From Parvibaculaceae bacterium Mf 1.05b.01 (GTDB taxonomy: Bacteria > Pseudomonadota > Alphaproteobacteria > Parvibaculales > Parvibaculaceae), in the NCBI GenBank assembly GCA_000509225.1, contig BAOK01000001.1, forward strand, positions 744,001-808,000: DNA of 64,000 bases. Reading direction: 5' to 3'. The notes under the pieces were generated by a model. The model searched no databases and was not told the DNA's origin. It saw only the letters and a list, made by a program, of their open reading frames with translations. Of this stretch, positions 1-64,000 are shown in pieces. Position numbers and translations under genes: made by a program. Position 1 is the first letter of the stretch. Each line of letters begins with the position of its first letter.

Positions 1-26
1 TTTCTTCGAGACGCGAGGCTTATACC

Positions 27-1241
27 ATGTCCCATTCCCGTACCGATGCCTTCATCTGTGACGCTGTACGCACGCCCATAGGCCGCTATGGCGGCAGTCT
101 GGCGACTGTCCGTCCTGATGATTTGGGGGCTGTTCCTCTGATGGCTCTTATGGAGCGGAACAGCGATGTTAACTGGGAACGGGTGGACGATGTGATCTTT
201 GGCTGTGCCAATCAGGCTGGCGAAGACAATCGCAATGTTGCGCGTATGTCGTCGCTGCTGGCGGGTCTGCCGGTCAATGTTTCTGGTACAACAATCAACC
301 GCCTGTGCGGCTCTGGCATGGATGCGGTCGGCACTGCCTCGCGCGCCATCAAATCCGGTGAAGCTGATCTCATGATTGCAGGCGGTGTGGAGAGCATGTC
401 GCGGGCGCCTTTCGTTGTGGCAAAAGGCGGGACCGCCTTTGCGCGTGATGTGACCATGTATGACACGACGATCGGCTGGCGGTTTATAAACCCGCTGATG
501 AACAGCCAGTACGGCACCGACTCGATGCCTGAGACCGGTGAGAATGTTGCTGAAGACTTTCAGATCTCCCGGGAAGACCAGGACCGCTTTGCGCTTTCGA
601 GCCAGAAGAAAGCAGGTGCAGCGATGGCGCGGGGACGCTTTGAGAAAGAGACCGTGCCTGTCACCATTTCCACGCGGAAGGGCGAGACTGTTGTCGCTGT
701 GGATGAGCATCCGCGCCCGGAGACAAGTGCGGAAGGGCTCGCGAAACTCAAAGCACCGTTCCGCGAAGGTGGCTCAGTGACAGCCGGCAATGCGTCAGGC
801 GTAAATGATGGGGCCTGTGCGTTGCTCCTGGCATCGCATGACGGTGTGGCGCAACATGGCCTTAAGCCTCTTGCCCGGGTCGTCGGCATGGCAACGGCGG
901 GTGTGCCTCCTCGGGTGATGGGCATTGGTCCAGCCCCTGCGGTGCGCAAGGTTTTGGAGCAGACCGGCCTTTCTCTTGGGGACATGGACGTGATCGAATT
1001 GAACGAGGCCTTTGCCTCTCAATCGCTCGCTGTCATGCGTGATTTGGGACTTGCAGATGATGCCTCACACGTGAACCCGAATGGTGGTGCGATTGCGCTT
1101 GGTCATCCGCTCGGTATGAGCGGCGCACGGCTGGTAACGACGGCGGTTCACGAGTTGCAGGAGACCGGTGGACGCTACGGGCTCTGCACAATGTGTATTG
1201 GCGTTGGGCAGGGCATTGCGACGATCATTGAGCGTGTTTAA
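27..1241 (+). CDS. Thiolase (acetyl-CoA acyltransferase, 3-oxoadipyl-CoA thiolase-like)
   Basis: 404-residue thiolase that would cleave a 3-ketoacyl-CoA with CoA, or run the reverse condensation, in the cytoplasm. The nucleophilic Cys is in NRLCGSG (C94), the histidine in GHPLG (H360) and the second active-site Cys in CIGVGQG (C390), so the catalytic set is complete. The length and the motif [15 protein letters not shown] resemble PcaF/PaaJ-type thiolases of beta-ketoadipate and phenylacetate breakdown. However, no other gene of those pathways is in the window, so a general fatty-acid role is equally possible. It begins 26 bases from the window edge, with GAGGC upstream as a weak ribosome-binding site, so any upstream operon partner cannot be seen. 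The next gene is convergent. Confidence 0.93.
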
Positions 1242-1259
1242 ACCGCGTTTGCCAACAGG

Positions 1260-2222
1260 CTAGGGGAGAGCAACCTGAAGCGGTTGAGTATCGTCTTCTG
1301 CAGGCGCGCTGGGTGTCGCCGCTTTGATCTCGTCTTTGTCTTCTTCAGGCAGGCGCAACAGTTCGGGGTCAGCCAGGTCTGCCCGTGCACGGGCGATGGT
1401 ATCGGCGCGAGGGGGGCGCTCGCCTGACAAGACAGGCATCAGCCAATCAGATGACCAGTTCTCCAGACCTTCCTGGGTGTCAGGGTGCCGGAAGAAGGTG
1501 CCTTGAGCGGCGCTGAAGCCCATGTCCGCCAGCGGCTTGATGGTTTCTATGTCTTCTACGCGGGTGGCTGTTACGGACAGACCGTTGGCGGAGGCTGCCT
1601 CCAGCCTCTCGGCAATCAGACCCTTCCGGGACCGCCTGATGCTTCGGGCAAACTTGATCAAAGACGTGCCGCCGATTTTCAGTTCGGAAAAATACTCAGC
1701 GCTGATCTGTTCGTGGGGCAGCAGATCCATCCCGGCGGTGTCCAGCGCAATCGCAATACCCTTTTTCTTGAGTTCGCTGAGCGCGCTTAACCGTTTCTCG
1801 GGGGCCTCTGTTAAGGCCGCCTCCGGAACATCCACAGAAAACGCGTCTGATGGAATCGCATAGGCCGTGAAAAGGTCGCACATATGTTTAGCTAAGTGGG
1901 GGTTGTCGATGTCTTCCGCACTCAGGTTTACAGAGACTGTCCAGTGTCTTTGTTGGGAGCGCCAGATTGATACAACACGTGCGGCTTCATGGAGCATCAG
2001 GTCTGTCAGTTCCTGAAGGCGTCCTTCGGTACCGATAAAACTCAGAAACTCGCCGGGCAACAAGGTTCCAAATTCTGGATGGTGCCAGCGAATGAAGCTT
2101 TCAACGCCCAATGTTCTGCCATCAATCAAAGACAGCTTGGGTTGAAACACGGCCGAGAAATGTCCCTGCGTGAATGCCTGATCGAGATCGTCAGTAGATA
2201 GGGGGGATGAGCTGCTATACAT
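1260..2222 (-). CDS. EAL-domain protein, catalytically degenerate
   Basis: 320-residue protein that is almost entirely an EAL (cyclic-di-GMP phosphodiesterase) domain at residues 15-255, plus a disordered acidic/proline tail. The signature is altered: the EAL tripeptide reads ESF (E41-S42-F43), the DDFG motif reads DTAG (D161, second Asp lost), the conserved KxD reads KIG (182-184), and the AEGVE motif reads ATRVE, with the metal-binding Glu replaced by T220. N99 and E134 remain, as does the QG motif (240-241). From family knowledge such losses abolish hydrolysis, so a c-di-GMP sensor or protein-interaction role is more likely than a phosphodiesterase. There is no GGDEF, PAS or membrane segment. 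It is convergent with the thiolase. Confidence 0.85.
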   Translation of the reverse strand: MYSSSSPLSTDDLDQAFTQGHFSAVFQPKLSLIDGRTLGVESFIRWHHPEFGTLLPGEFLSFIGTEGRLQELTDLMLHEAARVVSIWRSQQRHWTVSVNLSAEDIDNPHLAKHMCDLFTAYAIPSDAFSVDVPEAALTEAPEKRLSALSELKKKGIAIALDTAGMDLLPHEQISAEYFSELKIGGTSLIKFARSIRRSRKGLIAERLEAASANGLSVTATRVEDIETIKPLADMGFSAAQGTFFRHPDTQEGLENWSSDWLMPVLSGERPPRADTIARARADLADPELLRLPEEDKDEIKAATPSAPAEDDTQPLQVALP

Positions 2223-2391
2223 AATTCATTGGCACCGAGAAAGAATCTGGGGTCGAAATCTGTCTGATCTTGCGGGCCAGTGTAAGTTTCGCGCGTTAGG
2301 ATGACGTCGCGTTCGCCGTGCAAATTTGAGTAAATTTGTTTCTATGGTGGCCAAAGCGCTAGGGTCGTCGAAATAGATATTGGGGGATGAC

Positions 2392-3186
2392 TTGAGCGAG
2401 AAAACTGAAAAACCGTTGATACCGGCAGCGACGATCATGTTGTTGCGAGATGGCGAGCCTGGACTCGAAGTGTTTATGGTCGTTCGTCATCACCAGATCG
2501 ATTTTGCCTCTGGCGCGCTTGTCTTCCCCGGTGGCAAGCTTGATGAGGGAGATAAGGCAGCTGCTATTCGTACACGCTGTGATGGCGCTGAGGGTGTTTC
2601 AGATGGTGAACTTGCCATCCAGGTTGCGGCCATTCGGGAAGCCTTTGAAGAATGTGGTGTGCTGCTTGCGCGGCCCAAAGGATCCACATCGTTTGTTGAC
2701 GGGAAGCGCCTTGAAGGCATGGAACCATGGCGAGACCGGTTGCACAAAGGAGAGGTGCCTATCGCAGACTTCCTTGAACAGGAAGATCTTCACCTGGCAT
2801 GTGACGCGCTGGTGCCTTTTGCCCACTGGATTACGCCAAAGATGATGCCAAAGAGATTTGACACCTATTTTTATCTGGCGGCGGCGCCAGACGATCACCT
2901 TGCGGTTCATGATGGACACGAGAGTGTCGATTCCGTTTGGATTGAGCCTGCTGCGGCGCTCAAGGATGCCGAAGAGAAACGCCGGACAATTATTTTCCCG
3001 ACACGTTTGAATGTGGAAAAACTGGGACGCTCGCCAAATGTGGCAGCCGCTCTTTCTACAGCACAAGCAACTCAGGTGGTTACCGTAGAGCCAGTCGTGC
3101 GGGAAATTGATGGTGTGTCAAAACTCTGCATTCCTGCAGAGGCAGACTATTCGGTCGTCGAGGAGTCGATGGACCGGATTAATTGA
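2392..3186 (+). CDS. Nudix hydrolase, NUDT19-like (split Nudix box)
   Basis: About 264 residues, probably hydrolysing a nucleoside-diphosphate-linked substrate such as a CoA or acyl-CoA derivative. The Nudix signature is present but split: FPGGKLDEGD (about residues 45-54) is separated from REAFEECG (82-89) by roughly 27 residues instead of about 8. This is the layout of the NUDT19/RP2 branch, whose animal members hydrolyse CoA; the substrate here is inference. I place the start at TTG 2392, behind GGGGGA. The in-frame TTG at 2380 gives 268 residues but has no ribosome-binding site. The last 8 bases overlap the end of the convergent HPt gene. Confidence 0.85.
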   Translation: MSEKTEKPLIPAATIMLLRDGEPGLEVFMVVRHHQIDFASGALVFPGGKLDEGDKAAAIRTRCDGAEGVSDGELAIQVAAIREAFEECGVLLARPKGSTSFVDGKRLEGMEPWRDRLHKGEVPIADFLEQEDLHLACDALVPFAHWITPKMMPKRFDTYFYLAAAPDDHLAVHDGHESVDSVWIEPAAALKDAEEKRRTIIFPTRLNVEKLGRSPNVAAALSTAQATQVVTVEPVVREIDGVSKLCIPAEADYSVVEESMDRIN

Positions 3187-3673
3187 TGTTTTGGTGGAGT
3201 GTGCTGACGGCTGCTTCCAGCTCGGATGCGAGGGCCGCGGCCGTCGCATTCGTCTCATCTCGAACCTCATCACGAACAGCGGCCTTGATGGCCCCTACGT
3301 GACTTTTGGTCAGCATGATCAATTCGGCTGCATCAACCCGTTGGCACCCCAGTAGTTCGCAAAGCGAGGTTGCGATACGGCCGACAATAGGATAGCCGAG
3401 CGTTGGGGCCTGTCCCTTTAGATCATGGGCGCGTCGAAACAAATCATCTGTACGTTCCGCATCTGTTGGTGTTTCAAGCCAAGCAGCAAGTGCTTTTGTC
3501 AGATCTTCTGCCTCTTCCTGAATCCAGCCCGCGAATTCATCGCGCATGCTGTCGATTGCTTTTTCAGCGCGGGCAATCAGATCTTCGCGGGAAACGCGTG
3601 CGGGCAATAGCCTCTTCGGGGTGACTTTGCGACTCTGCGCAACCATGTCAAGATTCTCCGTGGTCCATGTCAT
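3179..3673 (-). CDS. HPt-domain phosphotransfer protein
   Basis: About 164 residues with a single histidine phosphotransfer domain. The phospho-acceptor is H83 in the motif RRAHDLKGQAPTLG, which matches the HPt consensus AHxLKGxAxxLG closely. The N-terminal 35 residues are basic and unstructured. It is a soluble cytoplasmic relay protein; no histidine kinase or response regulator lies nearby, so its partner is elsewhere in the genome. The start is taken as ATG 3673 behind GGTGAG; an upstream in-frame TTG at 3697 would add 8 residues. A degenerate EAL gene one gene away hints at a signalling neighbourhood, but on distance alone. Confidence 0.85.
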   Translation of the reverse strand: MTWTTENLDMVAQSRKVTPKRLLPARVSREDLIARAEKAIDSMRDEFAGWIQEEAEDLTKALAAWLETPTDAERTDDLFRRAHDLKGQAPTLGYPIVGRIATSLCELLGCQRVDAAELIMLTKSHVGAIKAAVRDEVRDETNATAAALASELEAAVSTLHQNIN

Positions 3674-3744
3674 TTCGCTCACCCGTGGACTCCCCAATCC
3701 TTTGTTACCGGGGACATCCTAGATAGATCGGTTTAACAATCTGT

Positions 3745-4833
3745 TTACTGAGATGGATTTTTAGGGCGATTTTTGGGGGCAACAAGTGGGGCCGCCAACA
3801 ATACGAAGAGGATCCGAAGGATATGAAGCGTCGAAACGTAGGCTGTATTGATGCCTATGGTCAGCGCGATCAGGGCCATTTCCGTCAAACCACCGGGGCT
3901 TAGTGCCAGCACGAGCGCTTCCATCGGGTGCCCCAGGAGATCCGCCATGCCCAGACCAATCAAGGACGCGGTCACAATCATCAGGCTTGTGGTCATTGTG
4001 GCGAGGATGATTGTCTTGCGGGCACTTTTCCAAGTCTGACCTGCAAAACGGCTGCCGATTGAGGCCCCTACAATAATTTGAGCAATGGCGATCAGTTCGA
4101 GGGGTGGAGCGTTGGTGGTCCAGCCTGCGGTGTGCGCCAGCGCACTCAACGCCATTGGGCCGAGAAAGGCAGGCGCCGGGAGCGTCATCCAACGAGCGGC
4201 ATAGAGGCCGAAAATTGCACAGCCGAACAGAATGAGGCCGTCGGCAATTGGGAAGGAAGCGACACTCACAAGGTTTGAGGGGAGCGTCGGGATCTCCAGT
4301 CCCAGAATGCTACGAAAGTAGAAAGGGATGACGCTCACCACGATCAGGATCCTGGTGGCATGGGCGAGTGCAATGGTTTTGGCGTCGCCGCCCAGGTCGG
4401 TGCCCATCAATGTCATTTCGGTAAAGCCACCTGGCACTGCCGCAAAATAGGATGTGACCGGGTCATAACCGCCAAGCTGCCGAAAAATGATGTAACCGCC
4501 AGCGGCAAACGCGGACATGACGGCCACCATCACCGAAACGCTAGGCACCCAATTCGCTGCCTGCTTGACGATGTCAGGTGTGAACGCGGACCCCATCAAC
4601 ACGCCGAGAACGGCGACCATGATGCTCACGGCACTCGGGTATATTTCTGTTTTTGCGCCGAAGAGAGCAAGACATGTGGTTGCCGCCATGGCGCCCAGCA
4701 TCCAGGCGAGCGGGGCGCCGAGGAAAGCGAAGAGCGCCCCTCCCAGTGATCCGGCTGCCAGCGCAAGGGCAACGTTTCTGCGCGAGAGAGTGACATCCGC
4801 CGCCGGTTCAGAAAGAGGATCGTTAAGCGTCAA
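3745..4833 (-). CDS. AbrB-family membrane protein (putative transporter/regulator)
   Basis: 362-residue inner-membrane protein with about ten hydrophobic segments in two repeated halves. Each half carries the family hallmark PGG(F/L)[15 protein letters not shown] near residue 134 and [12 protein letters not shown] near 316. This is the AbrB duplication family, sometimes annotated as putative ammonia monooxygenase, a label without biochemical support. Transport substrate unknown. Translation probably starts at TTG 4833, inside the NAD kinase stop (TTGA overlap of 4 bases), with no ribosome-binding site of its own, which indicates translational coupling to nadK. Confidence 0.85.
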
Positions 4834-5597
4834 GGAAGAAACTGTTCGCGAAGAATACGTTCATCCAGGCTGTGGCCCTCGTCGAACATCATCAGCAGTT
4901 CGACCGAGCGTTCCTCCGAGATATGGACGTCCGTCACATTTCGGACTTCTGAGTGGTCCGCCACGCAACTGACGGGCCGTTTTCCTGCTTCCAGGATCTC
5001 GAAGCGGACTTCGGCCGTGTGAGGCAATAGGGCGCCGCGCCAGCGTCTTGGCCTGAAGGCACTGATCGGCGTGAGCGCCAGAAGTTCGCCCCCGATTGGA
5101 ATGATGGGCCCTTGAGCAGAGAAATTATAGGCCGTGCTGCCTGCAGGTGTGGCGACCAGCACGCCGTCACAAATCAGCTCGTCCATGCGCATCTTGCCAT
5201 CAATGGAAATGCGGATTTTCGCGGCCTGGTAGGTTTCTCGCAAAAGAGAGACCTCGTTGATTGCCAGAGCCGTATGGGTTTTTCCGTCGGCGACTTTCGC
5301 CACCATCTTGAGCGGATGAAGGGTGGTGATGTCAGCTGCGTTCAACCGTTCTGGGAGGTTGTTGTCCTGAAACTCGTTCATCAGGAAGCCGACTGACCCG
5401 CGGTTCATGCCGTAAATCGGGATGCGCCGGTCCATATAGGTGTGGAGGGTTTGCAGCATCAGGCCGTCACCGCCGAGAGCGACGATGACATCTGCGTCTT
5501 CCGTGTCGGCATTGCCGTAGCGCTCACTCAGGTTTTTGAGTGCTGCTTGTGCTTCCGGCACGTCTGTCGCCACAAAGGCAATTTTGCGGAACTTCAT
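4830..5597 (-). CDS. nadK: NAD kinase
   Basis: 255 residues; phosphorylates NAD+ to NADP+ with ATP or polyphosphate in the cytoplasm. The GGDG motif is at residues 42-45 ([11 protein letters not shown]), followed by [15 protein letters not shown] and the second family motif [15 protein letters not shown]. The length is typical of alphaproteobacterial NadK. ATG start with GGAG seven bases upstream. First gene of a two-gene unit with the AbrB-family gene, whose start overlaps this stop by 4 bases. The roughly 200 bases upstream, before the divergent Cys-rich gene, contain no other gene. Confidence 0.95.
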
Positions 5598-5802
5598 CCC
5601 GGGCTCCGTTTTCCACCTGATTCAGGTCAAGGCGTTAAATGTTGGGCGCACTATAACCTTTCAAGCGTTTCAGGTAACGGGTTGAATTTATGGGTGATTC
5701 ATGGGCCGGTTGTGGTCACAAACGCATGGGGCATTTCGTCCTAATGACAGGACGCGATGGTCCAGATAGAAATTGAAGAATTCAGAAGGGGCACATATCG
5801 GC

Positions 5803-6219
5803 ATGGGGCCAAATTCCACCACACGCACCAAGAGTGCACAGAGCGGCGACACACGGCGTTTCGTTGTGGCGGTGCTTGGTGTGTGGGCGATGCTTCTCCA
5901 GCTCATGCTGCCCTTCGCTGGAGCAATTGCGGCAGAATCAGGTGATGAATTCTGGGTCACGATCTGCACGACCGCCGGTATTGAAGATATCTATCTTGGC
6001 GATGGTGCAGACACGCCTGGTGATAAGACCAGCAATAGTGCCGGGTGTGACGTATGCACTGTCTGTGCGTGCACGTCTGGCACCGGCTGTGGATGCAGTT
6101 CTATCAAGCTGGTGCAGCAGCGCTCGCTCATGCTTGCTGGTGTCTCTCCTCCTCATGATGAACGCCTCGACACGTCTCATGTTGTCAGCTCTCACCCTAC
6201 GAGAGCGCCCCCTGCCTGA
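5803..6219 (+). CDS. Small cysteine-rich exported protein, DUF2946-like, copper-linked
   Basis: About 138 residues. A hydrophobic segment (about residues 19-43, ending AGAIAAES) acts as signal peptide or anchor, followed by a dense cysteine cluster GCDVCTVCACTSGTGCGC with six Cys in eighteen residues. Small proteins of this type (DUF2946) often precede copper TonB receptors, and that is the arrangement here: the OprC-like receptor follows 66 bases downstream. A role in periplasmic metal binding is inferred. The start is ATG 5803 behind AGAAGGGG; an in-frame TTG at 5773 has no ribosome-binding site. The C-terminus is Ser/His/Pro-rich and low in complexity. Confidence 0.7.
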   Translation: MGPNSTTRTKSAQSGDTRRFVVAVLGVWAMLLQLMLPFAGAIAAESGDEFWVTICTTAGIEDIYLGDGADTPGDKTSNSAGCDVCTVCACTSGTGCGCSSIKLVQQRSLMLAGVSPPHDERLDTSHVVSSHPTRAPPA

Positions 6220-6285
6220 ATTCAGTAGGTGCTTCGCGCACTGATTTTCGAGTTTTCGAGTCTGAATTCTTAGGGGACATTTTCC

Positions 6286-8421
6286 GTGACATTGCCATCC
6301 AAGCGTCTGGGACGACGCCTTGGCGGCCATTGTGCGCTGATTGGCACAGTGGCGCTTATCCCAATCATTGGGAGCGCATCTGCATCCTTGGCGATGGGTG
6401 AGATTGAGGCGCTCCATCTCTCTGAAATCGTCGTGCGCGTCAGTGAAGGTGAGCCGGCGATCCGTCAGAGTTTTCCGCGCGAGCGCCTGACACCGGAAAC
6501 GGACAGCGGTGCGTATCTACGCAACACGGTTGGCATCTCAGCCGGTCGCATGGGCGGGCATGGCGTTGATCCGGTCATTCGGGGGCAGCAGCAAAACCAG
6601 ATCAATATTCTGAATGATGGCGCTTCTCAGTATGGCGCCTGTCCAAACCGGATGGACCCACCAGCCTCTTTCATCAACATGGATACCTATGACCGTGTGA
6701 CGGTGCTGAAGGGATATTCGAGCGTGCTCTATGGCGCTGGTGGGACCGGTGGCACGGTGCTTTTTGAGCGGGATCCGGTGCGGTTGGATCGATGGACAAG
6801 CAAGGGTGACATCTCTGTCGGATATGAGAGCAATGGCTCCTCCAAACGCGCTTCTGGCATAGGACTTGTCGGTGACAGTTGGGGCTCCGTGCGCGCTGAC
6901 GCAACTTATGTGGATGCCGGCAATTATGAAGATGGCGACGGCAATGACGTTGCGACTTCTTACCGCCAGCGTCACGGAGGGCTTGGCCTCTCGATCACGC
7001 CGACACCCGATCAGTTTTTCTCCGTTGATATTGAGCAAGACCGCGTCACCGATGCCTTGTTTCCAGGCGCTGGCATGGACTCGCCTTTGTCCGACTCAGT
7101 CAAAATCACGGCCAAAGGCATTTTGGATTTTGACGGTTTTCTCTCGCGCCTTCGCTTTGAGGCCTATGGGTCGCTGGTTGACCATGAGATGGACAATTTT
7201 TCGCTGCGTCCCTTTACTGCCATGCGGGCCCGATTTGTCGACAGCACGTCAGACACCTATGGCGGGCGTGTCATTGGCGACTTGCGATTTGATGAATTGT
7301 CTCTGTCGGTTGGCGCTGATCTACAGCGGAATGAACGCGAGGCGCAACGGTTTGATGGACCGACAGGTGCAACGGCTAATGTCTTGCAAAATCTGCTCTG
7401 GCCAGATGTTGCGATTACCCAAATCGGTGTTTTCGCCGAAGGTGTTCTCCTCCTTGGCGAGGCAACAGGTCTGAAGCTGGGCCTTCGTTATGACAATGTC
7501 ACCTCTGACGCTCGCAAGGCGGATGTGCAGGCGCGCGTCAGCCCGGTGGGCGGCGGCGTGTTTCGCTCTGCGAACAATCTCTATCAGATCCACTATGGCA
7601 CCACAGCGAACCGGACAATTGATCACAATATAAGTGGTTTGGCGCGGCTTGAGCATGATGTGTCTGATCTCACCACCGTGTTTGCCGGGGTGAGCCATTC
7701 CATGCGGTCACCGGACGCAACGGAACGCTATCTCTCAAATTTCATGGGCCCTGGGGGTGTGAGCAGTTGGGTTGGAAACCCCAATCTTGACCCAGAGCGT
7801 CACCAACAGATCGATGTGGGCTTTGCGTCCGATGGTGGGGCGTGGGGTCTCTCTGGTTCGCTCTATTATGACCGCGTCGAAGATTACATCCTTCGCGACC
7901 GTGCTCGCGCGCAGGCAGGCATTCTGACCAACGACACACGCACAACAGTCTATCGCAACGTGCGGGCGACACTGGCGGGTGGCGAGCTGGAAGCGCGGCA
8001 TGCCTTTGCCCCGGGTTGGGAAGGCTCTGCAGGCGTTGCTTACACCTATGGGCAAAATGAAACGGATGGTCGTGCTCTTGCGCAGATCCCGCCAGTAGAG
8101 GTCCATTTCGAGCTTCGTTATGACGCGACAGACTGGCTGATCGGCGCCCGTGTTGATATGGCCGCCAAAGCGACCCGTGTCGATGCGGACCCAGTCAATG
8201 GATCAGGTCGTGATGCGGGGCAGACATCTTCCTGGGCCACTCTGGGTGTGTTCGGAAAGTATCTGTTCAATGAAGTCGTCGCTCTAGAGGGCGGTGTCTC
8301 AAATGTTCTTGATGCTGATTATGCCTACCATCTCAACCGAGAAGACATCTTCTCTGGCACCAGCGTGCAGGTGGATGAGCCGGGCCGGTCAGCATTCTTA
8401 AAAATTTCACTGAGTTTTTGA
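6286..8421 (+). CDS. TonB-dependent copper receptor, OprC-like
   Basis: 711-residue outer-membrane receptor: signal peptide (residues 1-36), TonB-box-like LSEIVV (45-50), plug domain and a 22-strand-type barrel ending in SAFLKISLSF with terminal Phe. The plug carries CPNRM (C119, M123) followed by DPP, and the barrel carries HEM (H300, M302). This reproduces the CxxxM-HxM copper site described for Pseudomonas OprC, so copper binding is a well-founded inference. It would move copper or a copper compound across the outer membrane with TonB energy. GTG start with AGGGGA 8 bases upstream. Middle gene of a three-gene copper-type unit. Confidence 0.9.
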   Translation: MTLPSKRLGRRLGGHCALIGTVALIPIIGSASASLAMGEIEALHLSEIVVRVSEGEPAIRQSFPRERLTPETDSGAYLRNTVGISAGRMGGHGVDPVIRGQQQNQINILNDGASQYGACPNRMDPPASFINMDTYDRVTVLKGYSSVLYGAGGTGGTVLFERDPVRLDRWTSKGDISVGYESNGSSKRASGIGLVGDSWGSVRADATYVDAGNYEDGDGNDVATSYRQRHGGLGLSITPTPDQFFSVDIEQDRVTDALFPGAGMDSPLSDSVKITAKGILDFDGFLSRLRFEAYGSLVDHEMDNFSLRPFTAMRARFVDSTSDTYGGRVIGDLRFDELSLSVGADLQRNEREAQRFDGPTGATANVLQNLLWPDVAITQIGVFAEGVLLLGEATGLKLGLRYDNVTSDARKADVQARVSPVGGGVFRSANNLYQIHYGTTANRTIDHNISGLARLEHDVSDLTTVFAGVSHSMRSPDATERYLSNFMGPGGVSSWVGNPNLDPERHQQIDVGFASDGGAWGLSGSLYYDRVEDYILRDRARAQAGILTNDTRTTVYRNVRATLAGGELEARHAFAPGWEGSAGVAYTYGQNETDGRALAQIPPVEVHFELRYDATDWLIGARVDMAAKATRVDADPVNGSGRDAGQTSSWATLGVFGKYLFNEVVALEGGVSNVLDADYAYHLNREDIFSGTSVQVDEPGRSAFLKISLSF

Positions 8422-8499
8422 CGCCTTGGAGGAGATGAGCCTTTGCAATCCATCAAGAGGTTCAGCTTCTCCCCTAACTGTTTCAGGAGGAAATATAAA

Positions 8500-9606
8500 A
8501 TGAAAAATTCTGCTCTCAGGTGGTCACGATCAGGGTCTGCGATGGGTGTCGCTGTCACTGCCGCTCTCACATTTTCAACGCCGACATTCGCCCATGATGG
8601 CGTTGATCACGAGCCGGATGCCACAAACGCTTATGCGCATGCGCCCATCGGTGTGATGGGCGACCATCTGCACAAAGCCGGGGAGGTTATGTTCTCCTAT
8701 CGCTTTATGCACATGGATATGGAAGGAAATCGGATTGGAAACCGTTCCGTTAGCCCAGAAGAAATCGTGACGACAGTTCCCAACCGCTTCGCCGGTCCGC
8801 CAACGCTGCGTGTTGTACCTACTGAAATGACCATGGACATGCATATGGTTGGGGCCATGTATGCGCCGACAGATGACATCACTTTGATGCTGATGGGCAT
8901 GTATCTCGAAAAAGAGATGGATCACATTACCTTCCAGGGGATGGCCGGCACCACGCGTCTTGGCACATTCACAACGAAGAGCTCAGGTATTGGGGACACA
9001 AAGGCTGCTGCTCTGGTGAACCTGCATGATGAACCAGGCCATAAGGTGCATGCGAATATTGGTCTCAGCATCCCGACTGGATCGATCACCGAGAGTGATA
9101 GCGTCCTGACACCGATGGGGACCCGCCCCACATTGCGCTTGCCTTATGCCATGCAATTGGGCTCGGGCACATATGACTTGGAGCCTGGCCTTACCTATAC
9201 AGGCTATGACGCGAATTGGGGGTGGGGCGCTCAATGGCGATCAACTCTGCGGACGGGCACGAATGATGAAGGCTACACGCTTGGGAACAAGCATCAGCTG
9301 ACCGGCTGGGCGTCCTATCAGTTCCAACCATGGATCAGCCTCTCGGGACGACTGACTGCAAAGCATGAAGGCACGATTGAGGGTTTTGATCCTCGGATTA
9401 CCGCGCCTGTCCAAACCGCTGACCCGGACAATTTTGGTGGCAAGCGCGTGGAAGCCTTTGTCGGACTTAACCTGGCTGGGCAATCGGGATACCTGGAAGG
9501 GCACCGCCTTGCGCTTGAAATCGGGGCACCGATCTATGAGAACCTCAACGGACCTCAGATGGAAACAGATTTGATGGTCACCATTGGCTGGCAGAAAGCC
9601 TTCTGA
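8500..9606 (+). CDS. Met/His-rich outer-membrane beta-barrel protein, copper-linked
   Basis: About 368 residues with a cleavable signal peptide ending TFAHDG. Mature N-terminus: HDGVDHEPD, then HAPIGVMGDHLH, then FMHMDMEGNRIG and MTMDMHMVGAM, all rich in Met and His as in copper-handling proteins. The rest alternates short amphipathic strands and ends in GWQKAF, typical of a Phe-terminated outer-membrane barrel; it resembles the proteins annotated as transporter or Phenol_MetA_deg-like beside OprC genes. Start at ATG 8500 behind a perfect AGGAGG; the longer ORF from 8443 lacks this. Follows the receptor by 78 bases. Exact function unknown. Confidence 0.8.
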   Translation: MKNSALRWSRSGSAMGVAVTAALTFSTPTFAHDGVDHEPDATNAYAHAPIGVMGDHLHKAGEVMFSYRFMHMDMEGNRIGNRSVSPEEIVTTVPNRFAGPPTLRVVPTEMTMDMHMVGAMYAPTDDITLMLMGMYLEKEMDHITFQGMAGTTRLGTFTTKSSGIGDTKAAALVNLHDEPGHKVHANIGLSIPTGSITESDSVLTPMGTRPTLRLPYAMQLGSGTYDLEPGLTYTGYDANWGWGAQWRSTLRTGTNDEGYTLGNKHQLTGWASYQFQPWISLSGRLTAKHEGTIEGFDPRITAPVQTADPDNFGGKRVEAFVGLNLAGQSGYLEGHRLALEIGAPIYENLNGPQMETDLMVTIGWQKAF

Positions 9607-9621
9607 GTCTTGAACGGAAGA

Positions 9622-10644
9622 TCAGCCGCCGGTGAGAGACATGTGTCGGCCGACGGCTGGACCTTTATGGTCCCGATCAATGATGAAGTCATGACCCTTA
9701 GGTTTGCGGCCAATGGCTTCGTCAATCGCTTCTGAAAGGGCGGCCTGTCCGCCTTCTCGCAGCGCCGCCCGCAGGTCGGCATTGTCGTCCTGGCCGAGGC
9801 ACATATATAGCTGACCTGTGCAGGTGAGACGCACCCGGTTGCAGCTTTCACAGAAATTGTGGGTAAGGGGCGTAATGAAGCCAAGCTTGCCACCTGTTTC
9901 TTCAATCTTCACATAGCGCGCTGGACCGCCTGTGCGTTCTGGCAGGTCTGTCAATGTCCAGTTTTTCTCAATGTCTGAGCGAACTTTGGAGAGAGGCAGG
10001 TATTGGTCCGTCCGGTCTTCGTCAATGTCGCCCATAGGCATGGTCTCAATGAGGGTAAGGTCATGGCCGTTGGCATGGGCCCACTCAATCATTGAGGGAA
10101 TTTCAGCTTCGTTTTCGTCCTTCAAGGCGACGGCATTGATTTTCACTTTCAGGCCCGCAGCTTTTGCGGCTTCGATACCGTCGAGAACCTGTGGCAAGCG
10201 GCCCCACCGGGTGATCTCAGCGAATTTCTCCGGGATCAGCGTGTCGACCGATACGTTGATGCGCCGGACACCTGCAGCGTAGAGATCATCGGCAAATTTG
10301 GTGAGTTGCGACCCGTTGGTGGTGAGGGTGAGTTCGTCCAGCTCGCCGGATTTTACTTTGGCGCCCAGGCGGTTGATCAAAACCATAATGTCTTTGCGGA
10401 CTAAAGGCTCACCGCCGGTCAGGCGGAGCTTGCGTACACCTTTATCGATAAAGGCGTTGCAGACTGATTCCAATTCCTCCAGCGACAGCACGTCCTTCTT
10501 GGGCAGAAAGGTCATGTGCTCGGACATGCAATAGACACAGCGGAAATCGCACCGATCTGTGACGGACATGCGCAAATAGGTGACTGCCCGACCAAACGGG
10601 TCGATCATGGGCGGCTGCTTAGCGATGGTGTCAGTCTGGCTCAT
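9622..10644 (-). CDS. moaA: GTP 3',8-cyclase MoaA
   Basis: 340-residue radical-SAM enzyme for the first step of molybdenum cofactor synthesis (GTP to 3',8-cyclo-7,8-dihydro-GTP). N-terminal cluster motif CDFRCVYC gives C32, C36 and C39. The C-terminal cluster is the [11 protein letters not shown] region, and the protein ends in the essential Gly-Gly. The start is ATG 10644 behind AGAGGGA; the frame stays open 18 codons further upstream. No other moa/mog/moe gene is in the window. A molybdopterin hydroxylase-type gene lies 4 kb away and would need the cofactor. Divergent from glpK. Confidence 0.95.
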
Positions 10645-10794
10645 CAAGTCCCTCTGGCAGCCCGTGAGAAAGTTCGTGGGGTCGGCCTCTCCCGACAATA
10701 TGGGGGCAAAGAGGCACTTTGCCAGCGTATTTTGACAGGTTAGGCTTCAAGAAAAGGTCAGATGTGACCAAAAGGCGAAACAGGGGACGGCAGA

Positions 10795-12300
10795 ATGGCT
10801 GAAAGCGGCGGCAAAGCATATGTGCTGAGCATTGATCAGGGGACGACGAGCACACGGGCTCTCCTGTTCGACAGCAAGGGGACGCCGGTACAGGTTGCCC
10901 AGAAAGAGCTGCCGCAGATCTTCCCGAATGATGGCTGGGTGGAGCATGACGGCAATCAGATTTGGGCGGATACGCTTGAGGTGTGTCGGCAGGTTCTGTC
11001 TAAGGTGAAGGCGCATGAAGTCGCGGCCATTGGGATCACCAATCAGCGGGAGACGAGCCTTATCTGGGATAGGGCGACCGGCGTGCCGTTGCATAACGCG
11101 ATTGTCTGGCAAGACCGGCGGACCGCTGATCTTTGCGCACGCCTGAAGAGCGAAGGTAAGGAAGCGATTGTTCAGGAGAAGACCGGGTTGTTGCTCGACC
11201 CTTATTTCTCCGGCACGAAGCTTGCCTGGCTGCTCGACAAAGTAGACGGCGCTCGGGATCGCGCGAAGAAGGGTGAGCTCTGCTTCGGAACGATTGACAG
11301 CTGGCTTGTCTATAATCTGACAGGTGGCGCCTCCCACGTGACCGACGCCACCAATGCGTCTCGCACACTTCTCTTCAACATTGATACCCAGGATTGGGAC
11401 GATGAAATCCTCAGCTGGTTTGATATTCCGCGCTCACTCCTGCCTGAAGTGAAAGACTGTTGTGCCGCATTTGGGGAGACTGCTTCTGGCTTGTTTGATG
11501 TGTCCTTGCCAATTACAGGCATTGCTGGAGACCAACAGGCCGCGACGGTTGGTCAGGCCTGTTTCCAGCCGGGCATGATGAAGTCCACATATGGGACAGG
11601 GTGTTTTGCTTTGGTGAATACCGGCAGCGCGCACGTGCATTCGCAAAATCGTTTGCTTGCCACCGTTGCCTATCGGATCGGCGGCGACGTGACCTATGCG
11701 CTCGAAGGTTCGATCTTCATGGCTGGAGCGACGATCCAATGGCTCCGCGATGAAATGAAGTTCATCACTTCAGCTGAGGAGAGCGAAGCGCTCGCCAAAC
11801 AAGCCAATCCCGACTCGCAGGCGATTGTTGTTCCGGCCTTCACGGGGCTTGGCGCACCTTATTGGGACCCGAATGCACGCGGGGCGGTTCTGGGCATGAC
11901 GCGGGACACAGGGGCGCCGGAGATTGTGCGGGCGGCTCTTGAATCAGTATCCTACCAGACTCGTGACCTGATGGACGCAATGGGGGCCGACATGGAAGCG
12001 GCAGGGCTTTCGGCACCTAGTGAGCTGCGTGTCGATGGGGGCATGGTGGCCAATGATTGGTTCGCCCAAAACCTGTCTGATCTATTGGGACGGCCGGTTG
12101 TTCGTCCCGTCGTGCAGGAAACAACGGCGCTCGGCGCTGCCTATCTTGCCGGCATGCAGGTTGGCTTTTTCGGCGGCCAGGACAGCGTTTCTGCCCAATG
12201 GCAGCAGGAAGCGCGATTTGATGCCGTCATGGACGAAGGGACGCGGGACAGCCGGTATGGTCGTTGGAAGGATGCAGTTGGCCGTGTTTTGACTGTATAG
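10795..12300 (+). CDS. glpK: Glycerol kinase
   Basis: 501 residues, full FGGY-kinase length; phosphorylates glycerol to sn-glycerol 3-phosphate with ATP. The N-terminus has the phosphate-binding [13 protein letters not shown] (from residue 14), then [14 protein letters not shown] and [11 protein letters not shown], and the C-terminal domain has [13 protein letters not shown], all diagnostic of GlpK. ATG start with GGGGACGG about 7 bases upstream. The upstream intergenic region (150 bases, shared with moaA) contains an inverted repeat GGCAAAG-N5-CTTTGCC. No glpF, glpD or glpR is adjacent. The next gene starts 30 bases after the stop and could be cotranscribed. Confidence 0.96.
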
Positions 12301-12330
12301 TTTTCTGATCCGGTTTTGGGAGGAATGGCG

Positions 12331-13728
12331 ATGTCCGATCTTGTGGAAAAGTTGCGGTCCGAATTGGGTGATGCGGGTGTGCTCACGGGCGCTGATGCTG
12401 AAGAGAAAGCACAGGGCGGGTGGAGTCATCTCGGGACGCCACTTGCCGTGGTCAGACCAGCTTCAACCGAAGAAACCTCAAAAGCTTTGAAGCTCTGTCA
12501 TGCGGCTGGACAAGGGGTTGTTGCCTGGGGTGGGAAGACTGGTCTTGTAGAGGGCGGCAATGCGGAGGGCATGATTGCGCTCTCCATGGAACGCATGCAC
12601 GAGGTTGAAGAGATTGATACCGTCAGCGGCACCATGACCGTTCAGGCGGGCACGGTTCTGGAAGCGGCTTGTGATGCTGTTGAAGCGAAGGGGTTTTTCT
12701 TTCCGCTTGATCTTGGTGCGCGTGGGTCAGCCACAATTGGCGGCAACATTTCTACAAATGCAGGCGGTAACCGGGTGCTGCGATATGGCATGATGCGGGA
12801 AATGGTTTTGGGTCTGGAGGTGGTTCTTGCCGACGGAACTGTGTTGTCGTCGATGAACCATATGCTGAAGAACAATGCGGGATATGACCTGAAACAATTG
12901 TTTATCGGCACCGAGGGGACGCTCGGCATTGTGACCCGCGCGGTCGTCCGGTTGCGGCCAGCGCCGTCGAGCCAGGATGTCGCCTTTGTTGGCGTCAGTG
13001 ATTTTGATGCCATGCCACGGCTTCTTCGTCACATGGATGTCGCTCTTGGCGGGACCCTCTCAGCTTTCGAGGTCATGTGGGAAGATTTCTACAATCTGGT
13101 GACGCAAGAACCGGCACTCGGCAAACCGCCGCTTTCCAGTACGCATCCCTATTACATTCTGGTTGAGTCGCTTGGCGGTCACCAGGAAGAAGACTCTGCG
13201 CGCTTTGAAGCGGCGCTCATGGCGGCGATGGAAGAGGGTATCGTCGCAGACGCAGTGATTGCGAAAAACCAATCAGAGCGCGATGCCATGTGGGCGCTGC
13301 GGGATGATGTTGGGCAGGTAGCGCAGAACTGGCCAATATTCACCTATGATGTGAGCCTCGGCATTTCCCACATGGAGAAATATATCGCGACGGTGAAGGA
13401 GCGTCTTGCCGCTGAGTGGGAGAGCCCGACTGCGATGATTTTTGGGCACCTGGGCGATGGCAATCTGCATGTCATCGTGGGTGTTGGGGATGGCGAACCT
13501 GAAGCGCGCCGGCGGGTTGAAGAGATTGTCTATTCACCACTTCGGGATATTGGGGGGTCTGTGTCAGCGGAACATGGCATCGGGCTTGAAAAACGTCCCT
13601 ATCTTGGGTGGTCTCGCACCCCAGAAGAGGTCGCCCTGATGCATACACTCAAGGCAACCTTAGATCCCAAAGGCATCCTCAATCCCGGCAAAGTGCTGGA
13701 GCCTGGCTTGCGGGCGGCGGCGGAATAA
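12331..13728 (+). CDS. FAD-linked oxidase, GlcD / D-2-hydroxyacid dehydrogenase type
   Basis: About 465 residues of the VAO/PCMH flavoprotein family, oxidising a D-2-hydroxy acid (lactate, glycolate or 2-hydroxyglutarate). The FAD-binding half shows GGKTGLVEGG and the stretch from DLGARGSATIGGN to NAGG. The C-terminal half shows HLGDGNLHV and AEHGIGLEKR with the closing DPKGILNPGK, the normal order for GlcD/D-2HGDH proteins. No membrane segment or iron-sulfur domain. Start at ATG 12331 with GGGAGGA upstream; ATG 12325 and TTG 12316 are too close to that site. It sits 30 bases after glpK, but a glycerol link is not evident from its sequence. Exact substrate cannot be read. Confidence 0.88.
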   Translation: MSDLVEKLRSELGDAGVLTGADAEEKAQGGWSHLGTPLAVVRPASTEETSKALKLCHAAGQGVVAWGGKTGLVEGGNAEGMIALSMERMHEVEEIDTVSGTMTVQAGTVLEAACDAVEAKGFFFPLDLGARGSATIGGNISTNAGGNRVLRYGMMREMVLGLEVVLADGTVLSSMNHMLKNNAGYDLKQLFIGTEGTLGIVTRAVVRLRPAPSSQDVAFVGVSDFDAMPRLLRHMDVALGGTLSAFEVMWEDFYNLVTQEPALGKPPLSSTHPYYILVESLGGHQEEDSARFEAALMAAMEEGIVADAVIAKNQSERDAMWALRDDVGQVAQNWPIFTYDVSLGISHMEKYIATVKERLAAEWESPTAMIFGHLGDGNLHVIVGVGDGEPEARRRVEEIVYSPLRDIGGSVSAEHGIGLEKRPYLGWSRTPEEVALMHTLKATLDPKGILNPGKVLEPGLRAAAE

Positions 13729-13810
13729 GACCAGACATCCAGGCTTGATTTGACACTTGCTGGGCGCTGGCTCACTCTAGAGACAACAGTCTTTTTTGGA
13801 GGAGAAGCCC

Positions 13811-14590
13811 ATGTCCGTTGCTGAAGACATGACGATTACATCTGTTCGTGGCCAGGTATCAGATGCCGAATGGCAGGCCCGCGTTGATCTTGCCGCAACC
13901 TATCGTCTGGTTGCGCATTACGGGTGGTCAGATCTCATTTACACGCATATTTCCGCCCGTGTGCCCGATGCTGAAAATCAGTTCCTGATCAATCCCTATG
14001 GCATGACATTTGATGAGATTACGGCCTCAAGTCTGGTGAAGGTGGACCTTGAGGGCAACATCGTCATGGACACGCCCTACATGATCAACCCGGCCGGGTT
14101 TACGATCCATAGCGCTGTGCATGCTGAGGGCAAAGACGCTCATGCTGTAATCCACACGCACTCTGATGATGGTGTCGCTGTTTCTGCGCAGAAAGAAGGC
14201 CTGTTACCTTTGTCGCAAACGGCGATGGTTGTCATGGCTGACCTTGCCTATCACGACTATGAAGGGATCGCGCTCAACCATGATGAGCGGGAGCGCCTGA
14301 TCGCGGACCTAGGTGACAAGCATTCTATGATTCTGCGAAACCACGGTTTGCTGACCTGCGGCGATACCTGCGCTGATGCGTTCCTGAGGCTCTTTTTCCT
14401 GGAACGTGCTTGTACAATGCAGATCAAAGCGCTCGCCGGCGGTCGCGATTGTGTTCAACCTCCATCGCAAGAAGCGATCGACACAGTGGCGGGGCAAGCA
14501 CGTTTTCAAGATGCCAACGGAATCGGCAATCTGGCGTGGCCGGCGCTCCTCAGAACCATCGATAGGGTTGATCCTTCTTATCGGGATTAA
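13811..14590 (+). CDS. Class II aldolase/adducin-family protein
   Basis: About 259 residues. It carries the zinc-site HTHSDDG (HxH) near residue 119 and the family motif LRNHGLLTCG, in which the third His lies. From family knowledge these are zinc-dependent aldolases or epimerases of sugar phosphates, but this group is broad and the adducin-like branch often lacks a known substrate. Start at ATG 13811 behind GGAGGAG; an upstream in-frame TTG overlaps that site. A TTGACA at 13750-13755 may be its -35. It precedes the large molybdopterin subunit gene by about 100 bases on the same strand. Confidence 0.85.
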   Translation: MSVAEDMTITSVRGQVSDAEWQARVDLAATYRLVAHYGWSDLIYTHISARVPDAENQFLINPYGMTFDEITASSLVKVDLEGNIVMDTPYMINPAGFTIHSAVHAEGKDAHAVIHTHSDDGVAVSAQKEGLLPLSQTAMVVMADLAYHDYEGIALNHDERERLIADLGDKHSMILRNHGLLTCGDTCADAFLRLFFLERACTMQIKALAGGRDCVQPPSQEAIDTVAGQARFQDANGIGNLAWPALLRTIDRVDPSYRD

Positions 14591-14692
14591 CATGTATGGA
14601 TAGCGATGGCGGCTGCGGCGGTTTTTCCGGCGCGGCCCGTTCGTGTTTACACTTCCGTTCTCAATGATTTTTGCCCCCAGGAGTGCTTCCAC

Positions 14693-17032
14693 ATGAAATT
14701 TGGTGTCGGACAACCAATGACCCGAGTCGAAGACGACCGCCTGATCACCGGACATGGCCGCTACACAGATGACGTTTCGCTGCCGGACCAGGCCTACGCC
14801 GTGTTGGTGCGTTCGCCCTATGCCCATGCGAAGCTGGGGCAGGTTGACACCAGTGAAGCAAAGAATGCTGAAGGGGTGCTTGGCGTCTATACGATTGCTG
14901 ATCTTGACGCTGCAGGGTTTGGCGAAGTGCCAAATGTCGCCTACGCCATGGTGAAGAACCGGGATGGGTCGCCAATGTATAAAACGACCCGTCCGATTCT
15001 CGCGCGTGATCGTGTGCGATTTGCAGGTGAGCCCGTCGCCGTTGTTGTCGCGACAAGCGAAGCGCTGGCGCGGGACGCCGCTGAACTGGTAATGCCCGAC
15101 TATGATGAGTTGCCTGTTGTGGTGGATACAGAAGCGGCCGCGTCCTCTGATGCCCCGGTCATCTGGGAAGAGTGTGGCTCAAACGTCGTCTATGATTGGG
15201 AATGGGGGGATGAGGCAGCTGCTCAAGAGGCGAAAGCGAAGGCTGCCCACGTCACTAAGGTTGAGCTGATCAATAACCGTATTGTCGTGAACGCGATGGA
15301 ACCGCGCGCCGCACTCGGCGCCTATGATGCTGCAGAAGACAAATACACACTGTATTCAGGCAGCCAGGGCGTGCATGGCATGCGCTCACGTGTTGCTGCG
15401 TGTGTGGGGCTTCCCGAAGAGAAGTTGCGGGTGATCTCTGACGATGTCGGCGGCGGTTTTGGAATGAAGACATTCGTCTATAACGAATATCCCATCGTTC
15501 TCTATGCAGCGAAACAGCTGGGCCGTCCCGTGAAATGGACCGGGGATCGCAGTGAATCTTTCCTCTCAGATACTCAGGGCCGTGACCACGTCACCTCCGC
15601 TGAACTCGCACTTGATGCTGGCGGCAAGATCCTTGGGGTTGATGTGCGTACGACCGCTAATCTTGGGGCCTATCAAAGTCAGTTTGCAGCCTTCATTCCA
15701 ACGCTTGCACCACGGGGCATGCATGCGGGCGTGTACCAAGTCCCTGCGCTCTACAATCGTGTGAAAGCGGTTATGACGAATACGGTGCCGGTTGATGCCT
15801 ATCGTGGCGCGGGCCGACCTGAGGCATCATACGTCATTGAACGTTTGATGGATGCGGCGGCCCGTGAATTGGGTATGGGGCCGGATGAGTTGCGTCGCAG
15901 GAATTTTATTCCCGCGAGTGAGATGCCTTACAAAAACAAACCATCTCTGCCGTTTGACTCAGGCGATTTTGATCGCAACCTGACTGACGCGCTGGCGAAT
16001 TCTGATTTCGCTGATTTTGAAGCCCGGCGTTCCGCTGCGGCCTCTCGCGGCAAGCTCGCGGGTATTGGTCTTGCCTATTACGTTGAGCGGACGGCAGCAG
16101 GCATGACGGAGTTCGCGCGGCTTGAGGTCGATAGTGAAAACGATATGGTCCACGTCTATACGGGCCAGCAATCAAACGGTCAGGGCCACGAGACGGTCTG
16201 GACGCAATATGTGTCGGGCCGACTTGGTGTTGATGTCGAGAAGATCAAAGTCCATGCGGGTGATAGCGAAGTGCTTGCTGGCGGGGCCGGGACTGGAGGC
16301 TCTAAGGCGGTTTACATGGCGACGGGTGCCCTGGGCGTTGCTTCCGATACGTTGATCGAAAAAGGCAGAGAGCTTGCAGCCAATGAGCTGGAAGCGGCCG
16401 TTATTGATGTTGAATTCCGCGGCAGCGATGGGGAACCTGTATTTGCTGTCGTGGGAACGGACAAACGTATTGACCTCTTCACGGTTGCGAAGATTGCTGA
16501 AGGTCAGGCTGACCTCGGCGAATTCAGCGCGGACGGTGAGTATGACGAGGCGGGGAATAGCTATCCAAATGGCGCTCATGTCTGCGAGGTTGAAGTGGAT
16601 GTTGACACTGGCGAGTTTGAAATCACACGCTATACGGTGGTCGACGATTTCGGGACGGTGCTCAATCCGCTGATTGTTGCTGGCCAGGTGCACGGCGGTA
16701 TTGTGCAGGGTCTGGGTCAGGCTATGGGGGAACATGCCGTCTATGATGAGGACAGCGGACAGCTTCTCACAGGCTCTTTCCAGGATTACTGGATGCCGCG
16801 GGCAGATGACATGCCCATGTTTGATTTCTCCTATAATGAGATACCGGCCGTCTCCAATGCCATGGGCGTTAAAGGAGCTGGTGAGGCTGGAACTGTTGGC
16901 GCGCCCGCAGCCTTTATTTCAGCAATGATTGATGCGCTGAAAGGCCATGGTGTCACACGGATCGATATGCCGGTGACGCCACAGAAGCTTTGGCGCCTCA
17001 TCCATTCGGGCGCTCGCCAAGCAGCAGAATAG
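14693..17032 (+). CDS. Xanthine dehydrogenase/CO dehydrogenase-family molybdopterin-binding subunit (form II CoxL-like)
   Basis: About 779 residues, the usual large-subunit length, covering both aldehyde oxidase domains. The active-site loop reads AYRGAGRPE (near residue 369), the form II signature, not the AYxCSFR of true CO dehydrogenase. The catalytic Glu is in KGAGEAGTVGAP near the C-terminus. It should bind molybdopterin cytosine dinucleotide and hydroxylate a small aldehyde or heterocycle. The partner FAD and 2Fe-2S subunits are absent on both sides, which is unusual. Start at ATG 14693 behind CAGGAG; the frame is open upstream to 14606. The stop is 3 bases from the convergent TPR gene. 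Confidence 0.9.
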   Translation: MKFGVGQPMTRVEDDRLITGHGRYTDDVSLPDQAYAVLVRSPYAHAKLGQVDTSEAKNAEGVLGVYTIADLDAAGFGEVPNVAYAMVKNRDGSPMYKTTRPILARDRVRFAGEPVAVVVATSEALARDAAELVMPDYDELPVVVDTEAAASSDAPVIWEECGSNVVYDWEWGDEAAAQEAKAKAAHVTKVELINNRIVVNAMEPRAALGAYDAAEDKYTLYSGSQGVHGMRSRVAACVGLPEEKLRVISDDVGGGFGMKTFVYNEYPIVLYAAKQLGRPVKWTGDRSESFLSDTQGRDHVTSAELALDAGGKILGVDVRTTANLGAYQSQFAAFIPTLAPRGMHAGVYQVPALYNRVKAVMTNTVPVDAYRGAGRPEASYVIERLMDAAARELGMGPDELRRRNFIPASEMPYKNKPSLPFDSGDFDRNLTDALANSDFADFEARRSAAASRGKLAGIGLAYYVERTAAGMTEFARLEVDSENDMVHVYTGQQSNGQGHETVWTQYVSGRLGVDVEKIKVHAGDSEVLAGGAGTGGSKAVYMATGALGVASDTLIEKGRELAANELEAAVIDVEFRGSDGEPVFAVVGTDKRIDLFTVAKIAEGQADLGEFSADGEYDEAGNSYPNGAHVCEVEVDVDTGEFEITRYTVVDDFGTVLNPLIVAGQVHGGIVQGLGQAMGEHAVYDEDSGQLLTGSFQDYWMPRADDMPMFDFSYNEIPAVSNAMGVKGAGEAGTVGAPAAFISAMIDALKGHGVTRIDMPVTPQKLWRLIHSGARQAAE

Positions 17033-17035
17033 AGA

Positions 17036-17539
17036 TTACCACCTGAGCGACGAGTGGGTTTCTCCTGCTTGTGCCTGAGCGATGGCTTCGGCGAGCATTT
17101 CTGACTCTTCGCAAGAGCCGCAGAGCTTGGTAAGGATTTCGAGCTGGGTTGCGGCTTTGTCGAGCTCGCCTGTCTGAATGAAGAGTTCGCCCAGATATTC
17201 GTTGGCGCCCAGATGTTCCGGTTCGAGCTCAAGGGCTTCCTCGTAATAGCGCAGGGCATCCTTGTTGTGTCCGAGCTTGCGATGAGCAAAGCCCAGATAG
17301 TTGAGCGTGTCTGAATCGGCCCCAATGTCACCATTGTAGATGCTGAGCATGATAGGGATTGCCTCATCATACTTTTGGTCCTCAATGAGCGTGATTGCTT
17401 GTTTTAGGTCGTCTTCTGCGGCCTGAATTTCAGCAGGCGAGAGATCTGCAGCAGCCAAAGCGGTGCTCGTCGCCCAAACCGCCGCAAGTCCGAGGGCCAG
17501 GATGGTTCGGCCGATTTTGATTGTCATGGGTTCGATCAT
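17036..17539 (-). CDS. Periplasmic TPR-repeat protein
   Basis: 167 residues with a signal peptide (cleavage near ALAAADLS, residue 30), then about three tetratricopeptide repeats. The clearest is the segment around YLGFAHRKLGHNKDALRYYE and the one that follows it. A conserved CGSC pair near residue 140 could form a disulfide in the periplasm. TPR domains mediate protein contacts, but no partner is evident here. ATG start with GGGAGG 7 bases upstream. Its stop is separated from the convergent upstream gene by only 3 bases. Confidence 0.82.
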   Translation of the reverse strand: MIEPMTIKIGRTILALGLAAVWATSTALAAADLSPAEIQAAEDDLKQAITLIEDQKYDEAIPIMLSIYNGDIGADSDTLNYLGFAHRKLGHNKDALRYYEEALELEPEHLGANEYLGELFIQTGELDKAATQLEILTKLCGSCEESEMLAEAIAQAQAGETHSSLRW

Positions 17540-17739
17540 TGATTTTCCTCCCTCAAGGTGTTGAGAGCCTATCAGGGTGGGGGATCAGGGAAAGACAGGC
17601 ATGCTTCACGTTGCTGTGACAGGATTCCCAGGCGTGACAAGACCATGCACGTTTTGTGGAATGTGAGAATCGTTGACGACGCGCCTGAGCCGGGAGAGGG
17701 TGCGGCTCCTGTTTTCCCCAATTGAGTTTGTTACCTGCA

Positions 17740-18516
17740 ATGCTTGCTGTTGTTTCACCCGCCAAAGCCCTGAACTTTGATCCGCTGGAGCCGCTCGTTC
17801 CGGTAAGCCACCCGCGCTTGTTGGATGGTGCGGCAGAAATTGGGGATGTGGCGAAGAAGCGATCACGCGCAGAGTTTAAGAAGCTCATGCACCTGTCCGA
17901 CGCATTGGCAGATCTCACCTATGAGAGATTTCAGGCGTTTGATGCGACGGATCCGGTGAGTGGCGCGAAACCTGCCGTCTTTGCCTATGCGGGGGACACC
18001 TATCGGGGGCTTGATGTCTCGCGTTTCTCTGAGGCGGATCTGACTTATGCGCAAGACCATCTGCGCATTCTCTCCGGTCTCTATGGCCTTCTGAAACCAA
18101 TGGACCTCATTAAGGCGCACCGCCTTGAAATGGGGACGAAGCTTAAAAACCCGCGTGGCCGGGATCTCTATGCTTTCTGGGGTGAGCGCATAGCAGAACT
18201 TTTGAACGGGGATTGCGATGCTTCCGGCGGCGCACAGGCGATCGTCAATTGCGCGTCGGTTGAATATTTCAAGTCTGTTGATCAGACAGTCTTAGGCCCT
18301 GAAGTGATCACGCCAGTTTTTAAAGAAGAAGCTGCTGGCGTGGCCAAGATCATCTCTTTTCACGCAAAAAAGGCGCGGGGCATGATGGCAGCCTATCTGG
18401 TTCGGCACCAAATCGACCGACCTGAAGGTCTGAAAGAGTTCGACGAGGAGGGCTATATGTTTCGGCCGCAGCTTTCGGACACGTCTACCTATGTCTTTAC
18501 GCGCCTGCAGAGCTAG
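17740..18516 (+). CDS. yaaA: Peroxide stress protein YaaA (UPF0246)
   Basis: About 258 residues. The N-terminus MLAVVSPAKALNF matches the family hallmark (E. coli YaaA starts with a similar SPAKTL segment). Internal markers YRGLDVSRF, LRILSGLYGLLKP and YFKSVD complete the fold. In E. coli the protein limits intracellular iron and DNA damage during peroxide stress; the same role here is inference. Start chosen at ATG 17740 by homology; no good ribosome-binding site precedes it, and an in-frame TTG 6 codons upstream is the alternative. The stop is followed at once by the inverted repeats ahead of the TetR gene. Confidence 0.92.
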   Translation: MLAVVSPAKALNFDPLEPLVPVSHPRLLDGAAEIGDVAKKRSRAEFKKLMHLSDALADLTYERFQAFDATDPVSGAKPAVFAYAGDTYRGLDVSRFSEADLTYAQDHLRILSGLYGLLKPMDLIKAHRLEMGTKLKNPRGRDLYAFWGERIAELLNGDCDASGGAQAIVNCASVEYFKSVDQTVLGPEVITPVFKEEAAGVAKIISFHAKKARGMMAAYLVRHQIDRPEGLKEFDEEGYMFRPQLSDTSTYVFTRLQS

Positions 18517-18517
18517 A

Positions 18518-18547
18518 AACTCACTATCGTGAGTTGACAAAATGTCA
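18518..18547 (+). promoter_or_regulatory. Nested inverted repeats: candidate TetR operator with -35
   Basis: Two inverted repeats overlap ahead of the TetR-family gene. AACTCAC-N4-GTGAGTT (18518-18535) is a perfect 7-base hairpin, possibly the yaaA terminator or an operator half. TGACAAAATGTCA (18535-18547) is a perfect 13-base palindrome that overlaps TTGACA (18534-18539), a consensus -35. A palindrome on the -35 is the classic placement for an autorepressor. Confidence 0.5.
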
Positions 18548-18568
18548 TTTTCGGCAAACACTGCGTAG

Positions 18569-19222
18569 ATGACAAATAATCATGCACCAGAAGACGCCGA
18601 TACCGCAACCTTAAGCGTGGAAGAAGCACCGTCGCCCGTGCCTTCAAAAAGGCGTTTGGAAAGCCGTCGTCGCATCCTGGCTGCGGCACGTCAGCTCTTC
18701 GTTGAGCGAGGCTATCACGGCACGCGGCCGCAGGACATTTCCAAAGCTGCGGGCGTGGGGCACGGCACATTCTACCTTCACTTTGCAGACAAGCTCGAGT
18801 GTTTCCTGGCGTTTGCCGAAGAGGCATCCGCTGAGTTGGAGAAGTTCGCCGCAGAACATCATGCTGACGTTCATTCTCTTGAAGAAGGTATTCGAGAAGT
18901 TTTGAAGGCTGTCTTTGAGTATTCGGAGGAGAACCCTGGTGTGTTGGCGGCGGCGCTGACCGACATCAATGTGCTTGCTGTCGACGAGACTGACAAGGTC
19001 ATGCCGGTGGACCGCTGGGCGGAACAATGGGCGAGTACGATCCAGGAATGGGCAGACAAAGGTGTGGTTGCCCCTGATACCGATCCCATGTTCGCAGGAC
19101 ATGTTCTAGTTGGCATGATCAGGCAGGGTGGTGCCTATGCCTATCGCGTTGGTCTAGAGCCGAAAGAGACGCTGGACAAGCTGACGCGCTCGATTGTGCG
19201 CTCGCTCACCACGACGCCCTAA
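18569..19222 (+). CDS. TetR-family transcriptional regulator
   Basis: 217 residues. The N-terminal 28 are disordered. A TetR DNA-binding domain follows at about residues 30-76: RRRILAAARQLFVERGYHGT, then DISKAAGVGHGTFYLHFADK, a typical helix-turn-helix. The C-terminal ligand domain is about 130 residues with no recognisable ligand motif. It stands ahead of, and probably controls, the 344-residue protein and SDR genes that follow. Palindromes on its own putative -35 suggest autoregulation. ATG start; the region just upstream is AT-rich without a strong ribosome-binding site. Confidence 0.93.
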   Translation: MTNNHAPEDADTATLSVEEAPSPVPSKRRLESRRRILAAARQLFVERGYHGTRPQDISKAAGVGHGTFYLHFADKLECFLAFAEEASAELEKFAAEHHADVHSLEEGIREVLKAVFEYSEENPGVLAAALTDINVLAVDETDKVMPVDRWAEQWASTIQEWADKGVVAPDTDPMFAGHVLVGMIRQGGAYAYRVGLEPKETLDKLTRSIVRSLTTTP

Positions 19223-19276
19223 AGAATATTTCGCTCAGCTGCCATGCGAAATGGCGAGCGGTTTCAGGAGGAAACA

Positions 19277-20311
19277 ATGGACAAGCTTGTATACACACGT
19301 GATGAGTTGATGGCGGATCACCCTTACGCCAAAGAGCACCGTGAAGTTGGCTACCTGCTGCATGGCGGCTTTGACGAAAAGGGCACCTATATCTCCCCTA
19401 AGACACTCCATCGGTGGCCTGCCATTCATGCGTGGCAAAAAGCGCTAACGGATAATGGATGGGATCTGGTCGAAGCGACAGGCGACCTGCTGCATCGTGG
19501 AAACTATCCAAACCTCGCGCAGCAAAAGCTCCTGATCAATAACGGGTATGGCGAGTCGTTCTGGAACTCGCTCACCGTCACCGGGATCATCGAAGCCCGC
19601 GGCCAAATTCTCTGCACGGTGGAGGCCCCTGACTATCAAGACATTATTGTTGAAGATATTTCTGAGACCGCAACGGGTCACCTGAATAAGGGTCTGCTCT
19701 ATGCTCATGGTGCTGATGAGGGGGGAGATCCTGCTAAGCCCGAATATGGCGCCCATGATGCGATGTGGTTTGCAGCGCGCGATCTGGTGTTCGGGAAAGA
19801 TACGTACCCGCTCGTGGAACCACCTGAATCTATCGGACGCCCTGATCAAGGGCGGCTCATGCCGCAATTGCCTGAGCCTCACGAAGGATTGCTTCTTCTC
19901 CTCATGAATGTCTTGATGATTGAAGTGCGGGCAGAAGCATTCTTCGCACACTCAGTCGCCCTCATGCGCGACCGTGAGATATTTAGCAATGAGGCGGACG
20001 CTGAGCAGGCGGCGACTATGGTTGAGCGCATTCGGATCGACGAGTCTGTTCACGTTGGATATCTGCAGACGGTTATTTCCGAGATGCGCAGCTTTACCTT
20101 TAAGACCGTCGATGGCGGCACGATTCCGGGTAAAGACCTGATTGACCCAGTTTGGAAAAACATGGTGATCTGGCACGGGGAAACCCAGTTCGATCTCTCC
20201 AAAGAACAAAGCTACGAAAACATCAAAGAGCGTCTTCTTTCAAAAGAGAACGGGCAAAAACTGCTCGCCGATTTTGATGCGCTCGACACCTATAGCGAGA
20301 AAGCAGCTTAA
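19277..20311 (+). CDS. Uncharacterised 344-residue protein, possible ferritin-like diiron protein
   Basis: I do not recognise the family. No signal peptide or membrane segment. The second half contains MIEVRAEAFF (E216, E220) and, 40 residues on, DESVH (E256, H259) inside predicted helices. This E plus ExxH spacing is the iron half-site of ferritin-like diiron proteins. In the first half GIIEARGQ and ISETATGHLNKG are candidates for the other half-site, but the spacing is not canonical. Start at ATG 19277 behind AGGAGGAA. Its stop shares one base with the start of the SDR gene (TAATG), so the pair is translationally coupled. A TetR gene lies directly upstream. An oxygenase or desaturase role is only a hypothesis. 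Confidence 0.75.
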   Translation: MDKLVYTRDELMADHPYAKEHREVGYLLHGGFDEKGTYISPKTLHRWPAIHAWQKALTDNGWDLVEATGDLLHRGNYPNLAQQKLLINNGYGESFWNSLTVTGIIEARGQILCTVEAPDYQDIIVEDISETATGHLNKGLLYAHGADEGGDPAKPEYGAHDAMWFAARDLVFGKDTYPLVEPPESIGRPDQGRLMPQLPEPHEGLLLLLMNVLMIEVRAEAFFAHSVALMRDREIFSNEADAEQAATMVERIRIDESVHVGYLQTVISEMRSFTFKTVDGGTIPGKDLIDPVWKNMVIWHGETQFDLSKEQSYENIKERLLSKENGQKLLADFDALDTYSEKAA

Positions 20312-21195
20312 TGAAACAAGTAGAAGGGCGTACAGCCTTCATCACCGGTGGCGCCAGCGGCATCGGTCTCTCCATGGCGCGGTCATTTGGTCGGGCCGGC
20401 ATGAATGTCGTGCTCGCAGATATTGATCCAGATGCATTGGAGACTGCACTTGCCGATCTTCACCAACGGCAAATCAAAGCGATCGGTGTCGAATGTGACG
20501 TCGTCTCCCGTGAGTCGATGCAGGAAGCTGCAAAAAAGGCAATCGCTGAATTCGGAAAGGTCCATGTCGTCTGTAACAATGCAGGCGTCGGCGCTGGCGG
20601 TCCGATTGAAGAAGTGCGTCCCAGCGACTGGGACTGGGTGATTGACGTGAACCTAAAAGGTGTTGTGATTGGCACGGAAGTCTTTGCGCCGATCATGCGC
20701 GAACAAGGCGAGGGGGGGCACTTTGTGAACACAGCCTCCATGGCCGGTATGGTGTCGCCTCCGGGAATGGAACCCTATAACGCAACCAAGTTTGCCGTTG
20801 TTGCTATGTCTGAAGGCTGGCGCGGACAGCTGGAGCCCCTTGATATTGGTGTTTCTGTTTTGTGCCCTGGATTTGTGAAAACCCGTATCCACGAGTCAGG
20901 TCGCGCGCGTCAGTCCGAATATGGCGAAGCGGTTGAGGAAAATGAGGCCGTCGCCGGCGCGGCTGCTGAGTTCGTCTTGAACGGACTGGACCCGGACCGG
21001 GTTGGTGAGCGGGTGTTGGAAGCTGTTCGCGGAAATGAGCTCTACATTTTTACGCACCCGGACATGCGGCCTGCCGTTGAGATGCGGTTTGCGGGCATCA
21101 TGGAAGCGTTTGATCGCGCTGAACAGAGTGATGCGCTCAAAGGTTCTGGTTATTCTTCTCCTCAGGACCTCACAGCGATCGGTCGTCAGGAGTAG
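20311..21195 (+). CDS. Short-chain dehydrogenase/reductase (SDR)
   Basis: 294-residue classical SDR. The cofactor motif TGGASGIG is at residues 12-19, NNAG follows, and the active site is Y156/K160 (YNATK) with an upstream Ser in NTASMAG. The Asp at the end of beta-2 (VVLADIDPD) favours NAD over NADP. The C-terminal 40 residues extend beyond the core. It is coupled to the upstream 344-residue protein by a one-base overlap, so the two probably act on the same substrate. A perfect FNR-type site begins 32 bases after its stop but belongs to the next gene. Confidence 0.9.
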   Translation: MKQVEGRTAFITGGASGIGLSMARSFGRAGMNVVLADIDPDALETALADLHQRQIKAIGVECDVVSRESMQEAAKKAIAEFGKVHVVCNNAGVGAGGPIEEVRPSDWDWVIDVNLKGVVIGTEVFAPIMREQGEGGHFVNTASMAGMVSPPGMEPYNATKFAVVAMSEGWRGQLEPLDIGVSVLCPGFVKTRIHESGRARQSEYGEAVEENEAVAGAAAEFVLNGLDPDRVGERVLEAVRGNELYIFTHPDMRPAVEMRFAGIMEAFDRAEQSDALKGSGYSSPQDLTAIGRQE

Positions 21196-21226
21196 AACGA
21201 CAGACCTCATAAAATTCCGTCGGATT

Positions 21227-21268
21227 TTGATCCGTATCAAGGGCTGCGCACTGCGCGGCCCTTATTGT
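21227..21268 (+). promoter_or_regulatory. FNR/FixK-type box and -10: class II anaerobic promoter
   Basis: Perfect palindrome TTGATCCGTATCAA (21227-21240), the FNR/FixK/DNR consensus TTGAT-N4-ATCAA. TATTGT (21263-21268) lies where a -10 should be if the box centre is at -41.5, with transcription starting near 21275. The start codon of the Cys-rich secreted protein follows at 21301. Confidence 0.75.
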
Positions 21269-21300
21269 TTGTCCTGTCGATAGCATTGGAGGTCGGACAA

Positions 21301-21798
21301 ATGCGGACGCTTTTACGTTTATCAATCTTCGCTGCGGGTGTGCTCTTTTTGACAGGTCCGGTTATGGCTGCGGGAAACGTTATTGCCTTCAAGAATGATT
21401 CCTGCGTCGCCATTCATTTGGAAGCAGAAGGCAACGACGCGTGTTTTGGGTATGGTGGATGCCAAATTCAGGTCGCGCCCTATCAGACCAAACATGTGGA
21501 GCTGCGTCCGGGTGTGCGCCCTAAATGGGCGCAGATTAATGTGACGGGTTCTTGTGAGGAAAAGCAGCTGACCCTTGTTGGCCAGTGTGCGGTTGACTTA
21601 GAGCAGGTCTTCCGGGGGAGTGGTTATATGCCGGGCCGCGCCCCAGGCGAAGGCGCAGGCGACCTTACGCCCGCTTTTGAGGAGGTTGTCGGTCCGTTCG
21701 ATCCAGGCGTCTCCTTCGCGACAGTGCGCTTGAGTGTTGGACTCTGCGAAGAAATGGACGGACATGATCGTTGTGACGTTCGGTGCGACGTGGACTAG
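21301..21798 (+). CDS. Uncharacterised secreted eight-cysteine protein
   Basis: 165 residues. A signal peptide covers residues 1-23 (cleavage near VMAAGN), and the mature part of about 142 residues holds eight cysteines: SCVAI, ACFGYGGC, SCEE, QCAV, LCEE and RCDVRCD. An even number in an exported protein suggests four disulfides. The centre is Pro/Gly-rich (PGRAPGEGAGD). No domain recognised. Start at ATG 21301 with TTGGAGGTC upstream; the frame is open back to 21265. An FNR-type box with a matching -10 lies upstream, so expression at low oxygen or with nitrogen oxides is likely. The NO reductase gene 4 kb away has a similar box. Confidence 0.75.
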   Translation: MRTLLRLSIFAAGVLFLTGPVMAAGNVIAFKNDSCVAIHLEAEGNDACFGYGGCQIQVAPYQTKHVELRPGVRPKWAQINVTGSCEEKQLTLVGQCAVDLEQVFRGSGYMPGRAPGEGAGDLTPAFEEVVGPFDPGVSFATVRLSVGLCEEMDGHDRCDVRCDVD

Positions 21799-21804
21799 GT
21801 GGAG

Positions 21805-22038
21805 CTAACCTGGCCTTACTTTGACCAGCCAGACGATCAGCAACACAAGAAGGCTAAGCGTGAGCGCCGCGCCTACAGGGTCCCAAAGCTCAAGCTTCGG
21901 AAATAGGCCGATCCAGGCTTCCCATGCCAACTCGGTGGCTTCACGTATATCGCCCCAAGCTTGGCGAGGCAGGTCTGTCCAATCCGCGCCCTGGGGCGGC
22001 GGTGGAAGATTTCTGACAGCTGTGTCTCTCATAGACAT
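21805..22038 (-). CDS. Small tail-anchored hypothetical protein
   Basis: 77 residues. The N-terminal half is soluble with a PPPP stretch, then Trp-rich (DWTDLPRQAWGD, AWEAWIGL). One C-terminal membrane helix follows (about residues 55-73, GAALTLSLLVLLIVWLV) with KVRPG outside, so the protein is tail-anchored. A good ribosome-binding site (CGGAGG, 8 bases) supports the ATG at 22038 as real. No homologue recognised. It is convergent with the eight-cysteine protein gene and ends 6 bases from its stop. Confidence 0.6.
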   Translation of the reverse strand: MSMRDTAVRNLPPPPQGADWTDLPRQAWGDIREATELAWEAWIGLFPKLELWDPVGAALTLSLLVLLIVWLVKVRPG

Positions 22039-22259
22039 CGGCTATGCCTCCGTTCCTCCCCCTTCTTCCCTCCAGCGTTGTGGATCACAAGCCTCTGACT
22101 CAGGGCGTTAAGGCTTTCTGAATAGGCGAATTTAACAAAAATACGGTGATTTCGCGAAGTGGGGCAGCCAGCGCCTTGGTTGGCATGTCTCCTGCGAGGC
22201 ATCGTGTGAACCAATCAATACGTCTCAGAATGAGACACTGCTTGCGACGGAGTTTTGAA

Positions 22260-22421
22260 ATGAAACGCACACGTATGATGGTATTTGGCGCCTTGTTTGC
22301 TGTTCTTGCTGGGGCAGGCGCTCTGACCTTGACCGCAGAACCTGCCTACGCTTGTTCCGGCGGCAGCGGTGGCAATGGTGGTGGCGGCAGCTGGTCCTGG
22401 GATTGGTACTGGAGTAACTGA
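22260..22421 (+). CDS. Small exported Gly/Trp-rich peptide
   Basis: 53 residues: a signal peptide with basic start MKRTRMM, hydrophobic core and cleavage site AYA before Cys32. The predicted mature peptide is 22 residues, CSGGSGGNGGGGSW followed by SWDWYWSN, with one Cys, a glycine spacer and four Trp. The Cys at +1 is not in a normal lipobox, since the -3 residue is Ala. ATG start with CGGAG upstream. The open frame extends back to 22146 without a start that would fit an export signal. A strong terminator follows, so this is probably an independent monocistronic unit. Function unknown. Confidence 0.6.
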   Translation: MKRTRMMVFGALFAVLAGAGALTLTAEPAYACSGGSGGNGGGGSWSWDWYWSN

Positions 22422-22492
22422 TCTGACGTCTGAGCGGTGGCCGTGATGCGCTAAGTGGGGGCTTGCGCGTCCAGCTAACCCGGACATCGGAG

Positions 22493-22522
22493 AGCCGGTC
22501 TCGTTCGCGGGACCGGCTTTTT
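22493..22522 (+). terminator. Rho-independent terminator of the small Gly/Trp peptide gene
   Basis: Stem AGCCGGTC (22493-22500) pairs with GACCGGCT (22511-22518), extended by two further pairs, and is followed by TTTT. It ends 17 bases before the convergent acyl-CoA dehydrogenase stop and could serve both strands weakly. Confidence 0.8.
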
Positions 22523-22538
22523 CGCGTGCGATCGTCCG

Positions 22539-23726
22539 CTACAGGCCCAGAACAGCTTTGGTCATGATATTGCGTTGAATTTCGTTTGAGCCTGCGTAGA
22601 TGGTCGCGGCGCGGTCGTTGAGATATTGCGGCAAAGCCGTCGCCGCGAGGGTTGAACCGATAGGGGCTGTATTGGCCTCAAATGCGCGGGCTTCGGGTTG
22701 ATAGGGCAGGCCGTAATAGCCAACAGCTTCGACCACCAGTTCTGTTACGCGTTGGCGCATTTCCGTTCCGCGGACTTTGATCGCAGATGAAATGGCACCG
22801 ACGCTCTCGCCGCTGTTCACGGCGGAAAAGATTTTCTGTTCAAAACTCTCCAGGACAGAAAGCTCTATCTCTGTAGCGGCGATCTTCCGAGCAAAGTCTG
22901 CATCGGCCATGAGTGGTTCGGCCGTTCCATTTTGTTCCTGGCCAGCAAAGGATTTGAGCAGGTCGATCCGTGTTTTCAGACCGGGGGCATAGCTGCCGCT
23001 GCGTTCGTGTTGCAAGAGATATTTGGCGACTGTCCACCCATCATTTTCTTCGCCCAAGAGCCCTGAAACGGGGACACGGACATTTTCAAAAAAGACCTGG
23101 TTAAATTCATGGTCGCCTGAGATGGAAATCAAGGGCCTGATTTCGATACCGGGAAGATCAATGTCGAAGAGCAGGAAGGTGATGCCTTGTTGGTGTTTGC
23201 CGCTATTGTCGGTGCGTACCAGACAGAAAATCTTGTTCGACCATTGCGCGTGGGTGGTCCAGATTTTTGTTCCGTTGATGATGTAGTGATCACCCTCGCG
23301 CACCGCCTTGCATTGAAGGGAGGCGAGATCAGAACCAGAGCCTGGTTCAGAATAGCCCTGGGCCCACCAATCCTCACCACTGCGAATGCGCGGCAGATAT
23401 TGTGACTTTTGTTCCTCTGTTCCAAACGCGATGACGACCGGCCCAACCATGCGCGTGGCGTTGGGGGTGACTACTGGTGCGGTGGCGAGGATCAGTTCCC
23501 GCTGGAAGATGGCGTGTTGTTCCAGATTCCAGTCAGTCCCGCCATACTCCACGGGCCAGGCAGGGACCGACCATCCCTGCTTGTTGAGAATACGGTGCCA
23601 TTCAACTGCGACGGGCTGATCAGCATAGATGCCAGCGCAGAGTTCGCCCGCACGTTTCAGATCAGGTGTCAGGTTGTCTGAGATGAAGGCGCGGACTTCT
23701 TCCGTGAATAGGTTGAGGTCGGTCAC
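22539..23726 (-). CDS. Acyl-CoA dehydrogenase
   Basis: 395-residue flavoprotein oxidising an acyl-CoA to the enoyl-CoA. The middle domain shows WAQGYSEPGSGSDLASL and KIWTTHAQW. The C-terminal helix ends IYAGSNEIQRNIMTKAVLGL, the usual family signature. The length is normal. The start overlaps the enoyl-CoA hydratase stop by 4 bases (ATGA), so the hydratase is upstream in the same operon and the two catalyse consecutive steps of beta-oxidation or of a side-chain degradation. Chain-length preference cannot be read. Convergent with the small-peptide gene and its terminator. Confidence 0.94.
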   Translation of the reverse strand: MTDLNLFTEEVRAFISDNLTPDLKRAGELCAGIYADQPVAVEWHRILNKQGWSVPAWPVEYGGTDWNLEQHAIFQRELILATAPVVTPNATRMVGPVVIAFGTEEQKSQYLPRIRSGEDWWAQGYSEPGSGSDLASLQCKAVREGDHYIINGTKIWTTHAQWSNKIFCLVRTDNSGKHQQGITFLLFDIDLPGIEIRPLISISGDHEFNQVFFENVRVPVSGLLGEENDGWTVAKYLLQHERSGSYAPGLKTRIDLLKSFAGQEQNGTAEPLMADADFARKIAATEIELSVLESFEQKIFSAVNSGESVGAISSAIKVRGTEMRQRVTELVVEAVGYYGLPYQPEARAFEANTAPIGSTLAATALPQYLNDRAATIYAGSNEIQRNIMTKAVLGL

Positions 23727-24463
23727 TTTTTTCCAAAGCCTCCGATGCGTTCTGCCATGTCAGGCCCGACCCCTTCACTTTGATAGATTTCGTAGGCGAG
23801 GCCGGCTTCGATGGACATGCCGTCTGTATCACGCAGGAGCTTCTTGTTGGCGCGAAGGGAAAACCACGAATTGGCAAGCATTTCGGTGCAAAAGGTCTCG
23901 ATGGCGTTCTCGAAGCCCTCATCGGGATAGCAGCTATTGCAGAGCCCCATGGCCTCCGCATCGCGACCGGAATAGGTCTTGGCAGTGAACATCATTTCCG
24001 CTGCCTTCACCTTGCCAATCCGTCGGGGCAGGCGCTGGCTCATTCCCCATACAGGAGTGAGCGCCCATTTGGCGTGGGTGTCGGCAAACTTGGCGGTCTC
24101 AGCCGCGAGAATAATGTCACCTGCAAGGGCGAGTTCCAGCGCACCTGTATAGCAATGGCTGTGAACGGCGGTGATGACTGGCTGAGGCAGATTCGCGAGG
24201 CGCTCAATGACATGGGCCTGATAACTGGGTCGGGGAAGTTTCTCGCCTGCCTCAATGTCTTTCAGGTCATGACCGGCAGAGAAGCATTTGCCGGCGCCAC
24301 GCAGGACAATACAGCCGACTGTTTCCGTCTCGAGTTCAAGTGCCTTGACGTGGGTTTCGAGTGCCTGGAACGCCGCCACATTCAATGCATTCAGCTTGTC
24401 TGGTCGATTGATGGTGAGTGTGGCGATGCCATTCTTGTCTTCGCGTAATACCAGATCGCTCAC
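23723..24463 (-). CDS. Enoyl-CoA hydratase/isomerase family protein
   Basis: About 246-residue crotonase-fold protein. The oxyanion-hole region reads GAGKCFSAGHDL, and the second active-site segment reads GALELALAGDIILAAETAKFA. The position equivalent to the first catalytic Glu looks to be Thr/Gly, and the second is Pro/Val, so classical hydratase catalysis is not assured. Start at GTG 24463 behind AGGGAG; a GTG 5 codons further upstream overlaps that site and is less likely. First gene of a two-gene unit with the acyl-CoA dehydrogenase. Confidence 0.88.
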   Translation of the reverse strand: MSDLVLREDKNGIATLTINRPDKLNALNVAAFQALETHVKALELETETVGCIVLRGAGKCFSAGHDLKDIEAGEKLPRPSYQAHVIERLANLPQPVITAVHSHCYTGALELALAGDIILAAETAKFADTHAKWALTPVWGMSQRLPRRIGKVKAAEMMFTAKTYSGRDAEAMGLCNSCYPDEGFENAIETFCTEMLANSWFSLRANKKLLRDTDGMSIEAGLAYEIYQSEGVGPDMAERIGGFGKK

Positions 24464-24644
24464 GTTGTTCTCCCTCACTGTGTTTTGTTGAGCTTACCCA
24501 CTTGTCGCGGCGCGACCAATGGCGGTCGGGTTTCCGCAAGGGAATGTACGACTGTTTCCTGATTTTGAGTGCTTCACCCGAGGTCGGCTGCTACATTGCG
24601 GCCATCGATATTCAATCACATCCAGAAAAGACGGGGAGAAACCC

Positions 24645-25418
24645 TTGGACGTTAAAGACAAGATTATTGTGGTGACCGGTGCTGCGAGCGGCATTGGTGT
24701 GGCGCTGGTAAAGCGGTTCTATGCAGCAGGTGCGAAACATATTGTTTCGGTTGATATCAATCTCGATGGTGCAAAAGCGACGGCAGCGGAATTTGGTGGC
24801 ACCGCAATGCAGGCTGATGTCAGCAAAGAGGACGACATCAAGGCAGTTATCGACAAAACAGAATCCGAGATTGGCCCGATCGATCTTTTCTGCTCCAATG
24901 CGGGTATTGGCGCTGGCCGTGATCTCGCCTCGTCAAATGATGAGTGGACTTTGTCCTGGGATGTGAATGTCATGTCGCACGTTTATGCAGCCCGTCATCT
25001 GGCGCCCAAGATGGTTGAGCGCGGTGGCGGCTATTTTCTCAACACGGCATCAGCTGCGGGACTACTCAATCAGATCGGGTCCGTTGCTTATGGCGTGACG
25101 AAACATGCAGCTGTTGGTTTTGGCGAGTGGTTGGCGCTTACCTACAAGCATCAGGGAATTGGTGTTTCGATCCTCTGCCCGCAGGCGGTACGCACGGCAA
25201 TGACGGATAATGCCAGTGCCAGCACGCAGGCCGCGGCGACGGACGGCATGATGGAGCCGGACGAGCTTGCAGAAGCAGTGATGGAAGGGCTAGCCAACAA
25301 CACGTTCTGTATTCTTCCGCACAAAGAAGTGCTTGGCTATATGCGCCGCAAGACAGATGACTATGACCGCTGGATTGGCGGCATGAACAAGTTGCACCGG
25401 TCGCTCACCGGCGAATAG
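24645..25418 (+). CDS. Short-chain dehydrogenase/reductase
   Basis: About 257-residue classical SDR: VVTGAASGIG (TGxxxGxG) near residue 10, NAGIGAG near 84, catalytic Ser in NTASAAG and YGVTK as the YxxxK active site. The Asp in VSVDINLD suggests NAD. The start is TTG 24645 with GGGGAG upstream, because homology begins there; the frame is open to 24519. Divergent from the acyl-CoA dehydrogenase unit and followed by a strong terminator, so it is monocistronic. Substrate unknown. Confidence 0.88.
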   Translation: MDVKDKIIVVTGAASGIGVALVKRFYAAGAKHIVSVDINLDGAKATAAEFGGTAMQADVSKEDDIKAVIDKTESEIGPIDLFCSNAGIGAGRDLASSNDEWTLSWDVNVMSHVYAARHLAPKMVERGGGYFLNTASAAGLLNQIGSVAYGVTKHAAVGFGEWLALTYKHQGIGVSILCPQAVRTAMTDNASASTQAAATDGMMEPDELAEAVMEGLANNTFCILPHKEVLGYMRRKTDDYDRWIGGMNKLHRSLTGE

Positions 25419-25443
25419 CTGAGGCGACACGCCGAGAGTTTTG

Positions 25444-25475
25444 AACGGGAAGTCTTGCTGGAGACTTCCCGTTTT
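25444..25475 (+). terminator. Rho-independent terminator, copy 1 of a repeated hairpin
   Basis: AACGGGAAGTC (25444-25454), loop TTGCTGGA, GACTTCCCGTT (25463-25473), then a short T run. An 11-base perfect stem after the SDR gene. The same 32-base hairpin, with one changed base, recurs at 27957-27988 after the NO reductase. Confidence 0.8.
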
Positions 25476-25527
25476 GCGTTGTGGGGAAGTCGATATTCCC
25501 ACCCAGTCAGAGCTTCTTATCCTCCTT

Positions 25528-25541
25528 TTGATCCAGATCAT
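25528..25541 (+). promoter_or_regulatory. FNR/NnrR/FixK-type box upstream of NO reductase
   Basis: TTGATCCAGATCAT matches TTGAT-N4-ATCAA with one mismatch. Centred at 25534.5, it would place a class II start site near 25576, between the two possible start codons of the NO reductase. No strong -10 is visible. Confidence 0.65.
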
Positions 25542-25640
25542 TAGTCAGCAGACGGAAAAAATGCAGAGTGGATCATGGTGGAATCGCGCGGAACATCCGT
25601 AGCGACGGCTCGATTTGGCGAGCCAATAGGGGGGCAGTCA

Positions 25641-27932
25641 ATGGCTGGCTACAGTTCTACTTTTTCTGCGAAACGGCTTTGGATCATTCTGACGGTGGGA
25701 ATGGTCGTGATGTTTAGTGCGCTGCTACTGCTGGGGAGCGAGGTTTATCAACAGGCTCCGCCCATTCCCGGGAGCGTTCAGACGTCATCCGGTGAGGTTC
25801 TCTACACCCGAGCAGATATCGAGCGAGGCCAAAACACCTGGCAGTCCATGGGTGGGATGCAGCAGGGGTCGATCTGGGGCCATGGCGGCTATTTGGCGCC
25901 TGACTGGAGTGCTGATTGGTTGCACCGAGAAGCGACCGCCTTACTTGCGATTATTTCAGACAAGGATGACTACCCGGGCGTTTCTGATGCGCGGAAACAG
26001 GCGATGCACCAGGCGGTTTTAAGCGCTGAAATGCGTGAAAACACTTATGATGTGTCCAGTGACACGATCACGGTCAGTGAGGAACGGGCGCGGGCGATCC
26101 GTAAAGTGGAAGCACATTTTACTGCTCTTCATGTGGGGACTGACGACGCGGCGTTGGATCTGCGTCGACAGTATGCCTTTTCTTCTCTTGCCTTTCTGAC
26201 GCCCGACGAAGCGCGGGACGTCGCGGCCTTCTATTTTTGGACAGCCTGGGGGGCGACAACGAACCGTCCTGGATCGGACATTACCTATACCAGCAATTGG
26301 CCTCATGAGCCCTTGGTCGACAATAAACCAACACCTGGAAATTTCATGTGGAGCATGGGCTCAATCGTTTTGCTTTTGGCAGGTGTTGGCGCGATTGTCT
26401 GGTACTACGCCCAACAATATGACAAATGGCGCGGTGACATAGAGCCAGAAGATGGCGTGGCGACAACAGACTTTTTTGACAGATCTGTCGTAACCCCCTC
26501 AATGCGGGCGACTGCGAAATATTTCTGGCTGGTCTCAGCTCTTTTCCTGGTGCAGGTGTTGCTCGGCATTGTGACGGCGCACTATGCAGTTGAGGGACAA
26601 GGGATTTACGGACTGCCGCTGGCGGAGTATTTCCCTTATGCGGTGACGCGCAGTTGGCACACCCAGTTGGCCGTGCTTTGGATCGCAACAGCCTGGCTGG
26701 CGACGGGTCTTTACATCGCACCGCTGTTGGCGAAACGGGATCCCAAATTTCAGGTGTTTGGTGTCAATTTTCTGTTCCTGAGTTTGCTGGTGATTGTTGT
26801 TGGCGGGTTTGCCGGGCAATGGGCTGCCGTCCATCGCTTTTTCGCGGACCTGATGATGAACTTCTGGTTTGGACATCAAGGGTACGAATATGTCGACCTT
26901 GGTCGGTTCTGGCAGATCTACCTTGTTGTCGGCTTGTTCCTATGGGTGGGGCTGGTCTTGCGGGCTTTGCTGCCTGTCCTGCGAGTGGGTGAAAATCGTT
27001 CGCTGCTCACCCTCGTCGTGGTGGCGGCTATCTTTATCGGGATCTTCTATTCAGCCGGTCTGATGTGGGGGCAGAACACCCATCTGGTTGTTGCAGAATA
27101 TTGGCGCTGGTGGGTTGTGCACCTGTGGGTTGAGGGCATTTTTGAAGTGTTTGCAACCGCGATCATTTCCCTTCTGTTCGTGCAAATGGGATTGGTCCGG
27201 GCGTCAACTGCGACGGTGATGGTTTTGTTCGCGACGATCATTTTCCTGTTTGGCGGTGTGCTGGGTACGTTCCACCATCTCTACTTCACAGGAACACCCA
27301 TCTCCGTTATGGCGGTTGGCGCAACATTCTCTGCGTTGGAGGTTGTTCCTTTACTCGTGGTCGGCTTTGAGGCCTATAGCCATAGAAGAATGGAAAACAA
27401 TGACTCCTGGCAGACGAATTATCACTGGCCCTTCATGTTCTTTAGCGCTGTCTTGTTCTGGAACTTTGTAGGGGCAGGGGTCTTCGGATTCCTGATCAAC
27501 CCACCGATTGCGCTTTATTACATGCAGGGGCTGAACACCACGGCGAACCATGGGCATGCGGCGCTCTTTGGTGTTTATGGGATGCTGGGCCTGGGGCTCA
27601 TGCTCTATTGCATCCGAGGGTTGACCGATGTCCGGCAGTGGGACCAGCAGTTACTCCGTGTAACCTTTTGGACCCTCAATATCGGACTTGCAATGATGAC
27701 GTTCCTGTCGCTTCTGCCTCAGGGTATTTGGCAGACTTATGCAAGCGTAACCCACGGATATGCTTATGCGCGGTCTGCAGAGTTTGTGCAGAGCGATATC
27801 ATGCACACTTTCGTTTGGATGCGCGTGCCCGGTGACGTGGTGTTGAGCGTGGGGGTCGTGACATTTGCGCTCTTTATGTACAAAGCGTTCATGAGCGGTC
27901 GGGCGGAAACACAACTGGCTCCCGCAGACTGA
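25641..27932 (+). CDS. norZ: Nitric oxide reductase, single-subunit quinol type (qNOR)
   Basis: About 763 residues (785 from the alternative ATG 25575). It reduces 2 NO to N2O with quinol electrons in the inner membrane. An N-terminal NorC-like extension (first helix about residues 9-30, then the motif GQNTWQSMGGMQQGSIWGHG) is fused to a 12-helix NorB core. Heme ligands are in SWHTQLAVLWIATAW, HLWVEGIFE, FHHLYFTGTP and NHGHAALFGVYG. It lacks a separate norC. The start at 25641 has GGGGGG before it and fits the FNR-box geometry. No nitrite reductase or norD/Q is nearby, so detoxification of NO is as likely as respiration. Confidence 0.93.
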   Translation: MAGYSSTFSAKRLWIILTVGMVVMFSALLLLGSEVYQQAPPIPGSVQTSSGEVLYTRADIERGQNTWQSMGGMQQGSIWGHGGYLAPDWSADWLHREATALLAIISDKDDYPGVSDARKQAMHQAVLSAEMRENTYDVSSDTITVSEERARAIRKVEAHFTALHVGTDDAALDLRRQYAFSSLAFLTPDEARDVAAFYFWTAWGATTNRPGSDITYTSNWPHEPLVDNKPTPGNFMWSMGSIVLLLAGVGAIVWYYAQQYDKWRGDIEPEDGVATTDFFDRSVVTPSMRATAKYFWLVSALFLVQVLLGIVTAHYAVEGQGIYGLPLAEYFPYAVTRSWHTQLAVLWIATAWLATGLYIAPLLAKRDPKFQVFGVNFLFLSLLVIVVGGFAGQWAAVHRFFADLMMNFWFGHQGYEYVDLGRFWQIYLVVGLFLWVGLVLRALLPVLRVGENRSLLTLVVVAAIFIGIFYSAGLMWGQNTHLVVAEYWRWWVVHLWVEGIFEVFATAIISLLFVQMGLVRASTATVMVLFATIIFLFGGVLGTFHHLYFTGTPISVMAVGATFSALEVVPLLVVGFEAYSHRRMENNDSWQTNYHWPFMFFSAVLFWNFVGAGVFGFLINPPIALYYMQGLNTTANHGHAALFGVYGMLGLGLMLYCIRGLTDVRQWDQQLLRVTFWTLNIGLAMMTFLSLLPQGIWQTYASVTHGYAYARSAEFVQSDIMHTFVWMRVPGDVVLSVGVVTFALFMYKAFMSGRAETQLAPAD

Positions 27933-27956
27933 AACGCTCGCCGACTGGAAATGATA

Positions 27957-27988
27957 AACGGGAAGTCTTGCTGGAGGCTTCCCGTTTT
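27957..27988 (+). terminator. Rho-independent terminator, copy 2 of the repeated hairpin
   Basis: AACGGGAAGTC (27957-27967), loop TTGCTGGA, GGCTTCCCGTT (27976-27986), TT. Terminates the NO reductase and meets the convergent SDR gene 5 bases later. Nearly identical to the hairpin at 25444-25475. Confidence 0.8.
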
Positions 27989-27993
27989 CTTGT

Positions 27994-28779
27994 TCAGCGA
28001 GGCGGCATACGGATTGCGCCGTCGAGGCGCAGTGCCTGGCCGTTAAAGTAGCTGTTCCGTACCAATTCCATGACCAGGCTGCCAAACTCTTCCGGCTTGC
28101 CCAGTCGCTTTGGGAAAGGGACGGAGGCTGCGAGTGTGTTCAGCACTTTGGATGGTGCGCCGAGCATAGGTGGCGTCGCAAAAATGCCCGGCATGATGGA
28201 GTTCACCCGGATGCCGAGATCCATCAGATCGCGGGCCATGGGGAGCACCAGTCCGTTTACACCCGCCTTGCCAGATCCATATCCAATCTGTCCGACTTGG
28301 GCGTCTTGGGCGGCCGCTGAAGAGGTGAGGGTGATCACCCCGCGTTCCCCATCTTCCAGTGGCTCGAGGGCTGCCATGCCTAGGGCGGAGAGGGACGCGA
28401 TGCGATAACTCGCAACCAGAATGCCCTTGATCGAGAATTCATAGTTCTCGGTTGGGTAGCGGGTGAGCTCGCCGGTTTCTCTGTTGCGCCCGACAGTTTT
28501 CATGCGGCCGCGGGATATCTGCGCGCAGTGAACGCAGACGCGTTCCTGGCCGTTGGTAGCGCGGGCTTCTTCAAACCCGGCGATGACGTTTTCCTCACTT
28601 GTAATGTCGATCTTACAGAAGAGCGCACCAATATCAGCGGCGACCTCTCTTCCTTTCTCTTCATTTACATCAAAGATTGCGACCTTGATGCCCGCTGCTC
28701 GCAGCGCCGTGGCGCTGGCTTGCCCAAGGCCCGACGCGCCACCTGTGACGACTGCGGATGTGGTGCTGTCAAATTTCAT
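27994..28779 (-). CDS. SDR, 3-hydroxyacyl-CoA dehydrogenase type II (HSD10-like)
   Basis: About 261 residues. VVTGGASGLGQ near residue 10 and the catalytic YGSGK are typical of SDRs. VAIFDVNEEKG, GILVASYRIASLS and the C-terminal GQALRLDGAIRMPP match the HSD17B10 / type II 3-hydroxyacyl-CoA dehydrogenase branch, which oxidises 3-hydroxyacyl-CoA with NAD. In place of NNAG the protein has HCAQISRG, an unusual variant. Start at ATG 28779 with GGAGA upstream; the longer ORF has no such signal. Lies 34 bases downstream of another SDR on the same strand, likely one operon. Confidence 0.88.
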   Translation of the reverse strand: MKFDSTTSAVVTGGASGLGQASATALRAAGIKVAIFDVNEEKGREVAADIGALFCKIDITSEENVIAGFEEARATNGQERVCVHCAQISRGRMKTVGRNRETGELTRYPTENYEFSIKGILVASYRIASLSALGMAALEPLEDGERGVITLTSSAAAQDAQVGQIGYGSGKAGVNGLVLPMARDLMDLGIRVNSIMPGIFATPPMLGAPSKVLNTLAASVPFPKRLGKPEEFGSLVMELVRNSYFNGQALRLDGAIRMPPR

Positions 28780-28813
28780 AATGTCTCCTCGACTTTTTTT
28801 ATTTTGCTTTTGT

Positions 28814-29650
28814 TTAAAGAATGTATCCGTCGCCGGTCGCGCGGACTGTGATGTCTCCGAAGGACACGCCCCAGGGCTGATCAATGGCGGTTATGATGGC
28901 GTCGGCGATGTAGGAAGGGTCGAGTGCGGCGTAGCCGGGCTGGTCCGGGTCGAGAAGTTTTGGATCGACCTTGCCTTCGGCAAGCTCCATCAGTGTGCCT
29001 AAATAGGAGGGAGCATTTTGTCCGAGTATGCCAACCACTGCTTCTCCATTCACGACACCGGAGCCAAGTCCCGTCGCTGGCACGCCTGTCGGTTTGATGA
29101 TGGTCACTTTGATCTTGCCTTGCGCTTCCACCCTTAGAGATTCTGAGAGGAAGTTCACAGCCGTTTTGGTCGCTCCATAGACAGCAGCACCCACAACAGG
29201 AAAGTTTCCATATATGGAGGAAAGGTTGATCACATGGCCACGGCCCTGGGCCATCATCTGATCATAGACCGCCGTGATGCCGTGCAAGACGCCCTTGATG
29301 TTGATATCGATGCAGCGCGACCAGGCGTCTGCCGCCGCCTCATGATCGGAGAAGAAGGACAGCGGCATAACACCGGCATTGTTGATCATGACATCGATAG
29401 AGCCATGTGTTTCGACGGCGTGAGCCGCAAGTGTCTTCATTCGTTTGAGATCGGTGACGTCGGTTTGAACGGCTGTCGCGATGCCACCGTTTGATTTAAT
29501 GGCGTCGACCGTTTCATTGAGTGTGGATGCATTAATGTCTGCGCAAATGAGCCGCGCTCCCAGCGCGCTGGCTTTTTGGCAAACCAGGCGACCGAAGCCA
29601 CCACCAGCGCCTGTGACGATGATGACCTTGTTCTCCACATTGTTGGTCAT
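28814..29650 (-). CDS. Short-chain dehydrogenase/reductase
   Basis: 278-residue classical SDR. VTGAGGGFGR (residues 12-21) is a glycine-rich motif, NNAGVMP is present, and the active site uses SSIYG and YGATK. The C-terminal 60 residues hold a substrate-binding extension rich in Leu/Pro and end GDGYIL. Typical of broad-substrate lipid SDRs. ATG start with GGGGG about 7 bases upstream. Divergent from the rimK-type operon and cotranscribed with the HSD10-like gene 34 bases downstream. Confidence 0.88.
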   Translation of the reverse strand: MTNNVENKVIIVTGAGGGFGRLVCQKASALGARLICADINASTLNETVDAIKSNGGIATAVQTDVTDLKRMKTLAAHAVETHGSIDVMINNAGVMPLSFFSDHEAAADAWSRCIDINIKGVLHGITAVYDQMMAQGRGHVINLSSIYGNFPVVGAAVYGATKTAVNFLSESLRVEAQGKIKVTIIKPTGVPATGLGSGVVNGEAVVGILGQNAPSYLGTLMELAEGKVDPKLLDPDQPGYAALDPSYIADAIITAIDQPWGVSFGDITVRATGDGYIL

Positions 29651-29910
29651 TTTGTGCCCCCGTTTGACCTGCTTTTCGAAAAGTGTAGCGGCAATTATCG
29701 GCCGAGGGCAGATCGTAATGCGCTTTGCGCACTTGAATATTGTCCAGCTCAGTGACCGGTGTAGTGGTGGTGGTCCTTGCCGTAGGGATCATCTGGGCTT
29801 AACGGGCGAGATCCTTGTTCTGTTCACCGGCGATCAGTGGGGTCAATTCGGACTGAGTTCGAAGGTCTCTTCAGACGTCGCTGGATACACCTTAATGGAA
29901 GCAAAAAAGC

Positions 29911-29959
29911 CACTATAGGGATAATATATGCTCCTATAGGTATAATATTCTTGCATAGG
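29911..29959 (+). repeat. Three phased TATAGG repeats: candidate operator array
   Basis: CTATAGGGATAATAT (29913-29927), CTATAGGTATAATAT (29934-29948) and a weaker GCATAGG (29953-29959). Successive TATAGG cores lie 21 and 20 bases apart, two helical turns. They stand 44-90 bases ahead of the first gene of the rimK-type cluster. The remaining 29651-29910 interval shows no gene. Confidence 0.5.
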
Positions 29960-30002
29960 ACATGAATTTGGATATTCTGACGTTGAAACGGGAGAAAAAG
30001 AG

Positions 30003-30308
30003 ATGCGTCCATCGACCGGAGCCGTCGCGCAAAAACTTGCCGAGCTTTATGAAAAGCCTTTTGGGGGAAAGCCCTCCGGTCGATACCGCATCTCGTCGAA
30101 GATGCTTCGGAAGATAGCGGAGCGAAAGAAACTGCCCGAACGATACATAGACGAGCTTGCTGAGGAGCTTTTTGAGCTAGGGTTCGTATTGCTCCATATG
30201 GAATCCTTTTTTGCGCTGGCTAGCGTGCAGACATTTGCGAGCTACCGCCGTCTTGGCGAGGCCAGCCTGGAAGAAACCGAAAAGAATGAAAAAAAGACAC
30301 TCCAATGA
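30003..30308 (+). CDS. Small hypothetical protein, first gene of the rimK-type cluster
   Basis: 101 residues, basic N-terminal half and acidic C-terminal tail, no membrane segment. The centre reads SSKMLRKIAERKKLPERYIDELAEELFELGFVL, mostly helical, possibly a small winged-helix or protein-binding domain. ATG start behind GGGAGAAAAAG. It overlaps the next gene by 23 bases, which points to a true operon with the protease, ligase and metallohydrolase genes. Its position equals that of rimA in Pseudomonas rimABK operons; relationship by sequence is not established. Confidence 0.7.
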   Translation: MRPSTGAVAQKLAELYEKPFGGKPSGRYRISSKMLRKIAERKKLPERYIDELAEELFELGFVLLHMESFFALASVQTFASYRRLGEASLEETEKNEKKTLQ

Positions 30309-30783
30309 AGCGAAACGCGGTGGGGAGGCAAAAGGTCTTGGGCATGCTCGACGCAACAAAATCATCATTGGGTGGCGCGAATGGGTGACATTGCCTGAGT
30401 TAGGGACACCGCCCATCAAGGCCAAGATCGATACAGGTGCGAGAACATCGGCACTGCATGCATTTCGCATGCGGCATTTTACAAGAGACGGTGCTGCCTA
30501 CGTTGAGTTCTACGTTCACCCAGAGCAGCATCGCCGGAAACCTGAAATCCGTTGCGAAGCGCCCTTGTTGGAAGAACGGCAGATTACGAGCTCTAACGGA
30601 CAGAAAGAGCTTCGCTGTGTGATCGAAACGCAAGCGGAAATTGGGGGTGAGATTTTTGATATTGAGCTGACATTGACCAATCGCGACGAACTCGGCTTCC
30701 GGATGCTTATAGGCCGCCAAGCCCTACGTGGACATTTCATCATTGATCCAGGCCAGTCTTACTGTGCTGACGCTGGGTCTTGA
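30286..30783 (+). CDS. Retropepsin-like aspartic protease (Zn_protease/DUF785 family, RimB-like)
   Basis: About 165 residues. The active-site stretch [13 protein letters not shown] has the D-T-G of retropepsin-like proteases, and [11 protein letters not shown] near the C-terminus is the second family block. These proteins were named ATP-dependent zinc protease in older annotation, but the fold is aspartic-protease-like. Next to rimK they are thought to trim glutamate tails added by RimK. The start is ATG 30286, inside the preceding gene; the weak purine-rich site before it suggests coupling. The stop overlaps by 4 bases an open frame leading into the rimK gene. Confidence 0.82.
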
Positions 30784-30821
30784 GATGTCTGCACCCTCTC
30801 ACACTCGGACTGGAGCCGGAT

Positions 30822-31727
30822 ATGAAAATTGCTCTTCTTTGTCGTAACCCAGATCTCTATTCGCATAAGCGGATAGTGGAGGCAGGCGAGGCTCTGGGGC
30901 ACGATATGCATATCGTCAACCACATGCGGTGCTACATCAACATTACGTCAAGCAAGCCGGCTATCCATTATGAGGGAGAGATACTTGATGGATTTGATGC
31001 GGTTATTCCGCGCATAGGGGTTTCTGCAACGTTCTTCGGGACCGCCGTCCTGCGACAGCTTGAAGTCATGGGCGTGTATCCTGTCAACGAGTCTGTTGCG
31101 ATCAGCCGATCACGCGACAAGCTGAGAAGTCTGCAATTGCTCGCGCGTAAAGGTGTGGGCCTGCCCCCCACCGTATTTGCGCACCGCACGAGCGAACCTG
31201 GTGATATTCTGGACATGCTCGGTGGCGCACCTGTGATTATTAAACTCCTGGAAGGGACTCAGGGGGTCGGTGTTGTCATGGGCGAAACAGAAACGGGCGC
31301 TGAAAGTATCATTCAGGCGTTCGGCGGACTGCATGCGAATATTCTCGTGCAGCAATTTGTCAAAGAAGCAAATGGTGAAGACATTCGATGTCTGGTTGTT
31401 GGAGACCGTGTCGTCGCCTCCATGATGCGCAAAGGCAAGGAGGGTGATTTTCGCTCCAACCTGCATCAGGGCGGATCGGCGAGGCCTATCAAAATCTCTC
31501 CGAAGGAGCGGGCCACGGCGGTGAGTGCGGCAAAGGTCATGGGGCTGAATGTTTGTGGTGTTGACCTGCTGCGTTCGAAAGATGGGCCAGTTGTGATGGA
31601 GGTGAATTCTTCACCGGGTCTTGAAGGGGTTGAGAAAGCGACCGGCATAGATGTTGCCACCCAGATCATCACGTTCGTCGAAAAAAATGCGCGCCCGCAC
31701 CGCACCAAAACACGGGGTCGCGGGTAG
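30822..31727 (+). CDS. rimK: RimK-family ATP-grasp alpha-L-glutamate ligase
   Basis: About 301 residues: N-terminal RimK pre-ATP-grasp region ([20 protein letters not shown]), then the ATP-grasp core with [16 protein letters not shown] (P-loop-like), [20 protein letters not shown] and the Mg-binding [12 protein letters not shown]. In enteric bacteria it adds glutamates to ribosomal protein S6; the target here is inferred. Start at ATG 30822 with GGAG upstream. The stop TAG shares a base with the GTG start of the metallohydrolase gene. Third gene of a four-gene operon. Confidence 0.93.
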
Positions 31728-32767
31728 TGGTGAGAGCGGCATTTGAATTCTGTGGCACGTCAATCGCGCCTGGCGCGCGAAAGACGGTGGATATCCCGTT
31801 GGGCGCCCTGTCCAACCATTCGCCCATGACGCTGCCCGTTCATGTCATCCATGGTCGCCGCGATGGGCCAACGCTTTTTGTCTCAGCGGCGATTCATGGC
31901 GATGAGGTTCAGGGCGTTGAGATTATCCGCCGGTTGATTCAGGGGTCAGCTCTACGCGGTTTGCGCGGGACGGTGATGTTGATTCCCATCGTGAATGGGT
32001 ATGGCTTCATCAGCCACACGCGATACCTGCCTGACCGGCGGGACCTGAACCGGTCTTTTCCCGGTGCGCCGGGCGGCTCTCTCGCCGGTCGTCTTGCTCA
32101 CATCTTCATGACCGAGATTGTGAAGCGGTCAGACGTAGGGCTAGATCTTCATACGGGTGCCCTTCATCGAACCAACCTGCCGCAAATCCGTGCAGACATT
32201 GAAGTTGGGGGATGTCTTGAGCTTGCACAAGCCTTTGGCGCTCCGGTTATTCTGCACTCAAATTTGAGAGATGGATCGCTTCGAGGCGCTGCGCAGGAAG
32301 CGGGTGTTGATGTGTTGCTTTATGAAGCAGGGGAGGCGCTGCGCTTCGATGAGTTTGCCATCCGCGCAGGTGTAAAGGGCGTGCTGGGGGTGATGAAACA
32401 TCTTGGCATGCTGTCTATAAAAAGTGGCAAGGCGAGAAAGACGAAAAGTATCATTTCTCGCTCCAGCCATTGGCTGCGGGCATCTGAGGGTGGCATTTTT
32501 CGGGCGACACGGACCATTGGCGACAGCGTGGAACGCGGTCAGGTTATCGGCGCCATTGCTGATCCCTTTGGCGAAGCGGATACAGAGATTACCGCTCGTG
32601 CATCTGGGATCATAATCGGGCGAACCAACGTGCCGGTTGTGAACCAGGGAGACGCCTTGTTTCATGTAGCGAAAGTCTTCAACGCTGAGAAGGCAGAAGA
32701 CCGTGTCGGCGCCTTGGAGCAGGAGCTGGACGATGATCCGCTGTTTGACGATGACGGTCTCGTCTAA
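31727..32767 (+). CDS. Succinylglutamate desuccinylase/aspartoacylase (AstE/AspA) family metallohydrolase
   Basis: 346 residues. Zinc ligands in AAIHGDEVQG (H and E) and GLDLHTG (H), with the arginine-rich substrate segment YLPDRRDLNRSFPG between them. This is the M14-like zinc carboxypeptidase fold. A C-terminal beta-rich domain of about 90 residues and an acidic tail (DDDPLFDDDG) follow. Substrates of the family are acyl-amino acids. Next to rimK, hydrolysis of a glutamyl peptide or tail is plausible but unproven. GTG start at 31727 overlapping the rimK stop by one base (a second GTG follows at once). Confidence 0.88.
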   Translation: MVRAAFEFCGTSIAPGARKTVDIPLGALSNHSPMTLPVHVIHGRRDGPTLFVSAAIHGDEVQGVEIIRRLIQGSALRGLRGTVMLIPIVNGYGFISHTRYLPDRRDLNRSFPGAPGGSLAGRLAHIFMTEIVKRSDVGLDLHTGALHRTNLPQIRADIEVGGCLELAQAFGAPVILHSNLRDGSLRGAAQEAGVDVLLYEAGEALRFDEFAIRAGVKGVLGVMKHLGMLSIKSGKARKTKSIISRSSHWLRASEGGIFRATRTIGDSVERGQVIGAIADPFGEADTEITARASGIIIGRTNVPVVNQGDALFHVAKVFNAEKAEDRVGALEQELDDDPLFDDDGLV

Positions 32768-32784
32768 AGCGTGATTTCCTCCTT

Positions 32785-33645
32785 CTAGCTCTTCATGAAG
32801 GCGTCGAATGCATCTGCATAGTCGGGATGCCATCTGGAAAGGGCTGGGCGGTTTTTGATGAGATCGTCTGTATTCCATTGAATACGGCGTTCATCCATCT
32901 CGCGGGTGACGTCATTGTCTGGGCAGAGAATATAGAAATCATTTGTCTCCAAGCTATTCAGCATGAAGTCGACGACCTGTTCTGATGTCCAGGCGGCCTC
33001 GGGCTTTTCAGGCAGGAATTGCGAAATCATGCCGGTATAGGTGAAGCCGGGCACGAGAAGGTGGGCGGAGAGCTTGCAGTCTTCTTGTTGCCGCAGCTCA
33101 TGGGCGAGCGCCTCCGTAAAGGCAATGACACCGGCTTTGGAGAGATTATATGCAGAGTTTCCCGGCGGGCGGGTGATGCCTTGCTTCGAGCCTGTATTGA
33201 TGATGAGACCAGGTTTTCCAGCTTCGAGCATGGCAGGCACAAATGCCTGAACGCCGTGAATAACTCCCCAGAGATTGACGTCCAGCAGCTTCTTCCAGCC
33301 GTCCGTGTTCTCCCAGGGTTTGCCAGGGTTCATGCCGGTGCCGGCATTGTTCATGAGGACGGACACGTCACCGAATGTTTCCTTGGCTGTCTGCGCGAGG
33401 GTGTTGACCTCGGTGGCGATGCTCACATCGCAGGTTCGCCCCATGGTTTTGGCACCGTTGGCTGCGGCAGCCTGCAGAGCTTTTTCTGCCACTTTAAGCT
33501 GCTCTGCATCTCTGTCCGCGACAAGCACATTCATGCCTATCGAGGCATAGTGAACACCGGCCGCCAGACCGATCCCGTTTGCGCCGCCGGTAATGACCGC
33601 AGTGTTTCCCGGTTGGAAGGCGGGGTGTGATGCAGATGATGTCAT
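32785..33645 (-). CDS. Short-chain dehydrogenase/reductase
   Basis: About 286-residue SDR with TGGANGIG near residue 20, NNAGTG and a YNLSK active site preceded by NTGSKQG (Ser). Lengthened C-terminal part containing the segment ILCPDNDVTREMDERRIQW. Start at ATG 33645. The open frame continues to 33834 only because it reads through the antisense of tRNA-Thr; the leading residues there (SSSLSAGTT region) are a known artefact of tRNA genes. Convergent with the rimK operon, 17 bases apart. Confidence 0.88.
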   Translation of the reverse strand: MTSSASHPAFQPGNTAVITGGANGIGLAAGVHYASIGMNVLVADRDAEQLKVAEKALQAAAANGAKTMGRTCDVSIATEVNTLAQTAKETFGDVSVLMNNAGTGMNPGKPWENTDGWKKLLDVNLWGVIHGVQAFVPAMLEAGKPGLIINTGSKQGITRPPGNSAYNLSKAGVIAFTEALAHELRQQEDCKLSAHLLVPGFTYTGMISQFLPEKPEAAWTSEQVVDFMLNSLETNDFYILCPDNDVTREMDERRIQWNTDDLIKNRPALSRWHPDYADAFDAFMKS

Positions 33646-33773
33646 GGTGGTTCCCACAATTGCCAATGTCGATCTCATAATACTATCGGCGGTTGCGGGA
33701 GACGCCACAAGGTGTCGCCGCGCGGATCTGCTGGGATCGACACAGATTTGCGTATTTTGAAATGGGGAGAAAG

Positions 33774-33849
<76 letters not shown>

Positions 33850-33885
33850 CCTTGGTCAAATCGGCCAAAAGCCATTTGAGACTGT

Positions 33886-33914
33886 CTGATAAGGCGCTTG
33901 TCTGATTTGGTCAA
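33886..33914 (-). promoter_or_regulatory. tRNA-Thr promoter
   Basis: On the minus strand TTGACC (-35, 33914-33909), a 17-base spacer and TATCAG (-10, 33891-33886). The transcription start would lie about 30 bases before the mature tRNA. Confidence 0.65.
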
Positions 33915-34168
33915 ATAAATAGTCAGCATTTCCGGGAGAAAAGTCAGTCGGTCCGCCTGAGCTTCTGTTTCCTGGTGCTTCTGCGGGCGCGTTCTCCTTG
34001 CAGCACGCAGCCATGGAGGCCGGGAAACTTGGTTGGGCAGGCGCTGGCGCACCGCCGCATCCTGTTAGTTCCCGTTCGCCAGGAATTTCATCTGTTCATT
34101 TGCGGCGGGTTGAAGTGGGATTTCAAAGGCAGAAAATTTCGGTTGGGGCGTTTTTGCAAAACTGGAAT

Positions 34169-34181
34169 TAGGAATTTCCTA
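34169..34181. promoter_or_regulatory. Perfect palindrome upstream of the chemoreceptor gene
   Basis: TAGGAATTTCCTA, a 13-base palindrome about 75 bases before the chemoreceptor start. The 33915-34255 gap holds no credible gene. The role as an operator is a guess. Confidence 0.3.
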
Positions 34182-34255
34182 GACAATTTTATCTAAGTTG
34201 TTGGTTCCGGGCAGGATGTGAACTGTGGTGGTCACAAGATTTTTGGGTGGACAAG

Positions 34256-36028
34256 ATGAATAAGCTTTTTTCAGGCGGGCGCCTTAGCCTTGCCGCGCTG
34301 ATGGTTTCGCAGAAAATTTATGGTGTTTTGGGATTTCTGATCCTGTGCTTCGTGGTGACCAGCTCTGTCACATTGTGGCAGATGGCTTCGATCACAACAG
34401 AGATTGAAGAGGTCTCGGATCGGCAGATGCCCTTGACCGAAGTGGTCACTAAGGTTGCGCTTACGCAGCTGGAGCAGGCGATTTACTTCGAACGCATCCT
34501 GGCGCTGTCCTATGCGTCATATGGGCGGCCCTTGAGCTCTGATTTGACCCCTCTTGTGGAAACTTTCCAAAAGGATGGCAAAATTGTAGCTGAAACGGTA
34601 ATTACCGCTGAAGAGATCGCTGCAGCTGCGGCTGAGGCTACGGCCTTGGCTACAGTCGAGGAGCGGTACAGTGCCATTCTTAAATCACTAAAGCACTTCG
34701 ACAAGGCGCATATCACCTATCAGAAGCACGCTGATGAACTGATTGAGATGATCTCGCGCGGAGAGACCGCGGGCATCAAGGAGTTGGCTCACACCGTCCA
34801 TGCCGAAGAAGATGCCCTTGATCACGAAATTACTGAGATCTTATTTGAAATCGAGCACCTGACGGCTGAATCCCTTGATGTTGTGAAACAACATGAGGCT
34901 ATGGCTTTTTGGATGGTTCTCATCCTGACAGCGGTGGCTGTTGTGATCTCCGGGGCAATTGCCTTCTTCGTGGTCCGTGGGATCGTCGGACCTCTCAGGA
35001 ATGTTGTCGACGCTCTGGTTACCCTGGCTAAGGGTGATACCAGCCATGACGTTTCCGTGGATAGTGCGGATGAAATCGGTCAGACGGCAGAGGCCTACGG
35101 CGCATTGCGGCAAGCAACGCAAGAAGCGCAGGCGGCAACTGAGCGGCACCAAAAGGAGCTCGATGCTGCAGAAGCGAGCAAGAAGGAGGCAATGGACCGC
35201 CTGACGAGAGAATTTGATGAGTCTGTTGCGTCGGTGATCGAGTCCTTTGGAGAGGCCGTGTCGACTTTGGGCGCGACATCCAAGGAGATGTCCGATGCCG
35301 CCGACACCAGTAAGTCGCAGACGGCAACTGTGTCTGCAGCGACCGAAGAAACGAGTACCAATGTACAGGTCGTTGCGTCTGCTGCGGAAGAAATGTCTGC
35401 TTCCATCAACGAAGTGTCCAATACCATTGCGAAAACCGCAAAGGTGACGCAACAAGCCGTTGCAGATGCTGAGAGCACGACCCAGTCAGTGACTAGTCTT
35501 GCAGAGGCAGCTTCCAAGATTGGTGATGTGGTTGACCTGATCAGCGACATTGCAGATCAGACTAATCTGCTGGCACTGAATGCGACGATTGAGGCCGCGC
35601 GCGCTGGCGAGGCGGGTAAAGGGTTTGCGGTTGTGGCGTCTGAGGTAAAGGAGCTGGCAACGCAGACAGCGAAAGCCACTGGGGAGATCACCACGCAGAT
35701 TTCTGAGATTCAAACAGTCACAGAACAATCTGTTGCGGCGATTGCTGGAATCACCAAAACAATCAGTGAAATCGACAATTATTCGACCATTGTCTCGACG
35801 GCGATCGAAGAGCAAAAGAACGCCACGCATGAGATTAGCGGTAGCGTTCAGCAGGCAGCGCTGGGGACGCAGGAACTGTCTGAATCCATGATGGGCGTCC
35901 AAAAGAGCACAGAGATATCCGGTGAGTCAGCTGTCCGGGTTAGCGGTGCCGTGCAGCATCTTTCGAATGAGGCTGACGCCCTCAAAGGACATGTGGATGA
36001 CTTCCTGCGAGGGCTTAAGTCCGCTTAG
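34256..36028 (+). CDS. Methyl-accepting chemotaxis protein
   Basis: About 590 residues. First membrane helix near residues 21-43, a periplasmic helical sensor (E/A-rich, about 145 residues), second membrane helix near 220-242 ([24 protein letters not shown]), HAMP linker with the [10 protein letters not shown] start, and a long signalling domain with the hairpin-tip motif [19 protein letters not shown]. Ligand unknown. Start at ATG 34256 behind GGGTGG (GTG 34247 is the alternative). No che genes nearby. Followed by a strong terminator. Confidence 0.95.
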
Positions 36029-36060
36029 AGCTGCTAAATTTCGGCTAGGATACTGCCTTA

Positions 36061-36110
36061 GGCTGGCAGGGATGAGACATCATGTTTCGTCCTTGCCAGC
36101 CTTTTCTTTT
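36061..36110 (+). terminator. Rho-independent terminator of the chemoreceptor gene
   Basis: Long stem GGCTGGCA (36061-36068) with TGCCAGCC (36094-36101), continuing inward with mismatches, followed by TTTTCTTTT. Confidence 0.85.
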
Positions 36111-36161
36111 CGTGACTTTCGCTCGCGAAACCGGGGAAGCCGGAAAAAAGCCTCTTACACG

Positions 36162-36188
36162 TGAACCAAAACATGTCCTTCTGCGACT
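36162..36188 (+). promoter_or_regulatory. ECF-type promoter upstream of the sigma-factor gene
   Basis: TGAACC (36162-36167), 16-base spacer, CGACT (36184-36188), resembling the GAACC/CGTCT pattern of many ECF promoters. It lies about 80 bases before the sigma gene and would allow autoregulation. Confidence 0.4.
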
Positions 36189-36269
36189 ATAGGGGGAGAA
36201 AGACATTAGTGGGCTTTGCTGGTGGGATTACAAACCATTGGCGAGCCCTCCAACTCAGGCACATGGTTC

Positions 36270-36833
36270 ATGGTCAGAAGCGTCAAGACAATCGTGAACG
36301 AATTGCAGGTGCTGCGCGCGCAAGACGGTGACGAAAAGGCATTTCGTGACCTTGTGGAGCGTTGGTCGCCACAATTGCTGCGGTTTTGCCGACGACGAAC
36401 CGATGACCTTGATACCGCTCGTGAGATTGTTCAGAGCGTCTGGTTGCAGGTGGTAAAGGGATTCAGAAGACTGGACGACCCGGCGCGTTTTCCGGCTTGG
36501 CTGTTCACGATTGCGGCCCGTGCCTGCGCGGATCATGTGCGTGGGCAGGTCCACCGACGGACGTTGGCGGCTCACTACAAAGATGTTGCGCTGAACGGGC
36601 AGCACTCTGACGAGGCAGCGACAGACGCTTCTGTGTTGGACCTCAAAGCTGCGATCGCGATGTTGGCACCGGATCAGAGGCGCCTTTTGAGCCTTTACTA
36701 CACACAGGGATACTCAATTGAAGAGATTGCCACACACCTCAACATTCCCGGCGGAACAGTTAAGTCGCGGTTGCACAGCTTGAGAGAAGAGCTTCGCCGC
36801 GCCCATGAAGGAGACCGTTATGACCAACATTGA
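36270..36833 (+). CDS. ECF RNA polymerase sigma factor
   Basis: About 187 residues with two sigma-70 domains: region 2 near residues 27-95 (DLVERWSPQLLRFCRRR, then AREIVQSVWLQVVKGF and FPAWLFTIAARACADHVR) and region 4 near 125-172 (LLSLYYTQGYSIEEIATHLNIPGGTVKSRLHSLREEL). No C-terminal extension. Start at ATG 36270; the frame is open to 36216 without a ribosome-binding site. Its last 14 bases overlap the next gene, a small membrane protein probably acting as its anti-sigma or coregulator. Confidence 0.9.
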   Translation: MVRSVKTIVNELQVLRAQDGDEKAFRDLVERWSPQLLRFCRRRTDDLDTAREIVQSVWLQVVKGFRRLDDPARFPAWLFTIAARACADHVRGQVHRRTLAAHYKDVALNGQHSDEAATDASVLDLKAAIAMLAPDQRRLLSLYYTQGYSIEEIATHLNIPGGTVKSRLHSLREELRRAHEGDRYDQH

Positions 36834-37203
36834 TGATGAAATTCGCGCTGCGTTGAGCGCTGAAGAAATGGCTGAGCTTGAAGCGCTGACCGGTGAACAA
36901 GGTATATTCGACATGATTGGAGATAGTTTCCGCTCCAAAATGCGGTACTGGGTCCTCTTCCTGTGGGCCTACATGCTGACAGCATTCGGATTTGCAGTCT
37001 GGGCTACTGTGCGTTTCCTGCAGGCAACGGACACCAAGGAGCTTGCCGTCTGGGGAGGCTTGTGGCTGATCCTTGTCCTGGCCATCATGCTGGGCAAGAT
37101 TTGGTACTGGATGGAAGTGAACAAGAACACGGTTGTGCGCGAACTGAAACGGGTCGAACTCCAGATTGCCTTCCTTGCAAAGTCTGTTGCTCAGCAAAAA
37201 TGA
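36820..37203 (+). CDS. Small membrane protein coupled to the ECF sigma factor (DUF6768-like)
   Basis: About 127 residues. An acidic cytoplasmic N-terminus (DDEIRAALSAEEMAELEALTG), two membrane helices (about 43-66 and 75-96), then a charged helix VNKNTVVRELKRVELQIAFLAKS. Start at ATG 36820 behind GAAGGAG, overlapping the sigma gene by 14 bases. It lacks the zinc-binding or ASD fold of classical anti-sigma factors, but its position is exactly where those genes sit. Role as membrane-bound regulator of the sigma factor is inference. Confidence 0.8.
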   Translation: MTNIDDEIRAALSAEEMAELEALTGEQGIFDMIGDSFRSKMRYWVLFLWAYMLTAFGFAVWATVRFLQATDTKELAVWGGLWLILVLAIMLGKIWYWMEVNKNTVVRELKRVELQIAFLAKSVAQQK

Positions 37204-37243
37204 GCACTGCTTCTGCAGAATATCGCCCGCTGGCGAGACCTAC

Positions 37244-37654
37244 TTAGCCCCACATGCCGATGATCGCGCCCATCAGCGGCATGGTGATGATGAAGTTGCC
37301 ATTGTTGATAATGGCGGTCCGGTAGCTCTTGCGATCAAAAATTACCTCGATCCAGTTGGTGGGCATCACAAACCCTAACCAGACGAGTAGACCGAGCAGG
37401 GCACCACCGCCCGCTGTCGCCACGCCAAGGCCCGATGCCAGGATCGCGATGACGGTCGCATTGAGCGCTGCTGGAATGATGGCCAGCGCCATGGCGCCGC
37501 CGCTGCCTTCTATTTCTTCCTGGCTCCGGCCTGTCGATTCCAGCCATGCTTTGCCAGCAGCGAGCGGTGAGTACCAAATTGCGCCGACGGCCATGTTGGC
37601 GACAATCGCGCCTAGTACAGCCAGCCAGTTGATCGCTTCCAATGAAATAGACAT
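37244..37654 (-). CDS. DUF1761-like membrane protein
   Basis: About 136 residues with four hydrophobic helices. The N-terminus MSISLEAINWLAVLGAIVAN is followed by MAVGAIWYSPLAAGKAWL, and the motif GFVMPTNWIEVIFDRKSY lies in the second half. These match the DUF1761 family as I recall it; no function known. Start at ATG 37654 with GGGAGGG about 7 bases upstream; the frame is open to 37906 but lacks a signal. Divergent from the oxidoreductase gene. Confidence 0.82.
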   Translation of the reverse strand: MSISLEAINWLAVLGAIVANMAVGAIWYSPLAAGKAWLESTGRSQEEIEGSGGAMALAIIPAALNATVIAILASGLGVATAGGGALLGLLVWLGFVMPTNWIEVIFDRKSYRTAIINNGNFIITMPLMGAIIGMWG

Positions 37655-37691
37655 GACGGGTCCCTCCCAAAACCAGTGATTTTCCGCATCG

Positions 37692-37731
37692 ATATTTAAT
37701 CGATCAATTAACAATGTCAATTGACTGATCG
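37692..37731 (-). promoter_or_regulatory. Promoter with imperfect palindrome in the divergent region
   Basis: Minus-strand TTGACA (37720-37715), about 17 bases, then TAAATAT (-10, near 37698-37692). The imperfect inverted repeat CGATCAATT...AATTGACTGATCG spans 37701-37731 across the -35, suggesting repressor control. Confidence 0.5.
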
Positions 37732-37851
37732 GAGTGTCGCGAGATCGATGCGCGACCTGCCGCTGACGTGAACAAGAGCGCTGTTTTTGTCGCTGAAAAT
37801 CTGACACGCTGGCATGTGGTCTGGTCGGGGAGCCAATGGATTGAGGGTATA

Positions 37852-38841
37852 ATGGGGACAGAGCCGGTTCGGGTAGGGCTGCTTGGCGCATCTCAGATCG
37901 CGCCATTGGCGATCATTGCGCCAGCTGCCAGACGCGATGACGTCGAAGTGGTCTCCGTCGCCGCCAGAGATCCAGAGCGGGCAGCCACCTTTGCAGCTGA
38001 GCATGGCATTGCGCGTGTTGCTGCCACTTATGAAGAGCTGATCTCTGATCCGGAAATTGATCTTATTTACAACGGATTACCGCCTGTCTCTCATGCACCA
38101 CTTAGTGTCTTGGCCATGAAGGCTGGGCGCCATGTGCTCTGCGAAAAGCCGTTCGCTATGAATGCTGCTGAAGCACGAGACATGGTTGAGGTTGCGCAGC
38201 GGACGGGACGGCTTTGTGTTGAAGGGTTCCACTATTTCTATCATCCGCTTTTTTCGCGGGTGCTTGCGATTGTCCGATCGGGACAGCTGGGGCCGCTCAT
38301 TGCCATGAGCGGTGCGTTTGATGTGGAGATTCCTGATCTTGCCGGGAATATTCGGCATGATCTGGCGCTGGGTGGTGGGGCCTTGATGGACCTTGGCTGC
38401 TATCCGCTGCATATGCTGCGGCATATTGCTGGGTCCGAACCTCAGATTATCAGCGCACAGGCCAAGGTGGGGCGGCCAGGCATCGATCTTTCAATGGAGG
38501 CTGAGCTTCAATTTAGTGGCATCCCGGCTCGGGTTTCCTGCGATATGAGTGCCGGCGTCGCCATTCGCGCAGAATTTGAGGTGATTGGCCAAAAGGGCCG
38601 GCTGCATGTCAATAATCCCATCCACCCCTATCTTGGGCACCAATTGACCCTGCTTGTGAATGGGGAGGAAACAACTGAACAGGTCGATGGTCAGTCGACT
38701 TTTGATCATCAATTGGACGCTGTGGTTGACGAGATAAGAGGTGGAATGGCTGTGTCGACGGGCGGGGCTGATGCTGTTGCCAATATGGAAGCTATCGATG
38801 CGATCTACACCGCCGCGGGGCTCTCTCCGCGCGGTCTTTGA
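37852..38841 (+). CDS. Gfo/Idh/MocA-family oxidoreductase
   Basis: About 329 residues. Rossmann fold at the N-terminus with VGLLGASQIA (GxxxxxxA-type nucleotide motif), then DLIYNGLPPVSHAPL and the family hallmark HVLCEKPFAMNAAEA near residue 94. C-terminal domain has GGALMDLGCYPLHMLRHI. NAD(P)-dependent oxidation of a sugar or polyol is expected; substrate unknown. Start ATG 37852 with GAGGG upstream; the frame is open to 37768. The stop is followed by the 11-base repeat at the end of the convergent rlmB gene. Confidence 0.9.
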   Translation: MGTEPVRVGLLGASQIAPLAIIAPAARRDDVEVVSVAARDPERAATFAAEHGIARVAATYEELISDPEIDLIYNGLPPVSHAPLSVLAMKAGRHVLCEKPFAMNAAEARDMVEVAQRTGRLCVEGFHYFYHPLFSRVLAIVRSGQLGPLIAMSGAFDVEIPDLAGNIRHDLALGGGALMDLGCYPLHMLRHIAGSEPQIISAQAKVGRPGIDLSMEAELQFSGIPARVSCDMSAGVAIRAEFEVIGQKGRLHVNNPIHPYLGHQLTLLVNGEETTEQVDGQSTFDHQLDAVVDEIRGGMAVSTGGADAVANMEAIDAIYTAAGLSPRGL

Positions 38842-38846
38842 CGGCT

Positions 38847-38882
38847 TTTAGCTATCGTTTAGCTATCGTTTAGCTATCGTTT
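38847..38882. repeat. Three tandem copies of an 11-base repeat at a stop codon
   Basis: TTTAGCTATCG occurs at 38847-38857, 38858-38868 and 38869-38879. Copy 3 contains the last codons and part of the stop of the convergent rlmB gene; copies 1 and 2 lie downstream of it. Confidence 0.9.
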
Positions 38883-39691
38883 CGCGCCAATTCGTAGAAG
38901 GCAACAGCCGCCGCATTGGAGACGTTGAGACTGCGCATAGGGCCAGAAGCGGGGAGTTTTGCCAACCAATCGCACTTGTCACGTGTCAGGCGCCGGAGAC
39001 CAGCGCCCTCGGCACCGAGCACCAGAGCAACCTTGCCGCTGGTGTCGATCTGGCTCAGTTCATGACCTGACTCACCGTCTAAGCCGATGATTGTAAAGCC
39101 TTGTTTTATCAGGGTTTCAATTGACCGGGATAGGTTGCTCACGCGGCAGATGGAGACGTGTTCCAGGGCACCAGAGGCTGACTTTGCGAGCACGCCGGAT
39201 TGTGGCGGGCTGTTGCGATCTGTCATAACCAGGCCCGAAACGCCGAAGACAGCAGCGGAGCGGAGGATGGCGCCGACATTATGAGGGTCGGTCACCTGAT
39301 CAAGGAGGGCAAGGCGGGTGGCTCCCTCCATCACCTGCTCAAGGTCGGGTTCGTGAAGTGGGTTGGTTTTGAGCGCGATGCCCTGATGTACCGCGCCGGG
39401 TGGCAACATTTCAGAAATTTCGCCCGTTTCCACAAGAACAGGTTTGATTCGTCTGGTCTGTCCTGCTGCTTCGAGCTCTCTGCCAACAGATGGGGTGCAG
39501 ATAAGTTGAGTGATCTTCCGTTTTTCGTTGGCCAGAGCCGCAGACACCGCATGAAGGCCATAGAGAAAAGCACCGCCTGTCTCGGCTTTTCCCGCAGCCG
39601 GCGACGTAGATCGCCGTTTTCCGCGGTTTTTCCTGGTTTTCTCTTGGGGATTGGCGGATGAATGGGGCCTTGGTTGCTTGCGCTTGGTCAT
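38870..39691 (-). CDS. rlmB: TrmH-family rRNA methyltransferase, RlmB-like
   Basis: About 273 residues. A basic disordered N-terminus (TKRKQPRPHSSAN) precedes a SpoU/TrmH domain. ALLDQVTDPHNVGAILRSAAVFGV is motif 1, VALVLGAEGAGLRRL motif 2 and LPASGPMRSLNVSNAAAVAFYE motif 3, the knotted SAM-binding end. Expected to 2'-O-methylate a guanosine in 23S rRNA (G2251 in E. coli). Start at ATG 39691 behind AAGG; ATG 39712 is the alternative. The stop codon lies within an 11-base tandem repeat. Divergent from the tRNA-Tyr operon. Confidence 0.92.
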   Translation of the reverse strand: MTKRKQPRPHSSANPQEKTRKNRGKRRSTSPAAGKAETGGAFLYGLHAVSAALANEKRKITQLICTPSVGRELEAAGQTRRIKPVLVETGEISEMLPPGAVHQGIALKTNPLHEPDLEQVMEGATRLALLDQVTDPHNVGAILRSAAVFGVSGLVMTDRNSPPQSGVLAKSASGALEHVSICRVSNLSRSIETLIKQGFTIIGLDGESGHELSQIDTSGKVALVLGAEGAGLRRLTRDKCDWLAKLPASGPMRSLNVSNAAAVAFYELARNDS

Positions 39692-39818
39692 GTCCGACCT
39701 TATATTCTGCATCCACGGGCTTACGCAATAAAACAGCCTCCACAGTGCCGCCAGCTTACTTCAAGCGAAATAGCGGTGACGCTGCGGGGGCTTGCACGTT
39801 TTTTCGGGCGATTTTTAG

Positions 39819-39847
39819 TTGACAGGCTAAGGGCGGACGCACATAAA
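39819..39847 (+). promoter_or_regulatory. Promoter of the tRNA-Tyr/Gly/tuf operon
   Basis: Perfect TTGACA (39819-39824), 17-base spacer, CATAAA (39842-39847). Lies 73 bases ahead of tRNA-Tyr with no other gene between. Confidence 0.7.
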
Positions 39848-39919
39848 CCCGATCAATATTCGGTCGGGTCTCTGTGCCGCGAAGCCACTGCGTTTAATAA
39901 GGAATTTGTATTCGGTTTT

Positions 39920-40004
39920 GGAGGGATGCCCGAGCGGTTAAAGGGGACGGACTGTAAATCCGTTGGCTATGCCTACGTTGGTTCAAATCCAACTCCCTCC
40001 ACCA
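39920..40004 (+). tRNA. tRNA-Tyr (anticodon GTA)
   Basis: 85-base class II tRNA with a long variable arm; acceptor GGAGGGA/TCCCTCC, anticodon loop ACTGTAAAT (GTA), TTCAAATCC loop and encoded CCA. Confidence 0.97.
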
Positions 40005-40069
40005 TCTATTCTGAAGCATAGGGCTTTAGGGAAGACGAAGACTTTTAGAGGCGAATTTCGACGGAAGAG

Positions 40070-40143
40070 GCGGGTGTAGCTCAATGGTAGAGCAGTAGCC
40101 TTCCAAGCTGATGACGAGGGTTCGATTCCCTTCACCCGCTCCA
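40070..40143 (+). tRNA. tRNA-Gly (anticodon TCC)
   Basis: 74 bases; acceptor GCGGGTG/CACCCGC, anticodon loop CTTCCAA (TCC), TTCGATTC loop, encoded CCA. Cotranscribed with tRNA-Tyr and probably with tuf. Confidence 0.97.
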
Positions 40144-40321
40144 GCTTTTGGGGCACCAAGGCCCAAGGGGCGCATACAAGGTCGCAGAGGCGGACTTGAG
40201 GTGCCCTGGGTTAGTAAGAAATGAGCAGGTGGTGTGATCGACCTGCTCACGGTAGTTAGGCCGGGGCGGCCACCACGTGTAAGTGGGTCGGGCCCCACAT
40301 TGATGAAGGTTAGAAGAGGCC
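40144..40321 (+). promoter_or_regulatory. Structured leader between tRNA-Gly and tuf
   Basis: 178 bases rich in inverted repeats: GGGCACC (40151-40157) with GGTGCCC (40200-40206), and a perfect 8-base hairpin GAGCAGGT/ACCTGCTC (40223-40248). No ORF. It may shape processing of the tRNA-tuf transcript or control tuf translation. Confidence 0.45.
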
Positions 40322-41512
40322 ATGGCCAAAGAGAAATTCGAGCGTAATAAGCCACACGTTAACATTGGCACGATTGGTCACGTTGACCACGGTAAGACGA
40401 CGCTGACGGCGGCGATTACGAAAGTGCTTGCTGAATCCGGTGGGGCAGATTTTTCTGATTATGCAGATATCGATAAGGCGCCAGAAGAGAAAGCGCGCGG
40501 TATTACGATCTCTACAGCCCACGTTGAGTATGAGACGGCGAACCGTCACTATGCGCACGTGGACTGCCCAGGTCACGCTGACTATGTGAAGAACATGATC
40601 ACCGGTGCGGCTCAGATGGATGGTGGCATTCTTGTTGTGAACGCAGCTGATGGCCCGATGCCGCAGACCCGCGAGCACATTCTTCTTGCCCGTCAGGTTG
40701 GTGTTCCAGCACTTGTTGTTTATCTCAACAAGGTTGACCAGGTTGATGACGAAGAGCTTCTTGAGCTGGTTGAAATGGAAGTGCGTGAGCTTCTTTCCGA
40801 ATATGGCTTCCCTGGAGATGACATTCCGATCATTGCGGGTTCAGCTCTCGCTGCTCTTGAAGGCCGCGACGACACTATCGGCAAGGAAAGCATCCTGAAG
40901 CTGATGGAAGCGGTTGACGAAGCTATTCCACAGCCAGAGCGGGCGGTTAACCTGCCATTCCTGATGCCGATTGAGGATGTGTTCTCCATCTCGGGTCGCG
41001 GGACTGTTGTGACGGGTCGTGTTGAGCGCGGTGTGATCAATGTTGGTGACGAAATTGAAATCGTCGGCATTAAGGACACGCAGAAGACGACCTGTACGGG
41101 TGTTGAAATGTTCCGCAAGCTGCTTGATAGCGGTGAAGCCGGTGACAATATCGGGGCTCTGCTTCGTGGTGTTGACCGCGAACAGGTTGAGCGCGGTCAG
41201 GTTCTTTGTGCCCCTGGTTCGATCACCCCGCACACGAAGTTTACGGCTGAAGCCTACATCCTGACGAAGGATGAAGGTGGTCGTCACACACCCTTCTTCA
41301 CAAACTATCGTCCTCAGTTCTACTTCCGGACGACGGATGTGACGGGTGTTGTGAGCCTTCCTGCAGGCACCGAAATGGTGATGCCAGGAGATAATGTTGC
41401 CATTGAGGTTGAGCTGATCGCACCGATCGCCATGGAAGAGAAGCTTCGCTTCGCTATCCGTGAAGGCGGACGGACCGTCGGATCCGGCGTCGTTTCCTCA
41501 ATCATCGAGTAA
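40322..41512 (+). CDS. tuf: Elongation factor Tu (copy 1)
   Basis: 396 residues, full length; brings aminoacyl-tRNA to the ribosome as a GTP complex. GTPase motifs GHVDHGKT (18-25), DCPGH and NKVD are intact, and the C-terminus [10 protein letters not shown] is normal. The protein is identical to that of the second copy at 60681. ATG start behind GAGG. Lies in the classical tRNA-Tyr/tRNA-Gly/tuf/tRNA-Trp/secE order also seen, with variations, in enterobacteria. Followed by a hairpin terminator-like element. Confidence 0.98.
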
Positions 41513-41520
41513 GGTGTTTG

Positions 41521-41556
41521 CTGAGCGGCTCTTACCAGGGCCGCTCAGTTGTTTGT
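41521..41556 (+). terminator. Terminator/attenuator after tuf copy 1
   Basis: CTGAGCGGC (41521-41529) pairs with GCCGCTCAG (41540-41548), followed by TTGTTTGT. The weak T run suggests partial termination before tRNA-Trp. Confidence 0.6.
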
Positions 41557-41590
41557 CCCGCGGCCATTTTGGCGGTGGGGCATTCGGTTT

Positions 41591-41666
41591 AGGAGTGTAG
41601 CTCAACTGGTAGAGCACCGGTCTCCAAAACCGGGGGTTGGGGGTTCGAGTCCCTCCACTCCTGCCA
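41591..41666 (+). tRNA. tRNA-Trp (anticodon CCA)
   Basis: 76 bases; acceptor AGGAGTG/CACTCCT, anticodon loop CTCCAAA (CCA), TTCGAGT loop, encoded CCA. Sits between tuf and secE. Confidence 0.97.
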
Positions 41667-41731
41667 CTTAAGAAGGTGGGCAGGGTTTAACTTGAGGGAC
41701 CGAATTTTCGGTCAAACTCGCGAGAGGAACT

Positions 41732-41929
41732 ATGGCTAAAAGCAATCCAGTTCAGTTCGTGCAAGAAGTTCGGTCAGAAACGTCGAAGGTGACGTGGCCA
41801 ACACGGCGCGAAACGATTGTGACGACTGTCATGGTCTTCATCATGGTTGTGATGGCGGCTGTGTTCTTCTTTCTTGCGGATCAGGTTTTGAGCTACGGGG
41901 TTTCCTTCGTGCTCGGGCTTGGTGACTAA
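41732..41929 (+). CDS. secE: Preprotein translocase subunit SecE
   Basis: 65 residues, the short single-helix alphaproteobacterial form. Amphipathic segment [21 protein letters not shown] carries the SecE signature, then one membrane helix (about 30-52). Holds SecY in the inner membrane. ATG start behind GAGAGGAA. Followed 29 bases on by nusG, the usual partner. Confidence 0.95.
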
Positions 41930-41958
41930 AGGTACGGGCGATTAAAGGTGCGACGATC

Positions 41959-42489
41959 ATGAAGGCGCGGTGGTATATCGTTCAGGCATACTCAAACTTC
42001 GAGAAGAAGGTTGCTGAGTCTATTCGCGAACGTGCGAGTAGCGCGGGGCTTGAAGAAGCGTTTGAGGAAATCCTCGTTCCGACCGAAGAGGTTGTCGAGC
42101 TGCGTCGCGGGCGCAAAGTAAATGCGGAGCGGAAATTCTTCCCGGGCTATGTGCTTGTGAAGATGGCTCTGACCGATGAGGCTTATCACCTTATCAAAGA
42201 TACGCCGAAAGTGACTGGATTTCTTGGCGCGGATAATAAGCCGCAGCCGATCAGTCAGAAGGAAGTTGATGTGATCCTGCATCAGGTGCAGGAAGGGGTC
42301 GAGCGGCCGAAACCAAGCATCACGTACGAAATTGGTGAGCAGGTGCGGGTGGCTGATGGGCCATTTGCCTCGTTCAACGGTATTGTCGAAGAAGTCGATG
42401 AAGAACGGACACGGCTCAAAGTCGCTGTGTCTATTTTCGGTCGGGCTACCCCGGTCGAGCTTGAGTACGGGCAGGTCGACAAGCTTTAG
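41959..42489 (+). CDS. nusG: Transcription termination/antitermination protein NusG
   Basis: 176 residues: NGN domain at the N-terminus ([18 protein letters not shown], then [14 protein letters not shown]) and a C-terminal KOW domain ([22 protein letters not shown]). Binds RNA polymerase and couples it to Rho or the ribosome. ATG start with AAAGGTG upstream. The stop overlaps a hairpin that may attenuate transcription into rplK. Confidence 0.97.
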
Positions 42490-42513
42490 GGCTTGTCGGG
42501 CAAGTCCCGTTTT
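42489..42513 (+). terminator. Candidate attenuator after nusG
   Basis: GGGCTTG (42489-42495), loop TCGGG, CAAGTCCC (42501-42508) with a one-base bulge, then GTTTT. Short and weakly T-rich. Confidence 0.4.
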
Positions 42514-42517
42514 GTGT

Positions 42518-42548
42518 GTGGGAGGCGGTGTCAAAGCTGCCGTACCAC
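42518..42548 (+). promoter_or_regulatory. Candidate ribosomal protein L1 binding site (rplK leader)
   Basis: GTGG-GA-GGCGG, 8-base loop, CTGCC-GTA-CCAC: two short stems separated by an asymmetric internal loop, 53 bases before rplK. This copies the shape of the L1-binding leader that controls L11-L1 synthesis in other bacteria. Confidence 0.55.
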
Positions 42549-42600
42549 TAACCCTTTAAAGTTTCCGGGCGGGTGCTCCCAATCGGAAGGGGAAAGATAA

Positions 42601-43029
42601 ATGGCGAAGAAAATTGATGGTTATCTGAAGCTTCAGGTGCCAGCGGGTGCAGCAAACCCATCACCTCCGATTGGCCCAGCATTGGGTCAGCGCGGATTGA
42701 ACATCATGGAATTTTGTAAGGCGTTTAATGCAAAAACGCAGCAGATGGAAAACGGGATGCCTATCCCAACCATCATTACAATTTACCAGGACAAGTCTTT
42801 TACGTTTGAAACGAAGACGCCTCCTGCTTCTTATTACCTGAAGCAAGCAGCCAAGCTCAAAAAAGGCGGTTCAGCGCCTGGTCGCGACGTTGCCGGTTCA
42901 GTCACTGCCGCTCAGTGCCGCGAAATTGCGGAAAAGAAGATGGTCGATCTCAATGCCAATGATCTTGATCAGGCTGCGAAGATCATCATGGGATCTGCCC
43001 GTTCTATGGGTCTTGAGGTAGTGGAGTAA
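42601..43029 (+). CDS. rplK: 50S ribosomal protein L11
   Basis: 142 residues; part of the GTPase-associated centre of the large subunit, binding 23S rRNA near the stalk. N-terminal [24 protein letters not shown] and the [22 protein letters not shown]-terminal domain are typical. ATG start behind GGAAGGGGAAAG. Followed 4 bases later by rplA. Confidence 0.98.
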
Positions 43030-43033
43030 GACG

Positions 43034-43732
43034 ATGGCAAAGCTTGGAAAAAGAACGACAGCTGCCCGCGATGGTGTTGATGCAAAGACGCTCTACAATC
43101 TTGATGACGCTGTAAAGATGGTCAAAGAACGCGCGAAAGCGAAGTTCGATGAGACTATTGAGCTTGCGATCAACCTGGGTGTTGACCCACGTCACGCCGA
43201 CCAGATGGTTCGCGGCGTTGTTGAGCTGCCTAACGGTTCTGGACGTACGGTGCGGGTTGCTGTTTTTGCAAAGGGTGACAAAGCCGAAGAAGCAAAAGCT
43301 GCAGGTGCAGATATAGTTGGTGACGATGAGCTGGCTGCTGAAGTGCAGGCTGGCAAGATCGACTTTGACCGCTGCATCGCGACGCCGGACATGATGCCTC
43401 TAGTTGGGCGCCTGGGTAAGGTGCTTGGTCCTCGTGGCATGATGCCAAACCCGAAGGTCGGGACAGTGACGCCAGATATCGGCGCAGCTGTGAAATCTGC
43501 CAAGGGCGGCGCGGTGGAATTCCGAGTTGAAAAAGCGGGCATCGTCCATGCCGGTGTTGGCAAAGCAAGTTTTAGCGAAGATCAGATTGCAGGCAATGTG
43601 CGTGCGCTGCTCAACGCCGTCCAGAAGGCTAAGCCTACTGGCGCAAAAGGAACATTCATGAAGAAGGTCGCACTCAGCTCCACCATGGGGCCTGGTGTAA
43701 AGATCGACCTTACGAGTGTTCAAGACGCTTAA
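43034..43732 (+). CDS. rplA: 50S ribosomal protein L1
   Basis: 232 residues; forms the L1 stalk that releases deacylated tRNA and represses its own operon. The [24 protein letters not shown] block and the [20 protein letters not shown] segment are hallmarks. ATG start with GGAG upstream inside the rplK end. A possible L1 target is the hairpin at 42518-42548. Followed by tandem hairpins and a 470-base gap before rplJ. Confidence 0.98.
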
Positions 43733-43738
43733 TCTGAC

Positions 43739-43817
43739 GATCAACTTACCGCTGTAAACAGCGGGTTGATCTCAAGTTGGGACCGATCAGCTTACCGCTG
43801 TAAACAGCGGGTTGATC
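43739..43817 (+). repeat. Two tandem copies of a 33-base hairpin after rplA
   Basis: GATCAAC-TTA-CCGCTGT-AA-ACAGCGG-GTTGATC at 43739-43771 and the same with one changed base at 43785-43817. Each folds into a 14-pair stem with a three-base bulge. No T run follows, so simple termination is unlikely. Confidence 0.75.
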
Positions 43818-43839
43818 TGGGAGCGTCTGGTAAAGAATT

Positions 43840-43866
43840 CCCAACTCACGGGTTTTGTGGGTTGGG
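43840..43866 (+). other. Hairpin in the rplA-rplJ gap
   Basis: CCCAACTCAC pairs with GTGGGTTGGG (one G-T pair), loop GGGTTTT. The remainder of the 43867-44169 stretch has no convincing gene and may hold the rplJ promoter and the L10 leader. Confidence 0.45.
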
Positions 43867-44169
43867 CGAAGACGGGACAAACGGTTTTCCGGAGACGGAG
43901 AGGCGTCACGTCACGTCTTCATCCTGTCCGAGACGGTGGGTGTCAGCCATGCGTTTGATGGTTGGCTTAATGGATCGGTGGATCCGCCTGCAATAGACGG
44001 GGGAGAGAGCAGATTTGTGATGTCGTTCTTTGGTTCGATTTCACGCATCGGTTCAAACCCGGGACAGGCAAGAGAGCGCTGGTCGTGTGGCGCGCCTCCT
44101 CGGGGGACACGCACGAGCGGCATCTGCCAACGGTGGAATGAGGGCGCAAGCTGTTGTTTCACCCCCGAC

Positions 44170-44189
44170 GCACCCAGGGATTTGGGTGC
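44170..44189 (+). promoter_or_regulatory. Hairpin before the rplJ ribosome-binding site (possible L10 leader end)
   Basis: GCACCC, loop AGGGATTT, GGGTGC, ending 3 bases before the GGAG of rplJ. The preceding GAGGGCGCAAGC stretch is reminiscent of L10-leader RNA; a covariance-model search would decide. Confidence 0.35.
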
Positions 44190-44204
44190 TTTGGAGAAGA
44201 GTAA

Positions 44205-44726
44205 GTGAAAAGAGCCGAAAAAGAGGATCTGGTAACGCACCTCAAAGGCGTCTTTACGGACGCTGGCGTGGTTGTTGTTGCTCACTATTCCGGTTTGACG
44301 GTCGCGCAGATGACAGTTCTGCGTGCTCGGATGGCGGAAGCGGGCGGCAGCGTCAAAGTTACAAAGAACCGGCTCGCCAAACTCGCTCTGGATGGAACCG
44401 TTGTGGCTGGCATTGCCGACCATTTCACGGGACCAACGGCAATCGCCTATTCGGAAGACCCGGTTGCAGCGCCAAGAATTGCTGCAGCCTTCGCTAAAGA
44501 GAACGAACAATTCGTGATCCTTGGCGGTGCGATGGGCGAAACCCTGCTTGATCAGAACGGTGTGAAGGCCTTGGCCGAACTGCCGTCTCTGGATGAGCTA
44601 CGCGGAAAGCTGGTGGGCATGATTTCTACGCCTGCAACACGTATTGCCGGAGTGCTGCAAGCACCTGCCGGTCAGCTGGCTCGCGTTATGGGCGCAAAAG
44701 CTGCACAGGGCGAGGAAGCGGCATAG
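44205..44726 (+). CDS. rplJ: 50S ribosomal protein L10
   Basis: 173 residues; anchors L7/L12 dimers to the ribosome stalk and represses its own messenger. [27 protein letters not shown] at the N-terminus and [12 protein letters not shown] are diagnostic, and the helical C-terminus binds L12. GTG start at 44205 with GGAGAAGAG 7 bases upstream; no ATG is available. Followed by rplL, 52 bases. Confidence 0.97.
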
Positions 44727-44778
44727 GCCGGTCCTCGAACCCCAAGTTTGAACTGAATGATTAGAGAGAAAATTGAAA

Positions 44779-45153
44779 ATGGCTGATCTTGAAAAAATTG
44801 CCGACGACCTGTCGAACCTGACCGTGCTTGAAGCGGCTGAATTGTCCAAGCTTCTCGAAGAGAAGTGGGGCGTTTCTGCTGCAGCACCTGTTGCTGTTGC
44901 TGCCGCTGCTGGTGGTGATGCTGGTGCTCCTGCTGAAGAGAAGACTGAGTTCTCAGTTGTTCTGACTGCAGCTGGTGACAAGAAAATCAACGTCATCAAA
45001 GAAGTACGCGCAATCACGGGTCTTGGCTTGAAAGAAGCTAAAGAGCTTGTTGAAGGTGCACCTAAGGAAGTCAAAGCCGACTGTCCTAAGGCTGAAGCTG
45101 ATGAGCTTAAGAAGAAGCTGGAAGATGCCGGCGCATCTGTCGAGCTCAAATAA
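44779..45153 (+). CDS. rplL: 50S ribosomal protein L7/L12
   Basis: 124 residues: N-terminal dimerisation domain ([30 protein letters not shown]), an Ala-rich hinge ([13 protein letters not shown]) and the C-terminal factor-binding domain ([28 protein letters not shown]). ATG start at 44779. A stem-loop follows the stop and separates it from rpoB. Confidence 0.98.
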
Positions 45154-45159
45154 TACTGC

Positions 45160-45187
45160 TTGGGAGCGGCCCGGCGGTCGCTCCCAA
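45160..45187 (+). promoter_or_regulatory. Stem-loop in the rplL-rpoB intergenic region
   Basis: TTGGGAGCG (45160-45168) pairs perfectly with CGCTCCCAA (45179-45187). No T run, so an attenuator or RNase processing site like that between rplL and rpoB in E. coli is more likely than a terminator. Confidence 0.6.
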
Positions 45188-45263
45188 TTGCTCCGCCGGA
45201 GGGGCGTGGTGAGGTTACTCACTGATCCGGTACTTTGTCTGAGGAAGATTTCGAGGAACAAAA

Positions 45264-49355
<4,092 letters not shown>

Positions 49356-49361
49356 GAGTTA

Positions 49362-49406
49362 GACGGGCGCATTGTCGGCGCCCGTCGTTGCTCCTCTCAG
49401 AGGAGC
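49362..49406 (+). promoter_or_regulatory. Twin hairpins between rpoB and rpoC
   Basis: GACGGGCGC/GCGCCCGTC (49362-49386) followed by GCTCCTC/GAGGAGC with a TCA loop (49390-49406). No T run after either; likely messenger processing or stability elements. Confidence 0.5.
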
Positions 49407-49509
49407 GGATGTGAATTTGAATTGGGGCGATGCTGACGGGCCCTGTCGGTATCTCTAAATCCCCTAAAGGTCTTTTTGACCGATCAGGGTCCGAACCGAG
49501 GAGAAGTCC

Positions 49510-52500
49510 ATGAACCAAGAGGTCATGAACCTTTTCAATCCAACTGCGCCAGCTCAGACGTTTGAGCAGATCCAGATTTCGCTCGCGAGCCCCGAGCGGA
49601 TTCTTTCCTGGTCATATGGCGAGATCAAAAAGCCAGAGACGATCAACTACCGGACATTTAAGCCGGAGAAGGATGGTCTTTTCTGTGCGCGGATTTTCGG
49701 GCCGATCAAGGACTACGAATGCCTTTGCGGCAAATACAAGCGGATGAAGTATAAAGGCATCATCTGCGAAAAATGCGGTGTTGAAGTTACGCTGACCAAA
49801 GTCCGCCGTGAACGCATGGGCCATATCGAGCTCGCTGCGCCGGTTGCGCACATTTGGTTCCTGAAGTCGCTGCCATCACGCATCGGCCTGTTGATGGACA
49901 TGACGCTCAAGGATCTTGAGCGGGTTCTCTATTTTGAGAATTACATTGTTGTTGAGCCGGGCCTCACGCCTCTGAAAGAGAAACAGCTTCTCTCAGAAGA
50001 AGAGTTTCTTGACGCGCAGGACGAGTATGGTCCTGACAGCTTTACGGCTGGGATTGGGGCGGAAGCCATTCGCGACATGATGGAAGGCCTCGATCTTGAA
50101 AAGATCGCTGCCGGCCTGCGTGTGGAAATTGCCGAAGCAACCACAGAGCTGAAGCCTAAGAAGCTGGCTAAGCGTCTCAAAGTAATCGAAGCCTTTATTC
50201 ATTCAGGCAACCGTCCGGAGTGGATGATCCTGAAGGTTGTGCCGGTTATTCCTCCCGAGCTGCGTCCTCTTGTGCCGCTCGATGGTGGTCGTTTCGCAAC
50301 GTCTGACCTCAATGATCTCTATCGTCGGGTGATCAACCGGAACAATCGTCTTAAACGTTTGATGGAGCTTCGTGCTCCAGACATCATCATCCGTAACGAA
50401 AAGCGGATGTTGCAGGAATCTGTGGATGCGCTGTTTGATAATGGTCGCCGTGGTCGTGTCATCACCGGTGCCAACAAGCGTCCGCTGAAGTCACTTGCCG
50501 ACATGCTTAAGGGTAAGCAGGGTCGGTTCCGCCAGAACCTGCTTGGCAAGCGCGTCGACTATTCCGGTCGTTCGGTGATCGTGGTTGGCCCAGAGCTTAA
50601 GCTGCATCAGTGCGGCCTGCCGAAGAAGATGGCGCTTGAGCTCTTCAAGCCGTTCATTTATTCGCGCCTTGAAGCCAAAGGTCTCAGTGCGACGGTGAAA
50701 CAAGCTAAAAAGCTTGTGGAGAAAGAACGGCCCGAGGTCTGGGACATTCTGGAAGAAGTGATCCGGGAACACCCTGTGCTTCTCAACCGGGCGCCAACGC
50801 TTCACCGTTTGGGCATCCAGGCTTTTGAACCAGTGCTGATCGAGGGCAAAGCTATTCAGCTGCACCCGCTGGTCTGTGCTGCGTTTAATGCTGACTTTGA
50901 TGGTGACCAAATGGCGGTTCACGTGCCGCTTTCGCTGGAAGCTCAGCTCGAAGCCCGTGTTCTTATGATGTCGACCAATAATATTCTGCACCCAGCCAAT
51001 GGGTCGCCGATCATCGTTCCGTCGCAGGACATCGTGCTTGGCCTCTACTACATCTCGCAGATGAAAGATAATGAGCCTGGTGAAGGCATGCTCTTCTCAG
51101 ATATTTCTGAGATCGAACATGCGCTCGACAATGGGCTCGTCACGCTGCACGCCAAGATCAAAGCGCGCTGGACGACCAAAGACGAAGAGGGGAACCTGGT
51201 TTCTCATGTCGTTGACTCAACGCCTGGCCGCATGTTGATCGCGGAGGTTCTGCCTAAGAACCACAAGGTGCCATTTGACCTGATCAACCGTCTTCTTACG
51301 AAACGGGAAATCTCCAATACGATCGACGTGGTCTATCGCCACTGCGGTCAGAAGGAGACGGTTATCTTTTGCGACCAGATTATGGGCCTCGGTTTCCGCC
51401 AGGCTTGTCGTGCGGGTATTTCCTTCGGTAAGGATGACATGATCATTCCTGTCGAGAAGGAAGGTCTTGTTGAAGAAACGCGGTCACTCGCTAAGGAATA
51501 TGAACAGCAGTACATTGACGGCCTGATCACTCAGGGTGAGAAGTACAATAAGGTTGTTGATGCCTGGGCGAAGTGTACGGACAAAGTCGCCGATACAATG
51601 ATGGACAAAATTTCGTCCGTTCAGATCGACGAAGAAACCAATCGCGAACAGCCGATCAACTCGATCTACATGATGGCGCATTCTGGCGCGCGTGGTTCAC
51701 CCACGCAGATGCGTCAGCTTGCAGCGATGCGTGGCCTGATGGCCAAGCCTTCTGGGGAGATTATCGAAACACCGATTATCTCGAACTTTAAGGAAGGTCT
51801 GACCGTTCTTGAGTACTTCAACTCAACTCACGGTGCGCGTAAAGGTCTTGCTGATACGGCGCTTAAAACAGCGAACTCCGGATACCTGACACGTCGTCTA
51901 GTTGACGTTGCGCAGGATTGCATCGTTATCGAAGAGGATTGCGGAACCAAGAACGGCATCACACTTGGTGCGGTAATTGAATCTGGTGAAGTGACGGTCT
52001 CTCTAGGACAGCGTGTTCTCGGGCGTACGCCGGTCGATGACATTCTGCACCCAGCGACAGGCGAGCTTCTGTTCAAAGCAGGGCACCTGCTCGACGAGGC
52101 TGATGTTGATGTGCTTGAAGAAGCAAACATCGAAGAGCTGCGTATCCGCTCTGGCCTGACTTGTGAAACACGGAACGGGATTTGTGCGACGTGTTACGGA
52201 CGTGATCTCGCGCGCGGAACGCCGGTCAATATGGGTGAGGCGGTCGGTGTGATCGCGGCTCAGTCGATTGGGGAACCTGGTACTCAGCTCACAATGCGGA
52301 CATTCCACATTGGCGGTACGGCACAGGTTGTCGATACGTCGTTCCTAGAATCAAACCATGCCGGGACAGTGCGGATTGCCAATCGTAACATCGTGAAAGA
52401 CTCCTCTGGGGCGCTGATCGTGATGGGCCGGAACGTGCAGATCCAGATCCTGGATGAGCATGGCAATGAGCGCTCTTCCAACAAACTTACCTATGGCTCA

Positions 52501-53760
52501 CGCTTGCGGGTCGATGATGGCGAGAAAGTTGAGCGTGGCCAGCGTATTGCTGAGTGGGATCCGTACACGGTTCCGATTGCGACAGAAGTGAACGGTGTTG
52601 CTGCGTTCGAAGACTTGGTCGAGGGCATGTCTATCCGCGAAGTTACCGACGAAGCAACGGGGATTTCCCAGCGCGTCGTTATTGACTGGCGGACAAGCCC
52701 GAAAGCTGCAGAGCTTCGTCCGGCTGTTGTGGTCAAGGGAAGCGACGGCGAAGTGCTGAAGCTTTCTAATGGCAATGATGCTCGGTTCTTGCTCTCGGTG
52801 GATGCGATCTTGTCGGTTGAAGCTGGCGCGGACGTTCATGCTGGTGACGTGCTTGCACGTATCCCAACTGAAGGTGCGAAAACCCGTGACATTACCGGTG
52901 GTCTGCCACGTGTTGCAGAGCTCTTCGAAGCGCGTCGTCCGAAGGACCACGCGATCATCTCCGAAGGGACCGGTAAGGTTGAGTTTGGGCGCGACTATAA
53001 AAACAAGCGCCGGATCATGGTTCACCCAGAAGATGGTGGGGATCCTTGGGAGTATCTCATCCCTAAAGGCAAGCACATTACCGTGCAGGAAGGCGATATC
53101 ATCGAGAAGGGCGAATACCTGCTTGATGGTCACCCGGCACCGCACGATATTCTTGCCATCTCCGGTGTTGAGGAACTCGCAACCTACCTCGTGAACGAAG
53201 TTCAGGACGTTTATCGTCTGCAGGGTGTGGGCATTAACGACAAGCACATTGAGGTGATTGTTCGTCAGATGCTCCAGAAGGTCGAGATCACCAATCCAGG
53301 CGATGCGCCATACCTTTCAGGTGAGCAGGTTGACCGGATTGAGCTTGACGAGATCAATGATCGTCTGCGTGCGGAAGGTAAGGAAGAAGGGTCGGGTACA
53401 CCGGTTCTTCTTGGTATTACCAAAGCGTCTCTGCAGACACGTTCGTTCTTCTCTGCAGCATCCTTCCAGGAAACCACACGCGTGCTTACGGACGCTGCGG
53501 TGAACGGTAAGGTCGACGAACTGCACGGCTTGAAAGAGAACATCATTGTGGGTCGCTTGATTCCTGCCGGTACTGGGCGGGTTGTTGAGTTGCTGCGCAG
53601 TGAAGCGACAGAACGTGATGAGAAGATCCTGCAGGAACAGATTGAGACTGGGGCGATCGCCGCTCCAGAGGAAGCTCCTGCAGAGGCACCAGCAGAAGCT
53701 GTTGCTGATGAGGTGATTGAGGTGGCTCCAGCGCCGGAAGCACCCACCGAGGGCGCTTAA
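49510..53760 (+). CDS. rpoC: DNA-directed RNA polymerase subunit beta'
   Basis: 1416 residues, the usual size. N-terminal zinc-binding cysteines C71, C73, C86 and C89; the catalytic metal site NADFDGD at residues 460-466; second zinc ribbon around [18 protein letters not shown]. The C-terminal tail is Ala/Glu/Pro-rich ([11 protein letters not shown]). ATG start behind GAGGAG. Its stop TAA shares one base with the start of the next gene, and its terminator lies inside that gene. Confidence 0.99.
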
Positions 53761-54725
53761 TGGTCGCGGCTATAGTGCCAGTCTTGAGACAGAAAGCCGC
53801 TGCGTTTCGACGCGGCGGCTTTTTGCTTTTTGCCGTGCTGCTTTGCTCGGCCTACGTCGTTCCTGTTTTTGCAGACGAAGCAAAACCTACGGAGCCTAGC
53901 GGTCAGGAACGAGAAGAAGTCTTACGGGATTTTGTGCTTGCCAATGTCGAATTCACATTGCTGCATGAAATTGGGCACGCACTGATCCATCAGTTCCCTA
54001 TTCCGTTGTTTGGACGGGAAGAGGATGCGGCCGATCAGATGGCGACCACCTTCATGATCCTTCGTCACAATACCGACATCGACCCGACTGCGATGAACAA
54101 GCTGCTCATGGTTTCGGTGGAGTGGTTGTCAGAATGGGAAGACGAAGCGCGGGCACCAGGTGGTAATGCTCATGCATTCTGGGACAGTCACTCGCTCGCC
54201 ATTCAGCGGTTCTACAATGTGAACTGCCTTCTTTTTGGTGCAAACCCAGATGAGCTTTCCTTTCTTCTGGATACAGAGATGTTGCCGGCGGAAAGAGGTT
54301 TTGATTGTGAGCAATCCTACAGCCAAGCCTTTGAAGCCAACCTTTGGTTGCTGAAGTCCTTTGCGCGGAGCAAAGCCTCACTCGTTCCTTACAACGGGAT
54401 AGTGGTCGAATATGAAGCAACGCGGAATCCGAGGCATGAAATGGTGCGCAGGTGGCTGATTGAGTCTGGAATGGTGCAGGCGGTTGCCTCACGGGCGACA
54501 GAGTTTTTTGCCTGGCCGCAACCTGTCCGGCTTTTCTTTGATAATTGCCCCGGGAGCGCTGAGGCTTACTACAACCGAAATGTCTCTGAGATTGTGGTTT
54601 GTTACGAACTGCTCGACGTTTTCCTTGAGAAGTCGGAAATATTTTTGAGCCGCAGTGCCGTCGCTGTCTGTGCCAATGCTGGTTTGAGGCGGCTCTATGG
54701 AGAAAATTTTGGCTGCGGGAGCTGA
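53760..54725 (+). CDS. Secreted DUF4344-like zinc metallopeptidase
   Basis: 321 residues. The n-region VLRQKAAAFRRGG and hydrophobic core FLLFAVLLCSAYVVPVFA form a clear signal peptide, cleaved near residue 38. The zinc motif HEIGH is at 69-73 with a candidate third ligand in REEDAAD (about 86-92). The remainder matches what I recall of DUF4344 putative metallopeptidases. The first codon overlaps the rpoC stop (TAATG), and codons 12-22 coincide with the rpoC terminator. Alternative starts (GTG 53775, TTG 53784 or 53823) would shorten the n-region. Substrate unknown. Confidence 0.8.
   Translation: MVAAIVPVLRQKAAAFRRGGFLLFAVLLCSAYVVPVFADEAKPTEPSGQEREEVLRDFVLANVEFTLLHEIGHALIHQFPIPLFGREEDAADQMATTFMILRHNTDIDPTAMNKLLMVSVEWLSEWEDEARAPGGNAHAFWDSHSLAIQRFYNVNCLLFGANPDELSFLLDTEMLPAERGFDCEQSYSQAFEANLWLLKSFARSKASLVPYNGIVVEYEATRNPRHEMVRRWLIESGMVQAVASRATEFFAWPQPVRLFFDNCPGSAEAYYNRNVSEIVVCYELLDVFLEKSEIFLSRSAVAVCANAGLRRLYGENFGCGS
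53793..53832 (+). terminator. rpoC terminator embedded in the next coding region
   Basis: AAAGCCGCTGCG (53793-53804) pairs with CGCGGCGGCTTT (53811-53822) with one G-T pair, loop TTTCGA, then TTTTTGCTTTTT. Strong intrinsic terminator, 33 bases after the rpoC stop. Confidence 0.85.
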
Positions 54726-54761
54726 CCGGAAAACTGAGTTGTTGATTGAGGGGAGACAGCG

Positions 54762-56243
54762 ATGCGTGCTTTTGGCTTTTTGGGGATGTGCCTGGTCTTC
54801 CTGATTGGGACGGGCAGCCTTACCTCCGCCCAGACATTTGATCTGGTGATCGCAAACGGTCGCGTTGTTGATCCAGAAACCGGTCTTGATGCCGTACGCT
54901 ATGTGGGTGTTCGCCAGGGCACGATTATTGCCATCTCAGAGGTGGCTCTCTCAGGCAGGCAGGTGCTTGATGCTAGTGGTCAGATCGTGGCGCCGGGCTT
55001 TATCGACATTCATAGTCATTCGCCCTCCCGCTTGGGCAGCGCAATCCAGGTGCTGGATGGTGTCACGACCCAGCTTGATCTTGAAGCCGGCGCTTTTCCA
55101 GTCTCTGCCTATGGAGAGCATTTTGCGGGAGGGACACCGATCAACTTCGGGGCGTCGGTCGCTCACTTTGCTGTTCGAACAAAAGTTATTGAAGGCCGCG
55201 ACGTGCCGTATCTCTTCAGCGGCATGACATTGATGCAAGGCGGGGCTGCCTTTGTTCAGGAAGCGACACCTACCCAGATCGAAGAGATGCGCGGGCTGCT
55301 GCTCGAGGGCCTTGATCAGGGGGGTCTTGGCATTGGCATCCTGCTGGATTACATGAGCGTTGCCGTCAACGAGGCAGAGCTGCGCATGATCTTTGAGGTT
55401 GCCAGCTCTCGGGATGTTCCGATCGCTGTGCACGTCCGTCGGGGATATGCCGGAGATCCAGCGGGGCTGATTGAGATTATTGCCTTGGCGGAAGAGACTG
55501 GTGCACCGGTTCTCATCAATCATATTACCCACAGTGCCATGCAGGCAGTGCCTGAGTGGCTTGCTCTCATTGATGCCGCGAATGCACGCGGTGCGCGCAT
55601 AACAACGGAAACTCTTTCCTATGCGGCGGGTGGCACCAGTATCTCTGCGGCAGTGTTCAGCCGGGATTGGCAGAAAATCTTCAATATTGAGTATTCTGAT
55701 GTTCAGTGGACTGCTACTGGGGAGTGGCTCACGGAGGAAAGCTGGCAGAAGTACCGGGCAGAACAGCCAACGGGCATGGTCAACCATCACTATGTTAAGG
55801 AAGACTGGATTGAATCAGCCCTAGCCTGGCCGGGCATGATGGTCGCGACCGATGTGACACCGGCGCTAGACCGGGATGTTCTGGCAAACCCCAATGGCGC
55901 GGGCACATTTTCCCGGTTTTTGGGTCACTATGTGAGAGAGCGAAAGCTGATGTCCTTGTCTGAAGGGCTTGCACGCATCACGCTTTATCCGGCACAGTGG
56001 CTTGAGCGTGTCGCGCCGCAGTTTTCTCGTAAGGGGAGAGTGCAGGTCGGTGCTGATGCTGATTTGGTCATCTTTTCTGCACACGATATCCAAGAGGCCG
56101 CGACATATGGCGATCCCTACCTGCCGCCTTTCGGCGTTTCCAAAGTGATTGTCGGCGGTCGCATTGTCGTGGACGGAGCGCGGGTTATCGAAGGCAGATA
56201 TCCAGGCCGACGTCTGCTTGGACAAGCAGGTAAAAGCGATTAA
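54762..56243 (+). CDS. Secreted amidohydrolase, D-aminoacylase/dihydroorotase-like
   Basis: 493 residues. Signal peptide to about residue 23 (LTSAQTFD). The amidohydrolase metal site starts DIHSHS (H84, H86), and further His are in VHVRRGYAG and INHITHSAM. Composite barrel ends with KGRVQVGADADLVIF, the usual small beta-sandwich domain. Resembles N-acyl-D-amino-acid deacylases; substrate cannot be assigned. ATG start with GAGGGGAG upstream. 36 bases after the metallopeptidase gene, same strand, so a periplasmic hydrolase pair is possible. Confidence 0.85.
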   Translation: MRAFGFLGMCLVFLIGTGSLTSAQTFDLVIANGRVVDPETGLDAVRYVGVRQGTIIAISEVALSGRQVLDASGQIVAPGFIDIHSHSPSRLGSAIQVLDGVTTQLDLEAGAFPVSAYGEHFAGGTPINFGASVAHFAVRTKVIEGRDVPYLFSGMTLMQGGAAFVQEATPTQIEEMRGLLLEGLDQGGLGIGILLDYMSVAVNEAELRMIFEVASSRDVPIAVHVRRGYAGDPAGLIEIIALAEETGAPVLINHITHSAMQAVPEWLALIDAANARGARITTETLSYAAGGTSISAAVFSRDWQKIFNIEYSDVQWTATGEWLTEESWQKYRAEQPTGMVNHHYVKEDWIESALAWPGMMVATDVTPALDRDVLANPNGAGTFSRFLGHYVRERKLMSLSEGLARITLYPAQWLERVAPQFSRKGRVQVGADADLVIFSAHDIQEAATYGDPYLPPFGVSKVIVGGRIVVDGARVIEGRYPGRRLLGQAGKSD

Positions 56244-56255
56244 TCACCTGAGCAA

Positions 56256-57161
56256 TCAGAACTGATTGAGCGGGATTTTTAGGTATTGGACGCCATTGTC
56301 TTCTGCTAGCGGCAGCTGGCCAGCCTGAATGTTAACCTGCAGAGATGGAAAAATGAGCTGAGGCATGTTCAGTCCACTGTCTCTCTCTGTCCGCATCCTC
56401 ACAAACTCTTCGCGGGTTCGGTTTGCGATGTGAATGTTGTGGGTGCGTTGTTCTTTGACAGTGGTTTCCCAAGCCGCCTCGCGCTCTGCGGGTGGATAGT
56501 CATGGCAGAGGAACATGCGGGTGTTGTCTGGAAGAGCGAGCAGCCGTTCTATGGAGTCATAGAGCATGCCGGCGTCGCCGCCAGGAAAATCACACCGGGC
56601 GGTCCCATAGTCAGGCATAAAAAGAGTGTCTCCGACAAACACAGCGTCGCCAATCAAGAGGGAGATACAGGCGGGCGTGTGTCCGGGGGTGGCCATCACC
56701 GTCACCACCAGGTTCCCGATCTTGAATTGCTCGCCGTTGGCGAAGAGATGGTCGAAGGGGCGGCCATCGTCCGTCACAGGGTAGGGCTGGTGGAAAACGG
56801 GATTGAAGGTCTTCTGGACCGATGAAATGCTTCGGCCCACCCCTATAGGCGCATTTAGTTGTTCTTTTAAATAGTGGGCTGCGGTCAGGTGGTCGGCATG
56901 AATATGGGTTTCCAAAATCCACTCGACCTTCAGGCCCCTCTTTTTTATCTCGGCAATCAGCCTATTCGCGGATTTGGTGCTGGTGCGGGCTGATGCCTGA
57001 TCAAAGTCGAGGACAGGGTCTATGATGGCGGCGGCACCGGTCGTTGGATCGGCGACAATATGCGTGACGGTGTTGGTGGCCGCGTCAAAATAGCTATGGA
57101 CTTCCGGCTGGGTCTTTGAGGCTGGGCTGGCGCTTGGCCCTGTCTGTGTCACAGCATCCAT
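56256..57161 (-). CDS. Metallo-beta-lactamase-fold persulfide dioxygenase-like protein (Blh/ETHE1-type)
   Basis: About 301 residues. The metal-binding THIHADH motif (H86, H88, D90, H91), PGHTPACISL and VFVGDTLFMPDYGTARCDFPGG are features of the Blh/ETHE1 group, which oxidises glutathione persulfide to sulfite. Start at ATG 57161 behind AGGAG; ATG 57182 would lie inside the operator. The divergent region contains a perfect ATTC-N8-GAAT inverted repeat. No ArsR-type repressor, sulfide:quinone reductase or rhodanese is in the window. Convergent with the amidohydrolase gene. Confidence 0.9.
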   Translation of the reverse strand: MDAVTQTGPSASPASKTQPEVHSYFDAATNTVTHIVADPTTGAAAIIDPVLDFDQASARTSTKSANRLIAEIKKRGLKVEWILETHIHADHLTAAHYLKEQLNAPIGVGRSISSVQKTFNPVFHQPYPVTDDGRPFDHLFANGEQFKIGNLVVTVMATPGHTPACISLLIGDAVFVGDTLFMPDYGTARCDFPGGDAGMLYDSIERLLALPDNTRMFLCHDYPPAEREAAWETTVKEQRTHNIHIANRTREEFVRMRTERDSGLNMPQLIFPSLQVNIQAGQLPLAEDNGVQYLKIPLNQF

Positions 57162-57173
57162 TCGAAGCTCTCC

Positions 57174-57195
57174 TATATTCATTTATGCGAATATA
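57174..57195 (-). promoter_or_regulatory. SqrR/BigR-type operator upstream of the persulfide dioxygenase
   Basis: TATATTC (57174-57180) and GAATATA (57189-57195) form a perfect 7-base inverted repeat with 8 bases between the ATTC and GAAT cores. This matches the ATTC-N8-GAAT pattern I recall for persulfide-sensing ArsR-family repressors. Confidence 0.65.
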
Positions 57196-57408
57196 AGTGT
57201 AAAATTTAAATCCACAAGAGGAAAACGTAAAAAGGGGTGGGAATCAAATGGCTGATTCCCTTGAGTCATTGCCCTGTATTTTGGCGATGGCGTGACGTTT
57301 TTAGGGTGGAAACGACGTTCTTTGACCATCAGCATCGCAATAATCTGAGTAGGGTACGCGGGAAGACGAAAAACCGCACAAAATCTTCCATTTTCTTAAT
57401 ACTCGGGG

Positions 57409-57437
57409 TTGACGCCCCCGGGGGGCGACGGTAGGTT
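57409..57437 (+). promoter_or_regulatory. Promoter of the str (rpsL) operon
   Basis: TTGACG (57409-57414), 17-base spacer, TAGGTT (57432-57437). The spacer contains the palindrome CGCCCCC-G-GGGGGCG. The 57196-57408 interval shows nothing else. Confidence 0.6.
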
Positions 57438-57684
57438 CCGCCAACTTTCGCGCCAGGCAGTAGGCGGTTACCGGTACTGATAACCGACAAACCTAAACGC
57501 TGACGCCCGAAATCGACGATAAGGACTGGGGCATGACCCTGGGTTTTCTCAGGGTCCTCTGCAAGTTTAGGCACTGGCATTAAGTGAATGTCGCATGTGT
57601 CTAATGGCCGTGTGCAACCTAAAGGGACTTTCCCGGTAGCACGCGGTTTTGTGTTTGGATGAACTAGAGGAACGGCAGAGCAAT
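57438..57684 (+). promoter_or_regulatory. Long structured leader of rpsL
   Basis: About 240 bases without a gene. Hairpins CGGTTA/TAACCG (57465-57486) and GACCCTG/CAGGGTC (57535-57556). A candidate site for S7/S12 operon feedback, but no known motif was recognised. Confidence 0.35.
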
Positions 57685-58056
57685 ATGCCAACTATCCAAC
57701 AACTGATCCGCAAGCCGCGCAAAGTGCCGGTGAAGCGAAACAAGGTGCCAGCGATGGAGGCTTGTCCTCAGAAGCGCGGCGTCTGTACACGTGTTTATAC
57801 GACGACACCAAAGAAGCCGAACTCGGCTCTTCGTAAGGTTGCCCGTGTTCGTCTGACCAATGGTTTTGAAGTAACCAGCTATATCCCTGGTGAAGGTCAT
57901 AACCTTCAAGAGCACTCCGTGGTGATGATCCGCGGCGGTCGTGTGAAGGATTTGCCCGGCGTTCGCTATCACATCATTCGTGGTGTGCTCGATACGCAGG
58001 GTGTGAAAGACCGTAAGCAGCGCCGTTCGAAATACGGCGCCAAGCGTCCTAAGTAA
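57685..58056 (+). CDS. rpsL: 30S ribosomal protein S12
   Basis: 123 residues; decoding-centre protein. Contains [14 protein letters not shown] and [12 protein letters not shown]. The streptomycin-determining K43 (TPKKPNS) and the later PGVRYH segment are wild type. Start at ATG 57685 by family length; the frame is open to 57649. First gene of the rpsL-rpsG-fusA-tuf operon. Confidence 0.98.
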
Positions 58057-58068
58057 GGAATACGATAG

Positions 58069-58539
58069 ATGTCGCGACGTCACCGCGCAGAGAAACGAGA
58101 AGTCATTCCTGACGCCAAGTTTGGCGATCTGGTTCTGACGAAATTCATGAATAGCCTCATGAAAGACGGCAAGAAGTCGACCGCTGAGCGGATTGTCTAT
58201 GGTGCCTTCGACAAGATGGCTGAGAAGGGGACTGCTGATCCTCTCCGCACTTTCCATGAAGCTCTGGAAAATGTGATGCCGGCACTTGAGGTTCGTTCTC
58301 GCCGTGTTGGTGGTGCGACCTATCAGGTTCCTGTTGAGGTTCGTCCAGATCGTAAGCGCGCTCTCGCCATTCGTTGGTTGATTACAGCTGCACGCGGTCG
58401 GAACGAAAACACGATGGTTGATCGCCTGTCGGCGGAAATCCTCGATGCATCAAATAATCGCGGCTCTGCAGTGAAGAAGCGTGAAGACACGCATCGCATG
58501 GCAGAAGCGAACCGCGCCTTCTCACACTATCGCTGGTAA
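58069..58539 (+). CDS. rpsG: 30S ribosomal protein S7
   Basis: 156 residues; nucleates the head of the small subunit by binding 16S r[22 protein letters not shown], the [14 protein letters not shown] block and [14 protein letters not shown] are family signatures. ATG start behind AAGGAA. 12 bases after rpsL, 28 before fusA. Confidence 0.98.
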
Positions 58540-58567
58540 CAGACAGGCGCTTTAGAGGTTTAAGATC

Positions 58568-60643
58568 ATGGCACGCCAGACAAAACTCGAGGACTACCGC
58601 AATATCGGCATCATGGCCCATATTGATGCGGGTAAGACCACGACGACGGAACGGATCCTCTACTACACAGGTAAGAGCCACAAAATTGGCGAAGTGCATG
58701 ATGGCGCTGCGACGATGGACTGGATGGAGCAGGAGCAAGAGCGCGGGATTACGATTACCTCCGCTGCGACAACCTGTTTCTGGAATGACAAGCGCATCAA
58801 CATCATCGATACGCCTGGCCACGTGGACTTCACGATTGAAGTCGAGCGTTCGCTACGGGTGCTTGATGGCGCGGTAGCAGTGTTTGACTCCGTTGCTGGT
58901 GTTGAGCCGCAGTCTGAGACTGTTTGGCGCCAGGCGGACCGTTATGCGGTTCCTCGCATGTGTTTCATCAATAAGATGGACCGTATGGGCGCAGACTTCT
59001 TCCGCTGCGTGGAGATGATCGTTGACCGCCTGGGCGCGACGCCGTTGGTGTTGCAGCTTCCAATCGGTGCGGAGGCTGAGTATGAAGGTCTCGTCGATCT
59101 CATCAAGATGAAAGAGATCATCTGGAAAGACGAAAACCTTGGCGCTGAATTCGAATATGTCGATATTCGTGACTCGCTGAAGGACCAGGCTGCTGAATAC
59201 CGCACAGCGCTCGTCGAAGCCGCTGTTGAAATCGAAGATGAGGCGATGGAAGCCTATCTTGAAGGCAATGAGCCAGACGAAGAAACGCTGAAGCGCTGCA
59301 TCCGTAAGGGTACAATTGAGCAGAATTTTGTTCCGGTCCTTAATGGCACAGCGTTTAAGAACAAAGGTGTACAGCCGCTTCTCGACGCCGTTGTTGATTA
59401 CATGCCTTCGCCGCTCGATGTTAAAGCGATTGACGGTATTGATGCGAAGACTGAAGAAGCCACGGTTCGTGAAGCTTCTGACGACGTCCCGGCGTCGGCT
59501 CTTGCCTTTAAGATCATGAACGACCCGTTTGTGGGCTCGCTGACATTCGCCCGCGTTTATTCAGGTGTGTTCACTGCCGGTTCCGGCGTGTTGAACACAG
59601 TGAAGGACAAGCGTGAGCGTATTGGTCGTATGCTTCTGATGCACGCTAACAGCCGTGAAGAAGTGAAAGAGGCTTATGCTGGCGATATTGTCGCGCTTGC
59701 CGGCCTCAAAGACACCACAACCGGTGACACGCTATGTGATCCAAACAGCCCTGTAATCCTGGAACGGATGGAATTTCCTGATCCGGTTATTGAGGTTGCT
59801 GTTGAGCCAAAGACCAAAGCCGACCAGGAGAAGATGGGTATGGCGCTTGCGCGTCTCGCCCAGGAAGACCCTTCCTTCCGCGTTTCTTCAGATGAAGAAA
59901 GTGGCCAGACGATTATCGCTGGTATGGGTGAGCTTCACTTGGACATTCTTGTTGACCGCATGAAGCGTGAATTCAAGGTTGAGGCGAATGTTGGTGCACC
60001 TCAGGTGGCTTATCGTGAGACCTTCACGAAAGAAGCGGACATCGATTACACCCACAAGAAGCAGTCGGGTGGTTCTGGTCAGTTTGCTCGGATCAAAATG
60101 GTTGTTACACCGGGCGAGGTTGGCTCAGGCTTGGTCTTCAACAGCAAGATTGTTGGTGGGTCTATTCCGAAGGAATATATCCCGGGTGTTGAGAAGGGTA
60201 TCAAGAGTGTCGCTGAGAACGGTGTTCTCGCAGGCTTCCCTCTGATTGACTTCGAAGTCACTCTGACCGACGGCGCGTTCCATGATGTTGACTCCAGCGT
60301 TCTCGCGTTTGAGATCGCAGCACGGGCAGCGATGCGAGAGATCGCTCCGAAGGCGGGTGCCAAGCTTCTTGAGCCCATCATGAAGGTCGAGGTGGTGACA
60401 CCTGAAGACTATATGGGTGACGTGATTGGCGATTTGAGCAGCCGTCGCGGACAGATTGCCGGCAGTGAAAACCGCGGCGTCGCGACAGCGATCAACGCCA
60501 TGGTGCCACTCGCAAACATGTTTGGGTATGTGAACAATCTGCGGTCGATGTCGCAGGGCCGGGCGCAGTACACCATGCAATTCGATCACTATGAGCAAGT
60601 GCCGCAAGCGGTCTCTGATGAGATCCAAGCAAAACTCGCTTAA
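58568..60643 (+). CDS. fusA: Elongation factor G
   Basis: 691 residues, five-domain GTPase driving translocation. [15 protein letters not shown] (P-loop), [21 protein letters not shown] and NKMDRMGAD are intact; domain IV has [15 protein letters not shown]. Single full-length copy in the window. ATG start with AGAGG upstream. 37 bases before tuf copy 2. Confidence 0.98.
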
Positions 60644-60680
60644 TCAGCGAAGAACAATACAGTTCTGAGGGAGCCTTAAG

Positions 60681-61871
60681 ATGGCCAAAGAGAAATTCGA
60701 GCGTAATAAGCCACACGTTAACATTGGCACGATTGGTCACGTTGACCACGGTAAGACGACGCTGACGGCGGCGATTACGAAAGTGCTTGCTGAATCTGGT
60801 GGGGCAGATTTTTCTGATTATGCAGATATCGACAAGGCGCCAGAAGAGAAGGCCCGGGGTATTACGATCTCGACTGCCCACGTTGAGTATGAGACGGCGA
60901 ACCGTCACTACGCGCACGTGGACTGCCCAGGTCACGCTGACTATGTGAAGAACATGATCACCGGTGCGGCTCAGATGGATGGTGGCATTCTTGTTGTGAA
61001 CGCAGCTGATGGCCCGATGCCACAGACCCGCGAGCACATTCTTCTTGCCCGTCAGGTTGGTGTTCCAGCACTTGTTGTTTATCTCAACAAGGTTGACCAG
61101 GTTGATGACGAAGAGCTTCTTGAGCTGGTTGAAATGGAAGTGCGTGAGCTTCTTTCCGAATATGGCTTCCCTGGAGATGACATTCCGATCATTGCTGGTT
61201 CAGCTCTCGCTGCTCTTGAAGGCCGCGACGACACTATCGGCAAGGAAAGCATCCTGAAGCTGATGGAAGCGGTTGACGAAGCTATTCCACAGCCAGAGCG
61301 GGCGGTTAACCTGCCATTCCTGATGCCGATTGAGGATGTGTTCTCCATCTCGGGTCGCGGGACTGTTGTGACGGGTCGTGTTGAGCGCGGTGTGATCAAT
61401 GTTGGTGACGAAATTGAAATCGTCGGCATCAAGGACACGCAGAAGACGACCTGTACGGGTGTTGAAATGTTCCGCAAGCTGCTTGATAGCGGTGAAGCCG
61501 GTGACAATATCGGGGCTCTGCTTCGTGGTGTTGACCGCGAACAGGTTGAGCGCGGTCAGGTTCTTTGTGCCCCTGGTTCGATCACCCCGCACACGAAGTT
61601 TACGGCTGAAGCCTACATTCTGACGAAGGATGAAGGTGGTCGTCACACGCCCTTCTTCACGAATTATCGTCCACAGTTCTACTTCCGGACGACGGATGTG
61701 ACGGGTGTTGTGAGCCTTCCTGCAGGCACCGAGATGGTGATGCCAGGAGATAATGTTGCCATTGAGGTTGAGCTGATCGCACCGATCGCCATGGAAGAGA
61801 AGCTCCGCTTCGCTATCCGTGAAGGCGGACGGACCGTCGGATCCGGCGTCGTTTCCTCAATCATCGAGTAA
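60681..61871 (+). CDS. tuf: Elongation factor Tu (copy 2)
   Basis: 396 residues, with the same amino-acid sequence as copy 1 at 40322. The genes differ at about eighteen positions, all silent, concentrated in the first 240 and last 260 bases, with a nearly identical centre, as expected from gene conversion. ATG start behind GAGGGAG. Last gene of the str operon and upstream of the S10 operon. Confidence 0.98.
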
Positions 61872-61882
61872 GGATTAAGGGG

Positions 61883-61915
61883 CGCGGTGCCCACTTTGAC
61901 ACCGCGTTCTCTTCT
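61883..61915 (+). terminator. Partial terminator/attenuator between tuf and rpsJ
   Basis: CGCGGTG (61883-61889), 10-base loop, CACCGCG (61900-61906), then the pyrimidine-rich TTCTCTTCT. Imperfect T run suggests readthrough into rpsJ. Confidence 0.5.
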
Positions 61916-61939
61916 GGCCCCAGGGCATAAGGACTGAAC

Positions 61940-62248
61940 ATGCAAAGTCAAAATATTCGGATCCGGTTGAAAGCCTTTGACCATCGTGTCTTAGACAATT
62001 CGACCAAGGAGATCGTGAATACCGCGAAACGGACTGGCGCAAATGTGCGCGGCCCAATTCCACTTCCGACACGGCTTGAAAAGTTCACCGTGCTCCGTGG
62101 ACCGCATATCGACAAGAAGAGCCGCGAGCAGTTCGAAATTCGGACACATAAGCGTCTTCTAGACATTGTCGACCCTACGCCGCAGACGGTAGACGCTCTT
62201 ATGAAGCTCGACCTGGCAGCCGGTGTCGATGTTGAGATCAAGCTCTAA
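61940..62248 (+). CDS. rpsJ: 30S ribosomal protein S10 (NusE)
   Basis: 102 residues; small-subunit head protein and NusB partner in antitermination. [20 protein letters not shown] and [26 protein letters not shown] are diagnostic. ATG start behind AAGGA. First gene of the S10 operon, 40 bases before the rplC start. Confidence 0.98.
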
Positions 62249-62288
62249 GGGGACTTTCGTCTCCAAACGATAAAAGGAATTGGGACCC

Positions 62289-63050
62289 ATGCGTTCCGGT
62301 GTGATTGTTCAAAAAATGGGAATGACCCGCCTCTTCACTGAAGAGGGACGGCACGTGCCTGTCACGGTACTGCGCCTCGACAATTGTCAGGTTGTTGCTC
62401 AAAGAACCGAAGAAAAGAACGGCTACTCGGCAGTCCAACTGGGCGCTGGCAAAGCCAAAGTGAAAAACACAACGCGTGCAGCGCGCGGTCACTTCGCGGT
62501 GGCCCATGTTGAGCCGAAGCGGAAACTCGCAGAGTTCCGTGTCAGCGAAGACAATATGCTGGACGTGGGTGCGGAGATCACCGCTGACCACTTTATTTCC
62601 GGGCAGCGCGTCGATGCATCAGGCGTTTCGATCGGTAAGGGTTTTGCCGGTGCGATGAAGCGTCACAATTTTGGCGGCCTTCGGGCATCGCACGGTGTGT
62701 CCATTTCGCACCGTAGCCATGGTTCGACTGGTCAGTGTCAGGATCCGGGCAAGGTCTTCAAAGGTAAGAAGATGGCCGGTCAGATGGGCTCTGTTCGGGT
62801 TACGACGCAGAACCTCGAGATCGTCAAGACGGATGTTGACCGTGGTCTGATCATGGTCAAAGGCGCAGTGCCAGGGTCCAAAGGTGGTTGGGTGTTCCTG
62901 CGGGACGCGGTGAAGAAGCCTCTTCCTGAAGGTGTGCCGATGCCGGCTGCTATTCGGGCGGGTGCGGAAGCACCAGCGGCTGCGGAAGAAGCACCTGCTG
63001 AAGCCGCGCCAGATGCTCCGGCGGCTGACGAACAGAAGGATGACGCGTGA
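62289..63050 (+). CDS. rplC: 50S ribosomal protein L3
   Basis: 253 residues; assembly protein near the peptidyl-transferase centre. [22 protein letters not shown] at the N-terminus, [20 protein letters not shown] and the loop [23 protein letters not shown]-terminal Ala/Pro/Glu-rich tail of about 35 residues extends beyond the usual fold, as in many alphaproteobacteria. Start at ATG 62289; TTG 62280 is less likely. The stop overlaps the rplD start (TGATG). Confidence 0.97.
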
Positions 63051-63670
63051 TGAAGGCGGATGTGACCACACTTGAGGCCAAGAAGGCCGGATCGGTCGAC
63101 CTGCCGGACGAATTGTTCGCGCTGGAGCCTCGTGCTGATTTGCTGCATCGGATGGTGAACTACCAATTGGCGAAGCGCCAAGCTGGTACGCATAAAACCA
63201 AGGGCCGGTCAGAGATCACAGGGACGACCAAGAAAATGTATCGCCAGAAGGGCACCGGCGGTGCGCGTCATGGTGATAAGAAGGTTCCGCAGTTCCGCGG
63301 CGGTGGTAAGGCTTTCGGACCGGTTGTTCGCAGCCATGCGATCGATATGCCTAAGAAGGTTCGCGCTTTGGCTCTAAAGCACGCGCTCTCCAGCAAGCTG
63401 AAAGCTGAAAAGCTGATCGTGTTGGAAGATGCGAAGTCGAAAGACGGTAAGACAGCTGCTCTGCGCGGCGCACTTACGAAGCTCGGTCTGACATCGGCTC
63501 TCATCATTGATGGGGCAGAAGTAGACGATAAGTTCGCGATGGCGTCTCGGAACATTCCATCTGTGGACGTTCTACCAGTGCAAGGCATCAACGTGTATGA
63601 CATTTTGCGGCGTGACACTTTGGTCTTGACCAAGGCAGCGCTGGAAGGCCTGGAGGCTCGGTTCAAATGA
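63050..63670 (+). CDS. rplD: 50S ribosomal protein L4
   Basis: 206 residues; lines the exit tunnel and, in enterobacteria, represses the S10 operon. [24 protein letters not shown] and the extended loop [11 protein letters not shown] with [12 protein letters not shown] are family features. ATG start at 63050 inside the rplC stop (a GTG at 63047 is in frame). Overlaps rplW by 4 bases. Confidence 0.97.
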
Positions 63671-63960
63671 GTGAAGCTCGTCACTATGACGCCATCCTCT
63701 CTCCGGTAATCACCGAGAAGTCGACACTGGCATCTGAGCATAACCAGGTTGTATTCCGGGTGCCGCTTGATGCGACGAAGCCTCAGGTTAAGGCGGCGGT
63801 CGAGAAATTGTTCAGCGTAAAGGTGAAAGCGGTCAATACGCTTCGCCAGCAGGGCAAGCTGAAGCGGTTCCGCGGCGTGAGCGGTAAGCAGGGCGACTAC
63901 AAGAAAGCAATTGTGACACTTGAAGACGGTCACTCCATTGATGTGAGCACCGGTCTTTAA
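63667..63960 (+). CDS. rplW: 50S ribosomal protein L23
   Basis: 97 residues; sits at the tunnel exit and docks trigger factor and [24 protein letters not shown] and the [22 protein letters not shown] segment match L23. ATG start overlapping the rplD stop by 4 bases. Followed by rplB at the window end. Confidence 0.97.
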
Positions 63961-63991
63961 GGACGGCAGCAAAAGCGAAAGCTGAGACGTT

Positions 63992-64000
63992 ATGGCACTA
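63992..64000 (+). CDS. rplB: 50S ribosomal protein L2, first three codons (cut by window end)
   Basis: ATG GCA CTA at the window edge, 31 bases after the rplW stop. MAL is the usual start of L2, and rplB always follows rplW in the S10 operon. Only position and these codons support it. Confidence 0.6.

Follow-up and report, generated by a model that had tools for sequence, protein, structure and literature searches.

The 64-kb stretch of DNA analysed here (the window), which comes from a marine alphaproteobacterium, contains a gene for a secreted protein with eight cysteines, preceded by a perfect FNR/FixK-type box that lies at class II distance from a predicted −10 element. With a probability of roughly two in three, we read this locus as a monocistronic low-oxygen gene that is driven by an FNR-type regulator in class II fashion, from a promoter overlapping the terminator of the preceding gene, and that encodes a Sec-exported, disulfide-stapled, non-catalytic beta-sandwich protein. 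A preliminary description of this locus had proposed an unclassified secreted eight-cysteine protein behind an FNR/FixK-type class II promoter, and this proposal is upheld by the conservation of the box, the presence of a gene for a suitable regulator and the invariance of the cysteines. The sequence comparisons reported here give good support to an FNR-type promoter in front of a new periplasmic protein. The features of the locus are:

20311–21195, + strand: upstream SDR gene (Pfam adh_short, 5.5e-51)
21227–21240, + strand: palindromic FNR/FixK-type box TTGATCCGTATCAA, by motif match; predicted centre at −41.5
21239–21263, + strand: intrinsic-terminator hairpin AAGGGCTGCGC-ACT-GCGCGGCCCTT with T-rich tail ATTGTTTGT, filling the promoter spacer
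21263–21268, + strand: predicted −10 element TATTGT, exactly 22 nt after the box
21275, + strand: predicted +1, unmapped, derived from class II geometry and giving a 26-nt leader
21288–21292, + strand: Shine-Dalgarno sequence GGAGG, 8 nt before the ATG at 21301
21301–21798, + strand: coding sequence of the secreted eight-cysteine protein (165 aa), an open reading frame with homologues
21301–21369, + strand: predicted Sec signal peptide (residues 1–23), read from the sequence; ends ...VMA-AG, no lipobox
21370–21795, + strand: mature domain with C35, C48, C54, C85, C96, C149, C158 and C162, a predicted beta-sandwich
21805–22038, − strand: gene convergent to that of the eight-cysteine protein; encodes a single-span membrane protein of 77 aa and is kept in the congeners G001–G004

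A predicted class II promoter that overlaps a terminator

The box TTGATCCGTATCAA is the sole perfect TTGAT-N4-ATCAA match within the window, in which a scan allowing up to two mismatches finds 44 matches. By arithmetic on the coordinates, the 22-nt spacer between the box and TATTGT corresponds to FNR class II geometry, and about 1% of boxes would by chance have a TANNNT exactly 22 nt away in one orientation or the other. The preliminary description had placed a perfect box and a TATTGT in class II position, and all its coordinates proved right; what it had missed is that an 11-bp hairpin fills the spacer between them.

This hairpin (−20.5 kcal/mol, z −4.2) begins about 44 nt past the SDR stop codon and has both the GC-rich stem-loop and the T-rich tract of an intrinsic terminator. 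We assign it to the SDR gene because it is retained in two congeners that lack the downstream gene (G005 and G004, the latter with a full TTTTTT tail), and by these sequence features it is the predicted terminator of that gene. A third congener, G006, has a different terminator of similar strength at the same place. Promoter and terminator overlap in the gene-bearing genomes, the T-rich tail providing the −10 element. The eight-cysteine gene appears to be insulated from the SDR transcript and its downstream neighbour is convergent, so that it would need its own promoter.

Co-occurrence of box and gene within the genus

The eight-cysteine gene is present in four congeners, namely the window's genome (G000) and G001–G003, whose proteins are 83–90% identical to that of the window. 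Across these four genomes, none of the 10 columns of the box half-sites is variable, the four positions in the middle of the box show one variation, and 16 of the 31 columns in the flank from the SDR stop to the box vary. The promoter spacer has no variable column either (0 of 23), and the −10 element is TATTGT in three of the genomes and TATCGT in G001. The lack of substitutions in the spacer is attributable to its double role as SDR terminator; conservation over the whole stretch would thus partly reflect the terminator, and simple conservation would mislead.

More informative is the same site in the three congeners without the gene (G004, G005 and G006), which was located using the SDR gene as an anchor. 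The perfect box occurs in 4/4 congeners with the gene and in 0/3 without it. In G004 and G006 a terminator is present and both the box and the gene are absent, and in G005 the terminator is accompanied by a one-mismatch remnant of the box, TGGATACGTATCAA, and a leader-like stretch, again with the gene absent. Because the perfect box is missing at gene-less loci that retain the terminator, we regard the box as coupled to the eight-cysteine gene, with which, as far as these alignments reach, it travels. Joint gain or loss of box and gene, with the terminator staying, makes such a promoter readable even though a lone perfect box is uninformative here.

The reason for the latter is a simple count, which speaks against our main reading in that perfect boxes are not over-represented genome-wide: the 3.82 Mb of G000 (two contigs) contain 11, versus about 14 expected from the frequency of the half-site TTGAT in the window, so that a lone perfect box is not beyond chance. 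Several of the 11 sit within genes or recurring intergenic sequence. Two of them (G000:C2:456677 and 2349116) are in recurring intergenic sequence (TTCCGGACG.AAAAC ... TTTTCCTGGAA.CGCT), and box counts in such genomes are therefore contaminated. With the number at chance level and 2/11 in recurring sequence, we dropped the definition of a regulon by counting perfect boxes. All 11 lie on the 2.84-Mb contig and none on the 0.99-Mb contig, which may be chance. The distances from TTGA-N6-TCAA to TANNNT in G000, copied by hand from the genome scan for a binomial test, cluster at 20–23 nt (13/33, p ~0.001). One perfect box with a TANNNT at 21 nt lies by an AttM-like lactonase gene (G000:C2:901328-901368); this box is perfect in G003 and has one mismatch in G002.

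The chance-level count would also suit an explanation in which the palindrome is fortuitous, the conserved stretch is the SDR terminator only, and transcription of the gene comes from read-through or from a promoter that has escaped recognition; it would suit this explanation too that the hairpin is the most conserved part. We nevertheless consider it improbable, since a terminator stands in G004, G005 and G006 where both the gene and a perfect box are missing, the invariant half-sites lie nearly all outside the hairpin, the −10 element is exactly 22 nt away, and other genes, with diverged spacers, have kept this plan, as described in the following section.

A candidate FNR-type regulator and further candidate targets

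An FnrL/FnrN-like regulator is encoded at G000:C2:176711-177451, with CADCDVRSRAIC (Cx2Cx7C), a further cysteine downstream of it within LCQMPR, and a recognition helix that reads ETVSR; this signature was found in 8/8 genomes examined. Its best NCBIfam score, 173 bits for FnrL, falls under the curated cut-off of that model (300), so that the name FnrL denotes resemblance only. Several further Crp/Fnr proteins are encoded in the genome; among those read, the cysteines and ETVSR occur only in the FnrN-type protein, which we infer to be the one acting at the box.

About 5–6 kb from the regulator gene lies ccoN, upstream of which four genomes have a weaker box, TTGATCTACGGCAA, that is half-conserved and followed after 22 nt by TAAAGA; ccoN probably shares the plan of a box, 22 nt and a −10 element. 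The plan was also read at two other genes:

L034:3657-4273 (G000:C2:1606157-1606772): hsp20, TTGATTTTTGTCAA-N22-TAAAAT, conserved in G001
L041:3238-3734 (G000:C2:2403237-2403733): a second secreted protein, with no Pfam family, behind a box-N22-(−10) promoter

For hsp20 the plan is found in two genomes (with TAAAAT and TAAAGT), and for the second secreted protein it is conserved in G000, G001 and G002 (with GATAAT, GATAAT and AATAAT, respectively). The spacers of both promoters have diverged in sequence, the plan itself being kept. In Rhizobium, FnrN is needed for an sHSP to be induced microaerobically by way of an anaerobox (PMC11784457), and in E. coli 19 of the 23 directly FNR-activated promoters with a known start have their site near −41.5 (PMC3688515). 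We regard hsp20 as a likely FnrN target.

An undescribed family with eight invariant cysteines

The product had been described beforehand as a secreted 165-residue protein with eight cysteines and no recognised domain. We likewise read a Sec-type signal peptide and eight cysteines, and the profile searches came back empty: Pfam gave a single spurious match to the protein (E=0.2) and NCBIfam none, searches with the protein and its homologues in Pfam, NCBIfam and PHROG reached a best E of only ~0.02, and neither PDB profile searches nor tblastn of plasmids gave a match to the eight-cysteine protein. Iterated profile searches did find homologues in two genera of the bacterial family, in 4/4 of the genomes compared from another order, and in members of two additional families. 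Nine of the 385 genomes of a class sample have one, and a phylum-wide sample of 398 genomes contained no homologue except in the window's own genome. Among the loci compared, the window's closest named relatives are Tepidicaulis marinus and a Rhodobiaceae MAG. Each of the 12 aligned sequences has the full set of eight cysteines, the most distant being ~15–25% identical; in one member (G152) a small insertion shifts the sixth cysteine by one column. Beyond the cysteines, Asn32, one proline and a few glycines are invariant. Judged by these searches, the protein family is unnamed, undescribed and patchily distributed among alphaproteobacteria.

The box is confined more narrowly. In Tepidicaulis and a close relative, the near-boxes TTGTGCTGGATCAA and TTGTTCTGGATCAA begin 70–71 nt before the ATG, compared with 74 nt here. 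Because near-boxes would agree in position to within ±5 nt by chance in fewer than 1% of cases, given the 44 matches with up to two mismatches per 64 kb, we take the Tepidicaulis near-box to be probably a degenerate ortholog of the box. The 400 bp upstream of the homologues in the other order contain no TTGA-N6-TCAA, TTGAT or ATCAA. The question whether homologues keep the box, raised in the preliminary description, thus has a divided answer: the congeners with the gene do (4/4), the sister genus has a near-box only, and the distant homologues have none within 400 bp. That description had also considered homologues lacking both box and cysteines; the cysteines, as stated, are invariant in the family. 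By these comparisons the promoter would be a lineage feature and the cysteine framework a family feature. The decay of the box in Tepidicaulis and its absence upstream of the more distant homologues count against our main reading, as does the TATCGT of G001.

Function could not be read from gene neighbours, a route that we abandoned, as none of them explains it: an LLM-type gene replaces the SDR gene upstream of the eight-cysteine gene in Tepidicaulis, and most of the distant homologues adjoin MFS and pyruvate-kinase genes. The SDR gene of the window is itself preceded by TetR and ferritin-like genes (18569–20311), and these also lie upstream of the eight-cysteine gene in Tepidicaulis (L008/L009 2800-4420). 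Further downstream in the window (22260–22421, + strand) is a conserved Gly-/Trp-rich exported peptide of 50–53 aa, MKRTRMMVFGALFAVLAGAGALTLTAEPAYACSGG...SWSWDWYWSN, which has one cysteine at its presumed cleavage site and is found in 7/7 congeners, including those without the eight-cysteine gene.

Predicted fold and role of the cysteines

Profile methods and structure prediction, which had been suggested as a check on the mature protein, gave no family match and beta-sandwich models of moderate confidence. Two AlphaFold models of different lead sequences, built on shallow alignments of sequences from the window and from related loci, are both all-beta sandwiches, with mean pLDDT of 70 and 74. 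Foldseek returned no match at E<=0.001 for either model, and the best VIA-align Z scores were 7.0 and 7.9, which may reflect no more than a common arrangement. The models suggest an Ig/transthyretin-like beta-sandwich; the modest pLDDT values and the Foldseek result weigh against our main reading. Thaumatin was considered since it recurs among the weak Foldseek rows, with partial matches of 60–75 columns (E 0.1–0.3); it is missing from the VIA-align rows. A sequence relation to thaumatin found no support, with an hhalign probability of 0.4% versus one thaumatin sequence and eight cysteines versus a 16-cysteine pattern.

The motifs CxxC and CxxCH, looked for as signs of a thioredoxin-like protein or c-type cytochrome, are absent from the protein and not conserved in its homologues, and there is no invariant His, Asp or Glu and no conserved Met among the 12 aligned family members. 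Since conserved polar or His residues and these motifs are lacking, the cysteines would form structural disulfides rather than serve catalysis or haem binding. They could instead be functional, their thiols serving under low oxygen in a periplasmic protein that buffers metal or redox state, which would fit the invariance of all eight while most positions change, and also the predicted expression at low oxygen, when periplasmic oxidation changes. Besides the missing CxxC, CxxCH and conserved His or Met, however, the cysteines are spread over the predicted beta-sandwich as in disulfide-stapled secreted proteins, and we hold a functional role to be unlikely.

Separation from the NO reductase

25528–25541, + strand: one-mismatch box TTGATCCAGATCAT upstream of a quinol-type NO reductase (qNOR) gene, from a motif scan

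A similar box at an NO reductase had been noted before, and this was correct: it lies ~4.3 kb away, differs by one mismatch and is conserved in G000, G001 and G003, with a poor −10 (CAGAGT) at 22 nt. The link to nitrosative stress that had been drawn from it was not sustained: in G002 the box and the eight-cysteine gene are present and qNOR is absent, which makes qNOR and the eight-cysteine gene separable, and the closest NorB homologue of Tepidicaulis is at a different genome position from the eight-cysteine gene. That an NO-responsive Crp/Fnr protein (NnrR/DNR-like) reads the promoter, the protein serving nitrosative stress with qNOR, is very unlikely in our view, for although qNOR 4 kb off carries a conserved similar box and the genome has several further Crp/Fnr proteins, this explanation must contend with G002 and Tepidicaulis, with the want of a good −10 at 22 nt before qNOR, with box-sharing partners (hsp20 and ccoN) that are low-oxygen genes in relatives, and with a cysteine and ETVSR signature seen, among the regulators read, only in the FnrN-type protein.

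Proposed mechanism and comparison with known systems

Under our main reading, the gene would be monocistronic and induced when oxygen is low. An FnrN-type regulator whose iron-sulphur cluster is oxygen-labile would bind the box at −41.5 and, as a class II activator, bring RNA polymerase to TATTGT, with transcription starting near 21275. The SDR terminator in the spacer would block read-through, leaving expression dependent on the FNR-type promoter. Once the product has passed through Sec and lost its first 23 residues, its cysteines would be oxidised to four disulfides, and the mature protein would most likely be a non-catalytic binding or stabilising protein of the periplasm or cell surface. 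What is new is the undescribed protein family, the regulatory arrangement, an FNR-type switch, being of known kind. At somewhat less than even odds, the family might be described more fully as a new exported eight-cysteine beta-sandwich that joined the microaerobic FNR regulon in this genus and acts in the periplasm by protecting or by binding a ligand, its promoter being set on the preceding terminator. The link to low oxygen and FnrN would give an undescribed exported family a condition that can be tested, the clue usually missing for such proteins.

Among known proteins, the disulfide-rich secreted beta-sandwiches of Ig/transthyretin/thaumatin type are alike in that a Cys-stapled secreted sandwich is predicted here too, and there are weak partial fold matches to the PepT2 extracellular domain (Z 7.0–7.9), transthyretin and the N-terminal part of thaumatin; however, no sequence relation to proteins of this type was found, Z stays below 8, and the eight-cysteine spacing is the family's own. 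As for regulation, the E. coli FNR promoters with a site at −41.5 (PMC3688515) share the consensus TTGATNNNNATCAA and its position relative to the −10 element, whereas the regulator here is of the Cx2Cx7C kind and the start position is predicted from sequence alone. The FnrN/FixK class II promoters of Rhizobium leguminosarum (fixN, fnrN, hypB and the sHSP gene rlv_1399; PMC11784457) have the TTGA-N6-TCAA anaerobox and an FnrN-type regulator in common with the present locus, and sHSP and cbb3-oxidase genes are further candidate targets in this genome. The locus differs from these promoters in that its spacer is the terminator hairpin of the preceding gene and its target an unnamed secreted protein.
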